This document shows, piece after piece, positions 1-64,000 of a DNA stretch of 64,000 bases. The DNA is from Thermoplasmata archaeon. GTDB lineage: Archaea > Thermoplasmatota > Thermoplasmata > Methanomassiliicoccales > Methanomethylophilaceae. The notes below the pieces were generated by a model that saw only the letters and a program-made list of their open reading frames with translations, did not search any database and was not told where the DNA came from. Both the position numbers and the translations under genes were made by a program. Position 1 is the first letter of the stretch. Each line of letters opens with the position of its first letter. Where the stretch lies: contig SUTA01000009.1 of NCBI GenBank assembly GCA_015063135.1, positions 25,869 to 89,868 of the forward strand, written 5' to 3'.

Positions 1-132
1 GGTCTTCCCCGCTCCGTTATGGCCGATGAGGCCGAAGATCTCGCCCTCCTTCACGGTGAGGGATATCCCGTGGACGGCCTCCCTGTTGCCGTAGGACTTA
101 TGGACATCGTCTAGAACGAGTGCGTCCGTCAT
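1..132 (-). CDS. ABC transporter ATP-binding protein, N-terminal part (truncated by window start)
   Basis: Reverse strand reads [44 protein letters not shown]: Walker A motif. Confidence 0.85.
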
Positions 133-218
133 GGAGACCCCAACGGCATCCGATTATTTACGGTTGGCAGTCGCCGGGGCAATGGATGGAGAAGATGTAA
201 AGGGTTTGTGGAACGCGA

Positions 219-587
219 TCGCTCCTCGTCCTCGTTGGAGGGCGCGGAGGCACCGCCCATGGCGGCGCTGATGGTCTGCTGGAGCACGGTGTACTTCTCC
301 TTGAGGGAGGTCTCCTGGCGCTCCATGCTGCTGATCCTGACCTCCATCATCTCGATGGAGTCGTCGAGCTCCGCCTTCAGGGCATCGACGTCGTCGACCT
401 TGATCAGCAGGGATCCGGCCGTCCTGTAGACGGTGCCGGTGCTCTTCTCGAGCTCCTCGCGGGTCCTGACGAGCTCCCTCCTCTGGGCGTCCATCTGGAC
501 CTTCTGGGTGGTGATGGCCTGCAGCTGCTGCTGGACCTGCTGGAACTGAGCGATCTGGTTCTGGAGCTGGGGGCTGATTCCGTTCAT
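219..587 (-). CDS. pfdB: Prefoldin subunit beta
   Basis: MNGISPQLQNQIAQFQQVQQQLQAITTQK... coiled coil. Natural end ...SNEDEE followed by in-frame CGA (219-221); standard-code ORF runs on to 129. Confidence 0.8.
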
Positions 588-591
588 GTCT

Positions 592-822
592 TCACCTGGT
601 CAAATCGCCGATGTCCTCAACGACTTTGATGCATTCGAGGTACGAGTTCACCGCCGCCCTCATGGCGGAGGTGTCGGAGGCGGTTATGCGGATCACCGCT
701 GCGCCGTCCTCCCGAATGATCTCCGTGGAGGTCCTGGGCAGTTCCCTGCCCGCCTCCGGGGAGATGGCAGCGGCCGCCGTGCCGGCGGCCGGGCCCTCGA
801 TCCTCAGTTCGGCTCTGAGCAT
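592..822 (-). CDS. pcc1: KEOPS complex subunit Pcc1
   Basis: 76 aa, Pcc1-like ELRIEG...; TGA stop; conserved archaeal gene context. Confidence 0.75.
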   Translation of the reverse strand: MLRAELRIEGPAAGTAAAAISPEAGRELPRTSTEIIREDGAAVIRITASDTSAMRAAVNSYLECIKVVEDIGDLTR

Positions 823-823
823 G

Positions 824-955
824 TCAGTCGGATTTCAGGACCTTCTTCACGTTGGGTCTCTCCTTGAAGAAGATCTTGGATCCGCACTTCTCGCACTGGA
901 GTCCCAGCGCGTTGACGTTCCTGACGGGCTCGTTGCACTTTGCGCATCTGTACAT
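824..955 (-). CDS. rpoP: DNA-directed RNA polymerase subunit P (Rpo12)
   Basis: Manual translation MYRCAKCNEPVRNVNALGLQCEKCGSKIFFKERPNVKKVLKSD, two CxxC motifs, TGA stop; below the ORF-track size limit. Confidence 0.88.
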   Translation of the reverse strand: MYRCAKCNEPVRNVNALGLQCEKCGSKIFFKERPNVKKVLKSD

Positions 956-971
956 TCGGACCACCGCGGGT

Positions 972-1220
972 TCACTCTTCGACCTGGGAGAGCTCCTTCT
1001 TGGTCTTGGGGGTGTAAGCCTCGGCGGCGAACTTGACGCCGCAGTGCTTGCAGCTCCAGATGCCGGAGCTGACCCTCTTGACCGCCATGTGGTGGCAGAC
1101 GGGGCACTCGTGCTTGGCTTTCTGAGTGGCCTCGATGGACTTTATCCTGTTGCGCACGACGACGCCGTACCTGGCACCGAACCTGCCGGAGGATCCTGCT
1201 TTCTGTGTTCTCTTCGACAT
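972..1220 (-). CDS. rpl37A: 50S ribosomal protein L37Ae
   Basis: MSKRTQKAGSSGRFGARYGVVVRNRIKSIE...CPVCHHMAVKRVSSGIWSCKHC zinc ribbon. Confidence 0.93.
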   Translation of the reverse strand: MSKRTQKAGSSGRFGARYGVVVRNRIKSIEATQKAKHECPVCHHMAVKRVSSGIWSCKHCGVKFAAEAYTPKTKKELSQVEE

Positions 1221-1226
1221 GATGAA

Positions 1227-2000
1227 TCACCCGATGATTTTCCTTATCTCGATTCCCTTCTCGACGGCCCTGTCGAGGCACTGGCTCAGTTCCTCGAGGG
1301 TGATCGATCCGCGACCGCCTTTCTGCATGGCCCTGAAGTTACCGTTGTCGTCGGTGGTGACCGTCAGACGCGCGCTCGAGATCTGTTCTTCGTCGAAATT
1401 TGGGTCTACTATTAAATGATTTCCGAGTTTGCACTCCGTTATGGATATTGGCGTGCAGGTGATGGGCAGGGGCTTGTTCTCGCCCTTGCCGTACTGCTCG
1501 CCGGGGATGGTGGCGTTCTTGAGGGCGCACACCGCGGCCAGGTTGGCAGCGTCGAACAGGTTGCCGTCGTGGTTGATGGCGTAGATGTCGACGAAGCACA
1601 TCCAGACCTCCTCTCCGGGGACGATGCACAGGGCCTCGACGTCGACCATGCCGGACTCGCGGATTCCGCGGTCCACGACACGGGCGAGCTCGATGGCGTC
1701 CTCGCCGGGCGGACCGGACTCGAAGGTGGGGTGGGCCATGGGGATGAGCTCGGCCCCGGTGGTCAGGACTCCGATGTTGGGGGTGTCCGGGAACGGGGTC
1801 CCGGGGATGATCTTGACTCCGGCCATGACGACGGTCTTGCCGATCTTGACCTTGGCGGATCCGTCGGCGGACTCGATGAGGCCGGTCTCGACGGAGATCT
1901 TCCTGAGGTCGGTGGGGGTCCTGCCGTCGACCCTCTTGCCCTGCTCCAGCAGGTTCATCATGTGGTCGCGCTTGATCTCGGACATCATCTCGACGCTCAT
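1227..2000 (-). CDS. rrp42: Exosome complex protein Rrp42
   Basis: RNase PH fold; [33 protein letters not shown]...; adjacent to Rrp41. Confidence 0.93.
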
Positions 2001-2743
2001 TCCGACACCTCCTCTCTGTTGGCGGAGTAGCGGCGCTTGAGGGCGTCCCTCTGGAGGTCGTAGACCTCGTGGCACGCTCCGACGGCCATCTCGATGGCGT
2101 GGTCGAACTCCTCGCGGGTCATGTTGCCGTCCATCTGCAGCAGGACGATCTCGTCGGTGCTGGGGATGATGGCGATGGGCACATCCGCCTGGCCGTAGTT
2201 GTCCTCCTCCTTGTTCAGGTCGAGGAGCACGTGGCCGTCGGCCTTCCCGGCGGCGATGGCGGGGACGATGTCCCTCATGGGGATGCCCGCGTCGGCCAGG
2301 GCGACGGATGCGGCGGTGAGGCCGGCGCACCTGGTGCCCGCGTTGGCCTGAAGGATCTCGATGTACACGTCGATGGACGCGCGGGGGTACAGCTCGGTGA
2401 GAACGACTTTCTCGAGGGCCTCGGAGATGATCTTGGAGATCTCGATGGACCTCCTGTCCGGGCCGGGCCTCTTCCTGTCGCTGACGGAGTAGGTCTCCAT
2501 GTTGTACTTGCACTGCACGATCGCCTTGGTGGGGTCCTGCAGGTGCCTGGGGTGGCACTCCCTGGGACCGTAGACGGCCGCCAGGACCTTGTTCTTGCCG
2601 ATCTCGACGTAGGCGGATCCGTCCGCGTTGTCGAGGACGCCGGCCTCGATCTTGATGGGCCTGTGCTGCTCGGCGGTCCTGCCGTCGATCCTCATCCCGT
2701 TCTCATCAACCAGAACCATGTCTGTGTGTCCGCTCATGGTCAC
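1997..2743 (-). CDS. rrp41: Exosome complex exonuclease Rrp41
   Basis: [45 protein letters not shown]. Confidence 0.95.
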
Positions 2744-3447
2744 TCATCCTCCTTGTAACCCTCTTCCTGAGGGATCCTTCCCTCGATAAACTCCTTGACC
2801 GCGTCGGTGAGGTTCCCGGACTGGGCCTTGTTCTCAATCATGGCGATGGCCTCGGCGGCGACATCGCAGTTCTCTTCATCCCCGTCGATCCAGATGCGGC
2901 CGTTCTGCCCCACGGTGATGCGGCAGTCGGTCATGTTCTTCAGCATCGAGATCATGGACCCGCTCTTCCCGATGACCCTGGACACCTTGGAGCAGGGGAT
3001 CGTGACGATCCTCCCGCCGGTGATGCGCCTGAGGCCGGAGTCCTTCATGGTGACCTGGATCTTCCTGCTCTCGTCCACGGACAGGATCTTCAGGATGACC
3101 ACGTTGCCCATGCCGAGGTACTTGGATGTGTCCCCGAACTCCACCTTCCACGGGACCTCGCTCACATGGAGCGGGGCGGGGTACGGTGCGTTTATGTCGA
3201 CCATCCAGTTGGACGGCCCGATATCGTTGATCACGCCGATCACGGTGTCCCCGGCCTTGGGCATGTAGCAGCCCTTCAGCGGGATGACGCCCACGGTGTT
3301 CTGGAACACGTTCCTGACACCGGTGATGCTGGCGCGGACCTTGCCATCGACGACGTATGCGTTGTCGCCCGGTTTCATCCCCGTCTCGTCGAGGACGTCG
3401 CCCGGGACCACGATCTCGCGCGTCTGTCTGGCGTTTCTCTTTTCCAT
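2740..3447 (-). CDS. rrp4: Exosome complex RNA-binding protein Rrp4
   Basis: S1/KH domains; [20 protein letters not shown]... Confidence 0.93.
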
Positions 3448-3466
3448 TTTATCACTCTCGCGAATG

Positions 3467-4171
3467 TCAATTAATCAATTTGACGGAGGCCGAGCCCTTG
3501 GTCTTGTGCTTCAGCTTGTCCGTCATCTCAGTTATCAGCCCTGCGGGGATCTCCATGACCCCGATCCAGGAGCCATCGGCGGTCCACTCCTCCCTCTCCA
3601 CCAATCCGTAGTGGATGAGGTCCTCGTAGCAGCGCCCGTAGTCGGCTCCCGAGAGCTTCACGGCCACCTTGCTCTTCTCGAACCTGATCGGGATGAGCGG
3701 CCTGAGGAGCTTCATGGCCTCCTCTATCTCCTTGTCCAGAGGCTTGAACGGGTCGACGTGGAACTTGGCCTCCTCCAGCGCCATCTGTATCCTGATGGGC
3801 GGGTGGGGGGTCTTGGTCTGGGGGTTTATCGCGTTGGCCGCGATGTATGTGATGACCTGGTTCATCTTCGCGTCGAGCATCGCCTTGCGCTGCTCGGCGG
3901 TCATCTGGACCTCCCCCTTCTCAACGATCTTCCTCGCGATCTCCGCGATGTCCTCTGTTCCGAACGCCTCCTTGATCTTGTCCTCCGCGGGCCTGGTGCC
4001 CTTGGAGGCGTTCTTGAAGACGTCCTCGACCGCCATGTAGTCCAGGATGTCGTAGGGCTTCCCCTGCTTGATGAGGTCCACGATCTTCGGGTCCAGGAGG
4101 ATCTCGAAGGTCTCGCCGTGACTCTCGAGCCTGGCAACGATGGCGTCGTCTAGGTTGACCATCTCGCTCAC
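3467..4171 (-). CDS. sbds: Ribosome maturation protein SBDS
   Basis: MVNLDDAIVARLESHGETFEILLDPKIVDLIKQG; SBDS family, conserved context. Confidence 0.92.
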   Translation of the reverse strand: MSEMVNLDDAIVARLESHGETFEILLDPKIVDLIKQGKPYDILDYMAVEDVFKNASKGTRPAEDKIKEAFGTEDIAEIARKIVEKGEVQMTAEQRKAMLDAKMNQVITYIAANAINPQTKTPHPPIRIQMALEEAKFHVDPFKPLDKEIEEAMKLLRPLIPIRFEKSKVAVKLSGADYGRCYEDLIHYGLVEREEWTADGSWIGVMEIPAGLITEMTDKLKHKTKGSASVKLIN

Positions 4172-4878
4172 AGCTTGGAGATGAGCTTGGAGATCTCCTT
4201 CTCGGAGAGCCTCCTGAACCTGGCGTCCTTCTCGGCGACGCCGATCTCGACGGCCTCGGCCTTGAGGTCGTCCTCTATGGCGGCCTTCAGCGCCTTGAGG
4301 GCGAGGACCAGCGCGTCGTCCCTGGACATGTCGTCCTGGAACTCCTTCTCGAACATCTCCATGACGACCTGGCGGCCGCTTCCGATGCTCGTGGCCTTGT
4401 ACGCGACGAGGGCCCCGCTCGGGTCGGTCTCGTAAAGGTGCGCTCCGTCGTCATCGGTTCCCGCGACGAGCAGGGCGGTCCCGAAGGGGCGCCCTCCGCC
4501 GTACTGGGTGTAGTTCTGCTTGATGTCGCAGATCCTCTTGACGAGCATGGATACGGAGATGTTCTCGCCGTACTGTACCCTGTGGGTCTGGGCCTGCTTC
4601 CTGGCCTCATCGACGAGGACCCTGGCGTCGGCGACGAGACCGGATGTTGCGCATCCGATGTAGTCATCGATGTCGTGGATCTTCTCGGTGGACTTGGGCT
4701 CCAGCAGCCTGCTGGGCGTCTTCTTGTCGACGACGAGGGCCACTCCGCCCTTGAACTTGATTCCGATCGTGGTCGAGCCTTTCTTGACCGCCTCGCGGGC
4801 GTACTCGACCTGGAAAAGCCTTCCATCGGGGGAGAAAACGGTGATGCCCCTGTCATAAGCCATCTGTCCGGGTTGCAT
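4168..4878 (-). CDS. psmA: Proteasome subunit alpha
   Basis: MAYDRGITVFSPDGRLFQVEYAREAVKKGSTTIGIK. Confidence 0.96.
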   Translation of the reverse strand: MQPGQMAYDRGITVFSPDGRLFQVEYAREAVKKGSTTIGIKFKGGVALVVDKKTPSRLLEPKSTEKIHDIDDYIGCATSGLVADARVLVDEARKQAQTHRVQYGENISVSMLVKRICDIKQNYTQYGGGRPFGTALLVAGTDDDGAHLYETDPSGALVAYKATSIGSGRQVVMEMFEKEFQDDMSRDDALVLALKALKAAIEDDLKAEAVEIGVAEKDARFRRLSEKEISKLISKL

Positions 4879-4948
4879 TAAACTCTACGCTCCTCTTTTA
4901 TTAGGCGACCCTATCCTACCCTCCTATAAAGAAGTATTGGGGTAGCGC

Positions 4949-5248
4949 TCGCTTCTTGCGGCGGGGCACCCTGAGCTCCGGGTACCTGTCGCGGAGCGTC
5001 TTGAGGGTCCCAGACGTGAGCACGGGCTCCGAGCCGGGGAAAGCGCCGGTGACGGCGGAGATCGCGGATTCCACCTCGGCGGGGCTGCAGCGTACCACCG
5101 CCCAGCCATCCCCGCACGTGATAACCTTCAGCCCCGGGATCGGCCCGGAGAACGGCTCCAAGGCCTTCACGAGACCGTCCCTGCGGAGATCGCTGGGCAC
5201 GCGCATCGCGACGTAGCGCCTCCTCCCGCGGACCGATTTCACGACCAT
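4949..5248 (-). CDS. rnp2: RNase P protein component 2 (Pop5/Rnp2)
   Basis: MVVKSVRGRRRYVAMRVPSDLRRDGLVKAL...; position next to psmA. In-frame CGA at 4949-4951 after ...RVPRRKK; standard ORF continues to a TAG at 4916. Confidence 0.75.
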
Positions 5249-5782
5249 GGACCTCCATCGGCGCCGGGGTTTTAACCATATCGAATGGCGGCTGGTTCGC
5301 CTACTTTTCAAGTTGGAGCCGGAAGGATTCGGAACGGGTTGCCATCGGACTCTCGGTTGTTACTAATCGATTATTCGTGTTACTAGTTGGATGGATTGCG
5401 ATTCCAGCCCGTGGATGGAAATACCCAGACTCAAAAATATTAGTGTTTTTTTATGCTTATTATATTTAAATCATGTGGTTAAGTAAATCATTGTGTTATC
5501 AACAAAAAACACCCTGATCGATTCATACAAGAATGTGGATTTTTAACCATTATACTTGTAGAATTATCCATTTAGATAATCCTTGATAAAACATAAAAAT
5601 TCATTGCTGGCTATTTAATTTTTAGCCTACCCTAAATAAATTAGGAACGCTTTTAGACCAGAAATCAGAATGCCCTTTTACAATAAGATGATACTATAAA
5701 TGCCTTTCTTAAATCCCTTAATATATTATCCCCTGTATTACAGAAATCATTCCAAACACCGTTTGGTAACGGAGGCAAAGAT

Positions 5783-8700
5783 TTGACAAAATCGGCTTTG
5801 GTAATCGGTGGAGGAATCGCGGGAATCCAGGCTTCCCTGGATCTTGCTGACAGGGGCATCCATGTCTATCTCGTTGAGAGGGACGCCACCATCGGTGGTG
5901 TGATGTGCCGTCTGGACAAGACGTTCCCTACGAACGACTGTTCCGCGTGTATCCTCTCGCCTAAAATGGCGGATTGTAACGGACACCCGAACATCACCAC
6001 CCTGACCTACCACGAGGTCCTCAGTGTTGATGGGAAGGCGGGAGACTTCAAGGTGAAGGTCCTCAAGAAGGCAAGGTACGTCAACCCCAAGGAGTGTACC
6101 GGCTGCGGAGACTGCATCGCGAAGTGCCCCGTGAAGAACATCCCCGACAAGTACGAGTTCGGGCTCACCAACAGGAAAGCGATCTACATCCCCCACGCTC
6201 AGGCCGTCCCCCGTGTCGCCCTGATCGACAAGGACTACTGCAACATGCTCAAGAAGGGCAAGTGCGGTCTCTGCCAGAAGACTTGCGGCAAGGGAGCGAT
6301 CCACTACGACGACAAAGATGAGGAGATCACCCTCGAGGTCGGATCCATCATCGCCGCGGCCGGATTCAAGGTCTGGGACGCGAAGATCGCCACCGAGTAC
6401 GGCTACGGCAAATTCCAGAACGTCGTGACCGCCATCGAGTACGAGAGGATCATGTGCGCCTCCGGACCCAACAGGGGACACATCGTCATGCCCTCTTCCG
6501 GAGAGGACCCCAAGAAGATCGCTTTCATCCAGTGCTGCGGATCCAGGTCCGAGAAGAAAGGCTGGAAGAAGTACTGCTCCTCCGTGTGCTGCATGTACGC
6601 GACGAAGCAGGCCATGATCACCAAGGAGCACGGAGACCTCCAGGAGGACATCTTCTTCATGGACATCAGGTCCTATGGAAAGGAGTTCGAGGCCTACATC
6701 CACCGCGGTGAGGACGAGTACGGAATCAACATGCACAGGGGCGCCCGCGTCTCCAACGTCGAGGAGGACCCTGTGACCAAGAAGCTGACCATCAGCTACA
6801 CCGACGATGAGAACAACGGAGTCTCCGAGGAGTTCGACATGGTCGTCCTGTCCATCGGACTCGCACCCCCGGAGGGCGCCGAGGAGTTCGCCAAGACCCT
6901 CGGAATCGAGCTCAACGAGTACGGGTTCTGCAAGACTTCCGTCTACCACCCGCTCGAGACCACCAGAGAGGGTATCTTCGTCACCGGAGCCTTCGCCGCT
7001 CCCAAGGACATCCCCACCTCCGTCGCCGAGGCAAGCGGAGCTTCCGCCAAGGCCGGAGCCTGGATCGTCGACGAGAACTTCGAGCGCTGCGCTCCCAAGA
7101 AGTACCCCGAGGAGAAGAACGTCGAGGGAGTCCCGCCCCGCGTCGGTGTCTGGGTCTGCCACTGCGGTATCAACATCGGATCCGTGGTCGATGTCCCCAG
7201 CGTCGTCGAGTACGCGAAGACTCTGCCCAACGTCGTCATCGCGAACGAGTCCCAGTACGCTTGCGCACAGGACTGCCTCGAGAGCATCTCCGCCGCGATC
7301 AAAGAGCACGACCTCAACAGGGTCGTCGTCGCCTCATGCACCCCCAGGACCCACGAGCCCCTCTTCAGGGAGGCCTGCAGGGACGGAGGTCTGAACAAGT
7401 ACCTGTGCAACATGGCCAACATCCGCGACCAGTGCTCCTGGATCCACATGCACGAGCACGAGGCCGCCACCAAGAAGGCCAAGGACCTGCTCAGGATGGC
7501 CATCGCCAAAGCGAGCCTGCTCGAGCCCCTCGTCGGTTCCGAGATCCCGGTCACCAACGCCGCCGCCGTCATCGGTGGAGGTATCACCGGTATGACCGCC
7601 GCTCTGGACATCGCCGCTCAGGGATACCCTGTCCACCTCGTCGAGAGGGAGAAGGAGCTGGGAGGATTCGCCCGCAACTTCCGCCACAAGGAGGATGGAA
7701 TCGCTGTCCAGGACTTCCTGGCCGAGACCATCAAGAAAGTCGAGAGCAACAAGCTGATCCAGGTGCACAAGGGCGTCACCGTCAAGGACATCCCCGGATT
7801 CGTCGGCAACTTCAAGCTGCAGCTGAGCGACGGCGGAGAGTACCCCGTCGGAGCCGTTCTGTTCGCAGTCGGAGCAGCCGCCTACGAGCCCACCGAGTAC
7901 AACTTCGGCAAGGACGACAAGGTCATGACCCAGATCGTCGCCGAGAAGCAGATCGAGGAGGGCAAGTTCAAGGGACAGGACGTCGTCTTCATCCAGTGCG
8001 TCGGATCCAGGAACGACCAGGTCAAGTACTGCAGCCGTGTCTGCTGCGCCGCCTCCCTGAGGATGGCCATCCAGATCAAACTGCAGAACCCCATGGCCAA
8101 CGTCACCATCATCCACAAGGACATCAGGACCTACGGATTCCGCGAGGAGCTCTACAACAGGGCCTGCCAGATGGGCGTCAAGTTCCTGAGGTACCCTGTC
8201 AACGACGCCATGCCCGCGTACGACGGAAAGGTCGTCAAGGCCTACGACGCCACTCTCGGCGCCGAGCTCGAGATCCCCGTCGACACCGTCGTCCTGGCCG
8301 CCGGTATCACCCCCATGAGGGAGGAGAAGGAGGTCCTGGCCAAGATGGTGAAGGTCCCCATCTCCAAAGACGGATTCTACTTCGAGGCCCACCAGAAGCT
8401 GAGGCCCGTCGACTTCGCCACCGAGGGTGTCTACGTCGCCGGAGCAGCCCACTGGCCCAAGTTCATGGACGAGTGCATCGCCCAGGCCTCCGGAGCCGCA
8501 TCCAGGATGCTGACCGTCATCTCCAAGGACAAGTTCATCTCCGAGGGTATCGTCGCCGTGTCCAACCACAACCTGTGCGACGGATGCGGAGTCTGCGTCG
8601 GATGCTGCGACTTCAACGCCATCCAGCTCGAGGAGCAGCCCAACGGAACCCTCAAGTCCGTGGTCAACCCCGGTCTGTGCAAGGGATGCGGATGCTGCGT

Positions 8701-8803
8701 CGCCTCCTGCCCCGCAGGTGCGATGGAGCAGAGAGGATTCAGGAACAAGCAGATCATCGCTGAGATCGACGCTTGCCTGGACTACCCCGTAGGAGGAGAG
8801 TGA
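5783..8803 (+). CDS. hdrA: CoB-CoM heterodisulfide reductase subunit A, long form with two FAD domains
   Basis: 1006 aa; two GGGIAG/GGGITG Rossmann motifs, several CxxCxxC ferredoxin clusters. Confidence 0.95.
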   Translation: MTKSALVIGGGIAGIQASLDLADRGIHVYLVERDATIGGVMCRLDKTFPTNDCSACILSPKMADCNGHPNITTLTYHEVLSVDGKAGDFKVKVLKKARYVNPKECTGCGDCIAKCPVKNIPDKYEFGLTNRKAIYIPHAQAVPRVALIDKDYCNMLKKGKCGLCQKTCGKGAIHYDDKDEEITLEVGSIIAAAGFKVWDAKIATEYGYGKFQNVVTAIEYERIMCASGPNRGHIVMPSSGEDPKKIAFIQCCGSRSEKKGWKKYCSSVCCMYATKQAMITKEHGDLQEDIFFMDIRSYGKEFEAYIHRGEDEYGINMHRGARVSNVEEDPVTKKLTISYTDDENNGVSEEFDMVVLSIGLAPPEGAEEFAKTLGIELNEYGFCKTSVYHPLETTREGIFVTGAFAAPKDIPTSVAEASGASAKAGAWIVDENFERCAPKKYPEEKNVEGVPPRVGVWVCHCGINIGSVVDVPSVVEYAKTLPNVVIANESQYACAQDCLESISAAIKEHDLNRVVVASCTPRTHEPLFREACRDGGLNKYLCNMANIRDQCSWIHMHEHEAATKKAKDLLRMAIAKASLLEPLVGSEIPVTNAAAVIGGGITGMTAALDIAAQGYPVHLVEREKELGGFARNFRHKEDGIAVQDFLAETIKKVESNKLIQVHKGVTVKDIPGFVGNFKLQLSDGGEYPVGAVLFAVGAAAYEPTEYNFGKDDKVMTQIVAEKQIEEGKFKGQDVVFIQCVGSRNDQVKYCSRVCCAASLRMAIQIKLQNPMANVTIIHKDIRTYGFREELYNRACQMGVKFLRYPVNDAMPAYDGKVVKAYDATLGAELEIPVDTVVLAAGITPMREEKEVLAKMVKVPISKDGFYFEAHQKLRPVDFATEGVYVAGAAHWPKFMDECIAQASGAASRMLTVISKDKFISEGIVAVSNHNLCDGCGVCVGCCDFNAIQLEEQPNGTLKSVVNPGLCKGCGCCVASCPAGAMEQRGFRNKQIIAEIDACLDYPVGGE

Positions 8804-8808
8804 TTACG

Positions 8809-9228
8809 ATGGCTGACTTCGAACCTAGGATCGTTACCTTCTGCTGCAACTGGTGCTCCTACGCGGGCGCCGACGGAGCAGGAGTCGCGAGGCTTCAGAT
8901 GCCCACCAACTTCCGTATCATCAGGACCATGTGCTCCGCGCGTGTCGACCCCGAGTTCATCCTCAGGGCCTTCTCCAAAGGAGCCGACGGCGTGATGGTT
9001 CTCGGATGCCACCCCGCTGACTGCCACTACATCGGCGGCAACTACAGGGCCAGGAGGAGGATCGCCCTCCTCAGGATGGTCCTGGAGCAGTACGGATTCG
9101 ACCCCAAGAGGCTCAAGCTCGAGTGGGTCTCCGCTTCCGAGGGAGAGAAATTCCAGAAGACCGTGTGCGAGTTCATCGACACCATCAAGGCCCTCGGGCC
9201 GACCCCCCTGCAGAAGGAGGCGAACTGA
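8809..9228 (+). CDS. mvhD: F420-non-reducing hydrogenase iron-sulfur subunit D
   Basis: MADFEPRIVTFCCNWCSYAGADGAGVARLQMP. Confidence 0.95.
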   Translation: MADFEPRIVTFCCNWCSYAGADGAGVARLQMPTNFRIIRTMCSARVDPEFILRAFSKGADGVMVLGCHPADCHYIGGNYRARRRIALLRMVLEQYGFDPKRLKLEWVSASEGEKFQKTVCEFIDTIKALGPTPLQKEAN

Positions 9229-10437
9229 ATGGGATTCTTCAGCAAGATATTCAAGAAGGAAGAGAAAGCAGAGCCCGCCAAGAAGGCTGCAGCACCCGTC
9301 AAGGACGCAGCCAAGGAGGCGGCGGCATGCGGATGCGAGACCAAGGACGCGAACGCAGTCGTCGGACTCCAGGCAGCGGACCTGGGAGAGCTCCTCCCCG
9401 GCGCGCCCCCGGGCGGAAAGATCAAGCTAGCCATCTACTGGGCAGCCGCCTGCGGTGGATGCGACGTCTCCATCCTGGATACCAACGAGAGGATCCTGAC
9501 CGTCGGAGACATGGCCGACATCGTCATGTGGCCCATCGCAGCCGATGGGAAGGAGAAGGACATCGCCGCCATGGACGACGGCGAGATCACCGTCTCCATC
9601 ATCTCCGGAGCCGTCAGGAACGCCGAGAACCAGCACATGGTCAAACTGCTCAGGCAGAAGTCCAAGATCGTCGTCGCCTACGGAACCTGCGCCTGCTTCG
9701 GCGGAAGCCCCGCCCTGGCCAACCTGGTCTCCGGTGCCGATGAGATCCTCGACTACGTCTACACCAAGACCCCGACCACCGCCAACTTCCAGGCCGACTA
9801 CAGCAAAGACAAGCCCGTGATCCCCCAGTACAGCTACCAGGCTCCCGAGGGAGAACTGACCCTGCCCATGCTCTTCGACACCGTCAAGACGCTGGACCAG
9901 GTCATCGACGTGGACTACTTCGTCCCCGGATGCCCTCCCCTGCAGGAGACCATCAGCCACATGCTGAAGGCCGTCGCGGACTTCGCCTACGCCGGAGTCG
10001 CCCTCCCGCCCAAGGGAACCATGATCGGTGTCACCACCAAGACCCTGTGCGAGGAGTGCCCCAGGAAGAAGGAGAACGCCAGGATCACCAAGATCTGCGA
10101 GCCCTACCAGGTCAACATCGACCCCGAGAAGTGCCTGATGGACCAGGGAATCCTGTGCCTCGGACCCGCCACCATCGGCGGATGCGGCGCAAGGTGCACC
10201 AGGGTCGGCCAGCCCTGCCGCGGATGCTACGGACCCACCGAGGACGTGCAGGAGCAGGGAGCCAGTATCTTCACCGCCGTCGCGTCCATGTTCCCCATCA
10301 GGGAGGACGATGGAATCATCGGCGAGGACGAGATCATCGAGATCATGAGCACGATCAAGGACCCGCTCGGGTACTTCTACGCGTTCACTCTCGGAAAGTC
10401 TCTCATCAAGAGGGCTGTAAAAGAAGGAGGTCAGTAA
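9229..10437 (+). CDS. mvhG: F420-non-reducing hydrogenase small subunit
   Basis: NiFe hydrogenase small subunit motifs; TAA stop. Confidence 0.93.
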   Translation: MGFFSKIFKKEEKAEPAKKAAAPVKDAAKEAAACGCETKDANAVVGLQAADLGELLPGAPPGGKIKLAIYWAAACGGCDVSILDTNERILTVGDMADIVMWPIAADGKEKDIAAMDDGEITVSIISGAVRNAENQHMVKLLRQKSKIVVAYGTCACFGGSPALANLVSGADEILDYVYTKTPTTANFQADYSKDKPVIPQYSYQAPEGELTLPMLFDTVKTLDQVIDVDYFVPGCPPLQETISHMLKAVADFAYAGVALPPKGTMIGVTTKTLCEECPRKKENARITKICEPYQVNIDPEKCLMDQGILCLGPATIGGCGARCTRVGQPCRGCYGPTEDVQEQGASIFTAVASMFPIREDDGIIGEDEIIEIMSTIKDPLGYFYAFTLGKSLIKRAVKEGGQ

Positions 10438-11955
10438 ATGGCTGCACCTATCATTTGGGATGACAAGAAGAAAGTCACTGAGAAGCGTGTGACCGTCGAC
10501 CCCATCACCCGTCTCGAGGGACACGGAAAGATCGAGATCTTCCTCGACGACAAGGGAGACGTCACCAACGCCTACTGGCAGGTCCCGGAGCTGAGAGGCT
10601 TCGAGAGATTCTGCATCGGAAGGAAAGTAACCGAGCTGAACCAGATCACCGCCAGGCTCTGCGGTGTGTGCCCCGGCGCGCACCACCTTGCCTCCACCAA
10701 GGCGATCGACGGATGCTACAACGCGAAGCCCACGCCGACCGCGTTCCTCCTGAGGGACACGTTCTACAACGCGCACTTCGTGCACAGCCACATCGCGCAC
10801 TTCTACGCACTGGCTGCACCCGACTTCGTCTGCGGCCCCGCTGCACCCGCGGCGGAGAGGAACGTCCTGGGAGTCGTCGCCCGCGTCGGCCTCGACCTCG
10901 GTGGCGCCGTCCTCAAGACCAGGGCCGAGGCCCAGAAGGTCCAGGCTATCATCGGCGGAAAGCCCACCCACCCCGTCATGGGAGTCCCCGGCGGAGTGAC
11001 CAAGGCCATCAGCAAGGAGGAGCAGAAGGAGATCATCGGCTACGCCGAGGGAATGGTCGAGTTCGCCAAGACCTCCCTGCAGGTCTTCAAGGACGTCGTC
11101 CTGGCCAACAAGGAGTACATGGACATCGTGCTGAACAAGGACCTGTACTACCACGAGACCTACCACATGGGACTCGTGAACGACAAGGGCCAGTTCGAGA
11201 TCCACGACGGAAAGGTCAAGGTCGTCAACCAGAAGGGCGAGCAGACCCACCTGTACGACCCCTACGACTACCTCGACAACATCGGAGAGGCGGTCGAGCC
11301 CTGGTCCTTCGAGAAGTTCCCCTACCTGAGGAACCCCGGCTGGAAGGACCTCGTCGACGGACCCGAGAGCGGAATCTACAGGGCCACCCCCCTGTCCAGG
11401 CTCAACGTCGCCAAGGAGATGCCCACCCCCATCGCTCAGGAAGCCTTCCTCGAGTACAAGGGCATCCTGAAGGACGCCGGTGTCGAGGGTCCCTGCCAGT
11501 TCACTCTGGCGACCCACTGGGCCAGGATCATCGAGCTGATCTGCTGCGCAGAGAAGTGCCTGATCGATGCCCAGAACCCCGACATCACCAACGGAGACAT
11601 CAAGCAGACCGACCTGATCCCCGGCGGACGCGGAGTCGGATGCGTCGAGGCCCCCAGGGGAACCCTGACGCACGACTACACCTGCGACGAGAACGGAATC
11701 GTCACTGCTTGCAACATGGTCGTCGGAACCACCAACAACAACCCGCCGATCTGCATGGATGTCGCCAAGGTCGCGAAGGCCCTGATCCACAACTTCGAGG
11801 TCTCCCCCGGTCTGCTGAACATGGTCGAGATGGCGTTCAGGGCATACGACCCCTGCAACTCCTGCGCCACGCACAGCCTGCCCGGCCAGATGCCTCTGAC
11901 CGCTGTGATCAGGAACGCCGACGGATCCATCTACGACACCGTCACCCGCAACTGA
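10438..11955 (+). CDS. mvhA: F420-non-reducing hydrogenase large subunit
   Basis: RLCGVCPGAHHLAS and C-terminal DPCNSCATH NiFe ligands. Confidence 0.96.
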   Translation: MAAPIIWDDKKKVTEKRVTVDPITRLEGHGKIEIFLDDKGDVTNAYWQVPELRGFERFCIGRKVTELNQITARLCGVCPGAHHLASTKAIDGCYNAKPTPTAFLLRDTFYNAHFVHSHIAHFYALAAPDFVCGPAAPAAERNVLGVVARVGLDLGGAVLKTRAEAQKVQAIIGGKPTHPVMGVPGGVTKAISKEEQKEIIGYAEGMVEFAKTSLQVFKDVVLANKEYMDIVLNKDLYYHETYHMGLVNDKGQFEIHDGKVKVVNQKGEQTHLYDPYDYLDNIGEAVEPWSFEKFPYLRNPGWKDLVDGPESGIYRATPLSRLNVAKEMPTPIAQEAFLEYKGILKDAGVEGPCQFTLATHWARIIELICCAEKCLIDAQNPDITNGDIKQTDLIPGGRGVGCVEAPRGTLTHDYTCDENGIVTACNMVVGTTNNNPPICMDVAKVAKALIHNFEVSPGLLNMVEMAFRAYDPCNSCATHSLPGQMPLTAVIRNADGSIYDTVTRN

Positions 11956-11965
11956 TTCCTAAACC

Positions 11966-11984
11966 GAGGGGGGCCTCCCCCCTC
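11966..11984 (+). terminator. Hairpin downstream of mvhA
   Basis: gagggggg-cct-cccccctc followed by T-rich sequence. Confidence 0.6.
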
Positions 11985-12024
11985 CCATTTACAGTTTTTA
12001 TAACAATATCCTGATTGCCACATC

Positions 12025-12540
12025 ATGGATTTCATCGAGCTCGCCGAGAAGCGCTACTCAGTCAGGAAGTACCAGGACAGGCAGGTCTCCAAGGACGACC
12101 TGGACAGGGTCATCAGGGCCGCCATGCTGGCACCCACCGGGAAGAACAACCAGCCCTTCAGGATCTACGTCCTGCAGTCGAAGGAGGCCGTCGCGAAGAT
12201 GGCGGGGCTCTCCCCCTGCGTGTTCGGGGCGCCCACCGTGCTGCTCTTCGCATACAGCAGGACGGAAGAATGGGAGAACCCCCTCGAGGAGGGCGTTCAC
12301 TCCGGCGACCAGGATGTCTCCATCGTCGCCACCCACGCAATGATGGAGGCTGCGGACATCGGCCTCGGGACCTGCTGGTGCAACTACTTCCCCAACTCCG
12401 AGGCGGAGAAGGTGTTCGGCCTCCCGCAGAACGAGCGCGTGGTGCTGTTCATGCCGATAGGCTACCCCGCCGAGGATTCCGCGCCCTCTGCGATGCATTC
12501 GGCCAGCAGGCCCGTGGAGGAAGTAGTGAAGTACCTGCGA
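12025..12540 (+). CDS. Nitroreductase family protein
   Basis: MDFIELAEKRYSVRKYQDRQVSKDDLDRVIRAAMLAPTGKNNQPF. Natural end ...EEVVKYL + CGA (12538-12540). Confidence 0.85.
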
Positions 12541-12541
12541 A

Positions 12542-13342
12542 TCGGGAGTACTTCGCCCTGCGCTTGGGGTCGTCCTTGAACCTGGAGTAATCCTTCCCGT
12601 CGACCATCAGGTCAGCCCTCCTGCCCAGGTCTATCCCGTCCAGGAGATAGATGCGGGCATCGTCCAGGTCGAGCCATCCGCTGTTCAGGATCGGCCCCAG
12701 GAGGTCCTCGTCTATGACGTTGACGGGGGACCCTCCCAGCATCCTGTTGAACGCTGGAACCACCAGGAACGATTCCGGGAGCCTGGCGTATCTGTCGGAG
12801 CTCCCGACGCTGAACCTGCCGCGGAACCAGCACGGCTCCGTGGTGCGGCGCCCGACGCCGTCCTTGAACATGACGGCGGGATGGTTGTGGGCCATCACGA
12901 GGGTCCCACAGGCCATGACCTCGTCCGACGGCCACGTATGGCCGTGGACGAATCCCACGCCGTCCCTCACCAGCCCCGTCGCGGGCCTTATCCTGACCCT
13001 CCCGGGCAGAAACTCCTCTATCTGGGTATCGTGGTTCCCGCGGACCACGGAGACCTCCGTGAAGCGCTCCAGGAGCGCTTCGAAGAAGTCCGGGATCTCC
13101 GCGAACTCCTGCTTAGTGGAACCAGGGACGGAGTCCTTCACGTCCCCTATGACGATCAGCTTGTCTATGTCCTCGTCTGCGGACGAGATTATTGAATCCA
13201 GCATGTCGCTGGTGCGCGAGACCAGGTGGAAGCCCTTGGCCCTCAGATGCGATTCTACGCCTATGTGCAGGTCACCTATGACCAGGCTCCTGCCGGCCCT
13301 GAGGGCCGGTACGCCGTGGACGGGCTGCAGGTCCATGCTCAC
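12542..13342 (-). CDS. Metallophosphoesterase (DNA ligase-associated/YfcE-like)
   Basis: VIGDLHIGVESH...VIGDVKDSVPG...VRGNHD...HGHTWPS. Ends at CGA 12542-12544, one base from the convergent nitroreductase stop. Confidence 0.82.
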
Positions 13343-14703
13343 CTCAGGCCGTCCCTCAGGACGTGCGGGATCTCCTCGATGACGTCCGATGCGATCAGGC
13401 CGTAGGACTTGTCGGCGAAGGCCCTATCCCCCGCAGAGCCGCAGATGTACGCCGCCAGGCACGCCGCATCGAACTGGCACATGCCCTTGGAGAGCAGGGC
13501 CGCGGCGCATCCTGCGAGGACGTCGCCGGTCCCGCCGCAGGTCATGCCGGCATTGCCGGTGCGGTTGACCCTGGTACGGGAGCCGTCTGATATCCTGTCC
13601 TCCTTCCCCTTGAGAAGGACCGCGCCGTAGCGCCCGGCGACGGCCTCCAAGGGGCCCTCGAGGGCCTTGAACTCGCCCGCGTGGGGCGTCAGAATGGCAT
13701 TCGGAAGCTCCATGGATGCCGCGACCGCTATGGCGTCCGCATCGATCACCATAGGCTTCCTGCATCTGGAGATGAACTGCCTGACGGCCTCCAGGGTATC
13801 GACGGCCGAACCCAGGCCGGGACCGACGAGCACCGCGTCGTACCTCTCCGAGAGCTCCAGGAGCATGTCCACGGATTCAGCGGTGAGGCGGGTACCCGGG
13901 AGCATCGTCCCCGTGATCTCGGGGCAGGCGGACGCCGCTATGGAGAAAGCGCTCTGAGGGCAGCAGAGGTGGACCAGGTCCGCCCCTGCGCGCATGGCCG
14001 CCCTGCAGGCCAGCGCCGGAGCGCCGAAGTACGGCCCTCCGCAGATGGCCAGCAGCCTGCCGTTGGCGCCCTTGTGGCTGCCGCTGTCGGGCACGGGGTA
14101 CCTGAGCATGTCGCCCGGACCGACGGCCCTCCAGGCATCCTCCGGGATGCCTATGCCGGCGACGATGACCCTGTAGGGAGCGCCCTCCATGCCCTCCTTC
14201 CTGTCGTGGAACGTCACGACCTCCCCGGGCTCTATGGCCGCGGTTGTGCCGAACCCCGAGGGCACGTCGAGCGACACGATCGGCTTCCCGCAGGAGTTAG
14301 CATCATTGATGAACGTGAGGTACGGGTCCTTGACCTCGCCCGAGATCCCGGTTCCGAGGGCGCAGTCGACGATCACATCGCCTCTGGAGAGGACCTCTTT
14401 GGAGTATTGGACAATATCGCACTCCAGAACTGAATAATAATCGCGGGCCGCGTCGGTCCTGATGTTGGATGCTTTCTTCAGAAGGGCCACGGTGCACCTG
14501 GACGGGTCCAGCTTTAGGGCCGCGGCGAATCCATCGCCGCCGTTGTTGCCGGTTCCGCACACGAAAACGTAGGACTTCCCGGGATAATTCTCCTCCAGGA
14601 ACGCCGCGACGGCGGCGCCTGCATTGCCCATGAGCTCCTTCACGGAGACCCCGAGGGCCTCGGAATTGGCGTCCAGGACCCTGGATTCCAGGGGCGTGAT
14701 CAT
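13339..14703 (-). CDS. nnr: Bifunctional NAD(P)H-hydrate epimerase/dehydratase
   Basis: YjeF_N and carbohydrate kinase-like domains: GTGNNGGDGFAAA, GNAGMTCGGTGDVLAG. Confidence 0.92.
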   Translation of the reverse strand: MITPLESRVLDANSEALGVSVKELMGNAGAAVAAFLEENYPGKSYVFVCGTGNNGGDGFAAALKLDPSRCTVALLKKASNIRTDAARDYYSVLECDIVQYSKEVLSRGDVIVDCALGTGISGEVKDPYLTFINDANSCGKPIVSLDVPSGFGTTAAIEPGEVVTFHDRKEGMEGAPYRVIVAGIGIPEDAWRAVGPGDMLRYPVPDSGSHKGANGRLLAICGGPYFGAPALACRAAMRAGADLVHLCCPQSAFSIAASACPEITGTMLPGTRLTAESVDMLLELSERYDAVLVGPGLGSAVDTLEAVRQFISRCRKPMVIDADAIAVAASMELPNAILTPHAGEFKALEGPLEAVAGRYGAVLLKGKEDRISDGSRTRVNRTGNAGMTCGGTGDVLAGCAAALLSKGMCQFDAACLAAYICGSAGDRAFADKSYGLIASDVIEEIPHVLRDGLR

Positions 14704-14707
14704 GCTA

Positions 14708-15004
14708 TCACTTCTTGGAGTTCTCGACCAGGATCTTGCCGATCTCCCTGAGGAGCTCGGTCTTCTGGAGCTTGCCCCTCTCGACGCGGACACATCCGTG
14801 GCGGGCGCGGTGGGTCTTGGGATAGGACATGTTCTCCAGGACCTCGTACTCCAGGTCGAGGATCGTGGCGCCCTTAGCTATGATATCCAGGTCGGGGTCC
14901 TTCACGCAGAGCTCCTTGGAGAGCCTCCTGCCTTCGGCCCTCGTGCGGCCGCTGTCGAAATACTCGGGCCACAGGGTTATCGCTACATCCGGGTCGTATG
15001 CCAT
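14708..15004 (-). CDS. srp19: Signal recognition particle 19 kDa protein
   Basis: ITLWPEYFDSGRTRAEGRRLSKELCVKDPDLDII. Confidence 0.9.
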   Translation of the reverse strand: MAYDPDVAITLWPEYFDSGRTRAEGRRLSKELCVKDPDLDIIAKGATILDLEYEVLENMSYPKTHRARHGCVRVERGKLQKTELLREIGKILVENSKK

Positions 15005-15054
15005 GTTACCACCTAAAGGAGAGGTCATTATAATAATTTAGTAGAAGGGGAAAG

Positions 15055-15069
15055 GCCCCCGGAGGGGCT
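15055..15069 (-). terminator. Hairpin downstream of S8e gene
   Basis: gcccc-tccg-ggggc followed by pyrimidine-rich tract on minus strand. Confidence 0.45.
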
Positions 15070-15094
15070 ATAGAAGTGGTTTGTGTCAATGTGA

Positions 15095-15475
15095 TTACTC
15101 GAGCAGGACTGCATTGATCGCCCCGTCCTGGCCGGGCCTGGACGTGACGATGGCGTCGCCGATCTCGGTGGAGATGGTCGCGCCCTTGTTCATGATGTTA
15201 CGCTGAACGTAGTTAGGGTCAGCGGGGTTCGTCTTGACGGTGAGGATCTTGACCTTCTTCACGGTGTTGGTCTTCTTGTCGACGACGTTTGCGTACTCTG
15301 CGCTGAGCATACCAACCTTGACACTGCCGCCGCGTCCGCGATACTGCTTGAGGGACTGCTCGCCGATCTTGGTGAACTGCTTCTCTCTGCCGATCTCGAA
15401 CTTGCGCTTGCCCTGTGCGGAGACGAGCCTGCCTCCGGTGGACTTCCTGTTGGATTCACCCTGCCAAAGTGCCAT
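15095..15475 (-). CDS. rps8e: 30S ribosomal protein S8e
   Basis: MALWQGESNRKSTGGRLVSAQGKRKFEIGRE; TAA stop. Confidence 0.95.
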   Translation of the reverse strand: MALWQGESNRKSTGGRLVSAQGKRKFEIGREKQFTKIGEQSLKQYRGRGGSVKVGMLSAEYANVVDKKTNTVKKVKILTVKTNPADPNYVQRNIMNKGATISTEIGDAIVTSRPGQDGAINAVLLE

Positions 15476-15566
15476 TGTAATCAACCCTCGAATTATGGTT
15501 CCCTATATAAGCATTAGCCCTGTCCACCCTTAATATAAGGGGGTAATGAAGGGGTTTTCGGCCGAT

Positions 15567-16211
15567 TCGGCTCCTTCCGGGGCCGATGAGCCGCACGTCG
15601 ACCTTGCCGTCGACGATGTCGATGACCGCGGCATAGCCGCTCATGGCGGGGCCGGGGTTCACGAACGTGGTGCCGCCGTAGGTCTTGACGCCGATGGCCT
15701 CGTGGATGTGCCCGGACATCGCGAGGATGGGGTGGTACTCGTCCACGATCCTCTTGACGGCGGGGCTCCCGACGCTCTGGCCGGACGGGATCTGGTCCAG
15801 GATGCCGTAGGACGGGACGTGGGTCATGAGGACCATGCCCTCCTTGGCGTTCGCCTTCAGGCCGTCGTAGAGCTCGTCCTCGGTGAGCTCGAAGGGGGAG
15901 TTGAATATGGTTATGTTGGATCCCCCGATGCCGCAGAAGCGGTAGCCGCCGATGTCGGCGCCCTTGCCGTGCATGTCCACGCACACCCCGGAGACCTTCT
16001 GGGGCATGTCGCGGGCATCGCAGTTCCCTGGCAGGCAGTACACCTTGGCCTTGATGCCGGAGATGATCTCCGCTGCCTCCTCCCCGGTGCCCATGTCGGT
16101 GACGTCGCCGAGGCATACGACGAACTCGGCGCCGCTCTTGGCGATCTCCGCGTTGATCCACTCGATAGCGGACTTCTTCTGGTGCAGATCCGTGAAGACA
16201 AGGAATCTCAT
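15567..16211 (-). CDS. Metallophosphoesterase
   Basis: MRFLVFTDLHQKKSAIEWI...CLGDVTDMG...LPGNCDARD...SGHIHEAIG. CGA at 15567-15569 and a second in-frame CGA at 15558-15560; standard ORF overruns into S8e. Confidence 0.8.
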
Positions 16212-16245
16212 AGAGCGCGAATCTGCTACCGCAGTATATAAATGG

Positions 16246-16734
16246 TCATGCTTCCGGAGGCTCTTCGAGCCTCTTGCAGGCCAGATTCGTGATGTATCCG
16301 ACCCCGAACATGATGCAAGCGCCCACGGCCACCGGCATCAGCAGGAAATCCCAGGCGGGGGCCGCCAGGGTGACCGTTATGAGGGCGGTGGCGCCGCCCG
16401 GCGGGTGCACTATGTCCAGGATGACCATCAGGAAGATCGATATGGCGACCGCCGCGGCGGCGGTGTACCAGAAGCTGCCTACCAGAATAGCCAGCGAGAG
16501 GCCGACGATTCCGGAGACGATGTGCCCTCCGATGACGTTCTGCACCCTGGCGGCGGGGCTTTTGGGCATGGCGAAGATGATGACCGCGGAGGCTCCGAAG
16601 GACGCCATGAACAGGGGCTCCCCGCACTCGAAGGCGATGTAGCAGATGATGGCTATCGCGACGGCGGAGCCGACGACGCGCACCAACTGGGGCTTCGTCA
16701 TCCTCTTCCCGAGCGTCTCCTTCCAATCCGCCAT
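16246..16734 (-). CDS. HPP family membrane protein
   Basis: FMASFGASAVIIFAMPKSPAARVQNVIGGH...HPPGGATALI; TGA stop. Confidence 0.85.
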   Translation of the reverse strand: MADWKETLGKRMTKPQLVRVVGSAVAIAIICYIAFECGEPLFMASFGASAVIIFAMPKSPAARVQNVIGGHIVSGIVGLSLAILVGSFWYTAAAAVAISIFLMVILDIVHPPGGATALITVTLAAPAWDFLLMPVAVGACIMFGVGYITNLACKRLEEPPEA

Positions 16735-16759
16735 GGTACCATCATAAGGATATGGGTGG

Positions 16760-16832
16760 TGGACCCGGCCGGGATTGAACCGGCGACCTTCGCCTTGTAA
16801 GGGCGACGTCATAACCACTAGACCACGGGTCC
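16760..16832 (-). tRNA. tRNA-Val (anticodon TAC)
   Basis: Cloverleaf: acceptor GGACCCG/CGGGTCC, anticodon loop CTTACAA, T-arm GGTTCAATCCC. Confidence 0.93.
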
Positions 16833-16905
16833 GCTGGGGCGAATAACGGCGGTTCGGTATTAAAGGGTAGGGGTATGGCTTATATCCCCACGGGCATGGC
16901 GGTGC

Positions 16906-17418
16906 ATGCTCACTTGCGCAGACGAGCCGGAGGTGACCGGGGAGGTCTGGAACCTCTACATGGGGTCGTTCACCGACCCGGAGAGGATACCCAGGGCCAA
17001 CCTCGACAGGGCCCTCTCGGCCGGGGGGTTCCTGCACGTTTTCCGCGACGAGGGCGAATTCATAGGCTTCGCGTACGGCTTCTCCAACTCGGGGATCGCG
17101 TTCCTGGTGTACCTCGCCACGGTGCCCGAGGTCCGCGGCAGGGGGTACGGGAAGGAGATACTGGCACTCCTGCGCTCCATGCACCCGGACGAGAGGATCT
17201 TCCTCGTGACGGAGATGTGCGACGAGTCCGCGGACGACTATGGGATGAGAGTCCGCAGGCAGGACTACTACCTCAGGAACGGCTGCTCCCGCACCGGCTG
17301 CACCGTGGTCACCGACGGGGTGGTGATGGACACGATGGCCGTCCAGGGGGAGCTCTCGGTCGATGAGATGTCCGAAGCCGTCAGGTACTACGAGGACGTC
17401 CACAACGGCAGGCTGCGA
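16906..17418 (+). CDS. GNAT family N-acetyltransferase
   Basis: ATVPEVRGRGYGKEILALL acetyl-CoA motif; ends ...VHNGRL + CGA (17416-17418). Confidence 0.78.
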
Positions 17419-17494
17419 GCGCTGGCCCATCGTCATTCCACGAAGTCGGTGGGCACTTTATCTATCGGGGATGCTATACAGTCCTGATCTTCCC

Positions 17495-18451
17495 ATGTGC
17501 GGATACGAACCCAAATTCACTGTATCTGCCGAGTGCATCAACCTCGTCGCAGACATCTCGGCCATGCTGGCCAAGATCGAGCCTAGCTCGATCTCCAGAG
17601 ACGTCAGGCTGAGGAAGATCAACAGGGTGAAGTCGATCCAATCCTCCCTCCAGATAGAGGCCAACTCGATGACCGTCGAGCAGGTGACCGCCATAATCGA
17701 CGGCAAGCGCGTCCTCGGGCCCCCGAGGGAGATCCTGGAGGTGCAGAACGCCATCCGCTCGTACGACATGATCCCTGAGCTGGACCCGTTCTCGGTCGAG
17801 GACCTCCTGAGGCTCCACGGCGCCATGATGGCGGGCCTGACCGACCAGGCGGGCATGTTCCGCAGCGTGGGAGTGAACGTGGTGAACTCGGCCACCGGAG
17901 AGGTCATACACCACGCTCCGCACCCCGACTTCGTGCCCAGGTTCATCGGGGAGCTCCTGGAGTGGGCGGCGTCCTCAGAGCACCATCCCCTCATCGTGAG
18001 CTGCGTGTTCCACCACGAATTCGAGTTCATACACCCGTTCACCGACGGCAACGGCCGCACAGGGAGGCTCTGGCAGACGCTGATGCTCACGAGATGGAAC
18101 CCGGTCTTCGAATGGATCCCCGTGGAATCCGCAGTCAGGGACCGCAGGTACGACTACTACAGGGCGATAAGGGAGGCGACGGATGCGGATGACACCTGCG
18201 TCTTCATCGAGTTCATGCTGAGGGCCATCCGGGATGCCCTTGATGAGATGGCCAAAGCCCGCGGGGGGACGGAAGAAGCGGTTCTGGGCTTGATCGCGTC
18301 CGGATCCTACTCGAATGCGAGGGATGCGGCAGAGAGGCTTGGGGTGTCTGTGAAGACCGTGGAACGCTCCATTTCAGTACTCAAGGAGCAAGGCAGGATC
18401 GTCAGAGAAGGCTCGGACAAGAAAGGATCGTGGGTCATCGCCAAGGAGCGA
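17495..18451 (+). CDS. Fic family protein with C-terminal winged helix
   Basis: HPFTDGNGRTGRLW Fic motif; ends ...GSWVIAKE + CGA (18449-18451); standard ORF continues through a CPCK repeat. Confidence 0.88.
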
Positions 18452-18563
18452 TGTCCGTGTAAATGTCCGTGTAAATGTCCGTGTAAATGTCCAGCCATCG
18501 CTTGGAACGCCCGCATCGACTGACCCCGCACTATAAGAATGGGCATAGACCTATACCTTTGTC

Positions 18564-19712
18564 ATGGACAGGAAGGTCAAGGGCATAGCGATATCGGCAG
18601 TCGCAGCTTTGATCCTGATAGCGGCGATCCTCGCCCTCATCCCCCGCGGTTCCGATGAGCCCACCGTCATAAAGGCCCAAGTCACCGGGTTGGATGCCTT
18701 CGATAACTTTGTCCTGGACGTCACGGAGGAGCAGCTCCACGGCATAGGGGCGGATGTGGGCCACGAGATGTACCTGGACGTCAACGGAGAGCGCATCATA
18801 GCGATACATTCCCATAACTGGAGCGGGGTGCCGCATGCCGCAGTCTTCCTCAACCACAGCCAATCCACGAACGAAATATCCCTCGGGATGTACAACGCAC
18901 ATCCATGAGGAGATCCAGCTCCATACCGGGGACGAGGTGGGCATCTCCTACAAGGGGCCCAACAAGTACTACGATTCCCTCGACAAGTACCTGAGGCCTT
19001 TCTCAGGCAATGCCGACGACTATGACGACGAGGAGACTTTCGCCAACTTCCGCATGCTCACCGGAGGCTCCCTCAGGGACGATCTGATAACCGCTCGGCG
19101 TCCCCGTGGACGACCAAGGACGAGCGCGTGTTCTCCGTCAACAGGCTATGCGGCGAGGCGGGGATCGAATCCATGCTCATACTCGACATCGGCCAGGAGG
19201 ACCTTGCAGAGGCGGCCCTCCCGTACAAGGACCTCTACTGCTACGGGCTGCTCGAATCCGGACGCGTCCAGGCCAGCAAGCTCCATCCCGCCGTGCTCAA
19301 CGACACCGAGGACATCGGGGAGTTCTTCGAGATGCTGAATAAAGCCGAGGGCAAGGTGGACATCGCATGCAAGTACGGGAAGGACCGCACTGGCACCTAC
19401 TGCGCGATGCTGCAGGCCCTCGCAGGGGCCTCGTACCAGGAGATCTGCGACGAGTTCATGAGGTCCATGACCAACTATTACGGCATCGAGAAGGGGACCG
19501 CCGAGTACAAGGCGGTGGAGAGCATATACATCTGCCCGCTGCTGTACTCGATCCAGCACCCCGAGATCATAGGCAATTACCACAAGGTCGACTGGGACAG
19601 CATCGAGTACAAGCCGTTCGATCCGCACGATGCGGTGTACAGCTTCCTCACGTCATACGCGGGCATAGACCCCGGGCTGATCGACGAGGTCATAGAGAAG
19701 ATCACGGCGCGA
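18564..19712 (+). pseudogene. Secreted tyrosine-phosphatase-like protein, two compensating frameshifts
   Basis: 18564-18908 frame (signal anchor), then +1 frame (IHEEIQLHTGDEVGISYKG...), then original frame (VFSVNRLCGEAGIES...CKYGKDRTGTYC). CGA at 19710-19712 after ...EKITA. Confidence 0.6.
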
Positions 19713-19782
19713 GGGCGCCTAGCACAGCGATAGTGGACAGCGATCCCGTCCACCAATGGACAATCTGAGTGAAGATGAATGG

Positions 19783-19856
19783 TGGACAAGGCGAGATTCG
19801 AACTCGCGACCTCTACCTTGCGAAGGTAGCACGCTACCGGGCTGCGTCACTTGCCC
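19783..19856 (-). tRNA. tRNA-Ala (anticodon CGC)
   Basis: GGGCAAG/CTTGTCC acceptor including G3:U70 Ala identity pair; anticodon stem CTACC-TTCGCAA-GGTAG. Confidence 0.92.
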
Positions 19857-19946
19857 ATGGAAAATCCCGGCACGCCCAGTTAGAGACGACTCAGATAAAA
19901 ACCTATCTGATATGGAGCGGGCCGCCCATCCTCGGTCCCTCCGGCC

Positions 19947-20855
19947 TCATTCCGCCACGCACTCGGCGAAGATGTCCCTCAGCCTCTCGTTGGCCTCCCT
20001 TATGCGCAGGTCGTTGACGTCCACGTAGCACCTGAGCGTGGTGGACACGTCCGCGTGGCGCATCATGGCCTTGACCGTCTGGAGGTCGCACTCCGCATCG
20101 TAGTAGAGCAAGGTGGCGTACAGCCTCCTGAGCGAGTGGGTGGTCATCTTGAACCCGCACCTGCTGCCCAGATCGGAGACGACCTTGGACAGCTGGGTCG
20201 GGGGCATCTTGTGCAGGCGGCCGCGGTGGTCCCTCACCTGGATCAGGTAATCGTCCATTGAGACGCCCTGCTTCATGTCCGATGCCCTGTAGGCCGCTAT
20301 GGCATCGAGCACCGGCTTGTTCAGGTGCACGGAGGCCACCAGGCCCTCTTCCCCGTGGCCCTTCCCGTGGACCGTGAGCACCTCGCCCGAGATGTCCGCG
20401 TTGGTGATGGAGACGATCTCCGCCCTCCTGAGCCCCAGGAGGCCCCCCAGCAGCAGCACCAGCCTCTCCATCTCGTCGGACGACCTGTAGGCCGCCACGA
20501 ACTCCTCCTTGGTTATGAAGACGCGGTCGCGCACGTCCCTGTTGTACAGGATGTTCGCGTCCTTCACCGGGTCCTTGCCCGTGTGGTACTGTATCATGTT
20601 GGCCAGGCTGCGCAGGTAGGCGCGCTTCACCCCCTCCTTCAGCCTCAGGGCCTCCCAGAGGTAGATGACCTCCCCCTGGCCTATGTACGCCGCCTTGGTG
20701 CTGAACCCGGCCGCGTCCAGGGCCGCCAGGCACTGGTAAACGTTGTTGCGGTGAGTCATCACCGTATTCGACTTCCTACCGTTCCTGCGGAGCTCGGCGA
20801 GCCACTCGTCGGTCTCCGTCAGGAGCGCGTCCTTGTCCCTGAACGATTGGATCAT
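19947..20855 (-). CDS. Tyrosine recombinase (Xer/integrase family)
   Basis: GLLGLRRAEIVSI...HSLRRLYATLLY...MMRHADVSTTLRCYV catalytic motifs. Confidence 0.88.
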   Translation of the reverse strand: MIQSFRDKDALLTETDEWLAELRRNGRKSNTVMTHRNNVYQCLAALDAAGFSTKAAYIGQGEVIYLWEALRLKEGVKRAYLRSLANMIQYHTGKDPVKDANILYNRDVRDRVFITKEEFVAAYRSSDEMERLVLLLGGLLGLRRAEIVSITNADISGEVLTVHGKGHGEEGLVASVHLNKPVLDAIAAYRASDMKQGVSMDDYLIQVRDHRGRLHKMPPTQLSKVVSDLGSRCGFKMTTHSLRRLYATLLYYDAECDLQTVKAMMRHADVSTTLRCYVDVNDLRIREANERLRDIFAECVAE

Positions 20856-20960
20856 GGGCGCTTCCAGCCCAAACCCACGTTAAAACCCCCCTGACCTACA
20901 ATTTTCGGGGGCAAGCCTATCCCAACCCATGTTATATAAGCACAGGGCGATACGGGGCGC

Positions 20961-21587
20961 ATGAAATCCACAATCGTTCTGCTCGGGCCCCCTGGCTCCG
21001 GCAAAGGCACCCAGGGAGAAAAGCTGTCCGACGAGTTCGGGTACGTCAGGCTCTCCACCGGCGACATGCTCCGCGAGGCCGTGAGGAACGGCACCGAGCT
21101 GGGCAAGAAGGCCAAGTCCTACATGGATGCCGGCGGGCTGGTCCCCAACGACATCATCATCGGCCTCATGAAGGAGAAGATCGCCGCCTGCAACGGCAAG
21201 GTCCTCCTGGACGGGTTCCCCCGCACCGTGGAGCAGGCCGACGCCCTGGCCGAGCAGCTCGATGTCGATCTGGCACTGAACCTGGACGTCGCCGACGAGG
21301 AGCTCATCTCCAGGCTCACCAACAGGCGCTCCTGCCCCGACTGCAACGCCGTGTACCACCTGGTCACCAAGAAGCCCAAGAAGGACGGCGTCTGCGACAA
21401 GTGCGGCGCCCAGCTCTACCAGAGGGACGACGACAAGGAAGCGACCGTCAAGAACAGGCTGGAGGTCTACCGCAAGAACACCATGCCCCTCATCGACTAC
21501 TACCAGAAGAAGGGCACCCTCGTGACAATCATGGGCGTCGGGTCCATCGACGAGATCTACGAGAAGGTCAGGAAGGCCGTCCAGCGA
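20961..21587 (+). CDS. adk: Adenylate kinase
   Basis: IVLLGPPGSGKGTQGEKLSDEF, Cys lid CPDCNAVYHL..CDKCG. Ends ...RKAVQ + CGA (21585-21587), just before a hairpin. Confidence 0.93.
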
Positions 21588-21595
21588 ATTTCCAT

Positions 21596-21617
21596 GCGGG
21601 GAGGCCCGCCTCCCCGC
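21596..21617 (+). terminator. Hairpin downstream of adk
   Basis: gcggggaggcccgcctccccgc near-perfect inverted repeat. Confidence 0.6.
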
Positions 21618-21714
21618 CCCTTACCTTTGTGCCAGACGTCCCGATCCATTCCTTCTACGAGATGCTGGCCATACCCCAATCTTTATCTATCTCCACTCTT
21701 TCGGGTGATTCAAT

Positions 21715-21787
21715 AGCCTCGTAGTGTAGTGGTCAATCATTGGGGACTCTGGATCCCCGGACCCAAGTTCGAATCTTGGCGAGGCTA
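21715..21787 (+). tRNA. tRNA-Gln (anticodon CTG)
   Basis: AGCCTCG...GGGGA-CTCTGGA-TCCCC...CGAGGCTA. Confidence 0.92.
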
Positions 21788-21871
21788 CTCATCCCCCTTC
21801 TCCTCGGTGCATCCATCCTCCCAGTCAATACGCTTATTAGGGCGCGCGCGTATGGACGCCCAGTTGATACC

Positions 21872-23029
21872 ATGATCAGCAGAGACGAGGTTCTGGGCAA
21901 TCTTGAGAGGTACGACCTCAAGAAGGCCAAGATAGGCGTGGTCGCATCCCACTCCGCGCTCGACACCTGCGACGGGGCCATATCCGAGGGATTCCAGACC
22001 GTCGCCGTGTGCCAGCAGGGCAGGGACGCCACATTCTCCAAGTACTTCAAGTCCCAGAGGGACGCCAGCGGCAACATCGTCAGGGGAGTCGTGGACGAGC
22101 CCATGGTGCTGGACAAGTTCAGCAGCATCCTCAAGCCCGAGGTCCAGGACAGCCTGATGAAAAACAACGTCCTGTTCATCCCTAACAGGTCCTTCGTGTC
22201 CTACTGCGGGATCGACGCCGTGGAGAACGACTTCAAGGTGCCGATGGTCGGCAGCAGGAACCTGCTCCGCTCCGAGGAGAGGGGCGACGAGAGGGACTAC
22301 TACTGGATCCTCGAGAAGGCCGGAATGCCGTTCCCCAAGAAGGTCGAGAAGCCCGAGGACATCGACGGCCTCACCATCATCAAGGTCCACCACAAGGTCA
22401 AGAAGCTCGAGAGGGGCTTCTTCACCGCCAAGGACTACGACCAGTTCGTCGAGAAGTCCACCGAGCTCATCAAGCAGGGCGTCATCGAGGAGGACTTCCT
22501 CAAGAGCGCCAGGATGGAGCAGTACATCATCGGGCCCGTGTTCAACCTGGACTTCTTCTACTCCCCGCTGGAGGAGAAGGGATCCAAGATCGAGCTCCTG
22601 GGCATCGACTGGAGGTTCGAGTCCTCCCTGGACGGATACTGCAGGCTCCCCGGCAAGCAGCAGGTGGAGCTAGAGAACGACGGCATCATCCCCGAGTACA
22701 CCGTGTGCGGCCACAACTCCGCCACCCTCAGGGAGTCCCTCCTGGACAAGGCCTTCGAGATGGCCGAGAAGTACGTCGCCGCATCCAAGAAGTACTACGA
22801 CCCCGGCATCATCGGGCCCTTCTGCCTGCAGACATGCGTGGACAAGGACCTGAACTTCTACATCTACGACGTCGCGCCCCGCATCGGAGGTGGCACCAAC
22901 GTGCACATGAGCGTGGGCCACCCCTACGGCAACGCCCTCTGGAGGAGAGAGATGTCCACAGGAAGGAGGCTCTCCATGGAGGTCCGCAGAGCCATCGAGC
23001 AGGAGCGCATAGAGGAGATCATCACATGA
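21872..23029 (+). CDS. purP: FAICAR synthetase PurP
   Basis: MISRDEVLGNLERYDLKKAKIGVVASHSALDTCDGAISEGF. Confidence 0.93.
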   Translation: MISRDEVLGNLERYDLKKAKIGVVASHSALDTCDGAISEGFQTVAVCQQGRDATFSKYFKSQRDASGNIVRGVVDEPMVLDKFSSILKPEVQDSLMKNNVLFIPNRSFVSYCGIDAVENDFKVPMVGSRNLLRSEERGDERDYYWILEKAGMPFPKKVEKPEDIDGLTIIKVHHKVKKLERGFFTAKDYDQFVEKSTELIKQGVIEEDFLKSARMEQYIIGPVFNLDFFYSPLEEKGSKIELLGIDWRFESSLDGYCRLPGKQQVELENDGIIPEYTVCGHNSATLRESLLDKAFEMAEKYVAASKKYYDPGIIGPFCLQTCVDKDLNFYIYDVAPRIGGGTNVHMSVGHPYGNALWRREMSTGRRLSMEVRRAIEQERIEEIIT

Positions 23030-23664
23030 AGTACGCCTACGCAGCCATAGCAGCCGTCGCCATCATGGCGGCGGCATTCTGCCTGGTCCCCATGGCCGAG
23101 TCCGACGCCGCGGAGGCGTCCTGCTCGATCGGCCCCGCCCAGGCCGGGAGCTTCGACACCATGAACGGCGGGAAGATCACCATCGCGATCAACCACAACT
23201 CCTTCGAGTTCGACCTGAAGATCACCGTCACCGAGAGCGGCTCGACCTACAAGCACGTGGAGACCCAGACCATCGCGAAGGGCCAGGACGAGATCGTCAT
23301 AAAGATGGGCGACATGGACAGCTCCGGCACCCATACCATCACGATCGTCCTGGAGCCCGCCCCCGGGTCCGGCGCCACCCTGTCCTGGTACGAGCAGTCC
23401 ATGTCGATCAAGGTCGGCAGCAACCCCCTGTCCAACTGGACCACCTACGCGATCATCATCGTCGCCGTGGCCCTGATTGCCATCGTCGCGTTCATCTTCA
23501 TCCGCGGAAGCACCGAGAAGAAGGCCAAGGAGCAGACCATGACCTTCGAGGAACTCGAGGCCGAGAGGAAGGCCGAGATGGCCGCGAAGGCCGACAAGAA
23601 GGGCACCCAGCCCAAGGCCTCCTCCACCGAGAGGAAGAAGTACAAGGCCGGCAAGAAGGACTGA
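23026..23664 (+). CDS. Secreted/membrane-anchored protein with Lys-rich cytoplasmic tail
   Basis: N-terminal signal peptide and C-terminal TM helix; overlaps purP stop (ATGA). Confidence 0.7.
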   Translation: MKYAYAAIAAVAIMAAAFCLVPMAESDAAEASCSIGPAQAGSFDTMNGGKITIAINHNSFEFDLKITVTESGSTYKHVETQTIAKGQDEIVIKMGDMDSSGTHTITIVLEPAPGSGATLSWYEQSMSIKVGSNPLSNWTTYAIIIVAVALIAIVAFIFIRGSTEKKAKEQTMTFEELEAERKAEMAAKADKKGTQPKASSTERKKYKAGKKD

Positions 23665-23678
23665 GCCAAACCCGTTCC

Positions 23679-23696
23679 AGGGGGCTCCGGCCCCCT
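23679..23696 (+). terminator. Hairpin agggggc-tccg-gccccct
   Basis: Perfect 7 bp stem after TGA stop. Confidence 0.6.
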
Positions 23697-23765
23697 CATC
23701 CCCCCTTCTGGCACCTGCGTCCCACGAACGCTGCGTTTTTCTACGTACAACCCGTTCCGATCGCC

Positions 23766-25349
23766 ATGAGAGGCCGTCTTGTCGCGCTGTTCGCAGCCGT
23801 GCTCTCGGTCGCCATGTTCTTGGCGCCGGCGCTGTGCGAGCCTGCGGACGCGATATCCGACGGCGACTACAGGGTGACCATACCCCAGTGGGAGGGGCCT
23901 GGCACCATCAATTACATCACCATAGGCAACGGGCACACGATGGATATCGTGGTCTACGTCGAGAACTTCACGGACCACTACATGGACGTCGATTTCGCCG
24001 GCGAAACCTATTACGACTACATCCACGGGAGCAGGATTGCGAACGTCACCCTGCCCCCCGCCGACGGCGAGACCGCATTGATGATCGAGGAGACCTTCGT
24101 CATCAGCGCGGACGAGACGGCTCCCGCCCGCGTCAACCTGGACCTCGACCTGGTCATAACCATCACGGACCTCTACGACGGGACATCCGAGAAGGTCGTG
24201 GTGATGTTCGAGGTCGAGGTGGTCAACGCGTTCGACCTGACCAGCTCCTTCAACAGGTTCTTCGGCATCATCCCCAACACCCTGCCGGCGCCGTTCAACA
24301 CGTCGATGACGGCGTTCCTGGTCACCCTGGCGGCCTTCATAGGGATAGCCCTGCTGGCCGCCATGGCCCTGATGCCGGTATTCAGGAGATACACCTACAT
24401 GGGGACCAGGTACAAGGGCTGGCGCCTGCTGTGGCCCCTGGGCCTGGCCACGGTATCAATATCCCTCCTGATCTTCACGCAGATAGGCCCCTGGATACTT
24501 GGGTACGACCTCACGACCACTGACGTCGTCGAGAGGGTCTGCACGGCGATCCTGGTCGTCATGCTGTTCGTGGCCGTGTGGAAGGGCTACTCCGCGGCGG
24601 TCTACGGCCTGCTGAGGAGGATAGACACCGACGAGGGCTACAAGCAGAACACGCTGGGGCCGGTGCTCAGCTCCCTTGGCATGGTCGCCCTCTGGGGGGT
24701 CGGCGCGGCGATCATCCTGATCGTCATGGGCGTGGACCCCGTCAGCGTCCTGGTGAGCTCTAGCCTGATCACCCTCGGCGTCTCCATAGGAGCGAAGGAT
24801 GTGCTGTCCAGGATGTTCAACGGGATCAACATCATCCTATCGAAGAGGTTCAGAGTGGGGGACTTCATAACCGTCGGGGACCACCATTACTTCGTTAGGT
24901 ACGTGGGCATCATGTACACCGAGCTATGGGGCAAGAAGAGGGACAGGGTGACGGTGGTGCCCAACAACACCATGGCGGAATTACCCGTCGAGGACAGCGA
25001 GATCTTCACGGACTCCTACGTATTCATGGTGGATTTCACGGTGCCCTACGGGACGGACCTTAAGGCCCTGGAGGCGAAGGTACTGGAGTTCGCGAACGGC
25101 CTGGACTTCGTCAAGAAGGGCGAGGACATAGGGCCCTCGTTCAGGCTCCAGTCGTTCGATGATTCGGGGATCAGGGTGGCGCTCAAGGTCTGGAAGCCGT
25201 TCAATATCAGCGAGAAGCGGATCCGCAGGTTGTTGTACGAGATGTTGCAGAAGGAGGGCATCAATGTGCCCTACAGCAGGTTGGAGATCATGATAACAAA
25301 CGGGGAGTCGGGGGATAGCATGGAATCGGATTGGAGGTCGAAGGAATGA
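23766..25349 (+). CDS. MscS-family mechanosensitive channel with extracellular N-terminal domain
   Basis: SLITLGVSIGAKDVLSRMFNGINIILSKRFRVGDFI. Confidence 0.88.
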   Translation: MRGRLVALFAAVLSVAMFLAPALCEPADAISDGDYRVTIPQWEGPGTINYITIGNGHTMDIVVYVENFTDHYMDVDFAGETYYDYIHGSRIANVTLPPADGETALMIEETFVISADETAPARVNLDLDLVITITDLYDGTSEKVVVMFEVEVVNAFDLTSSFNRFFGIIPNTLPAPFNTSMTAFLVTLAAFIGIALLAAMALMPVFRRYTYMGTRYKGWRLLWPLGLATVSISLLIFTQIGPWILGYDLTTTDVVERVCTAILVVMLFVAVWKGYSAAVYGLLRRIDTDEGYKQNTLGPVLSSLGMVALWGVGAAIILIVMGVDPVSVLVSSSLITLGVSIGAKDVLSRMFNGINIILSKRFRVGDFITVGDHHYFVRYVGIMYTELWGKKRDRVTVVPNNTMAELPVEDSEIFTDSYVFMVDFTVPYGTDLKALEAKVLEFANGLDFVKKGEDIGPSFRLQSFDDSGIRVALKVWKPFNISEKRIRRLLYEMLQKEGINVPYSRLEIMITNGESGDSMESDWRSKE

Positions 25350-27001
25350 GCGCTGTTTTTTCTACTGGCCGCGCGATACGCAGAGGGATGAACGCTAAGA
25401 GGGTCGCGATAGCGGCCGCAGTCATTATGGCAGCCATGTGCCTCGTACCTATGCTGGCGGAGGACGGCGAAGCCGTCACGGAAGACGACTTCAAGGTCTC
25501 CATGCCCCTCTGGTATACGGACGAGCCCAACCACGTGACGATCGGCAACGGGCACTCCAAGTCATTCATCATCTACGTCCAGAACTTCAGCGAACATATC
25601 ATGGACGTCGCTTTCATCAATTTGATTCTCGGCAATAATGTCAGCGGCTCCGAGATCCGGAACCTTACCCTGATGGGCGCCGGGGACCCGAACGGGGGCG
25701 ACCTCCTCAAGGTGGAATACACCCTCAGCGTGGATGAGCTGTCGAGATCGTACAAGAGCGTAGTTGTCCGGCTGAACATCATGCTAACGGACCTGACGGA
25801 CGACAGCACGAAGTCCAAGACGCTCATCTTCGATGTCACCATCAAGTCCAGCTTCGACATGTCCGGCAGCTACAACAGGTTCTTCGGCATAATCCCCAAC
25901 ACCCTGCCGGCACCGTTCGACACCTCCGTCACCCCGTTCGTCGTCACGCTGCTCGTCATCCTGGGCATCGCCGGCATAGTCATCAAGATGCTGATCCCCA
26001 GGCTCGGGGCGATGATGTCGGAGCACGCCACGGAGAAGACCACCAGGAGAGGAAAGATCCTGCTCACCCTGGGCGTCCTGATCATCGCCCTGATGATATT
26101 CATGGACCCGGGGCTGAAGATCCTGGGCATCAGCCTCGAATGGTACTACTACCTCGACAAGATCTCCCTCACGGTCCTGACTATAGTGCTGGCGGTGACC
26201 ATATGGAAGATCTACATGATCGTGTCCGAGAGCATGCTCTACAGGCTCGGGAAGATCGAGGATTCCCGCGTGGACCTGACGCTGCTGCCTATCTTCGCCA
26301 TGTTCGGTAAGCTGATCCTCTGGATCGGGGGCCTGGGGACCATCCTGCACCTGTACGGCATCGACCTGTCCGGGATACTGGTCAGCGCGGGCATCGTCAC
26401 ATTGGGCATCACGCTGGGCGCCCAGAGCGTCATATCCCAGTTCTTCAGCGGCATGTCGCTGCTGCTCACCCGGCCGTTCAGCAGGGGCGAGTACATCGAG
26501 CTCAACGGCCAGACGTACATCGTCAGCAAGGTCAAGCTGATGTACACCGAGTTCTTCGGCGTCGACCAGGACCGCATCATCACCATGCCCAACAACGCCG
26601 TCGCTGCGGCGACCATCGTTAACCTGAGCAAGTACGACAGGGCCTACAGGCTGTACATCGGGTTCACGATCCCCTACGGCATCGACGTGGACAAGGCCGA
26701 GGAGGTCATGCTGCAGCTCGCCGAGGAGAGCGAGCACGTCGTGCACGACTACACCAAGTACAGGAAGCCCGCGGTGAGGCTGATAGATTTCCAGCCGTCC
26801 GGAGTGGAGCTGAGGCTCGAGGTCACCATCAAGGACTACGCCCGCATGAGGGTGATCCAGTCCGACCTCAAGAAGGAGCTCTACGTCAGGCTGGCCGAGA
26901 ACGGCATCCACGCTCCGTACAACAGGCTGGACGTCACCATCCTCAACTACGAGAGCGAGGGCAATCCCGGCAATGCCGAGCGCCCGGCTCCGGGAGAGTG
27001 A
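25346..27001 (+). CDS. MscS-family mechanosensitive channel, tandem paralog
   Basis: GIVTLGITLGAQSVISQFFSGMSLLLTRPFSRGEYI; same FNRFFGIIPNTLPAPF linker as upstream gene. Confidence 0.88.
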   Translation: MSAVFSTGRAIRRGMNAKRVAIAAAVIMAAMCLVPMLAEDGEAVTEDDFKVSMPLWYTDEPNHVTIGNGHSKSFIIYVQNFSEHIMDVAFINLILGNNVSGSEIRNLTLMGAGDPNGGDLLKVEYTLSVDELSRSYKSVVVRLNIMLTDLTDDSTKSKTLIFDVTIKSSFDMSGSYNRFFGIIPNTLPAPFDTSVTPFVVTLLVILGIAGIVIKMLIPRLGAMMSEHATEKTTRRGKILLTLGVLIIALMIFMDPGLKILGISLEWYYYLDKISLTVLTIVLAVTIWKIYMIVSESMLYRLGKIEDSRVDLTLLPIFAMFGKLILWIGGLGTILHLYGIDLSGILVSAGIVTLGITLGAQSVISQFFSGMSLLLTRPFSRGEYIELNGQTYIVSKVKLMYTEFFGVDQDRIITMPNNAVAAATIVNLSKYDRAYRLYIGFTIPYGIDVDKAEEVMLQLAEESEHVVHDYTKYRKPAVRLIDFQPSGVELRLEVTIKDYARMRVIQSDLKKELYVRLAENGIHAPYNRLDVTILNYESEGNPGNAERPAPGE

Positions 27002-27016
27002 AAACATTAAGCGGGA

Positions 27017-27036
27017 CCCGGGCCTCGCGGCCCGGG
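27017..27036. terminator. Bidirectional hairpin cccgggcc-tcgc-ggcccggg
   Basis: Perfect 8 bp stem between convergent genes. Confidence 0.6.
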
Positions 27037-27053
27037 ATCCCCGGGTTTACCAT

Positions 27054-27299
27054 TCGCACTTTGCGCTTCTTCAGGATGATTGCGGCGGCGATGGCGAGTA
27101 TGACGACGGCGATGATTATCGCGACGTAGAGGACGGTATTGCTGCCGGAACTGTCGCCCTGCGGTGAATCGTCCTCGACCATGTGCTCGATGGAATCGCC
27201 GGGGAAGAACTTCCCGCCGAGGTTCTCCACGATGGGCTCCAGCTCCTTCCCGCTGGCATCGTAGAACACGTGATCTGGGAACGTTACCGCACACGGCAT
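27054..27299 (-). CDS. Small membrane protein
   Basis: C-terminal TM helix then KKRKV + CGA (27054-27056), immediately before the shared hairpin. Confidence 0.6.
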
Positions 27300-27355
27300 G
27301 GCATGCGGTATTAATCAGTATGATGGCCGGTTCTCGGGTATTGGCGGTTATGCCA

Positions 27356-27853
27356 TCGGAGCCTCAGCTTGGGGTCCCTCAGGTCCAGCAGCGCCACCTG
27401 GCGCCTGTCCATGAAGAATCCCAGCTTCTTGTGCAGCATGATGGACGGGGCGTTGTCCTCCTGGATCATGCTGTGGACCACGGTGGCCCCCTGCTCCCTG
27501 CCGATGCGCGCGCACTCCCTCAGGAGCTTGAACCCGATGGCGTTGCGGCGCATGTAGGGGTGGACGCCCATGTTCTCGATCCAGACGACGTTGGCCTCGT
27601 CGAAGACGTGGTGGAGCATCTGGGCGAAGATGAATCCGACGATCTCGCCGTCCTCCTCCGCCACCAGCGACAGCCCGCTGTCGAGGTACGCCTTGAAATG
27701 GTTCCTGCTGCTCGCGCCCAGGTTGTCCTTCCAGTCCTGCGGGAGGTCCTCCCACTTGTTCTCGAGGGTCTCGGCGAAGTACTCGCGGATGCAGGAGAGC
27801 TCCAGCTCCCTGACGGCCTCGACGTCCCTGAGGCGGACCGGGCGTATCTCCAT
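27356..27853 (-). CDS. GNAT family N-acetyltransferase
   Basis: MEIRPVRLRDVEAVRELELSC...GVHPYMRRNAIGFKLL; ends ...DPKLRL + CGA (27356-27358). Confidence 0.8.
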
Positions 27854-27855
27854 GA

Positions 27856-29616
27856 TCGCATCTCCTCGGGAGCGCCCATGCCCAGGCAGTCCAGGGTGTC
27901 GGCCAGGACGGTCCTGGCGCACTCCACCAGGGTCAGCCTCGCGTCCCTCTTGTCGGCCTCACCGAGCACGGAGACGTCGGCGTAGAACTTGTTGAACGCG
28001 GCGGCGACCTCGTGGGCGTACTCCGGGAGCATGTGGACCTTCCTCATGTCGCCGGCGGCGGCGAGGACCTCGCCGTACCTGGACAGGGACTTGACGAGCG
28101 CGAGCTCGCTGGGGTGGGTGATCTTGGATGCGTCGGTGCACCTTTTGAAATCGCCGGCCTTCCTCATGACGCTGCAGGCCCTCGCGTGGGCGTACTGCAG
28201 GTACGGGCCGGAGTTGCCGTCGAAGCTGAGCGCGTCCTCCCACTTGAAGACGAACTGCTTCTCGGGCTGGACGCTGACGATGTTGTACCTGACCGCTCCG
28301 ATGCCGACGATGCGGGCGATCTCCCTCATCCTCTCCTCGGGCATGTCGGAGCGGCGCTTCTTGATCTCCTGGTAGGCCCTCTCGACGGACTCGTCGATCA
28401 GGTCGTCCAGGTAGACGACGACCCCTTTCCTGGTGGACATCTTGCCCTCCGGCAGGGAGACGAACGCGTAGAACAGGGGCTCGGGCTGCTTGTCGGAACC
28501 CAGGATCTCGAGGACGGAGCAGAGCTGCTTGGACCCGAGCTTCTGGTCTTCCCCAAGGACGTCGATGACCCTGTCCGCCCTGGTGAACTTGTCCAGGTGG
28601 TAGGCGATGTCCCTGGTGGTGTACAGGGTGGTCCCGTCGGACCTGGTGAAGGTGAACTTGGTGTTCTTGCCCTTGATTCCGAAGTCGGCGAGGTCGACGA
28701 ACCAGGCGCCGTCCTCGGTCTCCCCGGCGTACTTGGACTTCTTCAGGTCGGCCACGACCTTCTGGGCGGAGCCGTCGGCGATGTAGCCGGACTCCCAGGT
28801 GTACCTGTCGAGGGTGACGTTGATGGCGCCGAGGGTCTCCCTCAGGCCGCCGAGCATGATCTCGGCGGTGTGCCTCACGTCGGCGATGACGTTGGCATCC
28901 CCGGCCTCGAAGCCGCGGAGCATCTCGGAGATCTCCCTCTGGACCTCTGGCTCGGCCTCCATCCTCTTGTTGGCCACGCGGTAGTTGGCCACGAGGCGGT
29001 GGTCGGTCTTGTCCCTCTCCTTCTCGTTCTGGCCGATGGTGCGGGCGTGCTCCTCCCTCTCCTCCTCGGCCTCCGCGTCGGAGACGTTGTTGACCCCCCA
29101 GGTCAGCACGACGACCTGCTTGCCCACATCGTTGACGTAGTACTCGGTGGTGACTTCGTGCCCGCACTTCTTCAGGCACCTGGCGAGTGTGTCGCCGATG
29201 ATGGGGTTCCTGGCGCGGCCCACGTGGATGGGGCCGGTGGGGTTGGTCGACGTGTGCTCGACGTTGACCCTCTGCCCGGTCTTGGGATGGGACCCGTAGT
29301 CCCTCCCCTTGGAGACGATCTCCTCCATCACCGCCCCCACCATCGCGGAGGGGTCGATGTAGAAGTTGACGTAACCGTTGACGGCCTCGACGCGGGCGAT
29401 GAGCCCGGCGGGCTGGATCCTGGATGCTATGGCGGAGGCGTACTCCATGGGGTTCTGCTTCGCCATCTTGGCCACGGGGAACAGCGCCATGGCGGCGTCC
29501 GCCCCCGACTTGCCGCTGACGTCCACGGGCAGCTTGGAGAGGTCGAAGCCGGTCTCGCCGACCGCGCCCTCCACGGCCCTGCGGACCTGAACAGTGAAAT
29601 CGTCCATGACGGACAT
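27856..29616 (-). CDS. argS: Arginyl-tRNA synthetase
   Basis: NPTGPIHVGRARNPIIGDTLAR (HIGH-like). Ends ...LGMGAPEEM + CGA (27856-27858), 2 bases before GNAT ATG. Confidence 0.93.
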
Positions 29617-30845
29617 CGGCTCACCTTGTACCTGAGTATGGCGGCGATCCCACCGAACGCCCTCATGAGCATGTCGCCCTCCTCGGAGTCCGGGGAGATG
29701 ATCTCCACCTTTGTGTTGTACTCGTCCGCCTTCATGAAGAAGTCGTCGATGAGGTCCTCGTCCTTGATGACCTGCGCGTTGGCCTTGCACTCGGGGCACT
29801 GGATCCTCTCGTCCGCGTCGGGGACGGTCAGGTCGTGGGTGTGGCCGGAGGGGCACTGCACGGTGACCCTGCGCTTGTCCAGGGCCTCGGACAGCAGGAG
29901 CATGTCCACGGCGCCCATGTCCAGGGCGTTCCTGACCATGGCCTCGCCGTAGCAGGACAAGCCGCCGTCGGCCTTCCTGATCTCCCTGAAGAACCTCTGC
30001 ATGTACTCCTTCTCCTCGGTCAGGCGCACGTCGACGATGATGCCCTTGGCGTTGTCGACCAGCTCCCTGAGGCCGGACTCGTCGGTGTAGCCCGTGTCCA
30101 CGAGGGGGGAGATGACCTTCTTCCTGAGCTCGTGGTGCAGGTACTCCTCCTTGACGAAGAAGTCCTTGGTGGCTCCGGGTCCTCCGACGAGGATGCCGAT
30201 GAGCTCGGGGCGGTTGAGGAAGACCTCCGTGGCGTTGTCGGCGACCTTCTTGAAGAACTCGTGGGCGGCAATCTCGATCAGCCTCTCGAAACGGACGGAC
30301 GACTGACCTCCCTGGTGGTGCTTGGAGGGGACCAGGGAGTCGAAGTGCTTCAGCACCTGTATCCTGCTGCCGCTGAGGATGCCGAGGGTGGCCTCGGACC
30401 TGTCGATGGTGATCAGGCCGTAGCTCCTCTTGTCCAGGAGCATGGCGTCGAGGGGATCGGTGAAGAAGGTGGAGTCGCACCTGTACATGAACGCGGTGAT
30501 GGCCTCGGGGGGGTTGATGACGTACTGGACCATCTTGGTCTGGTCGCCTGCGCGGGGGACCTCGCCGCAGAAGATGACCACGCCGTTCGCCGGGGGCGCC
30601 TTGTAGGTCTTGAGGCGGGCGGCGATGGAGTCGATGGCGCTCTGGACGTGGTTCATGGTCGTCTTCGACTTGATGTTGGATGCCTGAGACTGCTCGTTCC
30701 TGAGGTAGGCCATGACCTCGGAGATCTGCTTGTTCTCCGGGACGTAGACCGAGATCAGCTCGGTCCCGCGCCCCCTGTAGGATGTGATCTCCTGCATCGC
30801 CTTCTTGAAGTCGTATTTCGCCCTGTCCGCATCGTTCTCTGCCAT
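29616..30845 (-). CDS. prf1: Peptide chain release factor aRF1
   Basis: SNIKSKTT (NIKS), GRGTEL, YRCDSTF (YxCxxxF), QGGQSSVRFERL (GGQ). Ends ...AAILRYKVS + CGA (29616-29618), overlapping argS ATG as CGATG. Confidence 0.95.
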
Positions 30846-30954
30846 GGGTCCCCTCTCCTTATATGCGGACGCGACTGCGCGCCCGTATATAAGTATAACT
30901 TTAACGGAAGGGCAATCCTTTATACGGTTGAAGCCGTCTGGACGGACAGGTGTT

Positions 30955-31638
30955 ATGACGGACAGCGTGGTTGTTTCGATAGGCGGCTCTATTCTCATTC
31001 CCGGCGATAACGATGCGGAGTACATCGGCAAGCTGGCCAAGATGCTCAAGGAGGTCTCGGAGGAGGTCTCGGTGTCAGTGGTCGTGGGAGGGGGGAAGAC
31101 CGCCAGGTACTACGCGTCCAACGCCGCGGAGCTCGGCGGCTCCATGTTCGACCAGGACATCCTTGGGATCGAGGCCACCCGCCTGAACGCCCAGCTGCTG
31201 TCCCTGGCGCTCGGGGACATGCCCAAGAGGGTGCCCGAGACCGTGGAGCAGTTCGTGGAGGCCCGCAGGACGAGGACGATCCCCGTCATGGGCGGGACCG
31301 AGCCCGGTCACACCACGGATGCCGTCTCAGCGATGATAGCCAAGGCGATCAAGGCCGACAGGGTGGTCAACGCCACCTCCGTGGACGCCGTCTACACCGA
31401 CGACCCCAGGAAGAACCCCGGCGCGAAGAGGATCGAGAGGATGACCATCGACGAGCTCGGGGACATCGTCTACAAGGAGCACGGAGCGTCCAAATCCAGC
31501 GTCTTCGACCCCATGGGGGTCGGGATCGCGAAGGAGAACAGGATCGATATCCTGATGGTGGACGGCAGGAACCTCGAGGAGCTCAGGAAGGCCATCCTGG
31601 GACAGCCCTTCAGCGGGACCTTCGTCGACTCTCACCGA
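30955..31638 (+). CDS. pyrH: UMP kinase
   Basis: SIGGSILIPGD...PVMGGTEPGHTTDAV; ends ...GTFVDSH + CGA (31636-31638). Confidence 0.9.
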
Positions 31639-32464
31639 GCGGGTCCAGATCCGCCGAGGTCACCGTCTCGTAGCCCAGGGACTGTATTATCGCCGTTATG
31701 CGGCGCTCCTCGGGCTTCTTCATGGACTTCCTGTGCACATAGACGGAATCGGTGCCGGTGGCCTCGCATGCGAGCCTGACCATGCGGGCGACGTCCTCGT
31801 CGTCCCTGCCCTCCGTCTGGTATGAGGGCAGCATGTGGCCGAAGGACACCCTGAACCTCAGGGCGACCTCGGTGAACCTCGGCGCGTAGTGCCCGCCGCC
31901 GACCCCCACCAGCTTCCTTGCTTCATAATCGGGGTCCAGGTCGGAGAGGACCTTCGCGAGCACCTCGGCCGCGTGCATGTTGCCCCAGTTGGTCTCGTCG
32001 CTGCCGATCTCGATGAAGAAGGTGGGTATCTCGAGCCAGGGGCCGTGGTGGGTCACCTCGAAGCAGGTCTGGGTGCCCTCCATGTCGTTGTAAGCCACTA
32101 TCCTCCTCAGCGCGTCCGTCATAGCGGCGGGCGCGGGCCTGACCAGGGCGCCCTCGCGGCCGCCGTACTGGTTCTCATGGTAGTTCCCTATGGGATGCGC
32201 CGTGAGCGCGGGCTGCCCGCTCTTCGCGGAGTGCTTGGACATCACGACGACCTCGTCCGGCCTGAATGTCCCCTGGATCTCCCTGTCCAGGTCCTCGTGG
32301 CGGATGTGCATGTCCGGGATCGACAGCATGACATCGTCGCCCTTGGCCATGCACGGGTACCCGGCGATGGGGTCCATGTTCTCCCATCCCCCCATGTCGA
32401 CCATGCATTTCCTCATGTTGACCGACGGGAGGTCGGGCTCGCTGCAAAGGAACAGCCTCCTCAT
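31625..32464 (-). CDS. dtdA: D-aminoacyl-tRNA deacylase (GEK1/DtdA type)
   Basis: MRRLFLCSEPDLPSVNMRKCM...VVMSKHSAKSGQPALTAHPIGN; ends ...DPLGES + CGA CGA (31627-31622). Confidence 0.85.
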
Positions 32465-32568
32465 GCTACACCCGATGCGCTGAACGGATAGAAAACGGGT
32501 GCGGTCGTGCCGCCGTGGTCTGTTGAGCGTTAACGAGCCGTTATAAACGGGTCCCGGTTGATTCAAAC

Positions 32569-33990
32569 ATGCCCGAACTGACGAAGAACGAGATGGCGCT
32601 CCTATACCTGGGCGGCTTCAGCAACTCGGACCCGGTGCTGTCGGCCAGCGTCCCCGTTGGGATGACACAGGACGGCATAGCCGGGGCCCTGGGGATCAGC
32701 CGCGGGTACGCCGCGCTGATAACCAGCAGGATGATGGCGCTGGGGCTCGTGGAGGGCATCCAGAAGCACATAACCGGCAGCAAGGGCAGGAGGCTGGCCT
32801 ACTTCCTCACCCCCAAGGGGATGGAGGAGGCCTCCCGGATAAGGAAGGGCGCGGAATCCAACGGCGATGACGTCACCGGCATGTTCCTCAGGGGCGGCGT
32901 GGACGGATGCTCCGCGGAGGAGCTGTCCGCGCTGGACCCCGACGACAGGGACGTCCTGGGATGGCTGTGCCTGATGGAATCAGATGTCATGAGGACCGAG
33001 ATCCCCTCCCGCGCCGCGCCCATCCTGAGGTTCGGGAGGCGCGGCGAGGTCCGGCTGATGCCCGAGACCAGGGAGGCCATGCTGGCGACCGCCTCTGAGG
33101 AGGACCTGGTGCGCTGGCACTGCATTGCGGCCGAATGGTTCGCCGACCGCAGGCCCCAGGACCCGGAGAGGCTCATCCACCTGGCTCTCGGCAGGAGGTC
33201 CATCGAGGCCTCCGGGCTGGTGATGGAGCAGAGGTGCCGGATCCTGGACTCCCCGGACATCGTCCACCTGAGGGCGCTGAAGGAGGTCTGCAGGGTGTCG
33301 AAGGACCCGCGCGTCCATGAGACCGCGGTGATGCTGGCACTGTCCCTCCGCGACATGGCCTCGGCCCGCGAGGTCCTCTCCGGGGCGGCCTGCCTCAAAG
33401 GCGACGGGCTCAAGGCGATGAGGGCGGAGCTAGCGATAATGGAGGGGGACTGCGCCGAGGGGCTAAGATGCGCGGTGGACTCCTACAGCGGGGACCCCGA
33501 GAGCTCGCTCAGGCTGGCCCGCGGCTACCTGGTGTCGAGGATGCCCGAGAGCGCCCTGCCCTTCATCCGCCACGCCGTGAGGGCGATGTTCAGGAGCGGG
33601 TGCCTTTTCGGGCTGGACGAGGCCTACAGGCTGGAATCGCTGGCGCTGATGAGGATCGGCGACTGCGGGAGGGCCCTGGACAGCCTGGACCTGGCCATGG
33701 AGGCCTGCACGGACGGCATCCGCGCGGAATGCATCGAGCGGATGCGCACGGAGCTCGCCAGGATCGCGGCCTCGGAGGACGGGGTTCGCCCTGAGGGTGT
33801 CCAGATCGGATATGTACAGATCCCTGATGTCCTTTATGTCCCATTTGAGCATGGCCAGCCTCTCGAAGCCGAATCCCCATGCCAGGACCGGCACGTCGAT
33901 GCCGAAGGGGGCCACGACCTCGGGCCTGAATATGCCCGCCCCTCCGAGCTCCATCCACTTGCCGTGGAAGAAGACCTCGAGCTCCAGCGA
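32569..33990 (+). CDS. Winged-helix/TPR-like protein (3' end uncertain)
   Basis: N-terminal wHTH (LTKNEMALLYLGG...QDGIAGALGISRGYAALITSRM). Next in-frame CGA at 33988-33990 gives a ~220 bp antisense overlap with pheS. Confidence 0.5.
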
Positions 33991-35289
33991 GGGCTCCGTG
34001 TACGGGAAGTACGCGGGCCTGATGCGGATCTTGTCGAAGCCCATCCTGGCGTAGAACTCGCGGATGATGGAGATGAGCATGTCGAAGTTGGCGTTCTCGT
34101 CGATGACGATGCCCTCGATCTGGGTGAACTCCGGCAGGTGGGTGGAGTCGATGGACTCCTTCCTGAAGATCCTGGAGATGGAGAACGCCTTCCTGGGGGC
34201 GTCGGGGTGCTCGGCGATGTACTTGATGGAGCTGACGGTGCTGTGGGTCCTCAGGAGCGCGGCCTCGGCCCTCTCCCTGGACCACTCGCCGCCCCAGCCG
34301 GTGGAGCCGGTGTCCCCTCCGTTCTCGTGGATCGCCCTGATCTGGGCCACCAGGGCCTCGTCGTCAATGTGGATGGAGGCGGGGTGCTCCAGGTAGAACG
34401 TGTCCTGGAGGTCCCTGGCGGGGTGGTCCTGGGGGGTGTAGAGCACATCCATGTTCCAGAACGCGGGCTGGACGTACTCGGAGGACATCTCGGTGAATCC
34501 CATGTCGGTGAACAGCCTGCGGACCTGGGCCCCGAGCCTGGTGAGGGGGTGCCTCTTCGCGGGGTAGACGGAGGGGGCGAAGGTCTGGATGTCGTACTTC
34601 CTGAACTCCGCGTCCTTCCACTCGCCGCTCTGGATGATGCGGTCGGTGATCTCGGTGATCTGCTTCTTGAGCTCGATGCCGGATGCCGCGGCCTCCTTCC
34701 CGAGGTCGGTGAGAGTGACGGTGCGGGTGGTGACGACCTTCTCCTGGATCATGCCCTGGCGGCCCTTGAGATCCTTGATAACGGCCTTGTCGGCCTCGGC
34801 CTCGGGGACGTCGCCGGCTGCCATCCTCTTGAGGAGGGCCTCGTCGGGCATCTCCTTGGACAGCATGGCCTTTCCGTTGTCGGTCAGGACCAGGACGTTG
34901 GAGTCCCCGTCCCTGACGATGTCGGCCAGCTTCTTCCTCTTGAGCCATCCGACGGCGATCTTGTCGCCGCCCTGCATGGCCTCTGCGAGGTCGGACATGG
35001 GCATCCTGCCGCCCGCCCCGTCGACGAGCTTGATGGCGATCCTCTCCGGGAGCCCCTGCTCCACGGCGGACCTCTCCTCGAGGGAGTAGAACTTCTCCAC
35101 GGTCTCGGAGATCGCGGCCAGCCCCTTGGACTCCAGCCACGATGCGGCGCCCATGACCTCCAGCTCGATGTCGAAGTCACCCGCCGCTATGAGGTCGGCG
35201 GGGCTTGCGCTCCCGCCCCTGGCGTCCAGCGCCAGAAGCAGTCTCTTCTCGTTGTAGCTGAGTCCTTCCATTATTGAAGCGTCCACCAT
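33772..35289 (-). CDS. pheS: Phenylalanyl-tRNA synthetase subunit alpha
   Basis: HPLTRLGAQVRRLFTDMGFTEM...PAFWNMDVLYTPQDHPARDLQDTFYL; ends ...TLRANPVL + CGA (33772-33774). Confidence 0.93.
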
Positions 35290-35293
35290 GGGA

Positions 35294-36415
35294 TCACCAT
35301 TCGAAACCGTCGTAGGTCATATCGCCGACCACGTCGCGCGCCTTCTCCCTCTTGTCCTGGTGCTCCTCGAGGAAGACGTTGATCCTCTCGGTGAGGCACA
35401 TCTTGCACTCCCCGCAGAGGATGGATCCGGAGCGGCACTTCTCCGCCAGCTCGTTGAGCCTGGCATCGTCGTGCTCGAACATGTAGTAGAAATACTTGAA
35501 GACGGCGCAGACCTCGGGATTGCCGCCCTTCTCCCTCTGCTCCTCGACGGAGACGCATCCGCCGGTGAACGCCCTGCCCACCTTCTTCTTCACCTGCTTG
35601 GGGGTGTCTGTGGTGTAGATCGTGGCGTTCTCGTCGGAGGACGACATCTTGTCGCCGCCGTTGAGGCCGGGCATCATCTTGCAGCAGATGAGCGCGGGCT
35701 TGGGATACCCCAGACCGGGGGCCACGTCCCTGGTGACCCTGAAGTGCGGGTCCTGGTCTATGCCGCAGGGGATCAGGACGGGCACCTGCCTCCCGGCGTC
35801 GATGGTCGGGAGGAACGCGGGCACGGCCTGCATCGTCGTGTAGAATATGGAGCCGATGTTCGTGGAGTTGTCGAACCCGAACACGGCCTTGGCCGTGGAG
35901 AAGGTGACCTTCTTCGCGACGCGGAGCGCCACGGGGTACATCTTCTGCACGTTCTTCGTGTTGAGGATTATCCTCGTCTTCTTGGGGTCGAAGCCCAGGG
36001 CGACGATGTCCAGGGCGTTCTCGTAGGCCATGGACGTCGTGTCCTCGAGGGTCATGTCCTTGAAGAGGAACTTCTCGTCGTCTGTGAGCTGGAACAGCAG
36101 GTCGGTGCCGAAGGTGTCCTGGATCCACTTGGTGAACATCCAGGGCATCATGTGGCCCAGGTGGGTGTTCCCGGAGGGGCCCCTGCCGGTGTAGAGGCAG
36201 AATCTGTCGCCCTTGTCGTAGCCGTCGAGGATCTGGACCAGGTCCCTGTGGGTGTAGAATATCCCGCGCCTGATCATGGGGTGCACATCCCCGTACCTCT
36301 CCAATCTGGCAATGAGGGCGTCGTCTATCGGCGTGGTGCCGAACGACCTCTGGAGCGCATCGTAGTCGATGTCCCCCGTGACCTCCCATGGCGTGACCTT
36401 GAACTCCTCGGGCAT
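35294..36415 (-). CDS. trpS: Tryptophanyl-tRNA synthetase
   Basis: YTGRGPSGNTHLGHMMPWMFTKW; GGDKMSSSDENATI; TGA stop. Confidence 0.94.
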   Translation of the reverse strand: MPEEFKVTPWEVTGDIDYDALQRSFGTTPIDDALIARLERYGDVHPMIRRGIFYTHRDLVQILDGYDKGDRFCLYTGRGPSGNTHLGHMMPWMFTKWIQDTFGTDLLFQLTDDEKFLFKDMTLEDTTSMAYENALDIVALGFDPKKTRIILNTKNVQKMYPVALRVAKKVTFSTAKAVFGFDNSTNIGSIFYTTMQAVPAFLPTIDAGRQVPVLIPCGIDQDPHFRVTRDVAPGLGYPKPALICCKMMPGLNGGDKMSSSDENATIYTTDTPKQVKKKVGRAFTGGCVSVEEQREKGGNPEVCAVFKYFYYMFEHDDARLNELAEKCRSGSILCGECKMCLTERINVFLEEHQDKREKARDVVGDMTYDGFEW

Positions 36416-36519
36416 GTGCTCTACCTCGTTGCGGGTAGGCGCGATATATTATAAACCTTAGCGGGCGCGACGGCGCGCATATAGGTAAGTAATATATCGC
36501 CCAAGTGGATGCATCGGTC

Positions 36520-37002
36520 ATGACACTCAGGGTTAGGGATCTCATGACCACGGACGTGGTCACTCTGCAGCCGACGGACACCATCAAGACCGCGGCCATC
36601 AAGTTCGCGGTCGACAACATCTCCGGTGCTCCGGTCGTCGACAACCGCAACCACCTTCTCGGCATAGTGAGCCAGAACGACATCCTGAGGACCCTCCTGA
36701 AGTACCAGGACCTGCTCGACAAGGACAACCCCGAGGGGCTGTCAATCCTGAAGCACTCCCTGGACAGCGGCGAGGGCGGCGACAGGATCGTCAAGGCCGT
36801 CGACGAGATATCCGACATGGAGATCTCCACGATCATGACCTACTCCACCCTGACGACCTCCGCGGACGCCCCCATCCTGGACGTCCTGAGGGCCATGATC
36901 ACCATGGACGTCAACAGGGTCCCCGTGATCGAGAAGGGCGTCCTCATCGGAATCATCTCCAGGGGCGACATCACCTTCGCGCTCTACAAGAGAAAGGCCT
37001 GA
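36520..37002 (+). CDS. CBS domain protein
   Basis: VRDLMTTDVVTLQPTDTIKTAA...two CBS repeats. Confidence 0.9.
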   Translation: MTLRVRDLMTTDVVTLQPTDTIKTAAIKFAVDNISGAPVVDNRNHLLGIVSQNDILRTLLKYQDLLDKDNPEGLSILKHSLDSGEGGDRIVKAVDEISDMEISTIMTYSTLTTSADAPILDVLRAMITMDVNRVPVIEKGVLIGIISRGDITFALYKRKA

Positions 37003-37004
37003 CC

Positions 37005-37760
37005 ATGCTGGAAGCCCATGTGCTCGCCAGCGGCAGCGATGGCAACTGCTGCGTGATAGAGTGCGACGGCGAGGCGGTGATGATCGACTGCGGCCTCAGC
37101 TGCAGGAGGATCATGTCGCTGATGGACCAGGCCGGCGTGGACTCGTCGATGATAAAGGCCATACTCGTAACCCATGAGCACGGCGACCACATCAGCGGGG
37201 CCCAGGCCACCGCCAGGAAGCTGGACGTCCCGATAATGACCAACCTGGCCACCTTCGAGGCCAGCGGGTTCTCCAATGTGAAGTACGTGCCGGTGGACCC
37301 GTCGAAGTCCTTCGAGGTCGGGTCCATGAAGGTCACCCCCCTGCCGACGTCCCACGACGCCGTGGACCCCCACTGCTACTTCACCGAGACCGACCAGGGC
37401 AACGTCGTCATCGCCACCGACACGGGGAAGATGAACTTCCAGATCGCCCATGCCATATCCCTATCCGACATAGCCATCGTGGAGTCCAACTACGACATAC
37501 AGATGCTCCGCGACGGCCCCTACCCCCTGATACTCCAGAAGAGGATACGCGGCGAGTACGGCCACATGTCCAACGTGGACTGCGCCAGGACCCTGAGGGA
37601 CCACATGAAGCCCGGGGCGACCGTGTTCCTGGCGCATCTTTCCAAGAACAACAACCTGCCCGACGTCGCGCGCCAGACGGTCTCCGACATCTCCGGCATT
37701 GACCGCCGGAAGATAGACTGCATGGAGTTCCAGTGCGACATCAGGACGCTGAAGAAGCGA
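37005..37760 (+). CDS. MBL-fold metallohydrolase (YycJ-like)
   Basis: LASGSDGNCCVIE...VTHEHGDHISG; ends ...CDIRTLKK + CGA (37758-37760). Confidence 0.88.
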
Positions 37761-37771
37761 GCGCTCCCTTC

Positions 37772-38617
37772 TCACGGCGCCGGCCTGACGATGACGGCCT
37801 TCTCCATCCTCACCAGGGCGTCCGCCATGACCTTCGGCATGGTGATCACGTCCTCCTTGGACAGCTCGTAGTCCCTCTCGGGGCCCACGAACGCCGGCAG
37901 GTCCTCCAGGACCCTCAGCAGGACCATGGTCTCCATGTCGTCCTCCGTAGGCTCCGGCACCGGCTTGGGCGCCTCCTGCATCCCGGCCATGAAGACCGCG
38001 TCGGAATCGTCAGGGAAGTCCCCAGGCATGTCGGCCGGGTCGTCGAACGGCTCGAAGTCGTCGACGGGCTCCTCCTCCGGGATCTCCGCGGGCTCGGGGG
38101 CCGGCTTGGGCTCCTCAGGGGCGGGAGCGTGCCTGGTGACGACCGCCGGCTCCTCCGGGACCGCCGCAGGCGCGGGCTCCTCGGCGGGCTCCACGTCCAG
38201 GCGGGTGTCGGTGTAGGGGCGCCTGCCCCTCAGGGCGTCCACCGTGGCGGCGTGCTCCGCGAAGATCGCCGACAGCCTGTCGTAGAAATCCTTCTCCTCG
38301 GGGGTCAGGGCGTCCAGGGCGTTCCCGGCGCCGGTCACGGTCCTGAGGGCCATCTTGCTGATCTTCATGGACCTGAGGCTGATGACCTCCTTCACGAGGG
38401 TGTCCGCCTTCTTGCGGCGGGAGTTGGCCCCCTCGCACATCAGCGACTCGGGGTCCTTCCTGAGCTCCCTCTCGTAGTCGTCCCTGAGGCGGTTCAGGAG
38501 CTCGGCCATGGCCTTGAACAGGTCCGGCCTGGTCTTCGACAACGCCCCGCCCTTCATCTCGACCCTGTAGAGCTCTGACAGCTCCTCGAAGGTCATAGGC
38601 TCGTAGACGGGGCTCAT
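37772..38617 (-). CDS. GINS complex subunit (Gins51/15-like)
   Basis: MSPVYEPMTFEELSELYRVEMKGGALSKTRPDLFKAMAELLNRLRDDYERELRKDPESLMCEGANSRRKKA; TGA stop. Confidence 0.85.
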   Translation of the reverse strand: MSPVYEPMTFEELSELYRVEMKGGALSKTRPDLFKAMAELLNRLRDDYERELRKDPESLMCEGANSRRKKADTLVKEVISLRSMKISKMALRTVTGAGNALDALTPEEKDFYDRLSAIFAEHAATVDALRGRRPYTDTRLDVEPAEEPAPAAVPEEPAVVTRHAPAPEEPKPAPEPAEIPEEEPVDDFEPFDDPADMPGDFPDDSDAVFMAGMQEAPKPVPEPTEDDMETMVLLRVLEDLPAFVGPERDYELSKEDVITMPKVMADALVRMEKAVIVRPAP

Positions 38618-38656
38618 GCTCCACCCATGCTCGGGCGCGTAGATAACCTTTCGGTA

Positions 38657-40177
38657 TCGCGCGAGCGCGTCCTCGGACATGAGGTATGCCAGGCGCGCCC
38701 CCCTGTACTGGTTGGCCAGGTCTATCGGGTAGGCGCCGCAGATGAAGGCGACCCCGGCGTAGCTGCCGTTGTCCCAGCGCCCGCCGGACGTCATGGAGTT
38801 GGTGCTGCCGTCGGAGCTGTTAACGATGTCCCCGGGGAACTCCGGGTCGGAGTAGGCGGCGGCGTTGGCGTTGGATGCCGTCGGGGTGTCCCAGGTGGCC
38901 GATCCGGTGGATGCGGAGGCGATGACGCGGTGGGGATCGCCCCCTTTGAAGATGTCGGCCCAGGGCTGGCCGGCTGAGGGCTGGGGCCTGGATTCGATGA
39001 GCGGTTCGCCTCCCAGGAAATTGCCGGCGTACAGAACCATGGTGTCCTCGGAGTCCCCGGCCACGTAGGCGTCGCCCAGGAAGGTGTTCATGGACCCCCA
39101 GAAGTTCTCTATGAACAGCTTGGACGAGACGCTCCCGTCCTCGGTGGAGACCCGCCCCGACGCGGAGACCGTGGAGGCCGCGTTCCCGATGAACCCGACG
39201 GCATCGGTGCTCCCGGTGACCGCGGGTGAGTCGTTTTCCCCCGTGTACCCGGCGCCGACCATGACCTGGGCGTTCTTGGTCCCCATCACCGTGTAGGCCA
39301 TTATCTTGCAGAGGGTCCACTGGTAGAAGTTCCACTGCTGGTAATCGGATTCGAGCCCGTCGCCGGATGCGGGGATCAGCGCGTCGGCGAGGCCCTTGAA
39401 CCCGTCGACGTTCGGGCCGGAGGCCGGGACCCTCCCGCTCTGGGACACCATCGCCCCGGAGACGATGTCGGCCTCTGAGGTGGCATACGATTCGTAGACC
39501 CCGATCCCGAGGTACGGATAGACGCTGGACTCGAAGTCGGCCACCCCGCTGACCGTGCTGGCGGAATGGGCGTACGCCACCATGCCGGTCACCTTGGCGT
39601 GCCCGGCGGGGGCGTAGGACGGCTGCGACGAGGCGTAGAGGACGTTGTACTCAGTTCCCTCCACCAGGTTACCGACGGTACTGTCGGCCACGACCGTCTC
39701 GGAGACCCAGTACACGGTGGGGACCACCAGCATGACGTTGTACAGGGTCGTGTCGAACTCGTGCCCGGCAAGGGTCTCGCGCAGGTTGCCGGGGTCGAGG
39801 ATGTACGCGACGCATCCCGCGGATTCGCTCATCCTCCCCTCCGCCCCGTCGTCCGCATCGTACGCGGGGCAGTCGTCCACCAGGTTGATCGCGGCGTAGA
39901 ACGCCCCGAACGGGCCCCTGCCGGTCTCCCCGTCGAACCCCCAGAAGCTGCTGATCCCATCGGGACCGATGAAGGAACGGTACTGCTGACTCATCGCAGT
40001 GCGCTTGCCTCCTTCCGTGTGGGACTCGTACACATCCACTATGTTGAGGTTCTCATGGTCGGTGTATATGGCGTAGAGGTAGCCATCGGCATCCGATCCT
40101 CCATCGGCCGTCAGAACGACCGCGGCGGCCAATACGGCCGCGGCGGCCAACACCGCGGCTACGGGCAGGACCTTCAT
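38657..40177 (-). CDS. Secreted surface protein of unknown function
   Basis: N-terminal signal peptide MKVLPVAAVLAAAAVLAAAVVLTADGGSDA; ends ...YLMSEDALA + CGA (38657-38659), second CGA at 38651-38653; fused to GINS under the standard code. Confidence 0.72.
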
Positions 40178-40251
40178 GCCGACAACATGCGCAGGCTATT
40201 ATTACCGTCTTGCGGAGACACGTTTATCCGTGGCCCGCCCATTGAGGTGGC

Positions 40252-40560
40252 ATGGACATAGAGGACGTTTCCCGCGAGAGGGCCGGCAACCTGGAGGTCG
40301 ATGTTCTGGTATCTCCCAGGTCCAGCAGGTCCGGCCCGGAGGGCTACGACGAGTGGAGGAAGCGCCTGATCCTCAGGGTCAAGGCGCCGCCGCTCGACGG
40401 CAGGGCCAACCAGGAGGTGGAGGAGACGTTCAAGGGGATCACCGGATTCAAATGCCAGGTGACGTCCGGGCAGCTCAACCGCCAGAAGACCGTGACGGTC
40501 TACGGCGACCCGGCGAGGGCCAGGGAGGCCCTGAGGGAGGCTGCGGATGGACGCCGCCGA
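40252..40560 (+). CDS. DUF167/YggU family protein
   Basis: LRVKAPPLDGRANQEVEETF; ends ...REAADGRR + CGA (40558-40560). Confidence 0.82.
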
Positions 40561-40948
40561 GAGGCTGGAATGGTTCGACTCCGTAATCGAGGACCTGGAC
40601 CAGCTGGCGCTCACCCACATCCTCCTCGTGGAGGGGAAGAACGATGTGCTGGCGCTGCACGAGCTGGGGGTGGAGGCTGACATGTTCTGCGTCCAGAGCG
40701 GCGGAGGCCCCGTGAGGGCGTCCGAGTACGCCTGGGAGAAGGGAAGGCCGGCAGTGATCCTCACGGACTGGGACCGCAGGGGCGATTCACTGGCCGACGA
40801 CCTGAGGAGGAACCTGTCCTCCCTGTGCGTCAGGTACGACGATTCCATCAGGGACCGCCTGGCGAGGGTCTGCGGCCCGTTCTGCAGGGACGTCGAGAGC
40901 CTGCACCTGATACGCAGGATGCTGGAAAGGGAAGCCGGAAGGCTTCGA
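40547..40948 (+). CDS. Toprim domain protein
   Basis: ILLVEGKNDVLALHEL...VILTDWDRRGD; ends ...LEREAGRL + CGA (40946-40948). Confidence 0.82.
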
Positions 40949-41069
40949 CCGCATTGACGGCATCATACCGGGTTTCTCCGAATCGTTATACTGATAGAGA
41001 ATCGGGATTCGCATATGCCAATCTATCCTCAATCAATTGCTATAACTGAACTGAGTCTTAAAACGACAA

Positions 41070-41300
41070 ATCCTATTGTAGGCGATTGCCAGGGTGGAAG
41101 TCCGGCACGTAAGGACTTCCGCGCCTTGCGAGCTGGGTTTCGGGCCCTCGCAGGAGGTGATCAAATCACTGAAAAAGACGAGGACCGGGGCTTATGGCTT
41201 GCCGGCTTGGCCCTGGTCCTCGAAGCAACTCAGCTTCTGCTTGAGCTGCTGAAATGAAACTTCTTACCTCCCTTAGGGGAGGGTTCAAGTTCACATATCC
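41070..41300 (+). repeat. Copy 1 of hairpin/small-peptide repeat family
   Basis: GCCAGGGTGGAAGTCCGGCACGTAAGGACTTCC...peptide ITEKDEDRGLWLAGLALVLEATQLLLELLK...cctcccttaggggagg. Confidence 0.65.
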
Positions 41301-41383
41301 ATAGATGAACCGATTAATAAAATCGACTGCTTGTTCTGATGCCTACCCTGGTTTCGACGGCTAGCACTACATACGATTTCGAC

Positions 41384-41515
41384 AATCACTGAAAAAGACG
41401 AGGACCGAGTCATGGCTTCAGGCTTGACCCTGATCCTCGAATTAATTCGGCTTTTGGTCGAATTAATACGTTGAAAACCATTTCCTCTCCTCTAGAAGAG
41501 GGTCAAGGTTCCATG
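41384..41515 (+). repeat. Partial copy (copy 4) of the same repeat family
   Basis: ITEKDEDRVMASGLTLILELIRLLVELIR plus downstream hairpin; lacks the upstream hairpin. Confidence 0.5.
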
Positions 41516-41607
41516 CCCTCCGTCGCCGAACTCGGGAAAAAGCATTGCCCCGATGGCCCCCGGGGCGGATGGATAAACCTAATACGGAATCCCCCGATAC
41601 ATCCCCG

Positions 41608-42204
41608 ATGGAAGGCGCTCTCATCGTTCTAGAGGGTATCGACGGCGCGGGGAAGACCACGCTGTCGAAGAGGCTGTGCCAGGAGCTCGAGTCCAGGGGC
41701 AGGTCCGTGGTGCTCACCGCGGAACCCACCCACGAGGGGATCGGCGCGTTCATAAGGAGCGGCGCTGCCGGCGACATATCCCAGTCCACCGAGGCGCTGC
41801 TGTTCAGCGCCGACAGGAACGACCACACCGAGAGGATGATGCGGTGGGTGTCCGAGGGGAAGGTGGTGATATGCGACAGGTACTTCGCATCCACCGTCGC
41901 CTACCAGTCCGCGTCCCTCGAGGGCACCAGGGCCGACACGGAATGGCTGCTGTCCATCAATTCCGATTTCATACAGAGGGCCGACATCACCATCCTGCTG
42001 GACCTGGACCCCGAGACGAGCATGTCCAGGGTCGGGACCAGGGGCGAGGAGGGTAGCAAGTTCGAGCGCTCCGACTTCCTCTCGCAGGTGAGGGGCGGGT
42101 ACCTCGGCCTGGCCGACAGGTTCGGCTTCGAGGTGGTGGACGCGTCCGCGTCCGCCGATGAGGTCTACGCCAGGGTGCTGGCGATGATAGAGGAGGTTAT
42201 CCGA
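41608..42204 (+). CDS. tmk: Thymidylate kinase
   Basis: MEGALIVLEGIDGAGKTTLSKRL; ends ...AMIEEVI + CGA (42202-42204), overlapping next ATG as CGATG. Confidence 0.93.
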
Positions 42205-43394
42205 TGCATCCGTCAGAGGAGATATTCTGCGAGATGAGCAAGAGGCTCAGGGGGAAGACCATCGTCATGGGCATCACCGGCAGCATAGCCGCCACGGAGT
42301 GCTTCGCGACCATCAGGGAGCTGGTGCGCCACGGCGCCACGGTGAAAACCGTGGTCTCGGAGGCAGCGCTGAAGCTCGTGACCGCCGATGCGCTGGAGTT
42401 CGCCAGCGGGTACCCGCCGGTGACGGAGCTCACCGGGAGGACCGAGCACATCGACCTCGTCGGCTCCGAGGTGTCCGCGGACCTGTTCCTCATCTATCCC
42501 GCGACGGCCAACACCATCTCCAAGATCGCCTGCGGCATCGACGACACGCCCGTGACGTCCATGGCCACCGTGGCCATCGGCACCGGGATCCCAGTGGCCA
42601 TCGCCCCCGCGATGCACGAGTCCATGTACAGGAACCCCGCCGTGAAGGAGAACATCGAGAAGCTGAGGTCATGGGGCATCCAGTTCATCGGCCCCCGCAC
42701 CGATGGCGTGAGAGCGAAGGTGGCATCCAGGGACGAGGTCGTCGCCTGGGCGTTCAGGATGCTCTCTAGGAACTACCTGTCCGGCAAGAGGATCCTCGTC
42801 ATCGGCGGGAGGAGCGAGGAGCCCATCGACTCCATGAGGATCATCACCAACCGCTCCACCGGCCTGATGGCCGCGGAGCTGGCGACGAGGGCGTTCGAGA
42901 GGGGCGCCGACGTGGAGCTCTGGATGGGCGGGGCCAGCGTGCCGCTGCCCGATTACATACCGACGAAGAGGTTCGCCAGGGTCTCCGACCTGGTGACCAT
43001 GATAGACTCCATAGACCACGACGCCGTCATAATGCCGGCGGCGCTGGCCGACTTCGCGCCCGGGTCCGCGGCGGAGGGGAAGATCCCCAGCGACAAGGGG
43101 TTCAACCTGGGCCTGGAGCCCGTCCCCAAGGTGCTGCCGATGATCCGCTCCAAGTGCAGGACGGTCATCGGCTTCAAGGCGGAGTCCGGGCTGTCCAGGG
43201 ACGACCTGGTCAAGAGGGCGGAGTCCCGCATGCAGGCCTACGGCCTGTCCGCGGTGGTCGCCAACGACCTCGACGTCGTCGGGATGAAGACTTCCTCCGC
43301 CGTGCTGGTCACCCCGGACGGGACCACCGACATCTCCGGCACCAAGGCCGAGGTGTCCGATGCGATCCTGGACCTGGTGCTGAGGCTGCTATGA
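42204..43394 (+). CDS. coaBC: Phosphopantothenoylcysteine decarboxylase/synthetase
   Basis: VMGITGSIAATECFATIRELVRHGA...ITNRSTGLMAAELATRAFERGADV. Confidence 0.93.
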   Translation: MHPSEEIFCEMSKRLRGKTIVMGITGSIAATECFATIRELVRHGATVKTVVSEAALKLVTADALEFASGYPPVTELTGRTEHIDLVGSEVSADLFLIYPATANTISKIACGIDDTPVTSMATVAIGTGIPVAIAPAMHESMYRNPAVKENIEKLRSWGIQFIGPRTDGVRAKVASRDEVVAWAFRMLSRNYLSGKRILVIGGRSEEPIDSMRIITNRSTGLMAAELATRAFERGADVELWMGGASVPLPDYIPTKRFARVSDLVTMIDSIDHDAVIMPAALADFAPGSAAEGKIPSDKGFNLGLEPVPKVLPMIRSKCRTVIGFKAESGLSRDDLVKRAESRMQAYGLSAVVANDLDVVGMKTSSAVLVTPDGTTDISGTKAEVSDAILDLVLRLL

Positions 43395-44245
43395 CCCTCC
43401 GCGCGTTCTGCCCCGGGCACGTCACGTGCTTCTTCTCCCCCGGCAGGAGGGAGGACCCCCTGGAATCCGGCTCCAGGGGCGTGGGGTTCCTCATGGACTC
43501 CGGTTCGACCGCCGAGGTGTCGGAGAGGCCCGATTCCAGGATCGAGATAACGCTGAACGGTGAGCCCTCGGAGGCCTGCGTGACCAGGTTCGCCTGCGGG
43601 CTCCTGGCCCCCGGGAGGGGCTTCGACATCGCCATAGAGAACCCGCTGCCCCTGGGGCAGGGGTTCGGCACCAGCGCCTCCGGGACCGTGGCCGCGACGA
43701 TGTGCATCGCATCCATCATAGGTGCTTCGGATGATGATGCCCTCAGGGTCTCCCATATATCCGAGGTCGTCAACGGAGGGGGCCTGGGGGATGTCTGCGG
43801 GATGATCCCCGGCTCCGGGTTCTCCGTCAGGGAGACGGCGGGGTTCCCTCCCCACGGGAAGTGCTCCCCGCTGGATCTGGCGCATGGAAGGCTCACCGTC
43901 GCCGTGGTGGGTCCGCCCATAAGCACGGCATCGGTGATCAACGGCTCCACGGCCCAGATGATCTCGGAGGTCGGCGCCGGCTGCATCGACCGCTTCATGG
44001 GCAATCCGACCATGGCGATGCTGTTCGCCTGCTCCAACCAGTTCTCCGCGGCCGCGGGGCTGGAGGGGCCGCATGTGAAGAGGGCGGCGAGGCTCCTGTC
44101 GTTCAGGAGGTACAACTGGGGCATGTGCATGCTCGGCAACAGCATCTTCACGGATGCCCCGGAGGACGTGGTCCACGATATTGCCGGCCCCGACGCCTTC
44201 GTCATGAGCGTGGAGCCCGGATGCAGGCCCCGCGGAATGCTGTGA
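43391..44245 (+). CDS. Pantoate kinase (GHMP family)
   Basis: RAFCPGHVTCFFSP...PLGQGFGTSASGTVAA. Confidence 0.9.
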   Translation: MTLRAFCPGHVTCFFSPGRREDPLESGSRGVGFLMDSGSTAEVSERPDSRIEITLNGEPSEACVTRFACGLLAPGRGFDIAIENPLPLGQGFGTSASGTVAATMCIASIIGASDDDALRVSHISEVVNGGGLGDVCGMIPGSGFSVRETAGFPPHGKCSPLDLAHGRLTVAVVGPPISTASVINGSTAQMISEVGAGCIDRFMGNPTMAMLFACSNQFSAAAGLEGPHVKRAARLLSFRRYNWGMCMLGNSIFTDAPEDVVHDIAGPDAFVMSVEPGCRPRGML

Positions 44246-44320
44246 GACGGCAGAATTCCCTTCGAGCCGTTATTCTCTCATTGATCCCCATCCGATAATG
44301 CAGGATGGTGGCAGACGACC

Positions 44321-44641
44321 ATCAGCATTACATCGTCCGCGGACCGCTGAGACGTAATAGGCGTTCATATCCGGAAGCCCTATCACTAGGAACGCCAGGG
44401 TGGAAGTCCGGCGCGCAAGGACTTCCATGCCATGCGGACCGGGCTTCGGATCCTTGGTAGGAGGTGATGTCAATCGCCGATGATAACAAGGACCAGGGCT
44501 AGTGTCTTGCAAAGCTCGCCCTGGTCCTCGAAGCGATTCGGCTGTTCGTCGAATTGCTGAGGTAAACCCCTTACCGCTCCTTCGGGAGCGGGTCCGAGTT
44601 CTGATATGAGGATTGCCGAGGATGTAGATAAACGCATTGCG
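44321..44641 (+). repeat. Copy 2 of repeat family (peptide frame carries in-frame TAG)
   Basis: Near-identical to 44773-45092; (V)MSIADDNKDQG[TAG]CLAKLALVLEAIRLFVELLR, TAG at 44500-44502, TAA 44563-44565. Confidence 0.8.
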
Positions 44642-44772
44642 ATACACCTCTGCCCAGGCATATGCATCGGAGAATGAGGCCCGAGTGATGCTGCCAGAAT
44701 GCGAAATCGCGGTCCAGCCACCATTCACGTAAATTTCCATCTGATTATGCATGGTACTCTCAAACATCCGTC

Positions 44773-45092
44773 ATCATTCTATTGTCCGTGGACCGCTGAG
44801 ACGTAATAGGCGTTCATATCCGGAAGCCCTATCACTAGGAACGCCAGGGTGGAAGTCCGGTGCGCAAGGACTTCCATGCCGTGCGGACCGGGCTTCGGAT
44901 CCTTGGCAGGAGGTGATCTCGATCGCCGATGAAAACAAGGACCAGGGCCACATTCTCACCAAGATTGCCCTGGTCCTCGAAGCAATCCGGCTATTGGCCG
45001 AGTTGCTAAGATGAAAACCCATTACCGCTCCCCAGGGAGCGGGTCCGAATTCTGATAACAGGATTGCCGAGGATGTAGATAAACGCATTGCG
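44773..45092 (+). repeat. Copy 3 of repeat family
   Basis: Direct repeat of copy 2; GTG-started (V)ISIADENKDQGHILTKIALVLEAIRLLAELLR, 44913-45014. Confidence 0.8.
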
Positions 45093-45207
45093 GTGCCGAA
45101 CACCCCTTCCGAAACGGATGCATCCGCAATTGGATTACACGTCCAACATCCTTTATATAGCGATAACGGGGTGTTTCTCAACGGGCCTCGGCCCGGGAGA
45201 TATCACC

Positions 45208-45636
45208 ATGGAAACGATAGACAGGTTCTGGGGGGACTACTTCTTCCTCCACAAATGGTACCCCATCGGGGTGAAGATCGACGGGATGACCTTCCTCAGC
45301 AGCGAGGCCGCCTACCAGTCGCGCAGGTGCGCCGACCCCGAGGACGGCAGGCGCTTCGCCGGCCTGGACCCGGCGAGGGTCAGGGTGTATGCGGATTAGA
45401 TGATAGCCAAGCCCGGCTGGGAGGAGATCAGGATCGGCCAGATGGAGGAGATCCAGATGGCCAAGTTCACCCAGTATCCGGAGCTCGGAGCCAAGCTCAT
45501 AGCCACCGGCGATGCGGAGCTGATATACAGTAACGAATGCGGCGACGAGTACTGGGGCGTCTTCCAAGGCAGAGGAGAGAACAACCTCGGGAAGGTCCTG
45601 ATGAGGGTCAGGGAGAGACTCGCAGCGGGAGCATGA
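45208..45636 (+). CDS. NADAR family protein with in-frame TAG
   Basis: METIDRFWGDYFFLHKWYPIGVKIDGMTFLSSEAAYQSRRC...VYAD[TAG]MIAKPGWEEIR...KFTQYPELGAKLIATGDAELIYSN...GENNLGKVLMRVRERL; TAG 45397-45399 in frame. Confidence 0.82.
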
Positions 45637-45855
45637 TGCTCTCGGGGCGATGATTCCCCTCATCAGCACTTTCTCGATACCGCCCCCTCCGATTCCGTGC
45701 CTCTGCAGGTTCGGATGAGGAGGAGGCGGAGCGCTTCCCATTAGAAAAACTCATCTTAAAAAAGTAAAAATTCTCTGAAAACTCGTCTTAAAAAAGTTAG
45801 ATTTTTATGAAAAGTCGTCGGAAAAAAGTTTAACAGATAGCGCATATACACCATC

Positions 45856-47214
45856 ATGTTCAGAAGGAAGATCGTCGATGCGCTCTCCGAATGGAAGAAT
45901 TCTGGCACATGCAAGAAGAAGGCAGCGGTGATCAAAGGCTTGAGGCAAGTCGGTAAGACGTTCGCCGTACGGGAATTCGCGCGCACGAATTACGACCATG
46001 TCGTCTACATAGACTTCAAGAAAAAAGCCTCTGCCAAAACTGCGTTCGACGGCGACATGGATGTGGATTCCATAACCCTCAAGCTCACAGCGGTGCTATC
46101 TGATGCCCAGTTCGTTCCTAGCAGGACTGTAATCATCCTTGACGAGGTGCAGGAATGCGCCAGGGCGCGCTTCAGCATCAAGGCGTTCATCGAGGATGGA
46201 CGTTACGACGTCATAGCCACCGGCTCGCTATTGGGGATAAAGGGGTACAACCGCAAAGACCGCGACATTCCCGTGGGCTTCGAGCACACCCTGCACATGT
46301 ACCCCATGGACTTCGAGGAGTTCCTCTGGGCCAAGGGCGTGCCTGATCAGATTATCGGACACGTGTGCGAATGCTTCCGCGACAGTAAACCAGTGGAAGA
46401 GCCAATCCACTCCGCAATGATGGGGCATTTTTATGAGTACATATGCGTCGGCGGGTTACCGGCCGTCGTCGACAGATTCCTCGCGACGAACGACATGAAT
46501 GCTGTCAGAAGGGAGCAGCGCGATCTCCTGGAACAGTACCGCGACGATTTCGGGAAATACCTCGATACTGATGGCAAAGAGACGACAGACCTGATGATGC
46601 TGGGTCGCATCAACCAGGTGTTCGACTCTATACCGTCGCAGCTGAGCAAGGAGAACAAGAAGTTCCAGTACTCGAACATATCCAAGAACGCCAAGGGGAA
46701 CACGCACGCAGCTGCCATCCAATGGCTGGTAGACTACGGCCTTGTGAACAAATCCCATAACCTGTCGTCCCTCGAGCTGCCCCTGAGCGGCTTCAAGGAC
46801 GAGTCCGTGTTCAAACTCTTTATGGCTGACACGGGCCTGCTGGTATCAATGCTGGACCGCGGGATCTACGCCCAGATATTATCAGGCGAGCTTTACGGCT
46901 ACAAGGGCGCGGTGTTCGAGAACGTCATCTCCGATGTCCTCAGCAAGAACGGCGTGAAGCTGTACTACTACCGCAAGCGCAGCGGCCTGGAGATAGATTT
47001 CGTCTCCTCTTATGGGGGCAAAGCCTGCCTCGTCGAGGTGAAGTCCACCACCGGGAACACGAAGTCGGCGAAGACGGTCCTGGGCGACAAGGAGCATTAC
47101 GATGTCGATGTATGCTTCAAATTCGGCTCATACAACGTCGGGTTCATGTACTGGATACTGACCCTCCCGGCCTACATGTCGCCGCTGGTGGCGGCGGAGC
47201 TGTCGGACGAGCGA
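45856..47214 (+). CDS. AAA ATPase with DUF4143-type C-terminal domain
   Basis: KGLRQVGKTFAVREFA...IILDEVQECARA...YYRKRSGLEIDFV; ends ...VAAELSDE + CGA (47212-47214). Confidence 0.87.
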
Positions 47215-48021
47215 ACGCTCCGCGATCCCCCATGCCGCAGGGCCATCGGATGCCGCGTGACCCCTAGAGTACTCGTAGAGCATCCTGTGCCCGTCCTTCC
47301 CGGCGATCCTCACCAGACCCATCTCCATCAGCTTCACAGGATCCCTGAGCCTGAGGTCATCCCATGGAGATTCTGCCGCTGAACTCCCTCGCTGGCTCCA
47401 GCGCATGGGCTGACGCCTGCAGCGTGCCGGAACCGATTAAGGAGGCTATGTCGTGACTCCTCCCATTGACCCTCATGCGGAATAGAACAGACTTGAGATA
47501 CCCAACTCTTCACTTGAAGAGAAATGAAGAGTTTTGAAGAGTTACCCATATGGCGTCGGAGATCGAATGATCTTCGCCCCCTAGGGGGTCCCCCTCGGGC
47601 CGCATACTCCATGAAGACCCGAGAGAGTTGTTGGATCCCCCTTTGGGGGACGGGGTCCCCGAGGTCGCTACTCCAAAGCCCCCAGGGATGGTGGTCGGAC
47701 GGTGGATAGTCGCCCGTAATGGGTTTCCTCGACGAAACGCACGGGTCGACCTGGAAAGGCTTGAAGCCTCCCGGGTTCATCCCCGGCCTTGGGATGAGGC
47801 CGGGGATGTGCCCGTCCGCGGGGGGAAAGGCCGCGGCCGGGCCATTTGGAGGTGCCGCATCACCCAACAGGAGGGAGAAGAAGACGTGGCGGCATTCCTG
47901 CGGCATCGTTGCTCACCCGACCCGACGATACCTGACGGGCCCCCGTGCAATGGGTGAACCGGCACGGTTATGGGCACGCGCCCGTATCACAGGGACGGCG
48001 TTCTCTCCGTCCCGGTGACCG

Positions 48022-48696
48022 TCATTCCTTCCCCGGACCGCCCTCCTCCCCAATCTGGTCGGGGGATCCGGCCCGGCAGGTGCTCTCTGATTCCGGGGAT
48101 GTCCCGGCGTCCGCGGCATCCGTCTTCCGGCGGTACCATGACCATATCTCGGTCACGGCCACCGCGGCCGCGGCGAGTATCGCTACTGACACGATGTTGG
48201 CCTTCCCGACGGATACTGCCTTCCCTAGGATGTGGTCCTTGCCGACGACGACTCCCAGCACGTCATCGTAGCTTACCGTCTCCGACACTGGGGAATTGTC
48301 TCCCTTGGTGACTATCCGCTTATTCCCTGGGTCGTTGGATACCAGTCTATGATGGTTCAGGATCCCCTTCTGCCGGAACTGGATCACATCCCCTTCCTTC
48401 AATGACGGTTTCTCGTCATCATCGATTAGGCGCACCATGACGACAGAATCCTTCTCGATGGTAGGTATGTCGTAATCGGTATGCTCGCCGTCCATTGAAT
48501 CGGTCACTATCAACCTGATGTCCCTGTCGGTGAAATCCACGGACCAGCCATTGAGGTGTAGGGCGCAGAGCATCAGCATCATTATGACCACGACGGCCGC
48601 AAGAATCTTGAGCGAGGGGCGCTTCCTGCCCTTGCGGCCGTCGTTAAGAGAGACGGACGGCGAACATCCGTCTGTTTGAATGGTTTCATCGTTCAA
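48022..48696 (-). CDS. Signal peptidase I (SipW/ER type), TTG start likely
   Basis: VTDSMDGEHTDYDIP...GDVIQFRQKGILNHHRLVS...TKGDNSPVSE. Confidence 0.85.
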   Translation of the reverse strand: MNDETIQTDGCSPSVSLNDGRKGRKRPSLKILAAVVVIMMLMLCALHLNGWSVDFTDRDIRLIVTDSMDGEHTDYDIPTIEKDSVVMVRLIDDDEKPSLKEGDVIQFRQKGILNHHRLVSNDPGNKRIVTKGDNSPVSETVSYDDVLGVVVGKDHILGKAVSVGKANIVSVAILAAAAVAVTEIWSWYRRKTDAADAGTSPESESTCRAGSPDQIGEEGGPGKE

Positions 48697-48700
48697 GCGA

Positions 48701-51700
48701 TCACATCGTCGTGGTAACGGTCGCAGTGTAGTCGTTGGTCGTGTACCCTGACAGCTCGGTCGGCGAATAGCTCTCACCGTCGATGAATCCTGAGACCCAA
48801 TTGCCAGATTCGTCCATCCAGATGACGCCCGGTACGGAGATCACCCTGCCTGATTGCTCGAACTGATGGTCCTCCGTATCCATGAAGATGAAGGTGCCTG
48901 CTGCGCATTGAACATACAGCTTGACCAGATCTACGCCGGATAAGGCGTCAGAACCGAAGCTGAAGGCGGATAGGTCATACCCCATGGTGGGTGCGAAGGC
49001 TGATGCAGGTAAGGTGAGCTTGGTCAATCTGGTGCAACCGCTGAATGCATCATCTCCAACCGTGCTTACATCATCCAATGTCAGCGTGGTGAGATAGTTC
49101 TTGACACTGTTACGGGTGAACAGATCCGTGGAAACGGTGATGTCTCCAGTTATCGTGATCGATGATGCTTCCATCCCATCCCATGCCGTCTTATCCGACT
49201 CACTTAAATCGGAATAGCTGTACATCGCCCCTGAGCCCATTATCACCACTATACCGTCTATGTTGAATGCCCTCGCATTCGAACCTACGGTGATGTAGCC
49301 CGCGCTGTCCTTGACCCAGAATCCACTCTCAACACTGCCGCTGAGCGCCTGCGCAGAACCAGAGCCGTCAAGTTTGAATTCCAGATCGACGCCGGAAGAA
49401 TCTGTGAACGCATTGGCATCAATGGTTACCGTTCCCGCGCCTCTGATCATCACCATGCCTATTTCGGCGTGCTTGGCGAATGCGTTCGCCCCGATGCTGC
49501 TTACGGAGCTGCCTATTATCACGGATGACAGGGACGTGGAGTCGTAACCTGTTTCCCTGTTGAAGGCAGAGGTACCGATGGAGGTCACGCCATCTGGGAA
49601 TGTTATAGAGCCAGAGAGATGGTTGTTCCCGAATGCATTCGCCCCAACAGTAATCAGACGATCCGGCAGAACCAGAGTGGATAATCCCGTTGCCTCGTAG
49701 AATGCATTCTGACCTATCGCCGTTACGGAATCAGGGATAATGATGGAGGTCAATCCGTTGAATCCGTTGAATGCATTATCTCCGATATTTCTCAAAGTTT
49801 TGCAATAGATTGAGAGACTGCTGGGAGTTGATTTGAGGGTGTCATAGCCTCTCGCGCCGGAATTCACAAAATTGATCATCGAATACGAATCCCTCTCTTT
49901 CATCGTGACCACGATCGCGAGATCGTCCAAGATCACAAGATACAAGGACTCATCCTGTGCTGAAGAGATGTCCCAGGATGTCAACGGAAGGATATTGGAT
50001 GTCGAATAGTAATGGCCTGGCTCTACCATATCGTAATCGATCACTCCCTCATCCGATATCGGAATGACGAAATCCTTGTACCAATCCGACTCGGGCAACG
50101 AATCATCTTGCCAGGAGACCGATGTGACGGTATCCGCGATGCGCAACGTCATCAGTCCAGTATTATCAAATACATCACTACCTACGGTCAACGATCCTGT
50201 AGCATTGAATGAAACAGAGCGCAACCCACTTGCATCCTTGAAAGCATTATCGTTCAGTACAGTCACGGAATTAAGATCCGCAAAAGTTACAGATGAACGG
50301 TAGAAAGCATTCTGGTTAATCGTCGTAACGTCGTTGAAAGCTATCTGATTGATCGATGAATATGCGAATGCGTAGGTGTCCACCGTGCGGACAGAGGATA
50401 GAATGGAATGGCTTTCAGTCACTCCAGCAGGCACGAGCTTGAGTACGGATTTATCAGAATTGTACATCGCACTCGTGTCCGAAACGGTAATCTTTCCGAC
50501 CTCTGAGATGCTCTGATTCTTGAAAGCTGCATTGTTGTTGGATACATAGACATGCTTGAGATTTGTGCATCCAAGGAATGCTGTCTGAGGGATGGTTGTG
50601 AGTCTAGATGGGATGTAGATGCGATCCATCCCATTCGCATTGATGCCGCATCCTGAGAATGCATACTCCCCGATGGACGTCACGGTCTCGGGTAGGGAAA
50701 ATATCTTCAGATTGGCAAGACCGGAGAACATCCTGTCACCTATGGAGGTCACACCGTCCTGGACCATAACGCGTGAGATCGTATCAGCATACTCGCTCCA
50801 CGGTGCCTCGCCTGATGGCAGACCGATCGACCCGCTCCCTATAATGATTAGCGTTGTAGAGTTGATTACTGTCCAATAGTAAGTGTTATCCTCATAAGTC
50901 GCAGAATGTATCTCCAAATTAGTCACATTGGACAGCAGAGAACCTGAAATGCCCCCTATGTGCATGTATGAATCGGCTGTGCCTTTATTGTGTACTTTTT
51001 GGTATGTCCAATTCCCTGAACCATCGACCTGATACCCATAGAGTGCAAAGCAAGCAGAGGTATCAGTGAATGTCAAACTGGCGGCCGAGCCGCCACCTTG
51101 GGATGACAAGAGAACAACATTAACCCCGTTGGTACTGCTGTTTGTTCCCAATGGAAGGGTTGTATCCACCCCATATGAGAAACCATATGCTCCCCCATAT
51201 ACCGCGATGTATGCGGCGGCATTCTATAAGCAAATGTTCGTGTTATTGAACCAAGCAAAATTTAGCCTGTCATTGTGATTTTGCGAGATCTTATATTCGT
51301 CAGTCGAATCCGAAAATATCACCTCGCTATAGTAACTCCTCGCACCGTTGAAAGCGCCGTTACACACGCTTTCAGCTGAACAGTCAATGATTTTTGTTCT
51401 ATTATCTGTCAACTCCGAATCCTGCATATAGACGATTTCATCAACTTCCTGGATAATCTGTCCATTGACTACCTGGATGTTTGTGTTCGAATCTGATATC
51501 TCGAGATGCTTCAATAACGAAGCGTAAAAGGTTCCACAACCATTGCTATTTCCGAGTACCAGGTTAACATTCGAATGGAAATAAATGGTCAACGGCGTGG
51601 TATGGTACGCGAAGGCGGATTTTCTAATATCGACCATCGATTCGGGAATCTGAACAGTACGTAGGCCGCTTCCGCCCACACCGTTATTACGAAGCATGTT

Positions 51701-53215
51701 CCCGCCTTTCTTCTCATCCGAATCTACATTTCCAGATAGTCCTTGCTGCAGGATCACATAATCCGGAGATGTATTCACCAGTACAGGATAATTTACCGTA
51801 GAGGTCTCGGTACCGCACCAAAATGCTCCGATACCTGTGATCAACCCTACAACCTTTCCGTCGATCTTCCATATATGCGAAAAGATGACTTTTGTTTCTT
51901 CCGTATTGCTGCTGTAACCTGTCGGGTAAGCGCCGTACTTGGCATTTTGACCCCTCAATGTCCCGGTAGTAAGACTCATAGTTTTGGTGCTGTAAACACA
52001 TCCCTCCTGCATCGTCCCCAGCCCTGATGCGGCATATGCCGTACCAGTGTATGTTCCTGCATCGTGTGTCGCCCCGCCATTCTCATAGTCAGAGAAGATG
52101 TAGAAGCTCACATCTGGAAACGCATCGCTGGCGATGCTGATCGTAGATCTCTCTCTGGGCAATGCGTCGAGGTTCTGATCGATGACCACCACCGTGAGGT
52201 TGGTACATCCGTCGAAGGTCTTGGATGGCACCGAATATGATGACCCGCCGAATGATGCCAGGGCGAGGTCCAGCTCCACTATGAGAAGCGATGTGCAATT
52301 CCCGAAGGTGTATGACCTGTTGCCGTCGGTGGAGAGAGATTCCAAGGTGTCCACTGACGTGTTCAGATGAACCGCCTGGAGAGCTGTGCAACCGTAGAAC
52401 GCCTTGTACCCTATGAACTCGATGCACTCGCTGAATATCAGCTGAGTGATGAAGCTGTTGCCCTCGAACGCGTTCCTTCCGATGATCTCAGTCCCATAAG
52501 GGATGATGTATACACAGTTCGGATCGTCCACCGTTCCTCCCGAGCCCACACCGTTCAGCGGATACTTCACCAAGGTCTCCTTGCCGCTGTGAGTTGTTCC
52601 TGTTGTATCCTTGTAACTGTTGGCAAAGAGCACCCCATCCTTGGAATGAAATGTTGTGTTGTTCGGACTGACGTTTATGTAGACTAAACCGGCCATCCCG
52701 TCGAAGGTCGAATAATCCATGGTATCCACGGTGGACGGGATGCCAATATCTGTTATCTCTGAGCATCCGTCGAATATGCCTGAGCCGAGCTCGGAGATGC
52801 CCTCCATTAGGGAGACCTCCGTCAAGGCGGTGAATCCCTTGAAGGCGTCATCGCTCACGGAACTAAGTATCTGTCCCCGGATTACCAGCTTCTCCGCGCT
52901 CGTCTTGTATGAATCCCACGGGCGAAGGGAAAGGTCTGCTGAGTAGTCCTGCATCGGCCCTGCCGATCTGACGTTCAGAATCAGCTCCTTCTCTCCCGCG
53001 TTCCAGCTCACATCTATCTGGGCCGGTTCCGGATCCGCGGCGAGACCGTCGCCCCCCATGATCGCGATGCCCATGACGGCCGCCAATATGAGCGCCAGGC
53101 TTAACGTGAGGATCTTGCGGGCATCCATCATCCCAGACCTTTTCGGGATGGTGTCAGCCGAGGATAATCTCGGATCCCTTGCATTTGATTCGTTGCTACT
53201 TCTTCCGTTTCTCAA
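48701..53215 (-). CDS. Giant BspA-like leucine-rich-repeat surface protein with in-frame TAG
   Basis: ORFs 51224-53215 and 48701-51169 share one frame; only TAG (51224-51226) separates them. Repeated LRR_5 motifs (FxGCTxLxxVxLPxSVTxIGxxAF) on both sides. Confidence 0.82.
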
Positions 53216-53216
53216 T

Positions 53217-55853
53217 TCAATCCCTCCTGAGACGATATAAAACGGCCAGGATGACGATCAGCAAGACGGCGGCTGCGATCACGATCCACCATTGGGATAT
53301 GCCGTCGCCGCCGGGCTGTATCTGCTCCGATGCCGCGAAATAGACCGAGAAGTGCGTCACTGTGAACCTCACCTCTCCGGTCTCACGATCGTAGGACGAT
53401 TCCATCTCCTCGTAGGAACCGTCCTCCTGAATGTAATAGACGAAGACATCGCCCTCCAGTCCGGGCTCCAGCTTTATGGATGCCGTCCCGCCGATGTCGT
53501 GCACCTGCTCCGTTCCCCTTACCATCGTGACCACGACGGCGAAACCGCCGCCTATGACCTTCTGCTGGTCCGGGGTGAGGTTATGGGATGTCCCCCTCTC
53601 GATTTTGATGAGAACATCCTGCTCGTAGGATGCCGCGCTGGAGATCACGCCATCGTCGAGGTACATGCTGCCGGTCTCCGCCTCGACGTAAAGCCCATAG
53701 CCCTCCCCGGCCAGCAGGGACAGTGCCTCCGATTCCACCGTGACGCCGTAGGAGACCTGCGCAGTCACGGTGCTGTCCGATGAGATTCCGTACCCGGATA
53801 GGAAATCGCTTCCCAACACTATCTGCGAGATCATCGCATCCGCGATGTCCTCGGTGATCACGTCTGACCAGACGCTGGAGTCCAGGGAGCCCGTGCCGGG
53901 ATAGTACCTCGTGGAGACCGTGGTGTCTCCTATGTTGTCCTTGATCTCGAATGAGATGTCGGTGACCCTGCCGGAGGCGTCCGTCTCCACGCTGCGGCCC
54001 TCCTCCGTGAGCACCTTCCCCTCTGGGTCCCTCATCGTCCTCCCGTATGTGCGCTCGGCCGAAGAGTCCGGATGGGTGATCGTGGTGTCCTCGATGTGCT
54101 CCGTCCTGTCGTCGGGATAGGTCCTGTCGATGATGTCCGTCTCCACGACGCTGCCGTCGGGCAGCACCTCCTCGTCATGCTCCTCGTGCTCGTCGCCGGA
54201 GAATACCCATTGGGCGAACACCATCGCGTCGGATCCCCCCATCAGGGTATCGGGGGAGACCATGGAGCCTCCGGACTGCGAGGTGAACCATCCGAGGAAC
54301 ACGAAGTCCTGGCGCTCCGCCCCGGGAAGCTCGCCGTACGGCTCGCCCTCCCTCACCTGCTTGGAGCCAATGTCAGCCCTGCCGCCGTTGCCGTTGAAAT
54401 ACAGCGTATGCTCGGCCAGCTCCTCCCATGCGGCGGTGAAAGCCATGTCGGACTTGCCCATGGCCATCATCGTCCCGGGGGAGTAGATGGTCCCACCATA
54501 GGACCATCCCATGAATTTGTATCCGGGCTTCGTCCCGGAGTAGGATGCCACGGTGAACGTGGAATCCTCGGCCACCGACTGGCTCGGAACGGACCCTGAA
54601 CCGCCGTTGACGTCGTACGATACCGTGTGCGACGGCTTATCCGTCCATACTGCGTACAGCGTGGTCGTGCCCGTGACGGTTATGCTGTCGCCGCCCTGGT
54701 AGCTCGCGCTCCCCTTGGACGACGTGGACCATCCCAGGAACGTATGGCCCTCCCATTTCGGGACTGTGCTGGATACCGTGAATGCGTGCGACGACTCCGT
54801 TCCGCTGTACGTCTGCGCCGGCGGCGCTCCGCTACCGCCGTTCGCATCGTATCTCAGAGTGAATGTCTTGGGTGCTGGCGGAGTGGGGCCGGGCTGGGCC
54901 TCCCACCTGGCGGTGAGGTGAATGTCCGCGCCGCCCATCGGGGTATCCTTCGTCACGTACGACGTCCCGTCGTGCCAGCCCAGGAAGGAATACCCGGACT
55001 TGGTCACTGAAGGGAGATTGCCGATTGGGTCCCCTTCGGTGACCGATCTCGGGGGTATGGTCGACGGCGTACCGCCGTCGCTGTCGAACGTCACCTGGTG
55101 CACGTTCGCGAGCCAGCGGGCCTGAAGCTCCACGTCCTCGTCCCCCATGAGGGTCTCCGCCGTCGCTGGGACATCGCCGTCGTACCATCCCAGGAGGGAG
55201 CATCCCTCTTTGGTCACCTCCGGGAGCTCGCCGTAGGCGCCCCCCTCCACGAGGTACCTGCTGTCAATCTCCGCGGGACTCCCGCCGTTGCTGTCGAAGG
55301 ACAGCCTGTGTATGTCGCTCTCCGCGTCGAACACGAAGGTGACGGACGGGTCCGAGGGGATGTCGGCCATCATGCACTCCTCCGAGGTGCGGAGGACGAT
55401 GTAGTAGTCGGTCTCCTTCTGGAAGCTGACCTTCTCGTCATCCAGCATGAAGAACACGCAATCGTCGGTCATGTTGGCCACCGCCACCCCCATGAGGGAT
55501 GTCCTGGCCTGGTCCGAGTACAGCTCCGCCTTCACCTTGGTGTCCAGCAGGAACTGCTCCGCGCCCTTCGCGGCGAAGCCTATGTAGCAGGTGACGTCCG
55601 GCGGATAGTACACCCTGATGTGGGACGGGTCCGTCGGTATCAGCGCACCGGCTGGGACTATGAACATCCCGTCGATGCTGTTGACCTCCACCGCCCCGTT
55701 CACCAGGGTGTCCCCGTCGGTGTACTCGGAGCCGCCGTCGTGGAAGATCTTCACGCCCATGGCGGCGTCCGCATCGGATCCGGGGGCCAGCATCGCAAAC
55801 GACGATGCCAGCATCAATACGGCGATAACGACCGCCACGACCGCCTTTCTCAT
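53217..55853 (-). CDS. InlB B-repeat (Listeria-Bacteroides repeat) surface protein, C-terminal TM anchor
   Basis: Repeats such as VTFDSDGGTPSTIPPRSVTEGDPIGNLPSVTKSGYSFLGWHDG. Confidence 0.88.
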   Translation of the reverse strand: MRKAVVAVVIAVLMLASSFAMLAPGSDADAAMGVKIFHDGGSEYTDGDTLVNGAVEVNSIDGMFIVPAGALIPTDPSHIRVYYPPDVTCYIGFAAKGAEQFLLDTKVKAELYSDQARTSLMGVAVANMTDDCVFFMLDDEKVSFQKETDYYIVLRTSEECMMADIPSDPSVTFVFDAESDIHRLSFDSNGGSPAEIDSRYLVEGGAYGELPEVTKEGCSLLGWYDGDVPATAETLMGDEDVELQARWLANVHQVTFDSDGGTPSTIPPRSVTEGDPIGNLPSVTKSGYSFLGWHDGTSYVTKDTPMGGADIHLTARWEAQPGPTPPAPKTFTLRYDANGGSGAPPAQTYSGTESSHAFTVSSTVPKWEGHTFLGWSTSSKGSASYQGGDSITVTGTTTLYAVWTDKPSHTVSYDVNGGSGSVPSQSVAEDSTFTVASYSGTKPGYKFMGWSYGGTIYSPGTMMAMGKSDMAFTAAWEELAEHTLYFNGNGGRADIGSKQVREGEPYGELPGAERQDFVFLGWFTSQSGGSMVSPDTLMGGSDAMVFAQWVFSGDEHEEHDEEVLPDGSVVETDIIDRTYPDDRTEHIEDTTITHPDSSAERTYGRTMRDPEGKVLTEEGRSVETDASGRVTDISFEIKDNIGDTTVSTRYYPGTGSLDSSVWSDVITEDIADAMISQIVLGSDFLSGYGISSDSTVTAQVSYGVTVESEALSLLAGEGYGLYVEAETGSMYLDDGVISSAASYEQDVLIKIERGTSHNLTPDQQKVIGGGFAVVVTMVRGTEQVHDIGGTASIKLEPGLEGDVFVYYIQEDGSYEEMESSYDRETGEVRFTVTHFSVYFAASEQIQPGGDGISQWWIVIAAAVLLIVILAVLYRLRRD

Positions 55854-56893
55854 CGGACCACCTCCGCGGTGGTCTCAAGCATCGTCAGGGTGATGCTGGC
55901 GGGATCCCCTCCCGAGAGGGAGTGCGGGCTGGTGCTGGAGGAGTCCTTCCCCTCCGAGTATATCTGCAGGGAGCCGTAGAACGCCCCTCCCGAGAGCTTC
56001 ACGGGAAGTGCGACGGTCCAGCCGTACCCCGAATCTATGTAGCACGTCTGCGACACGCTGGTGCCCCTGACGGAATCCTTGAGGACGGCCGTCACCGCCC
56101 CCCTGTCGTTGGCATCCGCGTACCATGTGGAGTCGTACGTCGCCGTTATCCTCAATACCGCCAGGTCCGAGCCAGTGGCGGGCGAGTTGGCGTATGTGAT
56201 GCCGGATGTCGTCGTGTACTGCCCGGACGATCCCGTGGTGCTCATGGCGGACACCTTGAGCTGGCCAGTCGCCGTCAGCTCCGTATGGTACGCGGTCATC
56301 TCCAGCGATGCCGACGACGAATCTATGGATCCGGCGGAGTACGGCGCGATGACCAGCGATACCCTGCCGATGAACTGGCTCCTCTCGTCGCCATCGTGAT
56401 CGACGGTGGAGAAGGAGTTGCCGACTATGGTGCACGACCCCTCGGATATCACCGATGTGGTGGTGGAGCCGCCTATCTTCAATGTGACTGTGGATCCGTT
56501 GAGATCTGATAATCCTGATATGAACACCTGCAGGGCGATGATGCTCCTGTCCCCGTGGACCGTGCCCGGCTCTGGGGGGGCCGGCGTGCCGGTCAGCTCG
56601 TTGGTGTCCCTGTATACCAGGTAGTAATGGGTGTCGCCGTCCGACGCGGCGTCGAACGTGTACCCCTGCGAGATCTGCTCCGCGGTGACGGAGCTTGGAA
56701 TGTTGGAGAGGAGAACTCCGGGATCGCAATGCGAGTCCCCTGTGGAATCTGAGATGTACATTAAGGAGTACTGGGTATCAACGGCGTTGTCCTCCACCGA
56801 TGTGGTGCCTGCGTAATAGGCTAGACCTACTCCTGAAGATCCAATCAAGCAGACCATTATCAAAGCCACGACGGCCAGAGTCCTTGTGTTCAT
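55850..56893 (-). CDS. Secreted TasA/camelysin-like protein
   Basis: Signal segment GVGLAYYAGTTSVEDNAVDTQYS shared with neighbour; ends ...AEVV CGA TGA. Confidence 0.7.
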   Translation of the reverse strand: MNTRTLAVVALIMVCLIGSSGVGLAYYAGTTSVEDNAVDTQYSLMYISDSTGDSHCDPGVLLSNIPSSVTAEQISQGYTFDAASDGDTHYYLVYRDTNELTGTPAPPEPGTVHGDRSIIALQVFISGLSDLNGSTVTLKIGGSTTTSVISEGSCTIVGNSFSTVDHDGDERSQFIGRVSLVIAPYSAGSIDSSSASLEMTAYHTELTATGQLKVSAMSTTGSSGQYTTTSGITYANSPATGSDLAVLRITATYDSTWYADANDRGAVTAVLKDSVRGTSVSQTCYIDSGYGWTVALPVKLSGGAFYGSLQIYSEGKDSSSTSPHSLSGGDPASITLTMLETTAEVVR

Positions 56894-56953
56894 TCCCAGA
56901 TTCCCCCTTATCCTGTAAGTGTCCCGCCCCCGAGGGGGCGGTAAAAATGTTTA

Positions 56954-57988
56954 TCAGGCTGCGTACGTGGCTGTGTAGATCCTATAGAAGACCTGCTCAC
57001 CAGCGTCCATACCGCCATTTGAGTTCAGATCGTCATAGAACGCGACGACCAGATAGTGGTCACCAGTGACAGCAGATCCCGTGAAGGCGATCGATGCGTT
57101 GACTTCCGCGGTTGCCTGGGTAACGGTGAATTCTCCGGTCTTGAGATTTTCATCGGATGCGGCCACGGCGATCTTCAGACCGTTCATGTCAGCGGATGTG
57201 AGGTAGGTCACGCTGCTTGCTGCACCCTTCAATATGGAGGGTGTCTCTGTAATCTTGAAAGCATCCTCGGCCTCGTTCTTCTCGACAATAGCCTTTATGA
57301 TGATATCGCCATTGTTGATGCTGAACGCTGCGGTGTTGACGTCCGCTACCTGAACGCCCTCATCATTACTTGAATCGGCCTCTCCGAGGAAGATGAATCC
57401 GAAGTAATCCTCTGTCGCAGGAACAGCGAAGTTCGTGTATGCCGCACCGTCTGCGGTGGAGATAGCGGGTCCAGCGATCTGCGCAACGTATGTGCTTTCA
57501 GCCTCGGTGGGGTAGAACTGATAGAGTGTGAATGCGTTGGCAACTGTCGGAGCCTGTGTGGCCGCAGTTGCGAAGTAGAGTGTCGCGTTGCTGCCGATGG
57601 TTATGTCGCTGATGATGACCTGGAAGTCATATGCTCCAGCAGTCATGGTGTAGGGGGACTTCAGCTCGATGGCGTCCCCGTATGCGTAACCGACGGCTAC
57701 GTTGCCAGACTCCTTGTCGAATGTCACAGGCGTGACGTTTTTCTCACTGATAGTCACGAAAGAGGCAGACTGAGGAGTGATGGTGAACGGTCCACCTGCA
57801 GTATAGTTGGTGTTGAATGTGATGTCTATATCCAGAGCTTCCATCTCAGACTGCGTTGCGATATACTCTACGGTCACCGCATTGTCTTCGACGGTCGTCT
57901 GTCCCCAGTACGCCGCGTAACCGACTCCTGCGAAGGCGAGGGCAGCGACCGCGATTATAGCCACGATGGCTGTTGTTTTCGTTTCCAT
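56954..57988 (-). CDS. Secreted TasA/camelysin-like protein
   Basis: METKTTAIVAIIAVAALAFAGVGYAAYWGQTTVEDNAVTVEYI; TGA stop. Confidence 0.72.
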   Translation of the reverse strand: METKTTAIVAIIAVAALAFAGVGYAAYWGQTTVEDNAVTVEYIATQSEMEALDIDITFNTNYTAGGPFTITPQSASFVTISEKNVTPVTFDKESGNVAVGYAYGDAIELKSPYTMTAGAYDFQVIISDITIGSNATLYFATAATQAPTVANAFTLYQFYPTEAESTYVAQIAGPAISTADGAAYTNFAVPATEDYFGFIFLGEADSSNDEGVQVADVNTAAFSINNGDIIIKAIVEKNEAEDAFKITETPSILKGAASSVTYLTSADMNGLKIAVAASDENLKTGEFTVTQATAEVNASIAFTGSAVTGDHYLVVAFYDDLNSNGGMDAGEQVFYRIYTATYAA

Positions 57989-58261
57989 TTCTTTCACCTA
58001 TTATCGGTATTCGAAATCGTTTGCCTTTTCGGACATGGGACCGTCGACTCCCCGGCGACCTCCTAGGTAATGGGACCATCCGGTGCCGGGAAGCGTGTGA
58101 TTTAATCCGATGATAGACACCCGGCCGCCAAGAGGATAGCCAGTATGAACAGAAAGGTGGGTCAGAACAACTACGGAATTGTAGTAAATGAAGGCAGGAT
58201 GGTTTGGGAGAATCATTTAAGTAAGTTGAAACGGTATGACTACCCAGGACAGTACATGGGA

Positions 58262-59254
58262 TCGCGACCCGGAGAGGGTTCCTGCGTGATGATAATCGGA
58301 TTTAATCACTTCTGGCCCGTTCATCGCGGCCGTCGCCGTCTGATTCCGGCATCCCGCTACTGCCATACCATCCCAATGCTGTTTCCGGAGCGCGTCCGAC
58401 AGCTCCTCGGAGCACCTGTCGGACCATTCCTCCATCCTAAGCCCGGAGGGACGGATGTAACATTCTATCGTAGTGTTGATGTCCGAATGCCTCATCAGCT
58501 CCTTGAGCGTCTCCAGGGGGCACCCGCTCTCCGCCAATGTTGTGCAGTACAGCCTCCTGAGGGAATGGCATGTGACCTCTATCCCCAAGCGATCCCCCAG
58601 CCGGGAGATCCTGTTGGACATCGCAGTGAGATGCCCCCTCATCGGCACGACCCCCTTCGCGGACTCCATCACCATCAGCAGGCCGCCGAAGCTGCCCTTG
58701 CCGGACCTCCATTCCAGATACTTTTGGAGCTCCCGCCTCACAATCTCCGACATGGGCTGGCGTACCACCATCCCCCTGCGTCCGTGGCCCTTCCCCATGA
58801 CGGTTATCCCGTCCTCCCCTATGTCACCGAGGGTGATCGCGGCCATCTCCTTCCGGCGCAGACCCATGAATGCACCCAGCACGATGACCATCCTCTCTGA
58901 GGGCCCGGCGGCCTCCAGCATCATCGCCAGCTCCCCCTTCCCGATGAACTTCCTCCTAGCATGGTCCCTGTTCCACAGGAGGCCCAGCTCCTTCACTGGG
59001 TTGCTCCCTGTAAAGAACTCCACATACCTCCCCATTATGTTCAGATAGTTCCTCATGGTGCTCTCCCCTACATCCAGACCCTCCATCAGGGCCGACACCG
59101 CAGCCGCGTCGATGCATCCCGGGCCTCCGCCTATACCGCGGGCCTCCAGTATATCCTCGCACCTACCGATGACGAACTTGTAATGACGTATCGTGGCGGG
59201 CGACCTGTTCCTCAGTCCCAGGTATTCAAGATATCCGTCTATATCGCCTTTCAT
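58262..59254 (-). CDS. Tyrosine recombinase/integrase
   Basis: GAFMGLRRKEMAAI...HSLRRLYCTTLAESG...LMRHSDINTTIECYI; in-frame CGA 58262-58264. Confidence 0.87.
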
Positions 59255-59706
59255 AGATGATCGCCCGCTCCAACGGGATATCAGCCCATTGAACTTGCGC
59301 AAGGGGGTCGCAGGCAATTTGGAACCTCACATGAAGGGTCCGAATGCTCCAGCATACGTCGAAAGTTATGAGTCCAAATCCTAATGGATTCGGTCCACGC
59401 AATGGATCATGGACATGGACCATATAGAGATCTGTCCAAATGTATAGCAAGACAACCGAGATAACGCAATTTCGTATGTCAATCGACACAAAATAAAGTG
59501 GGCCTGCCCGGGCTCACAACCGTTCAGGCCAGGCATCCCGCCGCGGAGGGAATGCCGACGGCCCCCTATGTCCATTGACTTACGGTGCGCTCATCCGGGC
59601 GCTAACACCGTGCTTTTGAACCCGACCTGGAGAGGACGCCGCAGTCCGCCGATATCCTCGGCGGGATGATGCCCGGGGAGGGCGGCGTCGTTCCGAGGTT
59701 GAAACG

Positions 59707-60069
59707 ATGTCTAAAGAACAGATCATGGACAGGGCGGTGGAGCTCCTGGGTACGGCGCAGCCGGTATCGAAGCCCACTTTGAAGGAGGACGTCATGTCCT
59801 TCAGGAACGGCCACGTGTACGTCGCGCTCAAGATGGTCACGCCGTTCGATAGGGAGAAGAACGAGTACGCTGAGGCATTCCCGAGGATCACCTTCCTCGT
59901 CGATGGGAAGTACATCAGGATGCCCATAGACAGCAACCTGCTGACCTCACTCGGCAATTTCCTCGTGAAGATGGGGGATGTCCTGGAGGGTGTCAGGATC
60001 CCCGAGAAGGAGATCAACGTCGAGGATGTTAGGAACAGGATCCTCGAGCTCACCGGGGGCCTCCGATGA
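59707..60069 (+). CDS. Small conserved protein upstream of rep
   Basis: 120 aa; ends ...LTGGL CGA TGA; overlaps rep start. Confidence 0.6.
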   Translation: MSKEQIMDRAVELLGTAQPVSKPTLKEDVMSFRNGHVYVALKMVTPFDREKNEYAEAFPRITFLVDGKYIRMPIDSNLLTSLGNFLVKMGDVLEGVRIPEKEINVEDVRNRILELTGGLR

Positions 60070-61526
60070 CTATTGATTCCTCTATCGGGGACGGACCCGG
60101 AGCACAGGCCCGCACGCCCGCGGAGCGTACCGCCTCGGCAGAGCCCGCGGCGGGCGGGACGGAGCGTAGGGCCGTCCCCTCCCAAGAGGACCTCGACGAG
60201 CTCGCATACAGGATAACCGCGGTCAGCGAGCACCCAGTAACCCAATACGTCAGGGAGCTGCCGTTCGAGAGCGCTTTGTATCCTGCCAATATGTACCGTG
60301 GATTAACGGAGGACGAAGAGGAGCCCTACAGGGCGGGACTGATAACCTGGTGCCCTCCGGCGCACGATTACGAGCGCCCGAAGAGGAACGGCTGCGGGTT
60401 CATCAGGGAGAAGGGATCCAAGGGCGACAACGGCATCAGGTACACCGCATGCTCCGAGGACGACAGGCACTACGCCAAAGGGAGAAGATCCCACTGCTGG
60501 TCCCTCCACTGCCCCGTGTGCATGAACGATACCGCCCTCAGGATGGGGTCGCGTGTCGAGGAGCAGCTCAACTCCTACCTCCGCCTGATGGAGAAACAGG
60601 GGCGCGATCCGGGCGCCCTGGGGCATTGGGTTATCCCGCCTCCTCAGGAATCCGCCAAATAGTGGATCCAGACCATCGACTGCTGCAACGGCCTCAGGAA
60701 GTACATCGAGAGGTGCCTCATGGATGTGGGGGCGCGGGCGGGATGCCTGGCCTTCCATCCCTGGAGGCAGGCGGAGGATTATTGGGAGTTCTCCCCCCAC
60801 TTCCATTCCCTGCTCTTCGGGTTCCTGGACACGGACAGGTTCAGGCAGATGAATCCCGGATGGATCATCAAGAAGGTCCATGCCGATCAGGCCGTGGAAT
60901 CCATAGGCCAGACCGCCGCCTATCTGATGACGCACATGGGGCTCGGCATGGTCGAGAGGGACCCTCTGGAAGTTGATTACGACCTCAGGTTCCTCGCCCA
61001 CATGCTCCCGGGCCTCTCGGACGACTGCAACAGGAACGGCAAGGCCGATGAAAGAGAATTCAGGTTCTCCGAGCAGGACGACATCGACAGGGCATCCGGC
61101 AAGGGCAGGATGGTCGGCGACATCTCGAGGATCGATTGGCTGGAGTTCGCCAAGAAGTCGCCGAGCTACACCACGCGCATGACCTACTTCGGAGCGGCGT
61201 CCAACAGGAACATCCAGACGGTCGCCGTGGAGAGAGAGTACCGCAACAGGGTGTGCAGGGCCTGCGGCAATCCTCTGAGCGTCTATGCGGGCATCTGCGA
61301 CGGCTGCGGGGAGCCGGCGAGGTACCTCTACGACAACACGATCAAGGTGTTCAGGAGCGACCGCGACTTCGTGAAGAGGGCCCTGGACGAGCTGAGGAAC
61401 GCTGACCCGGAGAACATGCCGAAACTCTCCGAGATCTCCCCGAAGGTGTCCCTGATGGTATCCAAAGATGAGACGGCGTTCGACCGTCTGGTTCCCAGGA
61501 AAGCGGACCTCCCATGCAATGAACGA
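60066..61526 (+). CDS. Rolling-circle replication initiator (HUH endonuclease) with in-frame TAG
   Basis: HCWSLHCPVC Zn-like motif; WVIPPPQESAK[TAG]WIQTIDCC; PHFHSLLFG HUH motif; AAYLMTHMG. TAG 60660-60662 in frame with downstream ORF 60720-61580; CGA at 61524-61526. Confidence 0.8.
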
Positions 61527-61640
61527 CCTCCTGCCCGGGTGCGGATCCGTCGGACCGGCGATGAAGAACCTCCGTTCTGAGCGGAAAGAGGCTGGCCGGA
61601 CATGGGCATCGGACGATGGGCACGGATCGAGAGATCGGAA

Positions 61641-61729
61641 TATCGCAAATCACTTAAACGGAATACCGCAAATCACTTAAACAGAATACCGCAAATCACT
61701 TAATTAAAATATCACAAAACACTTAATCA
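61641..61729. repeat. Iteron-like direct repeats, four copies, 23 bp period
   Basis: AATAYCGCAAATCACTTAAAC(R) repeated at 23 bp spacing; last copy degenerate. Confidence 0.75.
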
Positions 61730-61844
61730 TGTCAGATGGCACCCGTGAAGTACAGACCCCGCGTAGTGGACAGCCAGCTGAGCCTCCGCATTCTCGGGGG
61801 ATGTCGATGACCATGCCCCGATAGGATGTTCCGACGGCATCGTC

Positions 61845-62990
61845 TCATCTGTTCCCCAGAATCTCAATGACCCCGTCCGCCAGGTAGAGCTTCTTCCTCT
61901 TCCTTCCCGATACCTCCCTCACCACGCCGTCCCCTTCCAGGTCCGAGAGGACCTTGGCGGCCGTTGTGGCCGACACCTCGCACCTCTCCGCCACATCGGC
62001 TATGGTCACGTACGGGTTCTCGAACAGCAACCCGACCGCCCTCACTGTTATCAGGGATCTGTGATACTTCGCTTCCAGCATCCTGCGGTAATCCTGGAGA
62101 TTGCGGATCATCGCCATGGACCCGTCCGCCTGGTCCTTCAGCGCCCTGATGAAGAACGTCAGCCACTTCTCGAACATATCCTTGGAGCTCACATCGAAAA
62201 GCCCGTCGATGTAGAGGTCCCTGTTCCTGTCGAAGTACTCGCTGGGGTATATGGCCGGATATATCAGAAGGCCTTCCTTCGCCAGCATCAGCATTATCAG
62301 CAGCCTCCCGATGCGCCCGTTGCCGTCCCTGTACGGATGTATGGCCTCGAACTGGCAGTGGGCGAGGGCGATCTTCACCAGCGGATCCTCATCCGAGTTG
62401 ATGTATTCCAGGAGGTTGTCGAGCAGGTGTTCCACCGCCTCCGGCGGAGAAGGCACCATCTTGGCGGTCTCCAATGTGTCTCCGGGCATCCCGATCGCGT
62501 TCTGCTCCGTCTTGAACGCCCCGGGGGATTTGTTCTCCCCCCTGGTCCCCGTGAGGAGCATGATGTGGAGGCGATGGAGCATCTCCACGGTGATCTCCTC
62601 CCCTTCGGAGATCGCTTTGACCCCTTCCCTCAGAGCGTCCATGTAGTTGCTTACCTCTCTGACGTCCCTCTGCGCCATGGCATCCGGGACCTCCTTCTCC
62701 GAGCGGAACATATCGCTCAGAGTGGAGCGGGTGCCCTCTATGGATGAGCTGCAGACGGATTCCTTCAGGGTGAACGTCCTCAGGAAGATGTCGCGTTCCT
62801 CCGGCGACATGGCCGACACGCGTCCGTTCAGATTGCTCAGGGAGATGACCGCGTCGAGCGACCTCCTGTAGACCGACCTCGGTATCTCCAGATCGAACGG
62901 GAGATCGTGTGGCTGGAAGTACGAGTAGTCTCCGTCCACATTGTATCTCACCTCGCCCGATATCTTCGAGGTGAAAATCCTTTCATCCAT
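61845..62990 (-). CDS. Fic family protein
   Basis: IHPYRDGNGRIGRLLIMLML Fic motif; TGA stop. Confidence 0.92.
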   Translation of the reverse strand: MDERIFTSKISGEVRYNVDGDYSYFQPHDLPFDLEIPRSVYRRSLDAVISLSNLNGRVSAMSPEERDIFLRTFTLKESVCSSSIEGTRSTLSDMFRSEKEVPDAMAQRDVREVSNYMDALREGVKAISEGEEITVEMLHRLHIMLLTGTRGENKSPGAFKTEQNAIGMPGDTLETAKMVPSPPEAVEHLLDNLLEYINSDEDPLVKIALAHCQFEAIHPYRDGNGRIGRLLIMLMLAKEGLLIYPAIYPSEYFDRNRDLYIDGLFDVSSKDMFEKWLTFFIRALKDQADGSMAMIRNLQDYRRMLEAKYHRSLITVRAVGLLFENPYVTIADVAERCEVSATTAAKVLSDLEGDGVVREVSGRKRKKLYLADGVIEILGNR

Positions 62991-63493
62991 ATTCTTACAT
63001 TATGAATTATATATTTAAATCAATTGATTAATCTTGTTTTTATAAAAGTTATTTAAATATTAATTTTTACTAATACTCATTTTTCAAAGTTGAATGGATC
63101 AAGTCGGCCTTTTCAAACTTGCTTATATACCCACTTTGATTGCCGCCAGGGTGCGAACGCTAATAATCGAATCTGGTATGATATTATGAACAAGGACATT
63201 CACCATACCCTGCAATTATGATGAATATAACCTCGAAATCGAACATACCGGCTCTTACCATGGAACAGAAGCATGGGAAGAACATATCGCACTACGATCG
63301 CCTTGCATCCCATCATTGCGAACTGCAAAATCCGCAAGGGTGTCCTCGAGCACCGCCGGTCCATCGCCCGGACGCGAACCCGATGATCCCTGCACTGCAT
63401 TCACCCGTTGCTCGAGGGGCAGGGATAAATGGCTAAAGCGGCCCGCCCGACTACAAACCCTGTGAGGATTCCACCAATGTCATCACTTTCAAG

Positions 63494-63838
63494 ATGATCG
63501 ACGAAGAAGGATCCCGCATCATCCACTCTTTCGACATAGCGCTGACATGTTCGGATGATTCGAACCGGCTGTTCATCAAGAACGATAAGAAGAGCAGAGC
63601 ATACATCTGGAACCTTCGCAGAAGCGAGATGGATCTGGACGCGAAGATAGCAGAGTTGAAAAACGAGATCGGAGGGGAATACCACTCCGCGATTGCCGAT
63701 GAGTATCTCAAACTGAAGAACCGCAATACCAACGGCGACAAGAGGTCCTTCGTCCTGTATGCGGAAGCCGTATGCAACCTCCACAACCAGGTCTTTCAAT
63801 CGTCGGACGATGAATATGACGACGATGACGACTACCGA
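63494..63838 (+). CDS. Hypothetical protein with acidic C-terminus
   Basis: Ends ...SSDDEYDDDDDY + CGA (63836-63838). Confidence 0.5.
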
Positions 63839-63890
63839 TGTCCAGCAGATGGGAATGCTAACATCGCTAACATGAACTGTGTTCGGTAAT

Positions 63891-64000
63891 TCGATCAGAC
63901 CCCCTGGCTGAGATTCTGCACTCCTTGTAGATGTTCAGGATTCTGACCATCTGTACCGCCTCCGCGGCGTCGGTCATGCGGGCCCTGGCCCGCATGACAT
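63891..64000 (-). CDS. Possible 3' end of a gene entering from the right
   Basis: Minus-strand frame ...MTDAAEAVQMVRILNIYKECRISARGSD + CGA (63891-63893). Confidence 0.3.

What the first reader, a model, noticed from the sequence alone, without database searches (positions are those of the whole stretch)
37772..40177. One 801-aa ORF is two unrelated genes separated only by CGA
The standard code fuses a signal-peptide surface protein to a GINS replication subunit, which is biologically implausible. The frame reads ...YLMSEDALA-CGA-TAC-CGA-..., then MSPVYEPMTFEELSELYR starts GINS. Two CGAs in tandem resemble tandem stops.
Basis: partly seen in the sequence, partly recalled or inferred. Interest (0 to 1): 0.85.

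Follow-up and report, generated by a model that had tools for sequence, protein, structure and literature searches.

The report
CGA works as a stop codon
In this uncultured gut methanogen (an archaeon) the codon CGA, which nearly everywhere means arginine, ends about 45% of genes in the sample read; the 'fused' gene is two ordinary genes with such a CGA stop between them, and I know of no other cellular (non-organelle) genome in which an amino-acid codon has become a stop.

Summary
ORF 37772-40177(-) is a signal-peptide surface protein (506 codons, ending at CGA, 38657-38659) followed by a separate GINS gene (38617-37772). Five close orthologues of the surface gene are stand-alone and end in TGA within 1-4 codons of that CGA.

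This is genome-wide. In 994 kb of the same genome (G000), calling genes with CGA as a fourth stop gives CGA 345, TGA 387, TAA 30, TAG 13. Coding signal collapses after CGA (93% of cases). Orthologues of 86 CGA-ended genes end within 5 codons of the CGA in 91% of pairs (control TGA genes: 95%). No credible sense CGA was found in about 230,000 codons. tRNA-Arg(UCG), the CGA reader, is absent from an otherwise near-complete tRNA set.

The genus is UBA71 / Ca. Methanoprimaticola (Methanomethylophilaceae), and most relatives nearly lack CGA. The release-factor gene is the exception: 24 of 25 genomes keep an in-frame CGA at aRF1 codon 77, suggesting RF2-like autoregulation. G000 has CGC there. G000, G021/G008 and G001 carry aRF1 substitutions at otherwise invariant decoding-loop positions.

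I found no prior report. Protein-level proof is missing.

The parts
38657..40177 (-). signal-peptide surface-protein gene, 506 codons + CGA stop (38657-38659)
   Evidence: five close orthologues (51-65% identity) are separate genes ending in TGA 1-4 codons from this CGA; paralogue on C18 (L002).
38657..38659 (-). CGA codon 507: inferred stop of the surface-protein gene
38651..38653 (-). second CGA (codon 509), probably incidental
   Evidence: downstream stops/CGAs are not enriched after CGA compared with TGA.
37772..38617 (-). GINS replication subunit gene (281 aa, TGA stop)
   Evidence: Sld5 / Gins51_C / Gins23, weak, below curated cut-offs; homologues in 94 of 100 relatives, most good matches beginning at or near this Met.
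38640..38653 (-). possible archaeal promoter of GINS (CGAAAGGTTATCTA; BRE/TATA-like, about 27 nt before the ATG, i.e. a leaderless start), inside the old 'fusion'
   Evidence: Read by eye; suggestive only, not tested.
29616..30845 (-). aRF1 (class I release factor) gene, ends with CGA (29616-29618) overlapping the argS ATG as CGATG; codon 77 is CGC here
   Evidence: 105 of 105 orthologous loci (some duplicate genomes) end within 5 codons of this CGA; G000-only K65N, N66H after NIKS.
27856..29616 (-). arginyl-tRNA synthetase gene ending in CGA
   Evidence: TIGR00456 matched to its last position (569/569) at the last residue before CGA; 79 of 79 orthologous loci agree.
33772..35271 (-). PheS gene ending in CGA (the next standard stop is 103 codons on)
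   Evidence: NF003210 to 493/496; 65 of 65 orthologous loci end at the CGA.
20961..21587 (+). adenylate kinase gene ending in CGA
   Evidence: adk profile to 211/212; 37 of 39 orthologous loci agree.
37005..37760 (+). MBL-fold hydrolase gene ending in CGA, convergent with GINS
   Evidence: 24 of 29 orthologous loci agree.
41608..42204 (+). dTMP kinase gene ending in CGA, overlapping the next ATG as CGATG
40547..40948 (+). Toprim-domain gene ending in CGA; in G001 and G002 the orthologue also ends in CGA directly before tmk

Best explanation
CGA has become a translation stop codon in this methanogen (genus UBA71 / Ca. Methanoprimaticola). Shown by sequence: CGA is absent from sense positions in G000; it stands where orthologues have TGA, at about 45% of gene ends; no tRNA-Arg(UCG) remains. 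Inferred mechanism: CGA first became very rare and its tRNA was damaged or lost. aRF1, for which CGA is one first-position transition away from UGA, then captured it. Drift of TGA to CGA followed, most strongly in lineages whose aRF1 decoding loops changed (G000 K65N/N66H; G021/G008 G27S; G001 K59R). In the rest of the genus, a CGA kept at codon 77 of the aRF1 gene probably acts as an RF2-like sensor: abundant aRF1 terminates there, scarce aRF1 lets it be read through as Arg. At the focal locus, ribosomes on the surface-protein mRNA stop at CGA 38657-38659 and GINS is translated separately. My confidence is about 0.95 that CGA ends translation in G000, about 0.85 that aRF1 reads it, and about 0.6 for autoregulation through CGA77.
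For: Coding collapse after CGA, 93% of cases against 2-46% for control codons. Orthologue ends: 86 genes, 737 pairs, 51% exact and 91% within 5 codons, with TGA the usual orthologue stop; where the tail exceeds 11 codons, 520 of 567 pairs agree with the CGA and 7 with the next standard stop. Terminal 59, credible internal 0 in G000; outgroups with sense CGA show the reverse, e.g. 0/39, 0/23, 2/35. tRNAs: Arg GCG, CCG, UCU, CCU only; pattern searches find UCG in most outgroups and none in G000, with CCG and GCG hits as positive controls. Overlap geometry: ATGA overlap at 76 of 229 TGA ends and 0 of 176 CGA ends; CGATG at 24 of 176 CGA ends, against 4 of 229 one-base overlaps for TGA. G021 shows it independently: 23 of 86 genes. 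aRF1 codon 77: CGA in 24 of 25, with no CGA at 17 other conserved Arg columns. aRF1 loop substitutions at positions invariant in 80 of 80 outgroups (G27, K59, K65).
Against: No proteomics, ribosome profiling or in vitro release data. G000 is a MAG (87.5% complete). Part of the genus keeps a tRNA-Arg(UCG), with a mismatched anticodon stem, although CGA ends some genes there (G026, G027, G029), so termination is perhaps leaky or ambiguous in those. Genomes without the tRNA still carry CGA in aRF1, and how it is read there is unknown. The link between aRF1 substitutions and CGA usage rests on three lineages and was noticed after the fact. G000 itself has no CGA at codon 77, so the autoregulation claim does not apply to it.
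Confidence: 0.9

Rival explanations
1. CGA is unassigned rather than a true stop: with no tRNA the ribosome stalls and is removed by rescue factors (Pelota/ABCE1 type), and gene ends drifted to CGA because stalling suffices.
For: No tRNA-Arg(UCG) in G000 and in much of the genus; in several relatives CGA is almost unused.
Against: About 45% of genes, including argS, pheS, adk and aRF1 itself, would depend on rescue. Tight CGATG start overlaps and aRF1 loop substitutions in heavy users point to ordinary release. Species with a UCG tRNA also use terminal CGA.
Confidence: 0.06
2. C-to-U editing turns CGA into UGA in mRNA, so the code is standard but the transcript differs.
For: It would give the same DNA pattern, since orthologues mostly have TGA at the same place.
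Against: It would need every in-frame CGA edited, independently of context; I know of no such general mRNA editing in archaea; it does not explain loss of the CGA tRNA or the aRF1 changes.
Confidence: 0.02
3. Sequencing or assembly artefact: TGA miscalled as CGA.
For: G000 is a single MAG.
Against: Out-of-frame TGA in coding sequence is normal (xTG|A 29.8, xCG|A 15.2 per 1000; TGG/CGG 45/27) and ATG+A starts are not depleted. The pattern recurs in other genomes. Loss of sense CGA and of the tRNA cannot be miscalls.
Confidence: 0.005
4. Genuine fusion: one 801-aa surface-GINS protein, with CGA meaning Arg.
For: Open frame under table 11.
Against: Close orthologues of both halves are separate genes; there is a genome-wide CGA-end pattern.
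Confidence: 0.01

Closest known systems
Sense-to-stop reassignments in organelles (e.g. AGA/AGG in vertebrate mitochondria; UCA in Scenedesmus and UUA in Thraustochytrium mitochondria; from own knowledge; green-algal mitochondrial cases in PMC6821328, listed)
   Same: A sense codon used as a terminator, with the matching tRNA lost.
   Different: Those are tiny organelle genomes; this is a 1.86-Mb archaeal cell genome with hundreds of CGA-ended genes and an eRF1-type factor.
Bacterial CGA/CGG reassignments found by Codetta (PMC8629427)
   Same: The same rare Arg codon box; CGA is reassigned in Absconditabacteria; tRNA(UCG) loss in some clades.
   Different: Those go to Trp or Gln (sense to sense), in genomes of 26-38% GC. 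Here CGA becomes stop in a genome of about 60% GC. Codetta infers amino-acid meanings and would not call a stop.
RF2 (prfB) autoregulation by an in-frame UGA and +1 frameshift (PMC12421855)
   Same: A conserved in-frame stop-type codon early in the release-factor gene, at a leaky site (inferred).
   Different: Archaeal aRF1, the codon is CGA, and there is no frame change: reading must continue in frame as Arg. Untested experimentally.
UAG/pyrrolysine dual use in Methanomassiliicoccales (PMC4153887)
   Same: Same order; altered stop-codon economy.
   Different: Stop-to-sense at UAG by a suppressor tRNA; here sense-to-stop at CGA.

Membership tests
Sense-to-stop codon reassignment | Codon absent from sense positions of conserved genes | tested here: met
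   0 credible internal CGA in G000 in about 232,000 codons (7 flagged are shadow-frame or short ORFs); outgroups use CGA as sense.
Sense-to-stop codon reassignment | Codon stands where orthologues terminate | tested here: met
   91% of 737 gene-genome pairs within 5 codons (TGA control 95%).
Sense-to-stop codon reassignment | Loss of the cognate tRNA | tested here: met
   no Arg(UCG) in G000, all other expected isoacceptor families seen. In part of the genus a mismatched UCG tRNA remains.
Sense-to-stop codon reassignment | Release factor recognises the codon | tested here: inconclusive
   Only correlative aRF1 loop substitutions.
Sense-to-stop codon reassignment | Protein ends at the codon (mass spectrometry) | not testable with these tools
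   No proteomic data available here.
RF2-like release-factor autoregulation | In-frame stop-type codon conserved early in the RF gene | tested here: met
   CGA77 in 24 of 25 genus aRF1 genes, context [GT]CT-CGA-CTH; G000 itself has CGC.
RF2-like release-factor autoregulation | Programmed +1 frameshift past the stop | tested here: not met
   The downstream frame is unchanged; it would have to be in-frame readthrough, so it is at most RF2-like in logic, not a member.
RF2-like release-factor autoregulation | RF level controls its own synthesis | not testable with these tools
   Needs an experiment.
GINS family (downstream gene) | GINS helical-bundle and Gins51 C-terminal domains | tested here: inconclusive
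   Sld5 E=0.0045, Gins51_C E=0.0055, Gins23 E=3.6e-6, all below curated cut-offs but in the expected positions.

The most novel reading that the evidence does not exclude
A sense codon has been captured as a stop in an archaeal lineage and is used at about 45% of gene ends in one species. The genus keeps an in-frame CGA inside aRF1 that makes aRF1 synthesis sense its own CGA-termination capacity. The state extends beyond the genus, since Methanomethylophilus-clade loci also show CGA-ended genes and carry a CGA at aRF1 codon about 24.
Probability: 0.6. Interest if true: 0.97.

Novelty: new variant of a known kind. Interest (0 to 1): 0.93.

Why it matters
It would be, to my knowledge, the first sense-to-stop reassignment in a cellular (non-organellar) genome. 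It comes with graded intermediates in one genus: codon emptied but rarely used, mismatched tRNA, lost tRNA, heavy stop use. That makes the long-debated codon-capture versus ambiguous-intermediate question directly testable. Standard annotation of these gut methanogens extends or fuses a large share of genes, which affects protein databases, completeness estimates and heterologous expression. An aRF1 that reads CGA would also be a new tool for probing how eRF1-type factors recognise the first base of a stop codon.

Tried and rejected
True fusion and simple stop-loss mutation: rejected because orthologues are separate genes and the effect is genome-wide. Basecalling artefact: rejected. First orthologue-voting run over all six-frame ORFs was unusable because shadow frames also show homology; redone on codon-bias genes. 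First tRNA pattern used a wrong spacing and lacked positive controls; replaced. Tandem-stop idea: no enrichment. Literature: nine searches found no report of CGA as a stop; preprints and most subscription papers are not held, so an unseen report is possible.

Full report
1. The observation. Window 37772-40177(-) is an 801-codon ORF under table 11. It contains two CGAs, codons 507 and 509, and the GINS Met is codon 521. The upstream half is a signal-peptide surface protein without a Pfam match. The downstream half matches GINS domains weakly, below curated cut-offs, and has homologues in 94 of 100 relatives, most of the good matches starting at or near the same Met. Five close orthologues of the surface protein (51-65% identity) are stand-alone genes ending in TGA, 1-4 codons from the first CGA. 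One of them reads ...GARLAYLMSEDAF-TGA where the window reads ...GARLAYLMSEDALA-CGA. So the ORF is two genes. A BRE/TATA-like stretch lies about 27 nt before the GINS ATG (read by eye).

2. It is genome-wide. I took 994 kb of the same genome (G000, 1.86 Mb MAG) and trained a codon model without CGA. In-frame CGA occurs in 251 of 644 standard-code genes, and the coding score falls from +0.38 to -0.44 per codon across the first CGA. In 93% of cases the sequence after it looks non-coding, against 2-46% for other codons (first pass). Calling genes with CGA as a fourth stop gives 775 genes and more coding sequence, with stops TGA 387, CGA 345, TAA 30, TAG 13. In the window itself CGA ends 25 of 52 called genes.

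3. Orthologues decide it. For 86 CGA-ended genes with orthologues in hand (737 gene-genome pairs, partly redundant because some loci come from the same genome), the orthologue's standard stop is at the CGA exactly in 51% and within 5 codons in 91%; TGA-ended control genes give 67% and 95%. Where the G000 tail to the next standard stop exceeds 11 codons, 520 of 567 pairs agree with the CGA and 7 with that next stop. The orthologue's stop is usually TGA. In the window this includes ArgS (profile matched to its last position just before CGA), PheS, Adk, dTMP kinase and aRF1 itself. Voting on every in-frame CGA in codon-bias genes gives G000 59 terminal and no credible internal ones (the seven flagged are shadow-frame or very short ORFs), while order-level outgroups show the opposite, for example 0 terminal and 39 internal.

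4. Independent geometry. TGA ends overlap the next start as ATGA in 76 of 229 cases. CGA cannot do this and never does (0 of 176). Instead the one-base overlap CGATG appears in 24 of 176, against 4 of 229 one-base overlaps for TGA. aRF1-argS and tmk-next gene are such pairs in the window. Out-of-frame TGA and ATG-A starts are normal, so this is not a miscall of TGA.

5. The tRNA. G000 has tRNA-Arg GCG, CCG, UCU and CCU and no UCG, in an otherwise near-complete set. A pattern for the UCG isoacceptor hits most family and order outgroups. In the genus it is absent, with CCG/GCG as positive controls, in G000, G003, G007, G009, G012, G013, G016, G019, G021, G025 and G030. It is present in G001, G005, G010, G011, G014, G015, G018, G020, G026, G027, G028 and G029. 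The eight retained genes that I read have a mismatch closing the anticodon loop, leaving a 4-bp stem. Such tRNAs are reported to have altered decoding (PMC13092985, bacteria).

6. Relatives. UBA71 is the GTDB genus proposed as Ca. Methanoprimaticola (PMC8727293). G007 has exactly the length of isolate ISO4-G1 (PMC4824259). CGA-ended genes by coding drop: G021 23 of 86, G027 4 of 20, G026 4 of 17, G009 5 of 27, G014 3 of 82, G030 2 of 88, G007 1 of 90, G028 1 of 100. Sense CGA is nearly absent throughout. The standing exception is aRF1: codon 77, the Arg 20 residues after the N of NIKS, is CGA in 24 of 25 aRF1 genes compared, with context [GT]CT-CGA-CTH, while none of 17 other conserved Arg columns uses CGA. 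+4 C, as at this site, is the rarest base after CGA ends in G000 (10%; T 44%). G000 has CGC there.

7. aRF1. Positions G27, K59 and K65 are invariant in 80 of 80 outgroup sequences. They change only in G021/G008 (G27S), G001 (K59R, i.e. NIKS to NIRS) and G000 (K65N, plus N66H). By alignment these are the GTS loop, NIKS, and the residues just after NIKS, the stop-decoding region of eRF1-type factors (motif roles from own knowledge; relatives of known structure). G000, G021 and G001 are among the heavier CGA users, though G001 was sampled lightly. In the aRF1 tree G000 is the first branch of the genus. This correlation was noticed after the fact.

8. Mechanism. Best reading: codon emptied, tRNA damaged or lost, aRF1 captures CGA, then TGA drifts to CGA. 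Shown: the emptying, the tRNA state and the CGA-ended genes. Inferred: recognition by aRF1, and autoregulation through CGA77. The order of events is not resolved.

9. Wider. Methanomethylophilus-clade loci (L219, L225, L237, L212, L213, L217) also show CGA at gene ends, notably a shared cmk-CGA-truB junction (gene names from the sequence motifs, not from a profile search), and carry a CGA at aRF1 codon about 24 in most cases. The sample is 10-20 kb per genome, so this is a lead, not a result.

10. Novelty. No held paper reports CGA as a stop. The Codetta survey found CGA/CGG reassigned only to amino acids (PMC8629427). Variant codes with a sense codon used as stop are known in organelles, so I file this as a new variant of a known kind, with the caveat that preprints are not searchable here.

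Noticed in passing
L219, L225, L237, L212, L213, L217 (cmk-truB junction; L219 also 18022-18747 and 9150-10001): Methanomethylophilus-clade loci show CGA-ended genes, including a shared in-frame cmk-CGA-truB junction, so the CGA stop may extend beyond the genus.
   Followed up: partly
aRF1 codon ~24 (NIKS minus 33) in L207, L217, L219, L223, L225, L237, G033, G034 and Methanoplasma-like loci: A different in-frame CGA (TAY-CGA-GGN in most) recurs in aRF1 genes outside the genus, some of them in genomes otherwise poor in CGA.
   Followed up: partly
L293-L300: tRNA-Arg(UCG) genes retained in part of the genus have a 31-39 mismatch (A.A or C.A) and so a 4-bp anticodon stem; possibly poor or altered CGA readers.
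   Followed up: partly
L137:6582-7808, L139:6160-7383, L134:5624-6850 (and L135:11032-12306 at another site): A winged-helix-like regulator gene near aRF1 has an in-frame CGA at an aligned position in three species; a possible second recoded gene, absent in others.
   Followed up: partly
L273:7763-8122 (G014): A gene resembling ribosomal protein L18e has an internal CGA at a conserved position in a genome that keeps tRNA-Arg(UCG), so CGA may still be sense there.
   Followed up: no
G027:C1 around 65976-71627: Very long open frame (5,182 codons) with repeated copies of the surface-protein domain; other relatives have frames of 3,000-4,400 codons.
   Followed up: no
G000 as a whole: The 87.5% completeness estimate may be too low if it was made with standard-code gene calls; other UBA71 genomes may be affected too.
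   Followed up: no

Follow-up and report, generated by a model that had tools for sequence, protein, structure and literature searches.

A putative pyrrolysine codon within the gene for a probable HUH-type replication initiator of a Methanomethylophilaceae archaeon

The methyltransferases MtmB, MtbB and MttB carry an in-frame TAG codon that is read as pyrrolysine (Pyl), and the residue is both catalytic and conserved. TAG codons interrupting other genes have been described in Methanomassiliicoccales: M. alvi is reported to have 16 such genes beyond the methyltransferases (Borrel 2014, PMC4153887), and ISO4-H5 has 46, including 10 insertion-sequence elements (PMC5011839), in both cases with sense codons in relatives. 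Similarly, the Pyl of Methanosarcina Thg1 has been attributed to neutral evolution (Heinemann 2009, cited in PMC8211752), and Pyl-containing transposases have been reported (Zhang 2005, cited in PMC8211752). A structural signal after the TAG is not thought to be required for Pyl insertion (PMC8211752).

Here we describe a probable replication initiator gene (Rep) with an in-frame TAG in a 64,000-nucleotide stretch of DNA (the window) from an archaeon of rumen/gut type, whose named relatives belong to the Methanomethylophilaceae of these habitats. Like the Pyl proteins described from Methanomassiliicoccales, it features TAG in an ordinary gene in the same order of archaea, although no plasmid-type HUH Rep appears in the gene lists consulted for those proteins (PMC4153887, PMC5011839). 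It resembles Thg1 and the Pyl transposases in placing a likely Pyl at a non-essential site of a non-methyltransferase protein, but both the host lineage and the protein are different. Relative to MtmB, MtbB and MttB, it shares the in-frame TAG and would depend on the same cassette, whereas its Pyl would be neither catalytic nor conserved.

The host genome encodes a complete Pyl system. The initial annotation had presumed read-through by Pyl and proposed a search for pylT, pylS and pylB/C/D; all five are present. PylS scores over the family cut-off, pylS-pylB-pylC-pylD lie in a row adjoined by a TAG-containing mtmB, and tRNA-Pyl (pylT), with a CTCTAAAACC anticodon loop, is located directly upstream of pylS. 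TAG-bearing methyltransferase genes comprise mtmB (two copies), mtbB and mttB. The stop codon of pylB is itself a TAG (L035:8150-8152), one base before the pylC start codon.

Rep is encoded on the forward strand (60066..61580) in a single frame from ATG 60066 to TGA 61580, and the sole internal stop is TAG 60660-60662. With this codon read as a residue (position 199), the frame encodes 504 aa. The two ORFs originally noted, 60066-60662 and 60720-61580, do lie in one frame split by the TAG, with exact coordinates and no other stop, and the HUH motif is indeed downstream of it. A strand-1 or motif-1-like segment, GHWVIPPPQ (approximate coordinates 60624..60650), precedes the TAG; the HUH motif segment SPHFHSLLFG (60795..60824) and a candidate nucleophile segment, AAYLMTHM (60918..60941), follow. 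Rep homology is unbroken across the TAG in single-ORF homologues from three other species (G018, G002 and G027; residues 35-475, 68-69% identity). Because this homology is continuous, the two ORFs form one gene with an in-frame TAG and are not side by side by chance. The coding signal resumes directly after the TAG, and an ATG (60720) lies 19 codons 3' of it.

The identity of the protein as an HUH Rep is suggested by its motif, modelled topology and weak fold matches. Across 15 homologues, the invariant positions include the HW before the TAG, Cys/His clusters, P244, H245, H247 and G252 of the HUH segment (PHFH), and Y286. In the structure model, GHWVIP forms a strand (185-190), residue 199, encoded by the TAG, falls in the helix that comes next, and the HUH motif occupies a later strand (240-252). 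In this model the TAG splits the nuclease core, with strand 1 before it and strands 2-3 and the HUH motif after it; if it were not read through, the N-terminal product would be missing the HUH motif, and a protein started at ATG 60720 would be missing the first strand. A fold search against solved structures returned HUH Reps (FBNYV, WDV and pMV158; 6h8o, 6we0 and 8amu) weakly, at E 0.1-0.3 and amid many unrelated matches. Viral matches in BFVD reached E 8e-5; those below 1e-3 are nameless, and named Microvirus initiators appear from E 1.6e-3. Like the HUH rolling-circle Reps of this kind (microvirus initiators, pMV158 RepB, and geminivirus and nanovirus Reps), the window Rep appears to combine an HUH motif with a strand-helix-strand core. 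Unlike them, it features an N-terminal Cys/His region and a zinc-ribbon-like C-terminal part, its invariant Y286 sits in AYLxTH rather than the canonical YxxK, and it matches no Pfam or PHROGs family. Searches of plasmid, phage and IMG/VR collections found no relatives. The Rep-Arvir family of archaeal rolling-circle initiators is reported to lie outside the HUH superfamily (PMC13107129), whereas the window Rep has HUH. Y286 may be the nucleophile, and the protein would nick an origin.

We propose, at a probability of roughly 0.78, that this locus encodes a full-length HUH-type initiator serving an archaeal plasmid or an integrated element and that the host's tRNA-Pyl and PylS decode its one TAG as pyrrolysine to yield the 504-aa protein; ribosomes would insert Pyl while translating the Rep mRNA. 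The TAG would have arisen outside the motifs, in the helix that follows strand 1, at a variable position encoding G, E, V or R in relatives, and would be tolerated because the host translates TAG efficiently enough to be useful. Part of the product probably still ends at residue 198. The initial annotation suggested comparing homologues with a sense codon at this position, and these were found at 65-69% identity: the aligned codons are GGA (L002), GAA (L003), GGA (L004) and GTC (L005 and L083), and a paralogue in this same genome encodes AGG. The site is variable, non-motif and non-catalytic. None of the close relatives shares a TAG there; neutral Pyl sites such as that of Thg1 do not call for such conservation. 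Among full-length, single-frame homologues, 27 of 31 have no internal stop, and the other four, the window Rep included, contain one TAG each at four different positions (in homologue L092, TGAs are confined to the extreme end of the match). The residues found at these sites in homologues are G/E/V/R for the window, E (GAG) for G018, L for G026 and S/M/A for G051, and all four genomes encode pylS. Overall, the Rep TAG looks like a neutral amber acquisition that is dispensable and serves as no special switch.

The reading of TAG was also surveyed genome-wide, outside METHYLTRANSFERASES, in 1.84 Mb of this genome with 1364 genes called by codon usage. ORFs continued straight into coding sequence in 21 of 210 TAG-ended cases, compared with 3 of 983 for TGA and 3 of 171 for TAA (Fisher P 4e-13). 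By eye, six of the 21 TAG cases and two of the six TGA/TAA controls looked like antisense artefacts; with these removed, 15 TAG cases against 4 controls still give P 9e-10. In 400 kb of a Pyl-less relative, run-on ORFs were absent (0/31 TAG, 0/224 TGA and 0/55 TAA). Single Pfam domains cross the TAG in a P-type ATPase, a PaaK-like ligase, a nitroreductase, an ABC-3 permease, an acyltransferase and the methyltransferases, and no domain crosses any stop in the seven TGA/TAA candidates scanned with Pfam. The ligase, ATPase, nitroreductase, permease and acyltransferase genes, continuous apart from their TAG, lie at G000:C29:135176-136528 (L196:2176-3528), G000:C8:42838 (L154:4838-7603), C25:83175, C35:2465 and C28:57279. 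About 63% of the single-base nonsense changes possible in this genome would produce TAG, and given that bias the finding that seven of seven non-methyltransferase cases are TAG reaches a P of only about 0.04. The host very probably reads TAG as sense in many genes. Elsewhere in the genome, NifH-like and nitrogenase component 1-like genes share one frame and are parted only by a TAG (L071:5971-8109).

Some archaea reportedly read all TAG codons as Pyl, according to a report from 2025. Complete reassignment is unsupported in this genome, where TAG is the stop of about 12% of genes and tandem (back-up) stops show no excess after TAG-ended genes; because of these two observations, release and Pyl insertion probably compete at TAG. 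The corresponding share of TAG-ended genes in M. alvi is 1.6% (PMC4153887).

The best single proof of TAG reading comes from an IS110-family transposase with a TAG at codon 197 (L061:16935-17972 in G000:C8, minus strand). A second species, G030, harbors two copies (G030:C1:18618-19652 and 1563086-1564120) that are 88% identical and have their TAG at the same codon. Between this genome and G030, codon differences number 50 synonymous and 19 nonsynonymous before the TAG and 59 and 24 after it. The retention of the TAG through 109 synonymous differences, against 43 that change the amino acid, with selection on the protein continuing downstream, has hardly any explanation other than translation. 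This transposase makes a stronger case than Rep for Pyl in a mobile element.

Alternatively, Rep could be a young pseudogene, in which a recent nonsense mutation struck a decaying integrated element and the TAG is read too little to be of use. Decay is widespread among the Rep copies of the genus, which show frameshifts and mixed stops (TAG, TGA and TAA); two other Reps in this genome are intact; TAG is, by codon usage, the likeliest nonsense product; and a stop shared by no close relative is one on which selection may not yet have acted. Against this, the search for other debilitating mutations, which the initial annotation held would count against read-through, revealed neither a frameshift nor a second stop in Rep. 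Purifying selection after the TAG is as strong as in intact homologues, with no relaxation: dN/dS between the window Rep and L002 is 0.27 before the TAG and 0.33 after it, compared with 0.21 and 0.40 around the same site in intact pairs such as L002/L005, and the other three TAG-bearing Reps, whose TAGs occupy three other non-motif sites, give 0.12-0.28 after the TAG. Selection has thus been maintained, so this copy is not an old pseudogene, although a very recent nonsense mutation is compatible with the same figures. Unlike the decayed copies, full-length single-frame copies with one stop have TAG only, but given the 63% bias four of four has a P of about 0.16, and this count alone is too weak as proof. 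Together with the very probable reading of TAG elsewhere in the genome, these observations make the pseudogene an unlikely explanation.

A regulated switch, in which the Rep TAG makes replication of the element respond to the supply of Pyl (methylamines), appears less probable still. It would draw on the position of the TAG ahead of the catalytic motif, which would make replication dependent on read-through, and on the occurrence of all four TAG-bearing Reps in pylS genomes. The TAG sites differ between these Reps and fall at variable positions, the majority of homologues have no TAG, and two TAG-free Reps are present in the same genome. Folding of the RNA after the Rep TAG is nothing special (z = -0.17), and no PYLIS match was found there. 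Of the earlier suggestions, Pyl read-through is supported by the Pyl system, the sense codons in homologues, the intact frame and the genome-wide signs of TAG reading; a special or selected tie of the element's replication to the Pyl system is weakly founded.

Two separate proteins, a zinc-finger-like N-terminal one of 198 aa and an HUH protein of 286 aa starting at ATG 60720, are highly improbable: the nearby ATG would favor them, as would two relatives (G001 and G027) in which Rep can be recognised from about residue 218 onward but not before, but full-length homologues are all fused, the coding signal begins before that ATG, immediately past the TAG, and the core topology of the model, split by the TAG, speaks against a split gene.

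Read as a full-length initiator, Rep adds a plasmid-type replication protein to the likely Pyl proteins, neutral amber acquisition having already been reported for Methanomassiliicoccales genes. Rep, together with an IS110 TAG conserved in two species, supports the view that mobile DNA in gut Methanomethylophilaceae uses TAG as a working sense codon. TAG-containing genes will be split by standard gene callers, and elements with such genes may be unable to replicate where the host lacks Pyl. More speculatively, and with considerable doubt, amber codons might accumulate in the genes that elements confined to Pyl-decoding methanogens use for replication and transposition, such that the Pyl code forms a genetic barrier. 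If so, these elements would fail in non-Pyl hosts, and mobile DNA would be channelled within the lineage and depend on methylamine-driven Pyl supply.

Finally, several features flank Rep. A small conserved ORF on the same strand (59707..60069) is kept beside Rep in many relatives, and its TGA stop overlaps the Rep ATG at 60066 (ATGA). Directly 3' of Rep is a 23-bp direct repeat in 3.9 copies (61638..61726, plus strand; GAATACCGCAAATCACTTAAACA), whose exact unit, CGCAAATCACTTAA, is absent elsewhere in this genome; these may be iterons. A tyrosine recombinase (Phage_integrase; 58217..59317, minus strand) adjoins the Rep module and probably belongs to the same element. A 17-nt perfect inverted repeat pairs non-coding positions 59526-59542, upstream of the Rep module, with 60737-60753 in Rep, just after ATG 60720; it is not conserved at the same place in relatives. 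Further upstream, the minus strand at 48700-53215 encodes a long repeat-type surface protein in which 663 aa are followed by a TAG and then 840 more in-frame codons.
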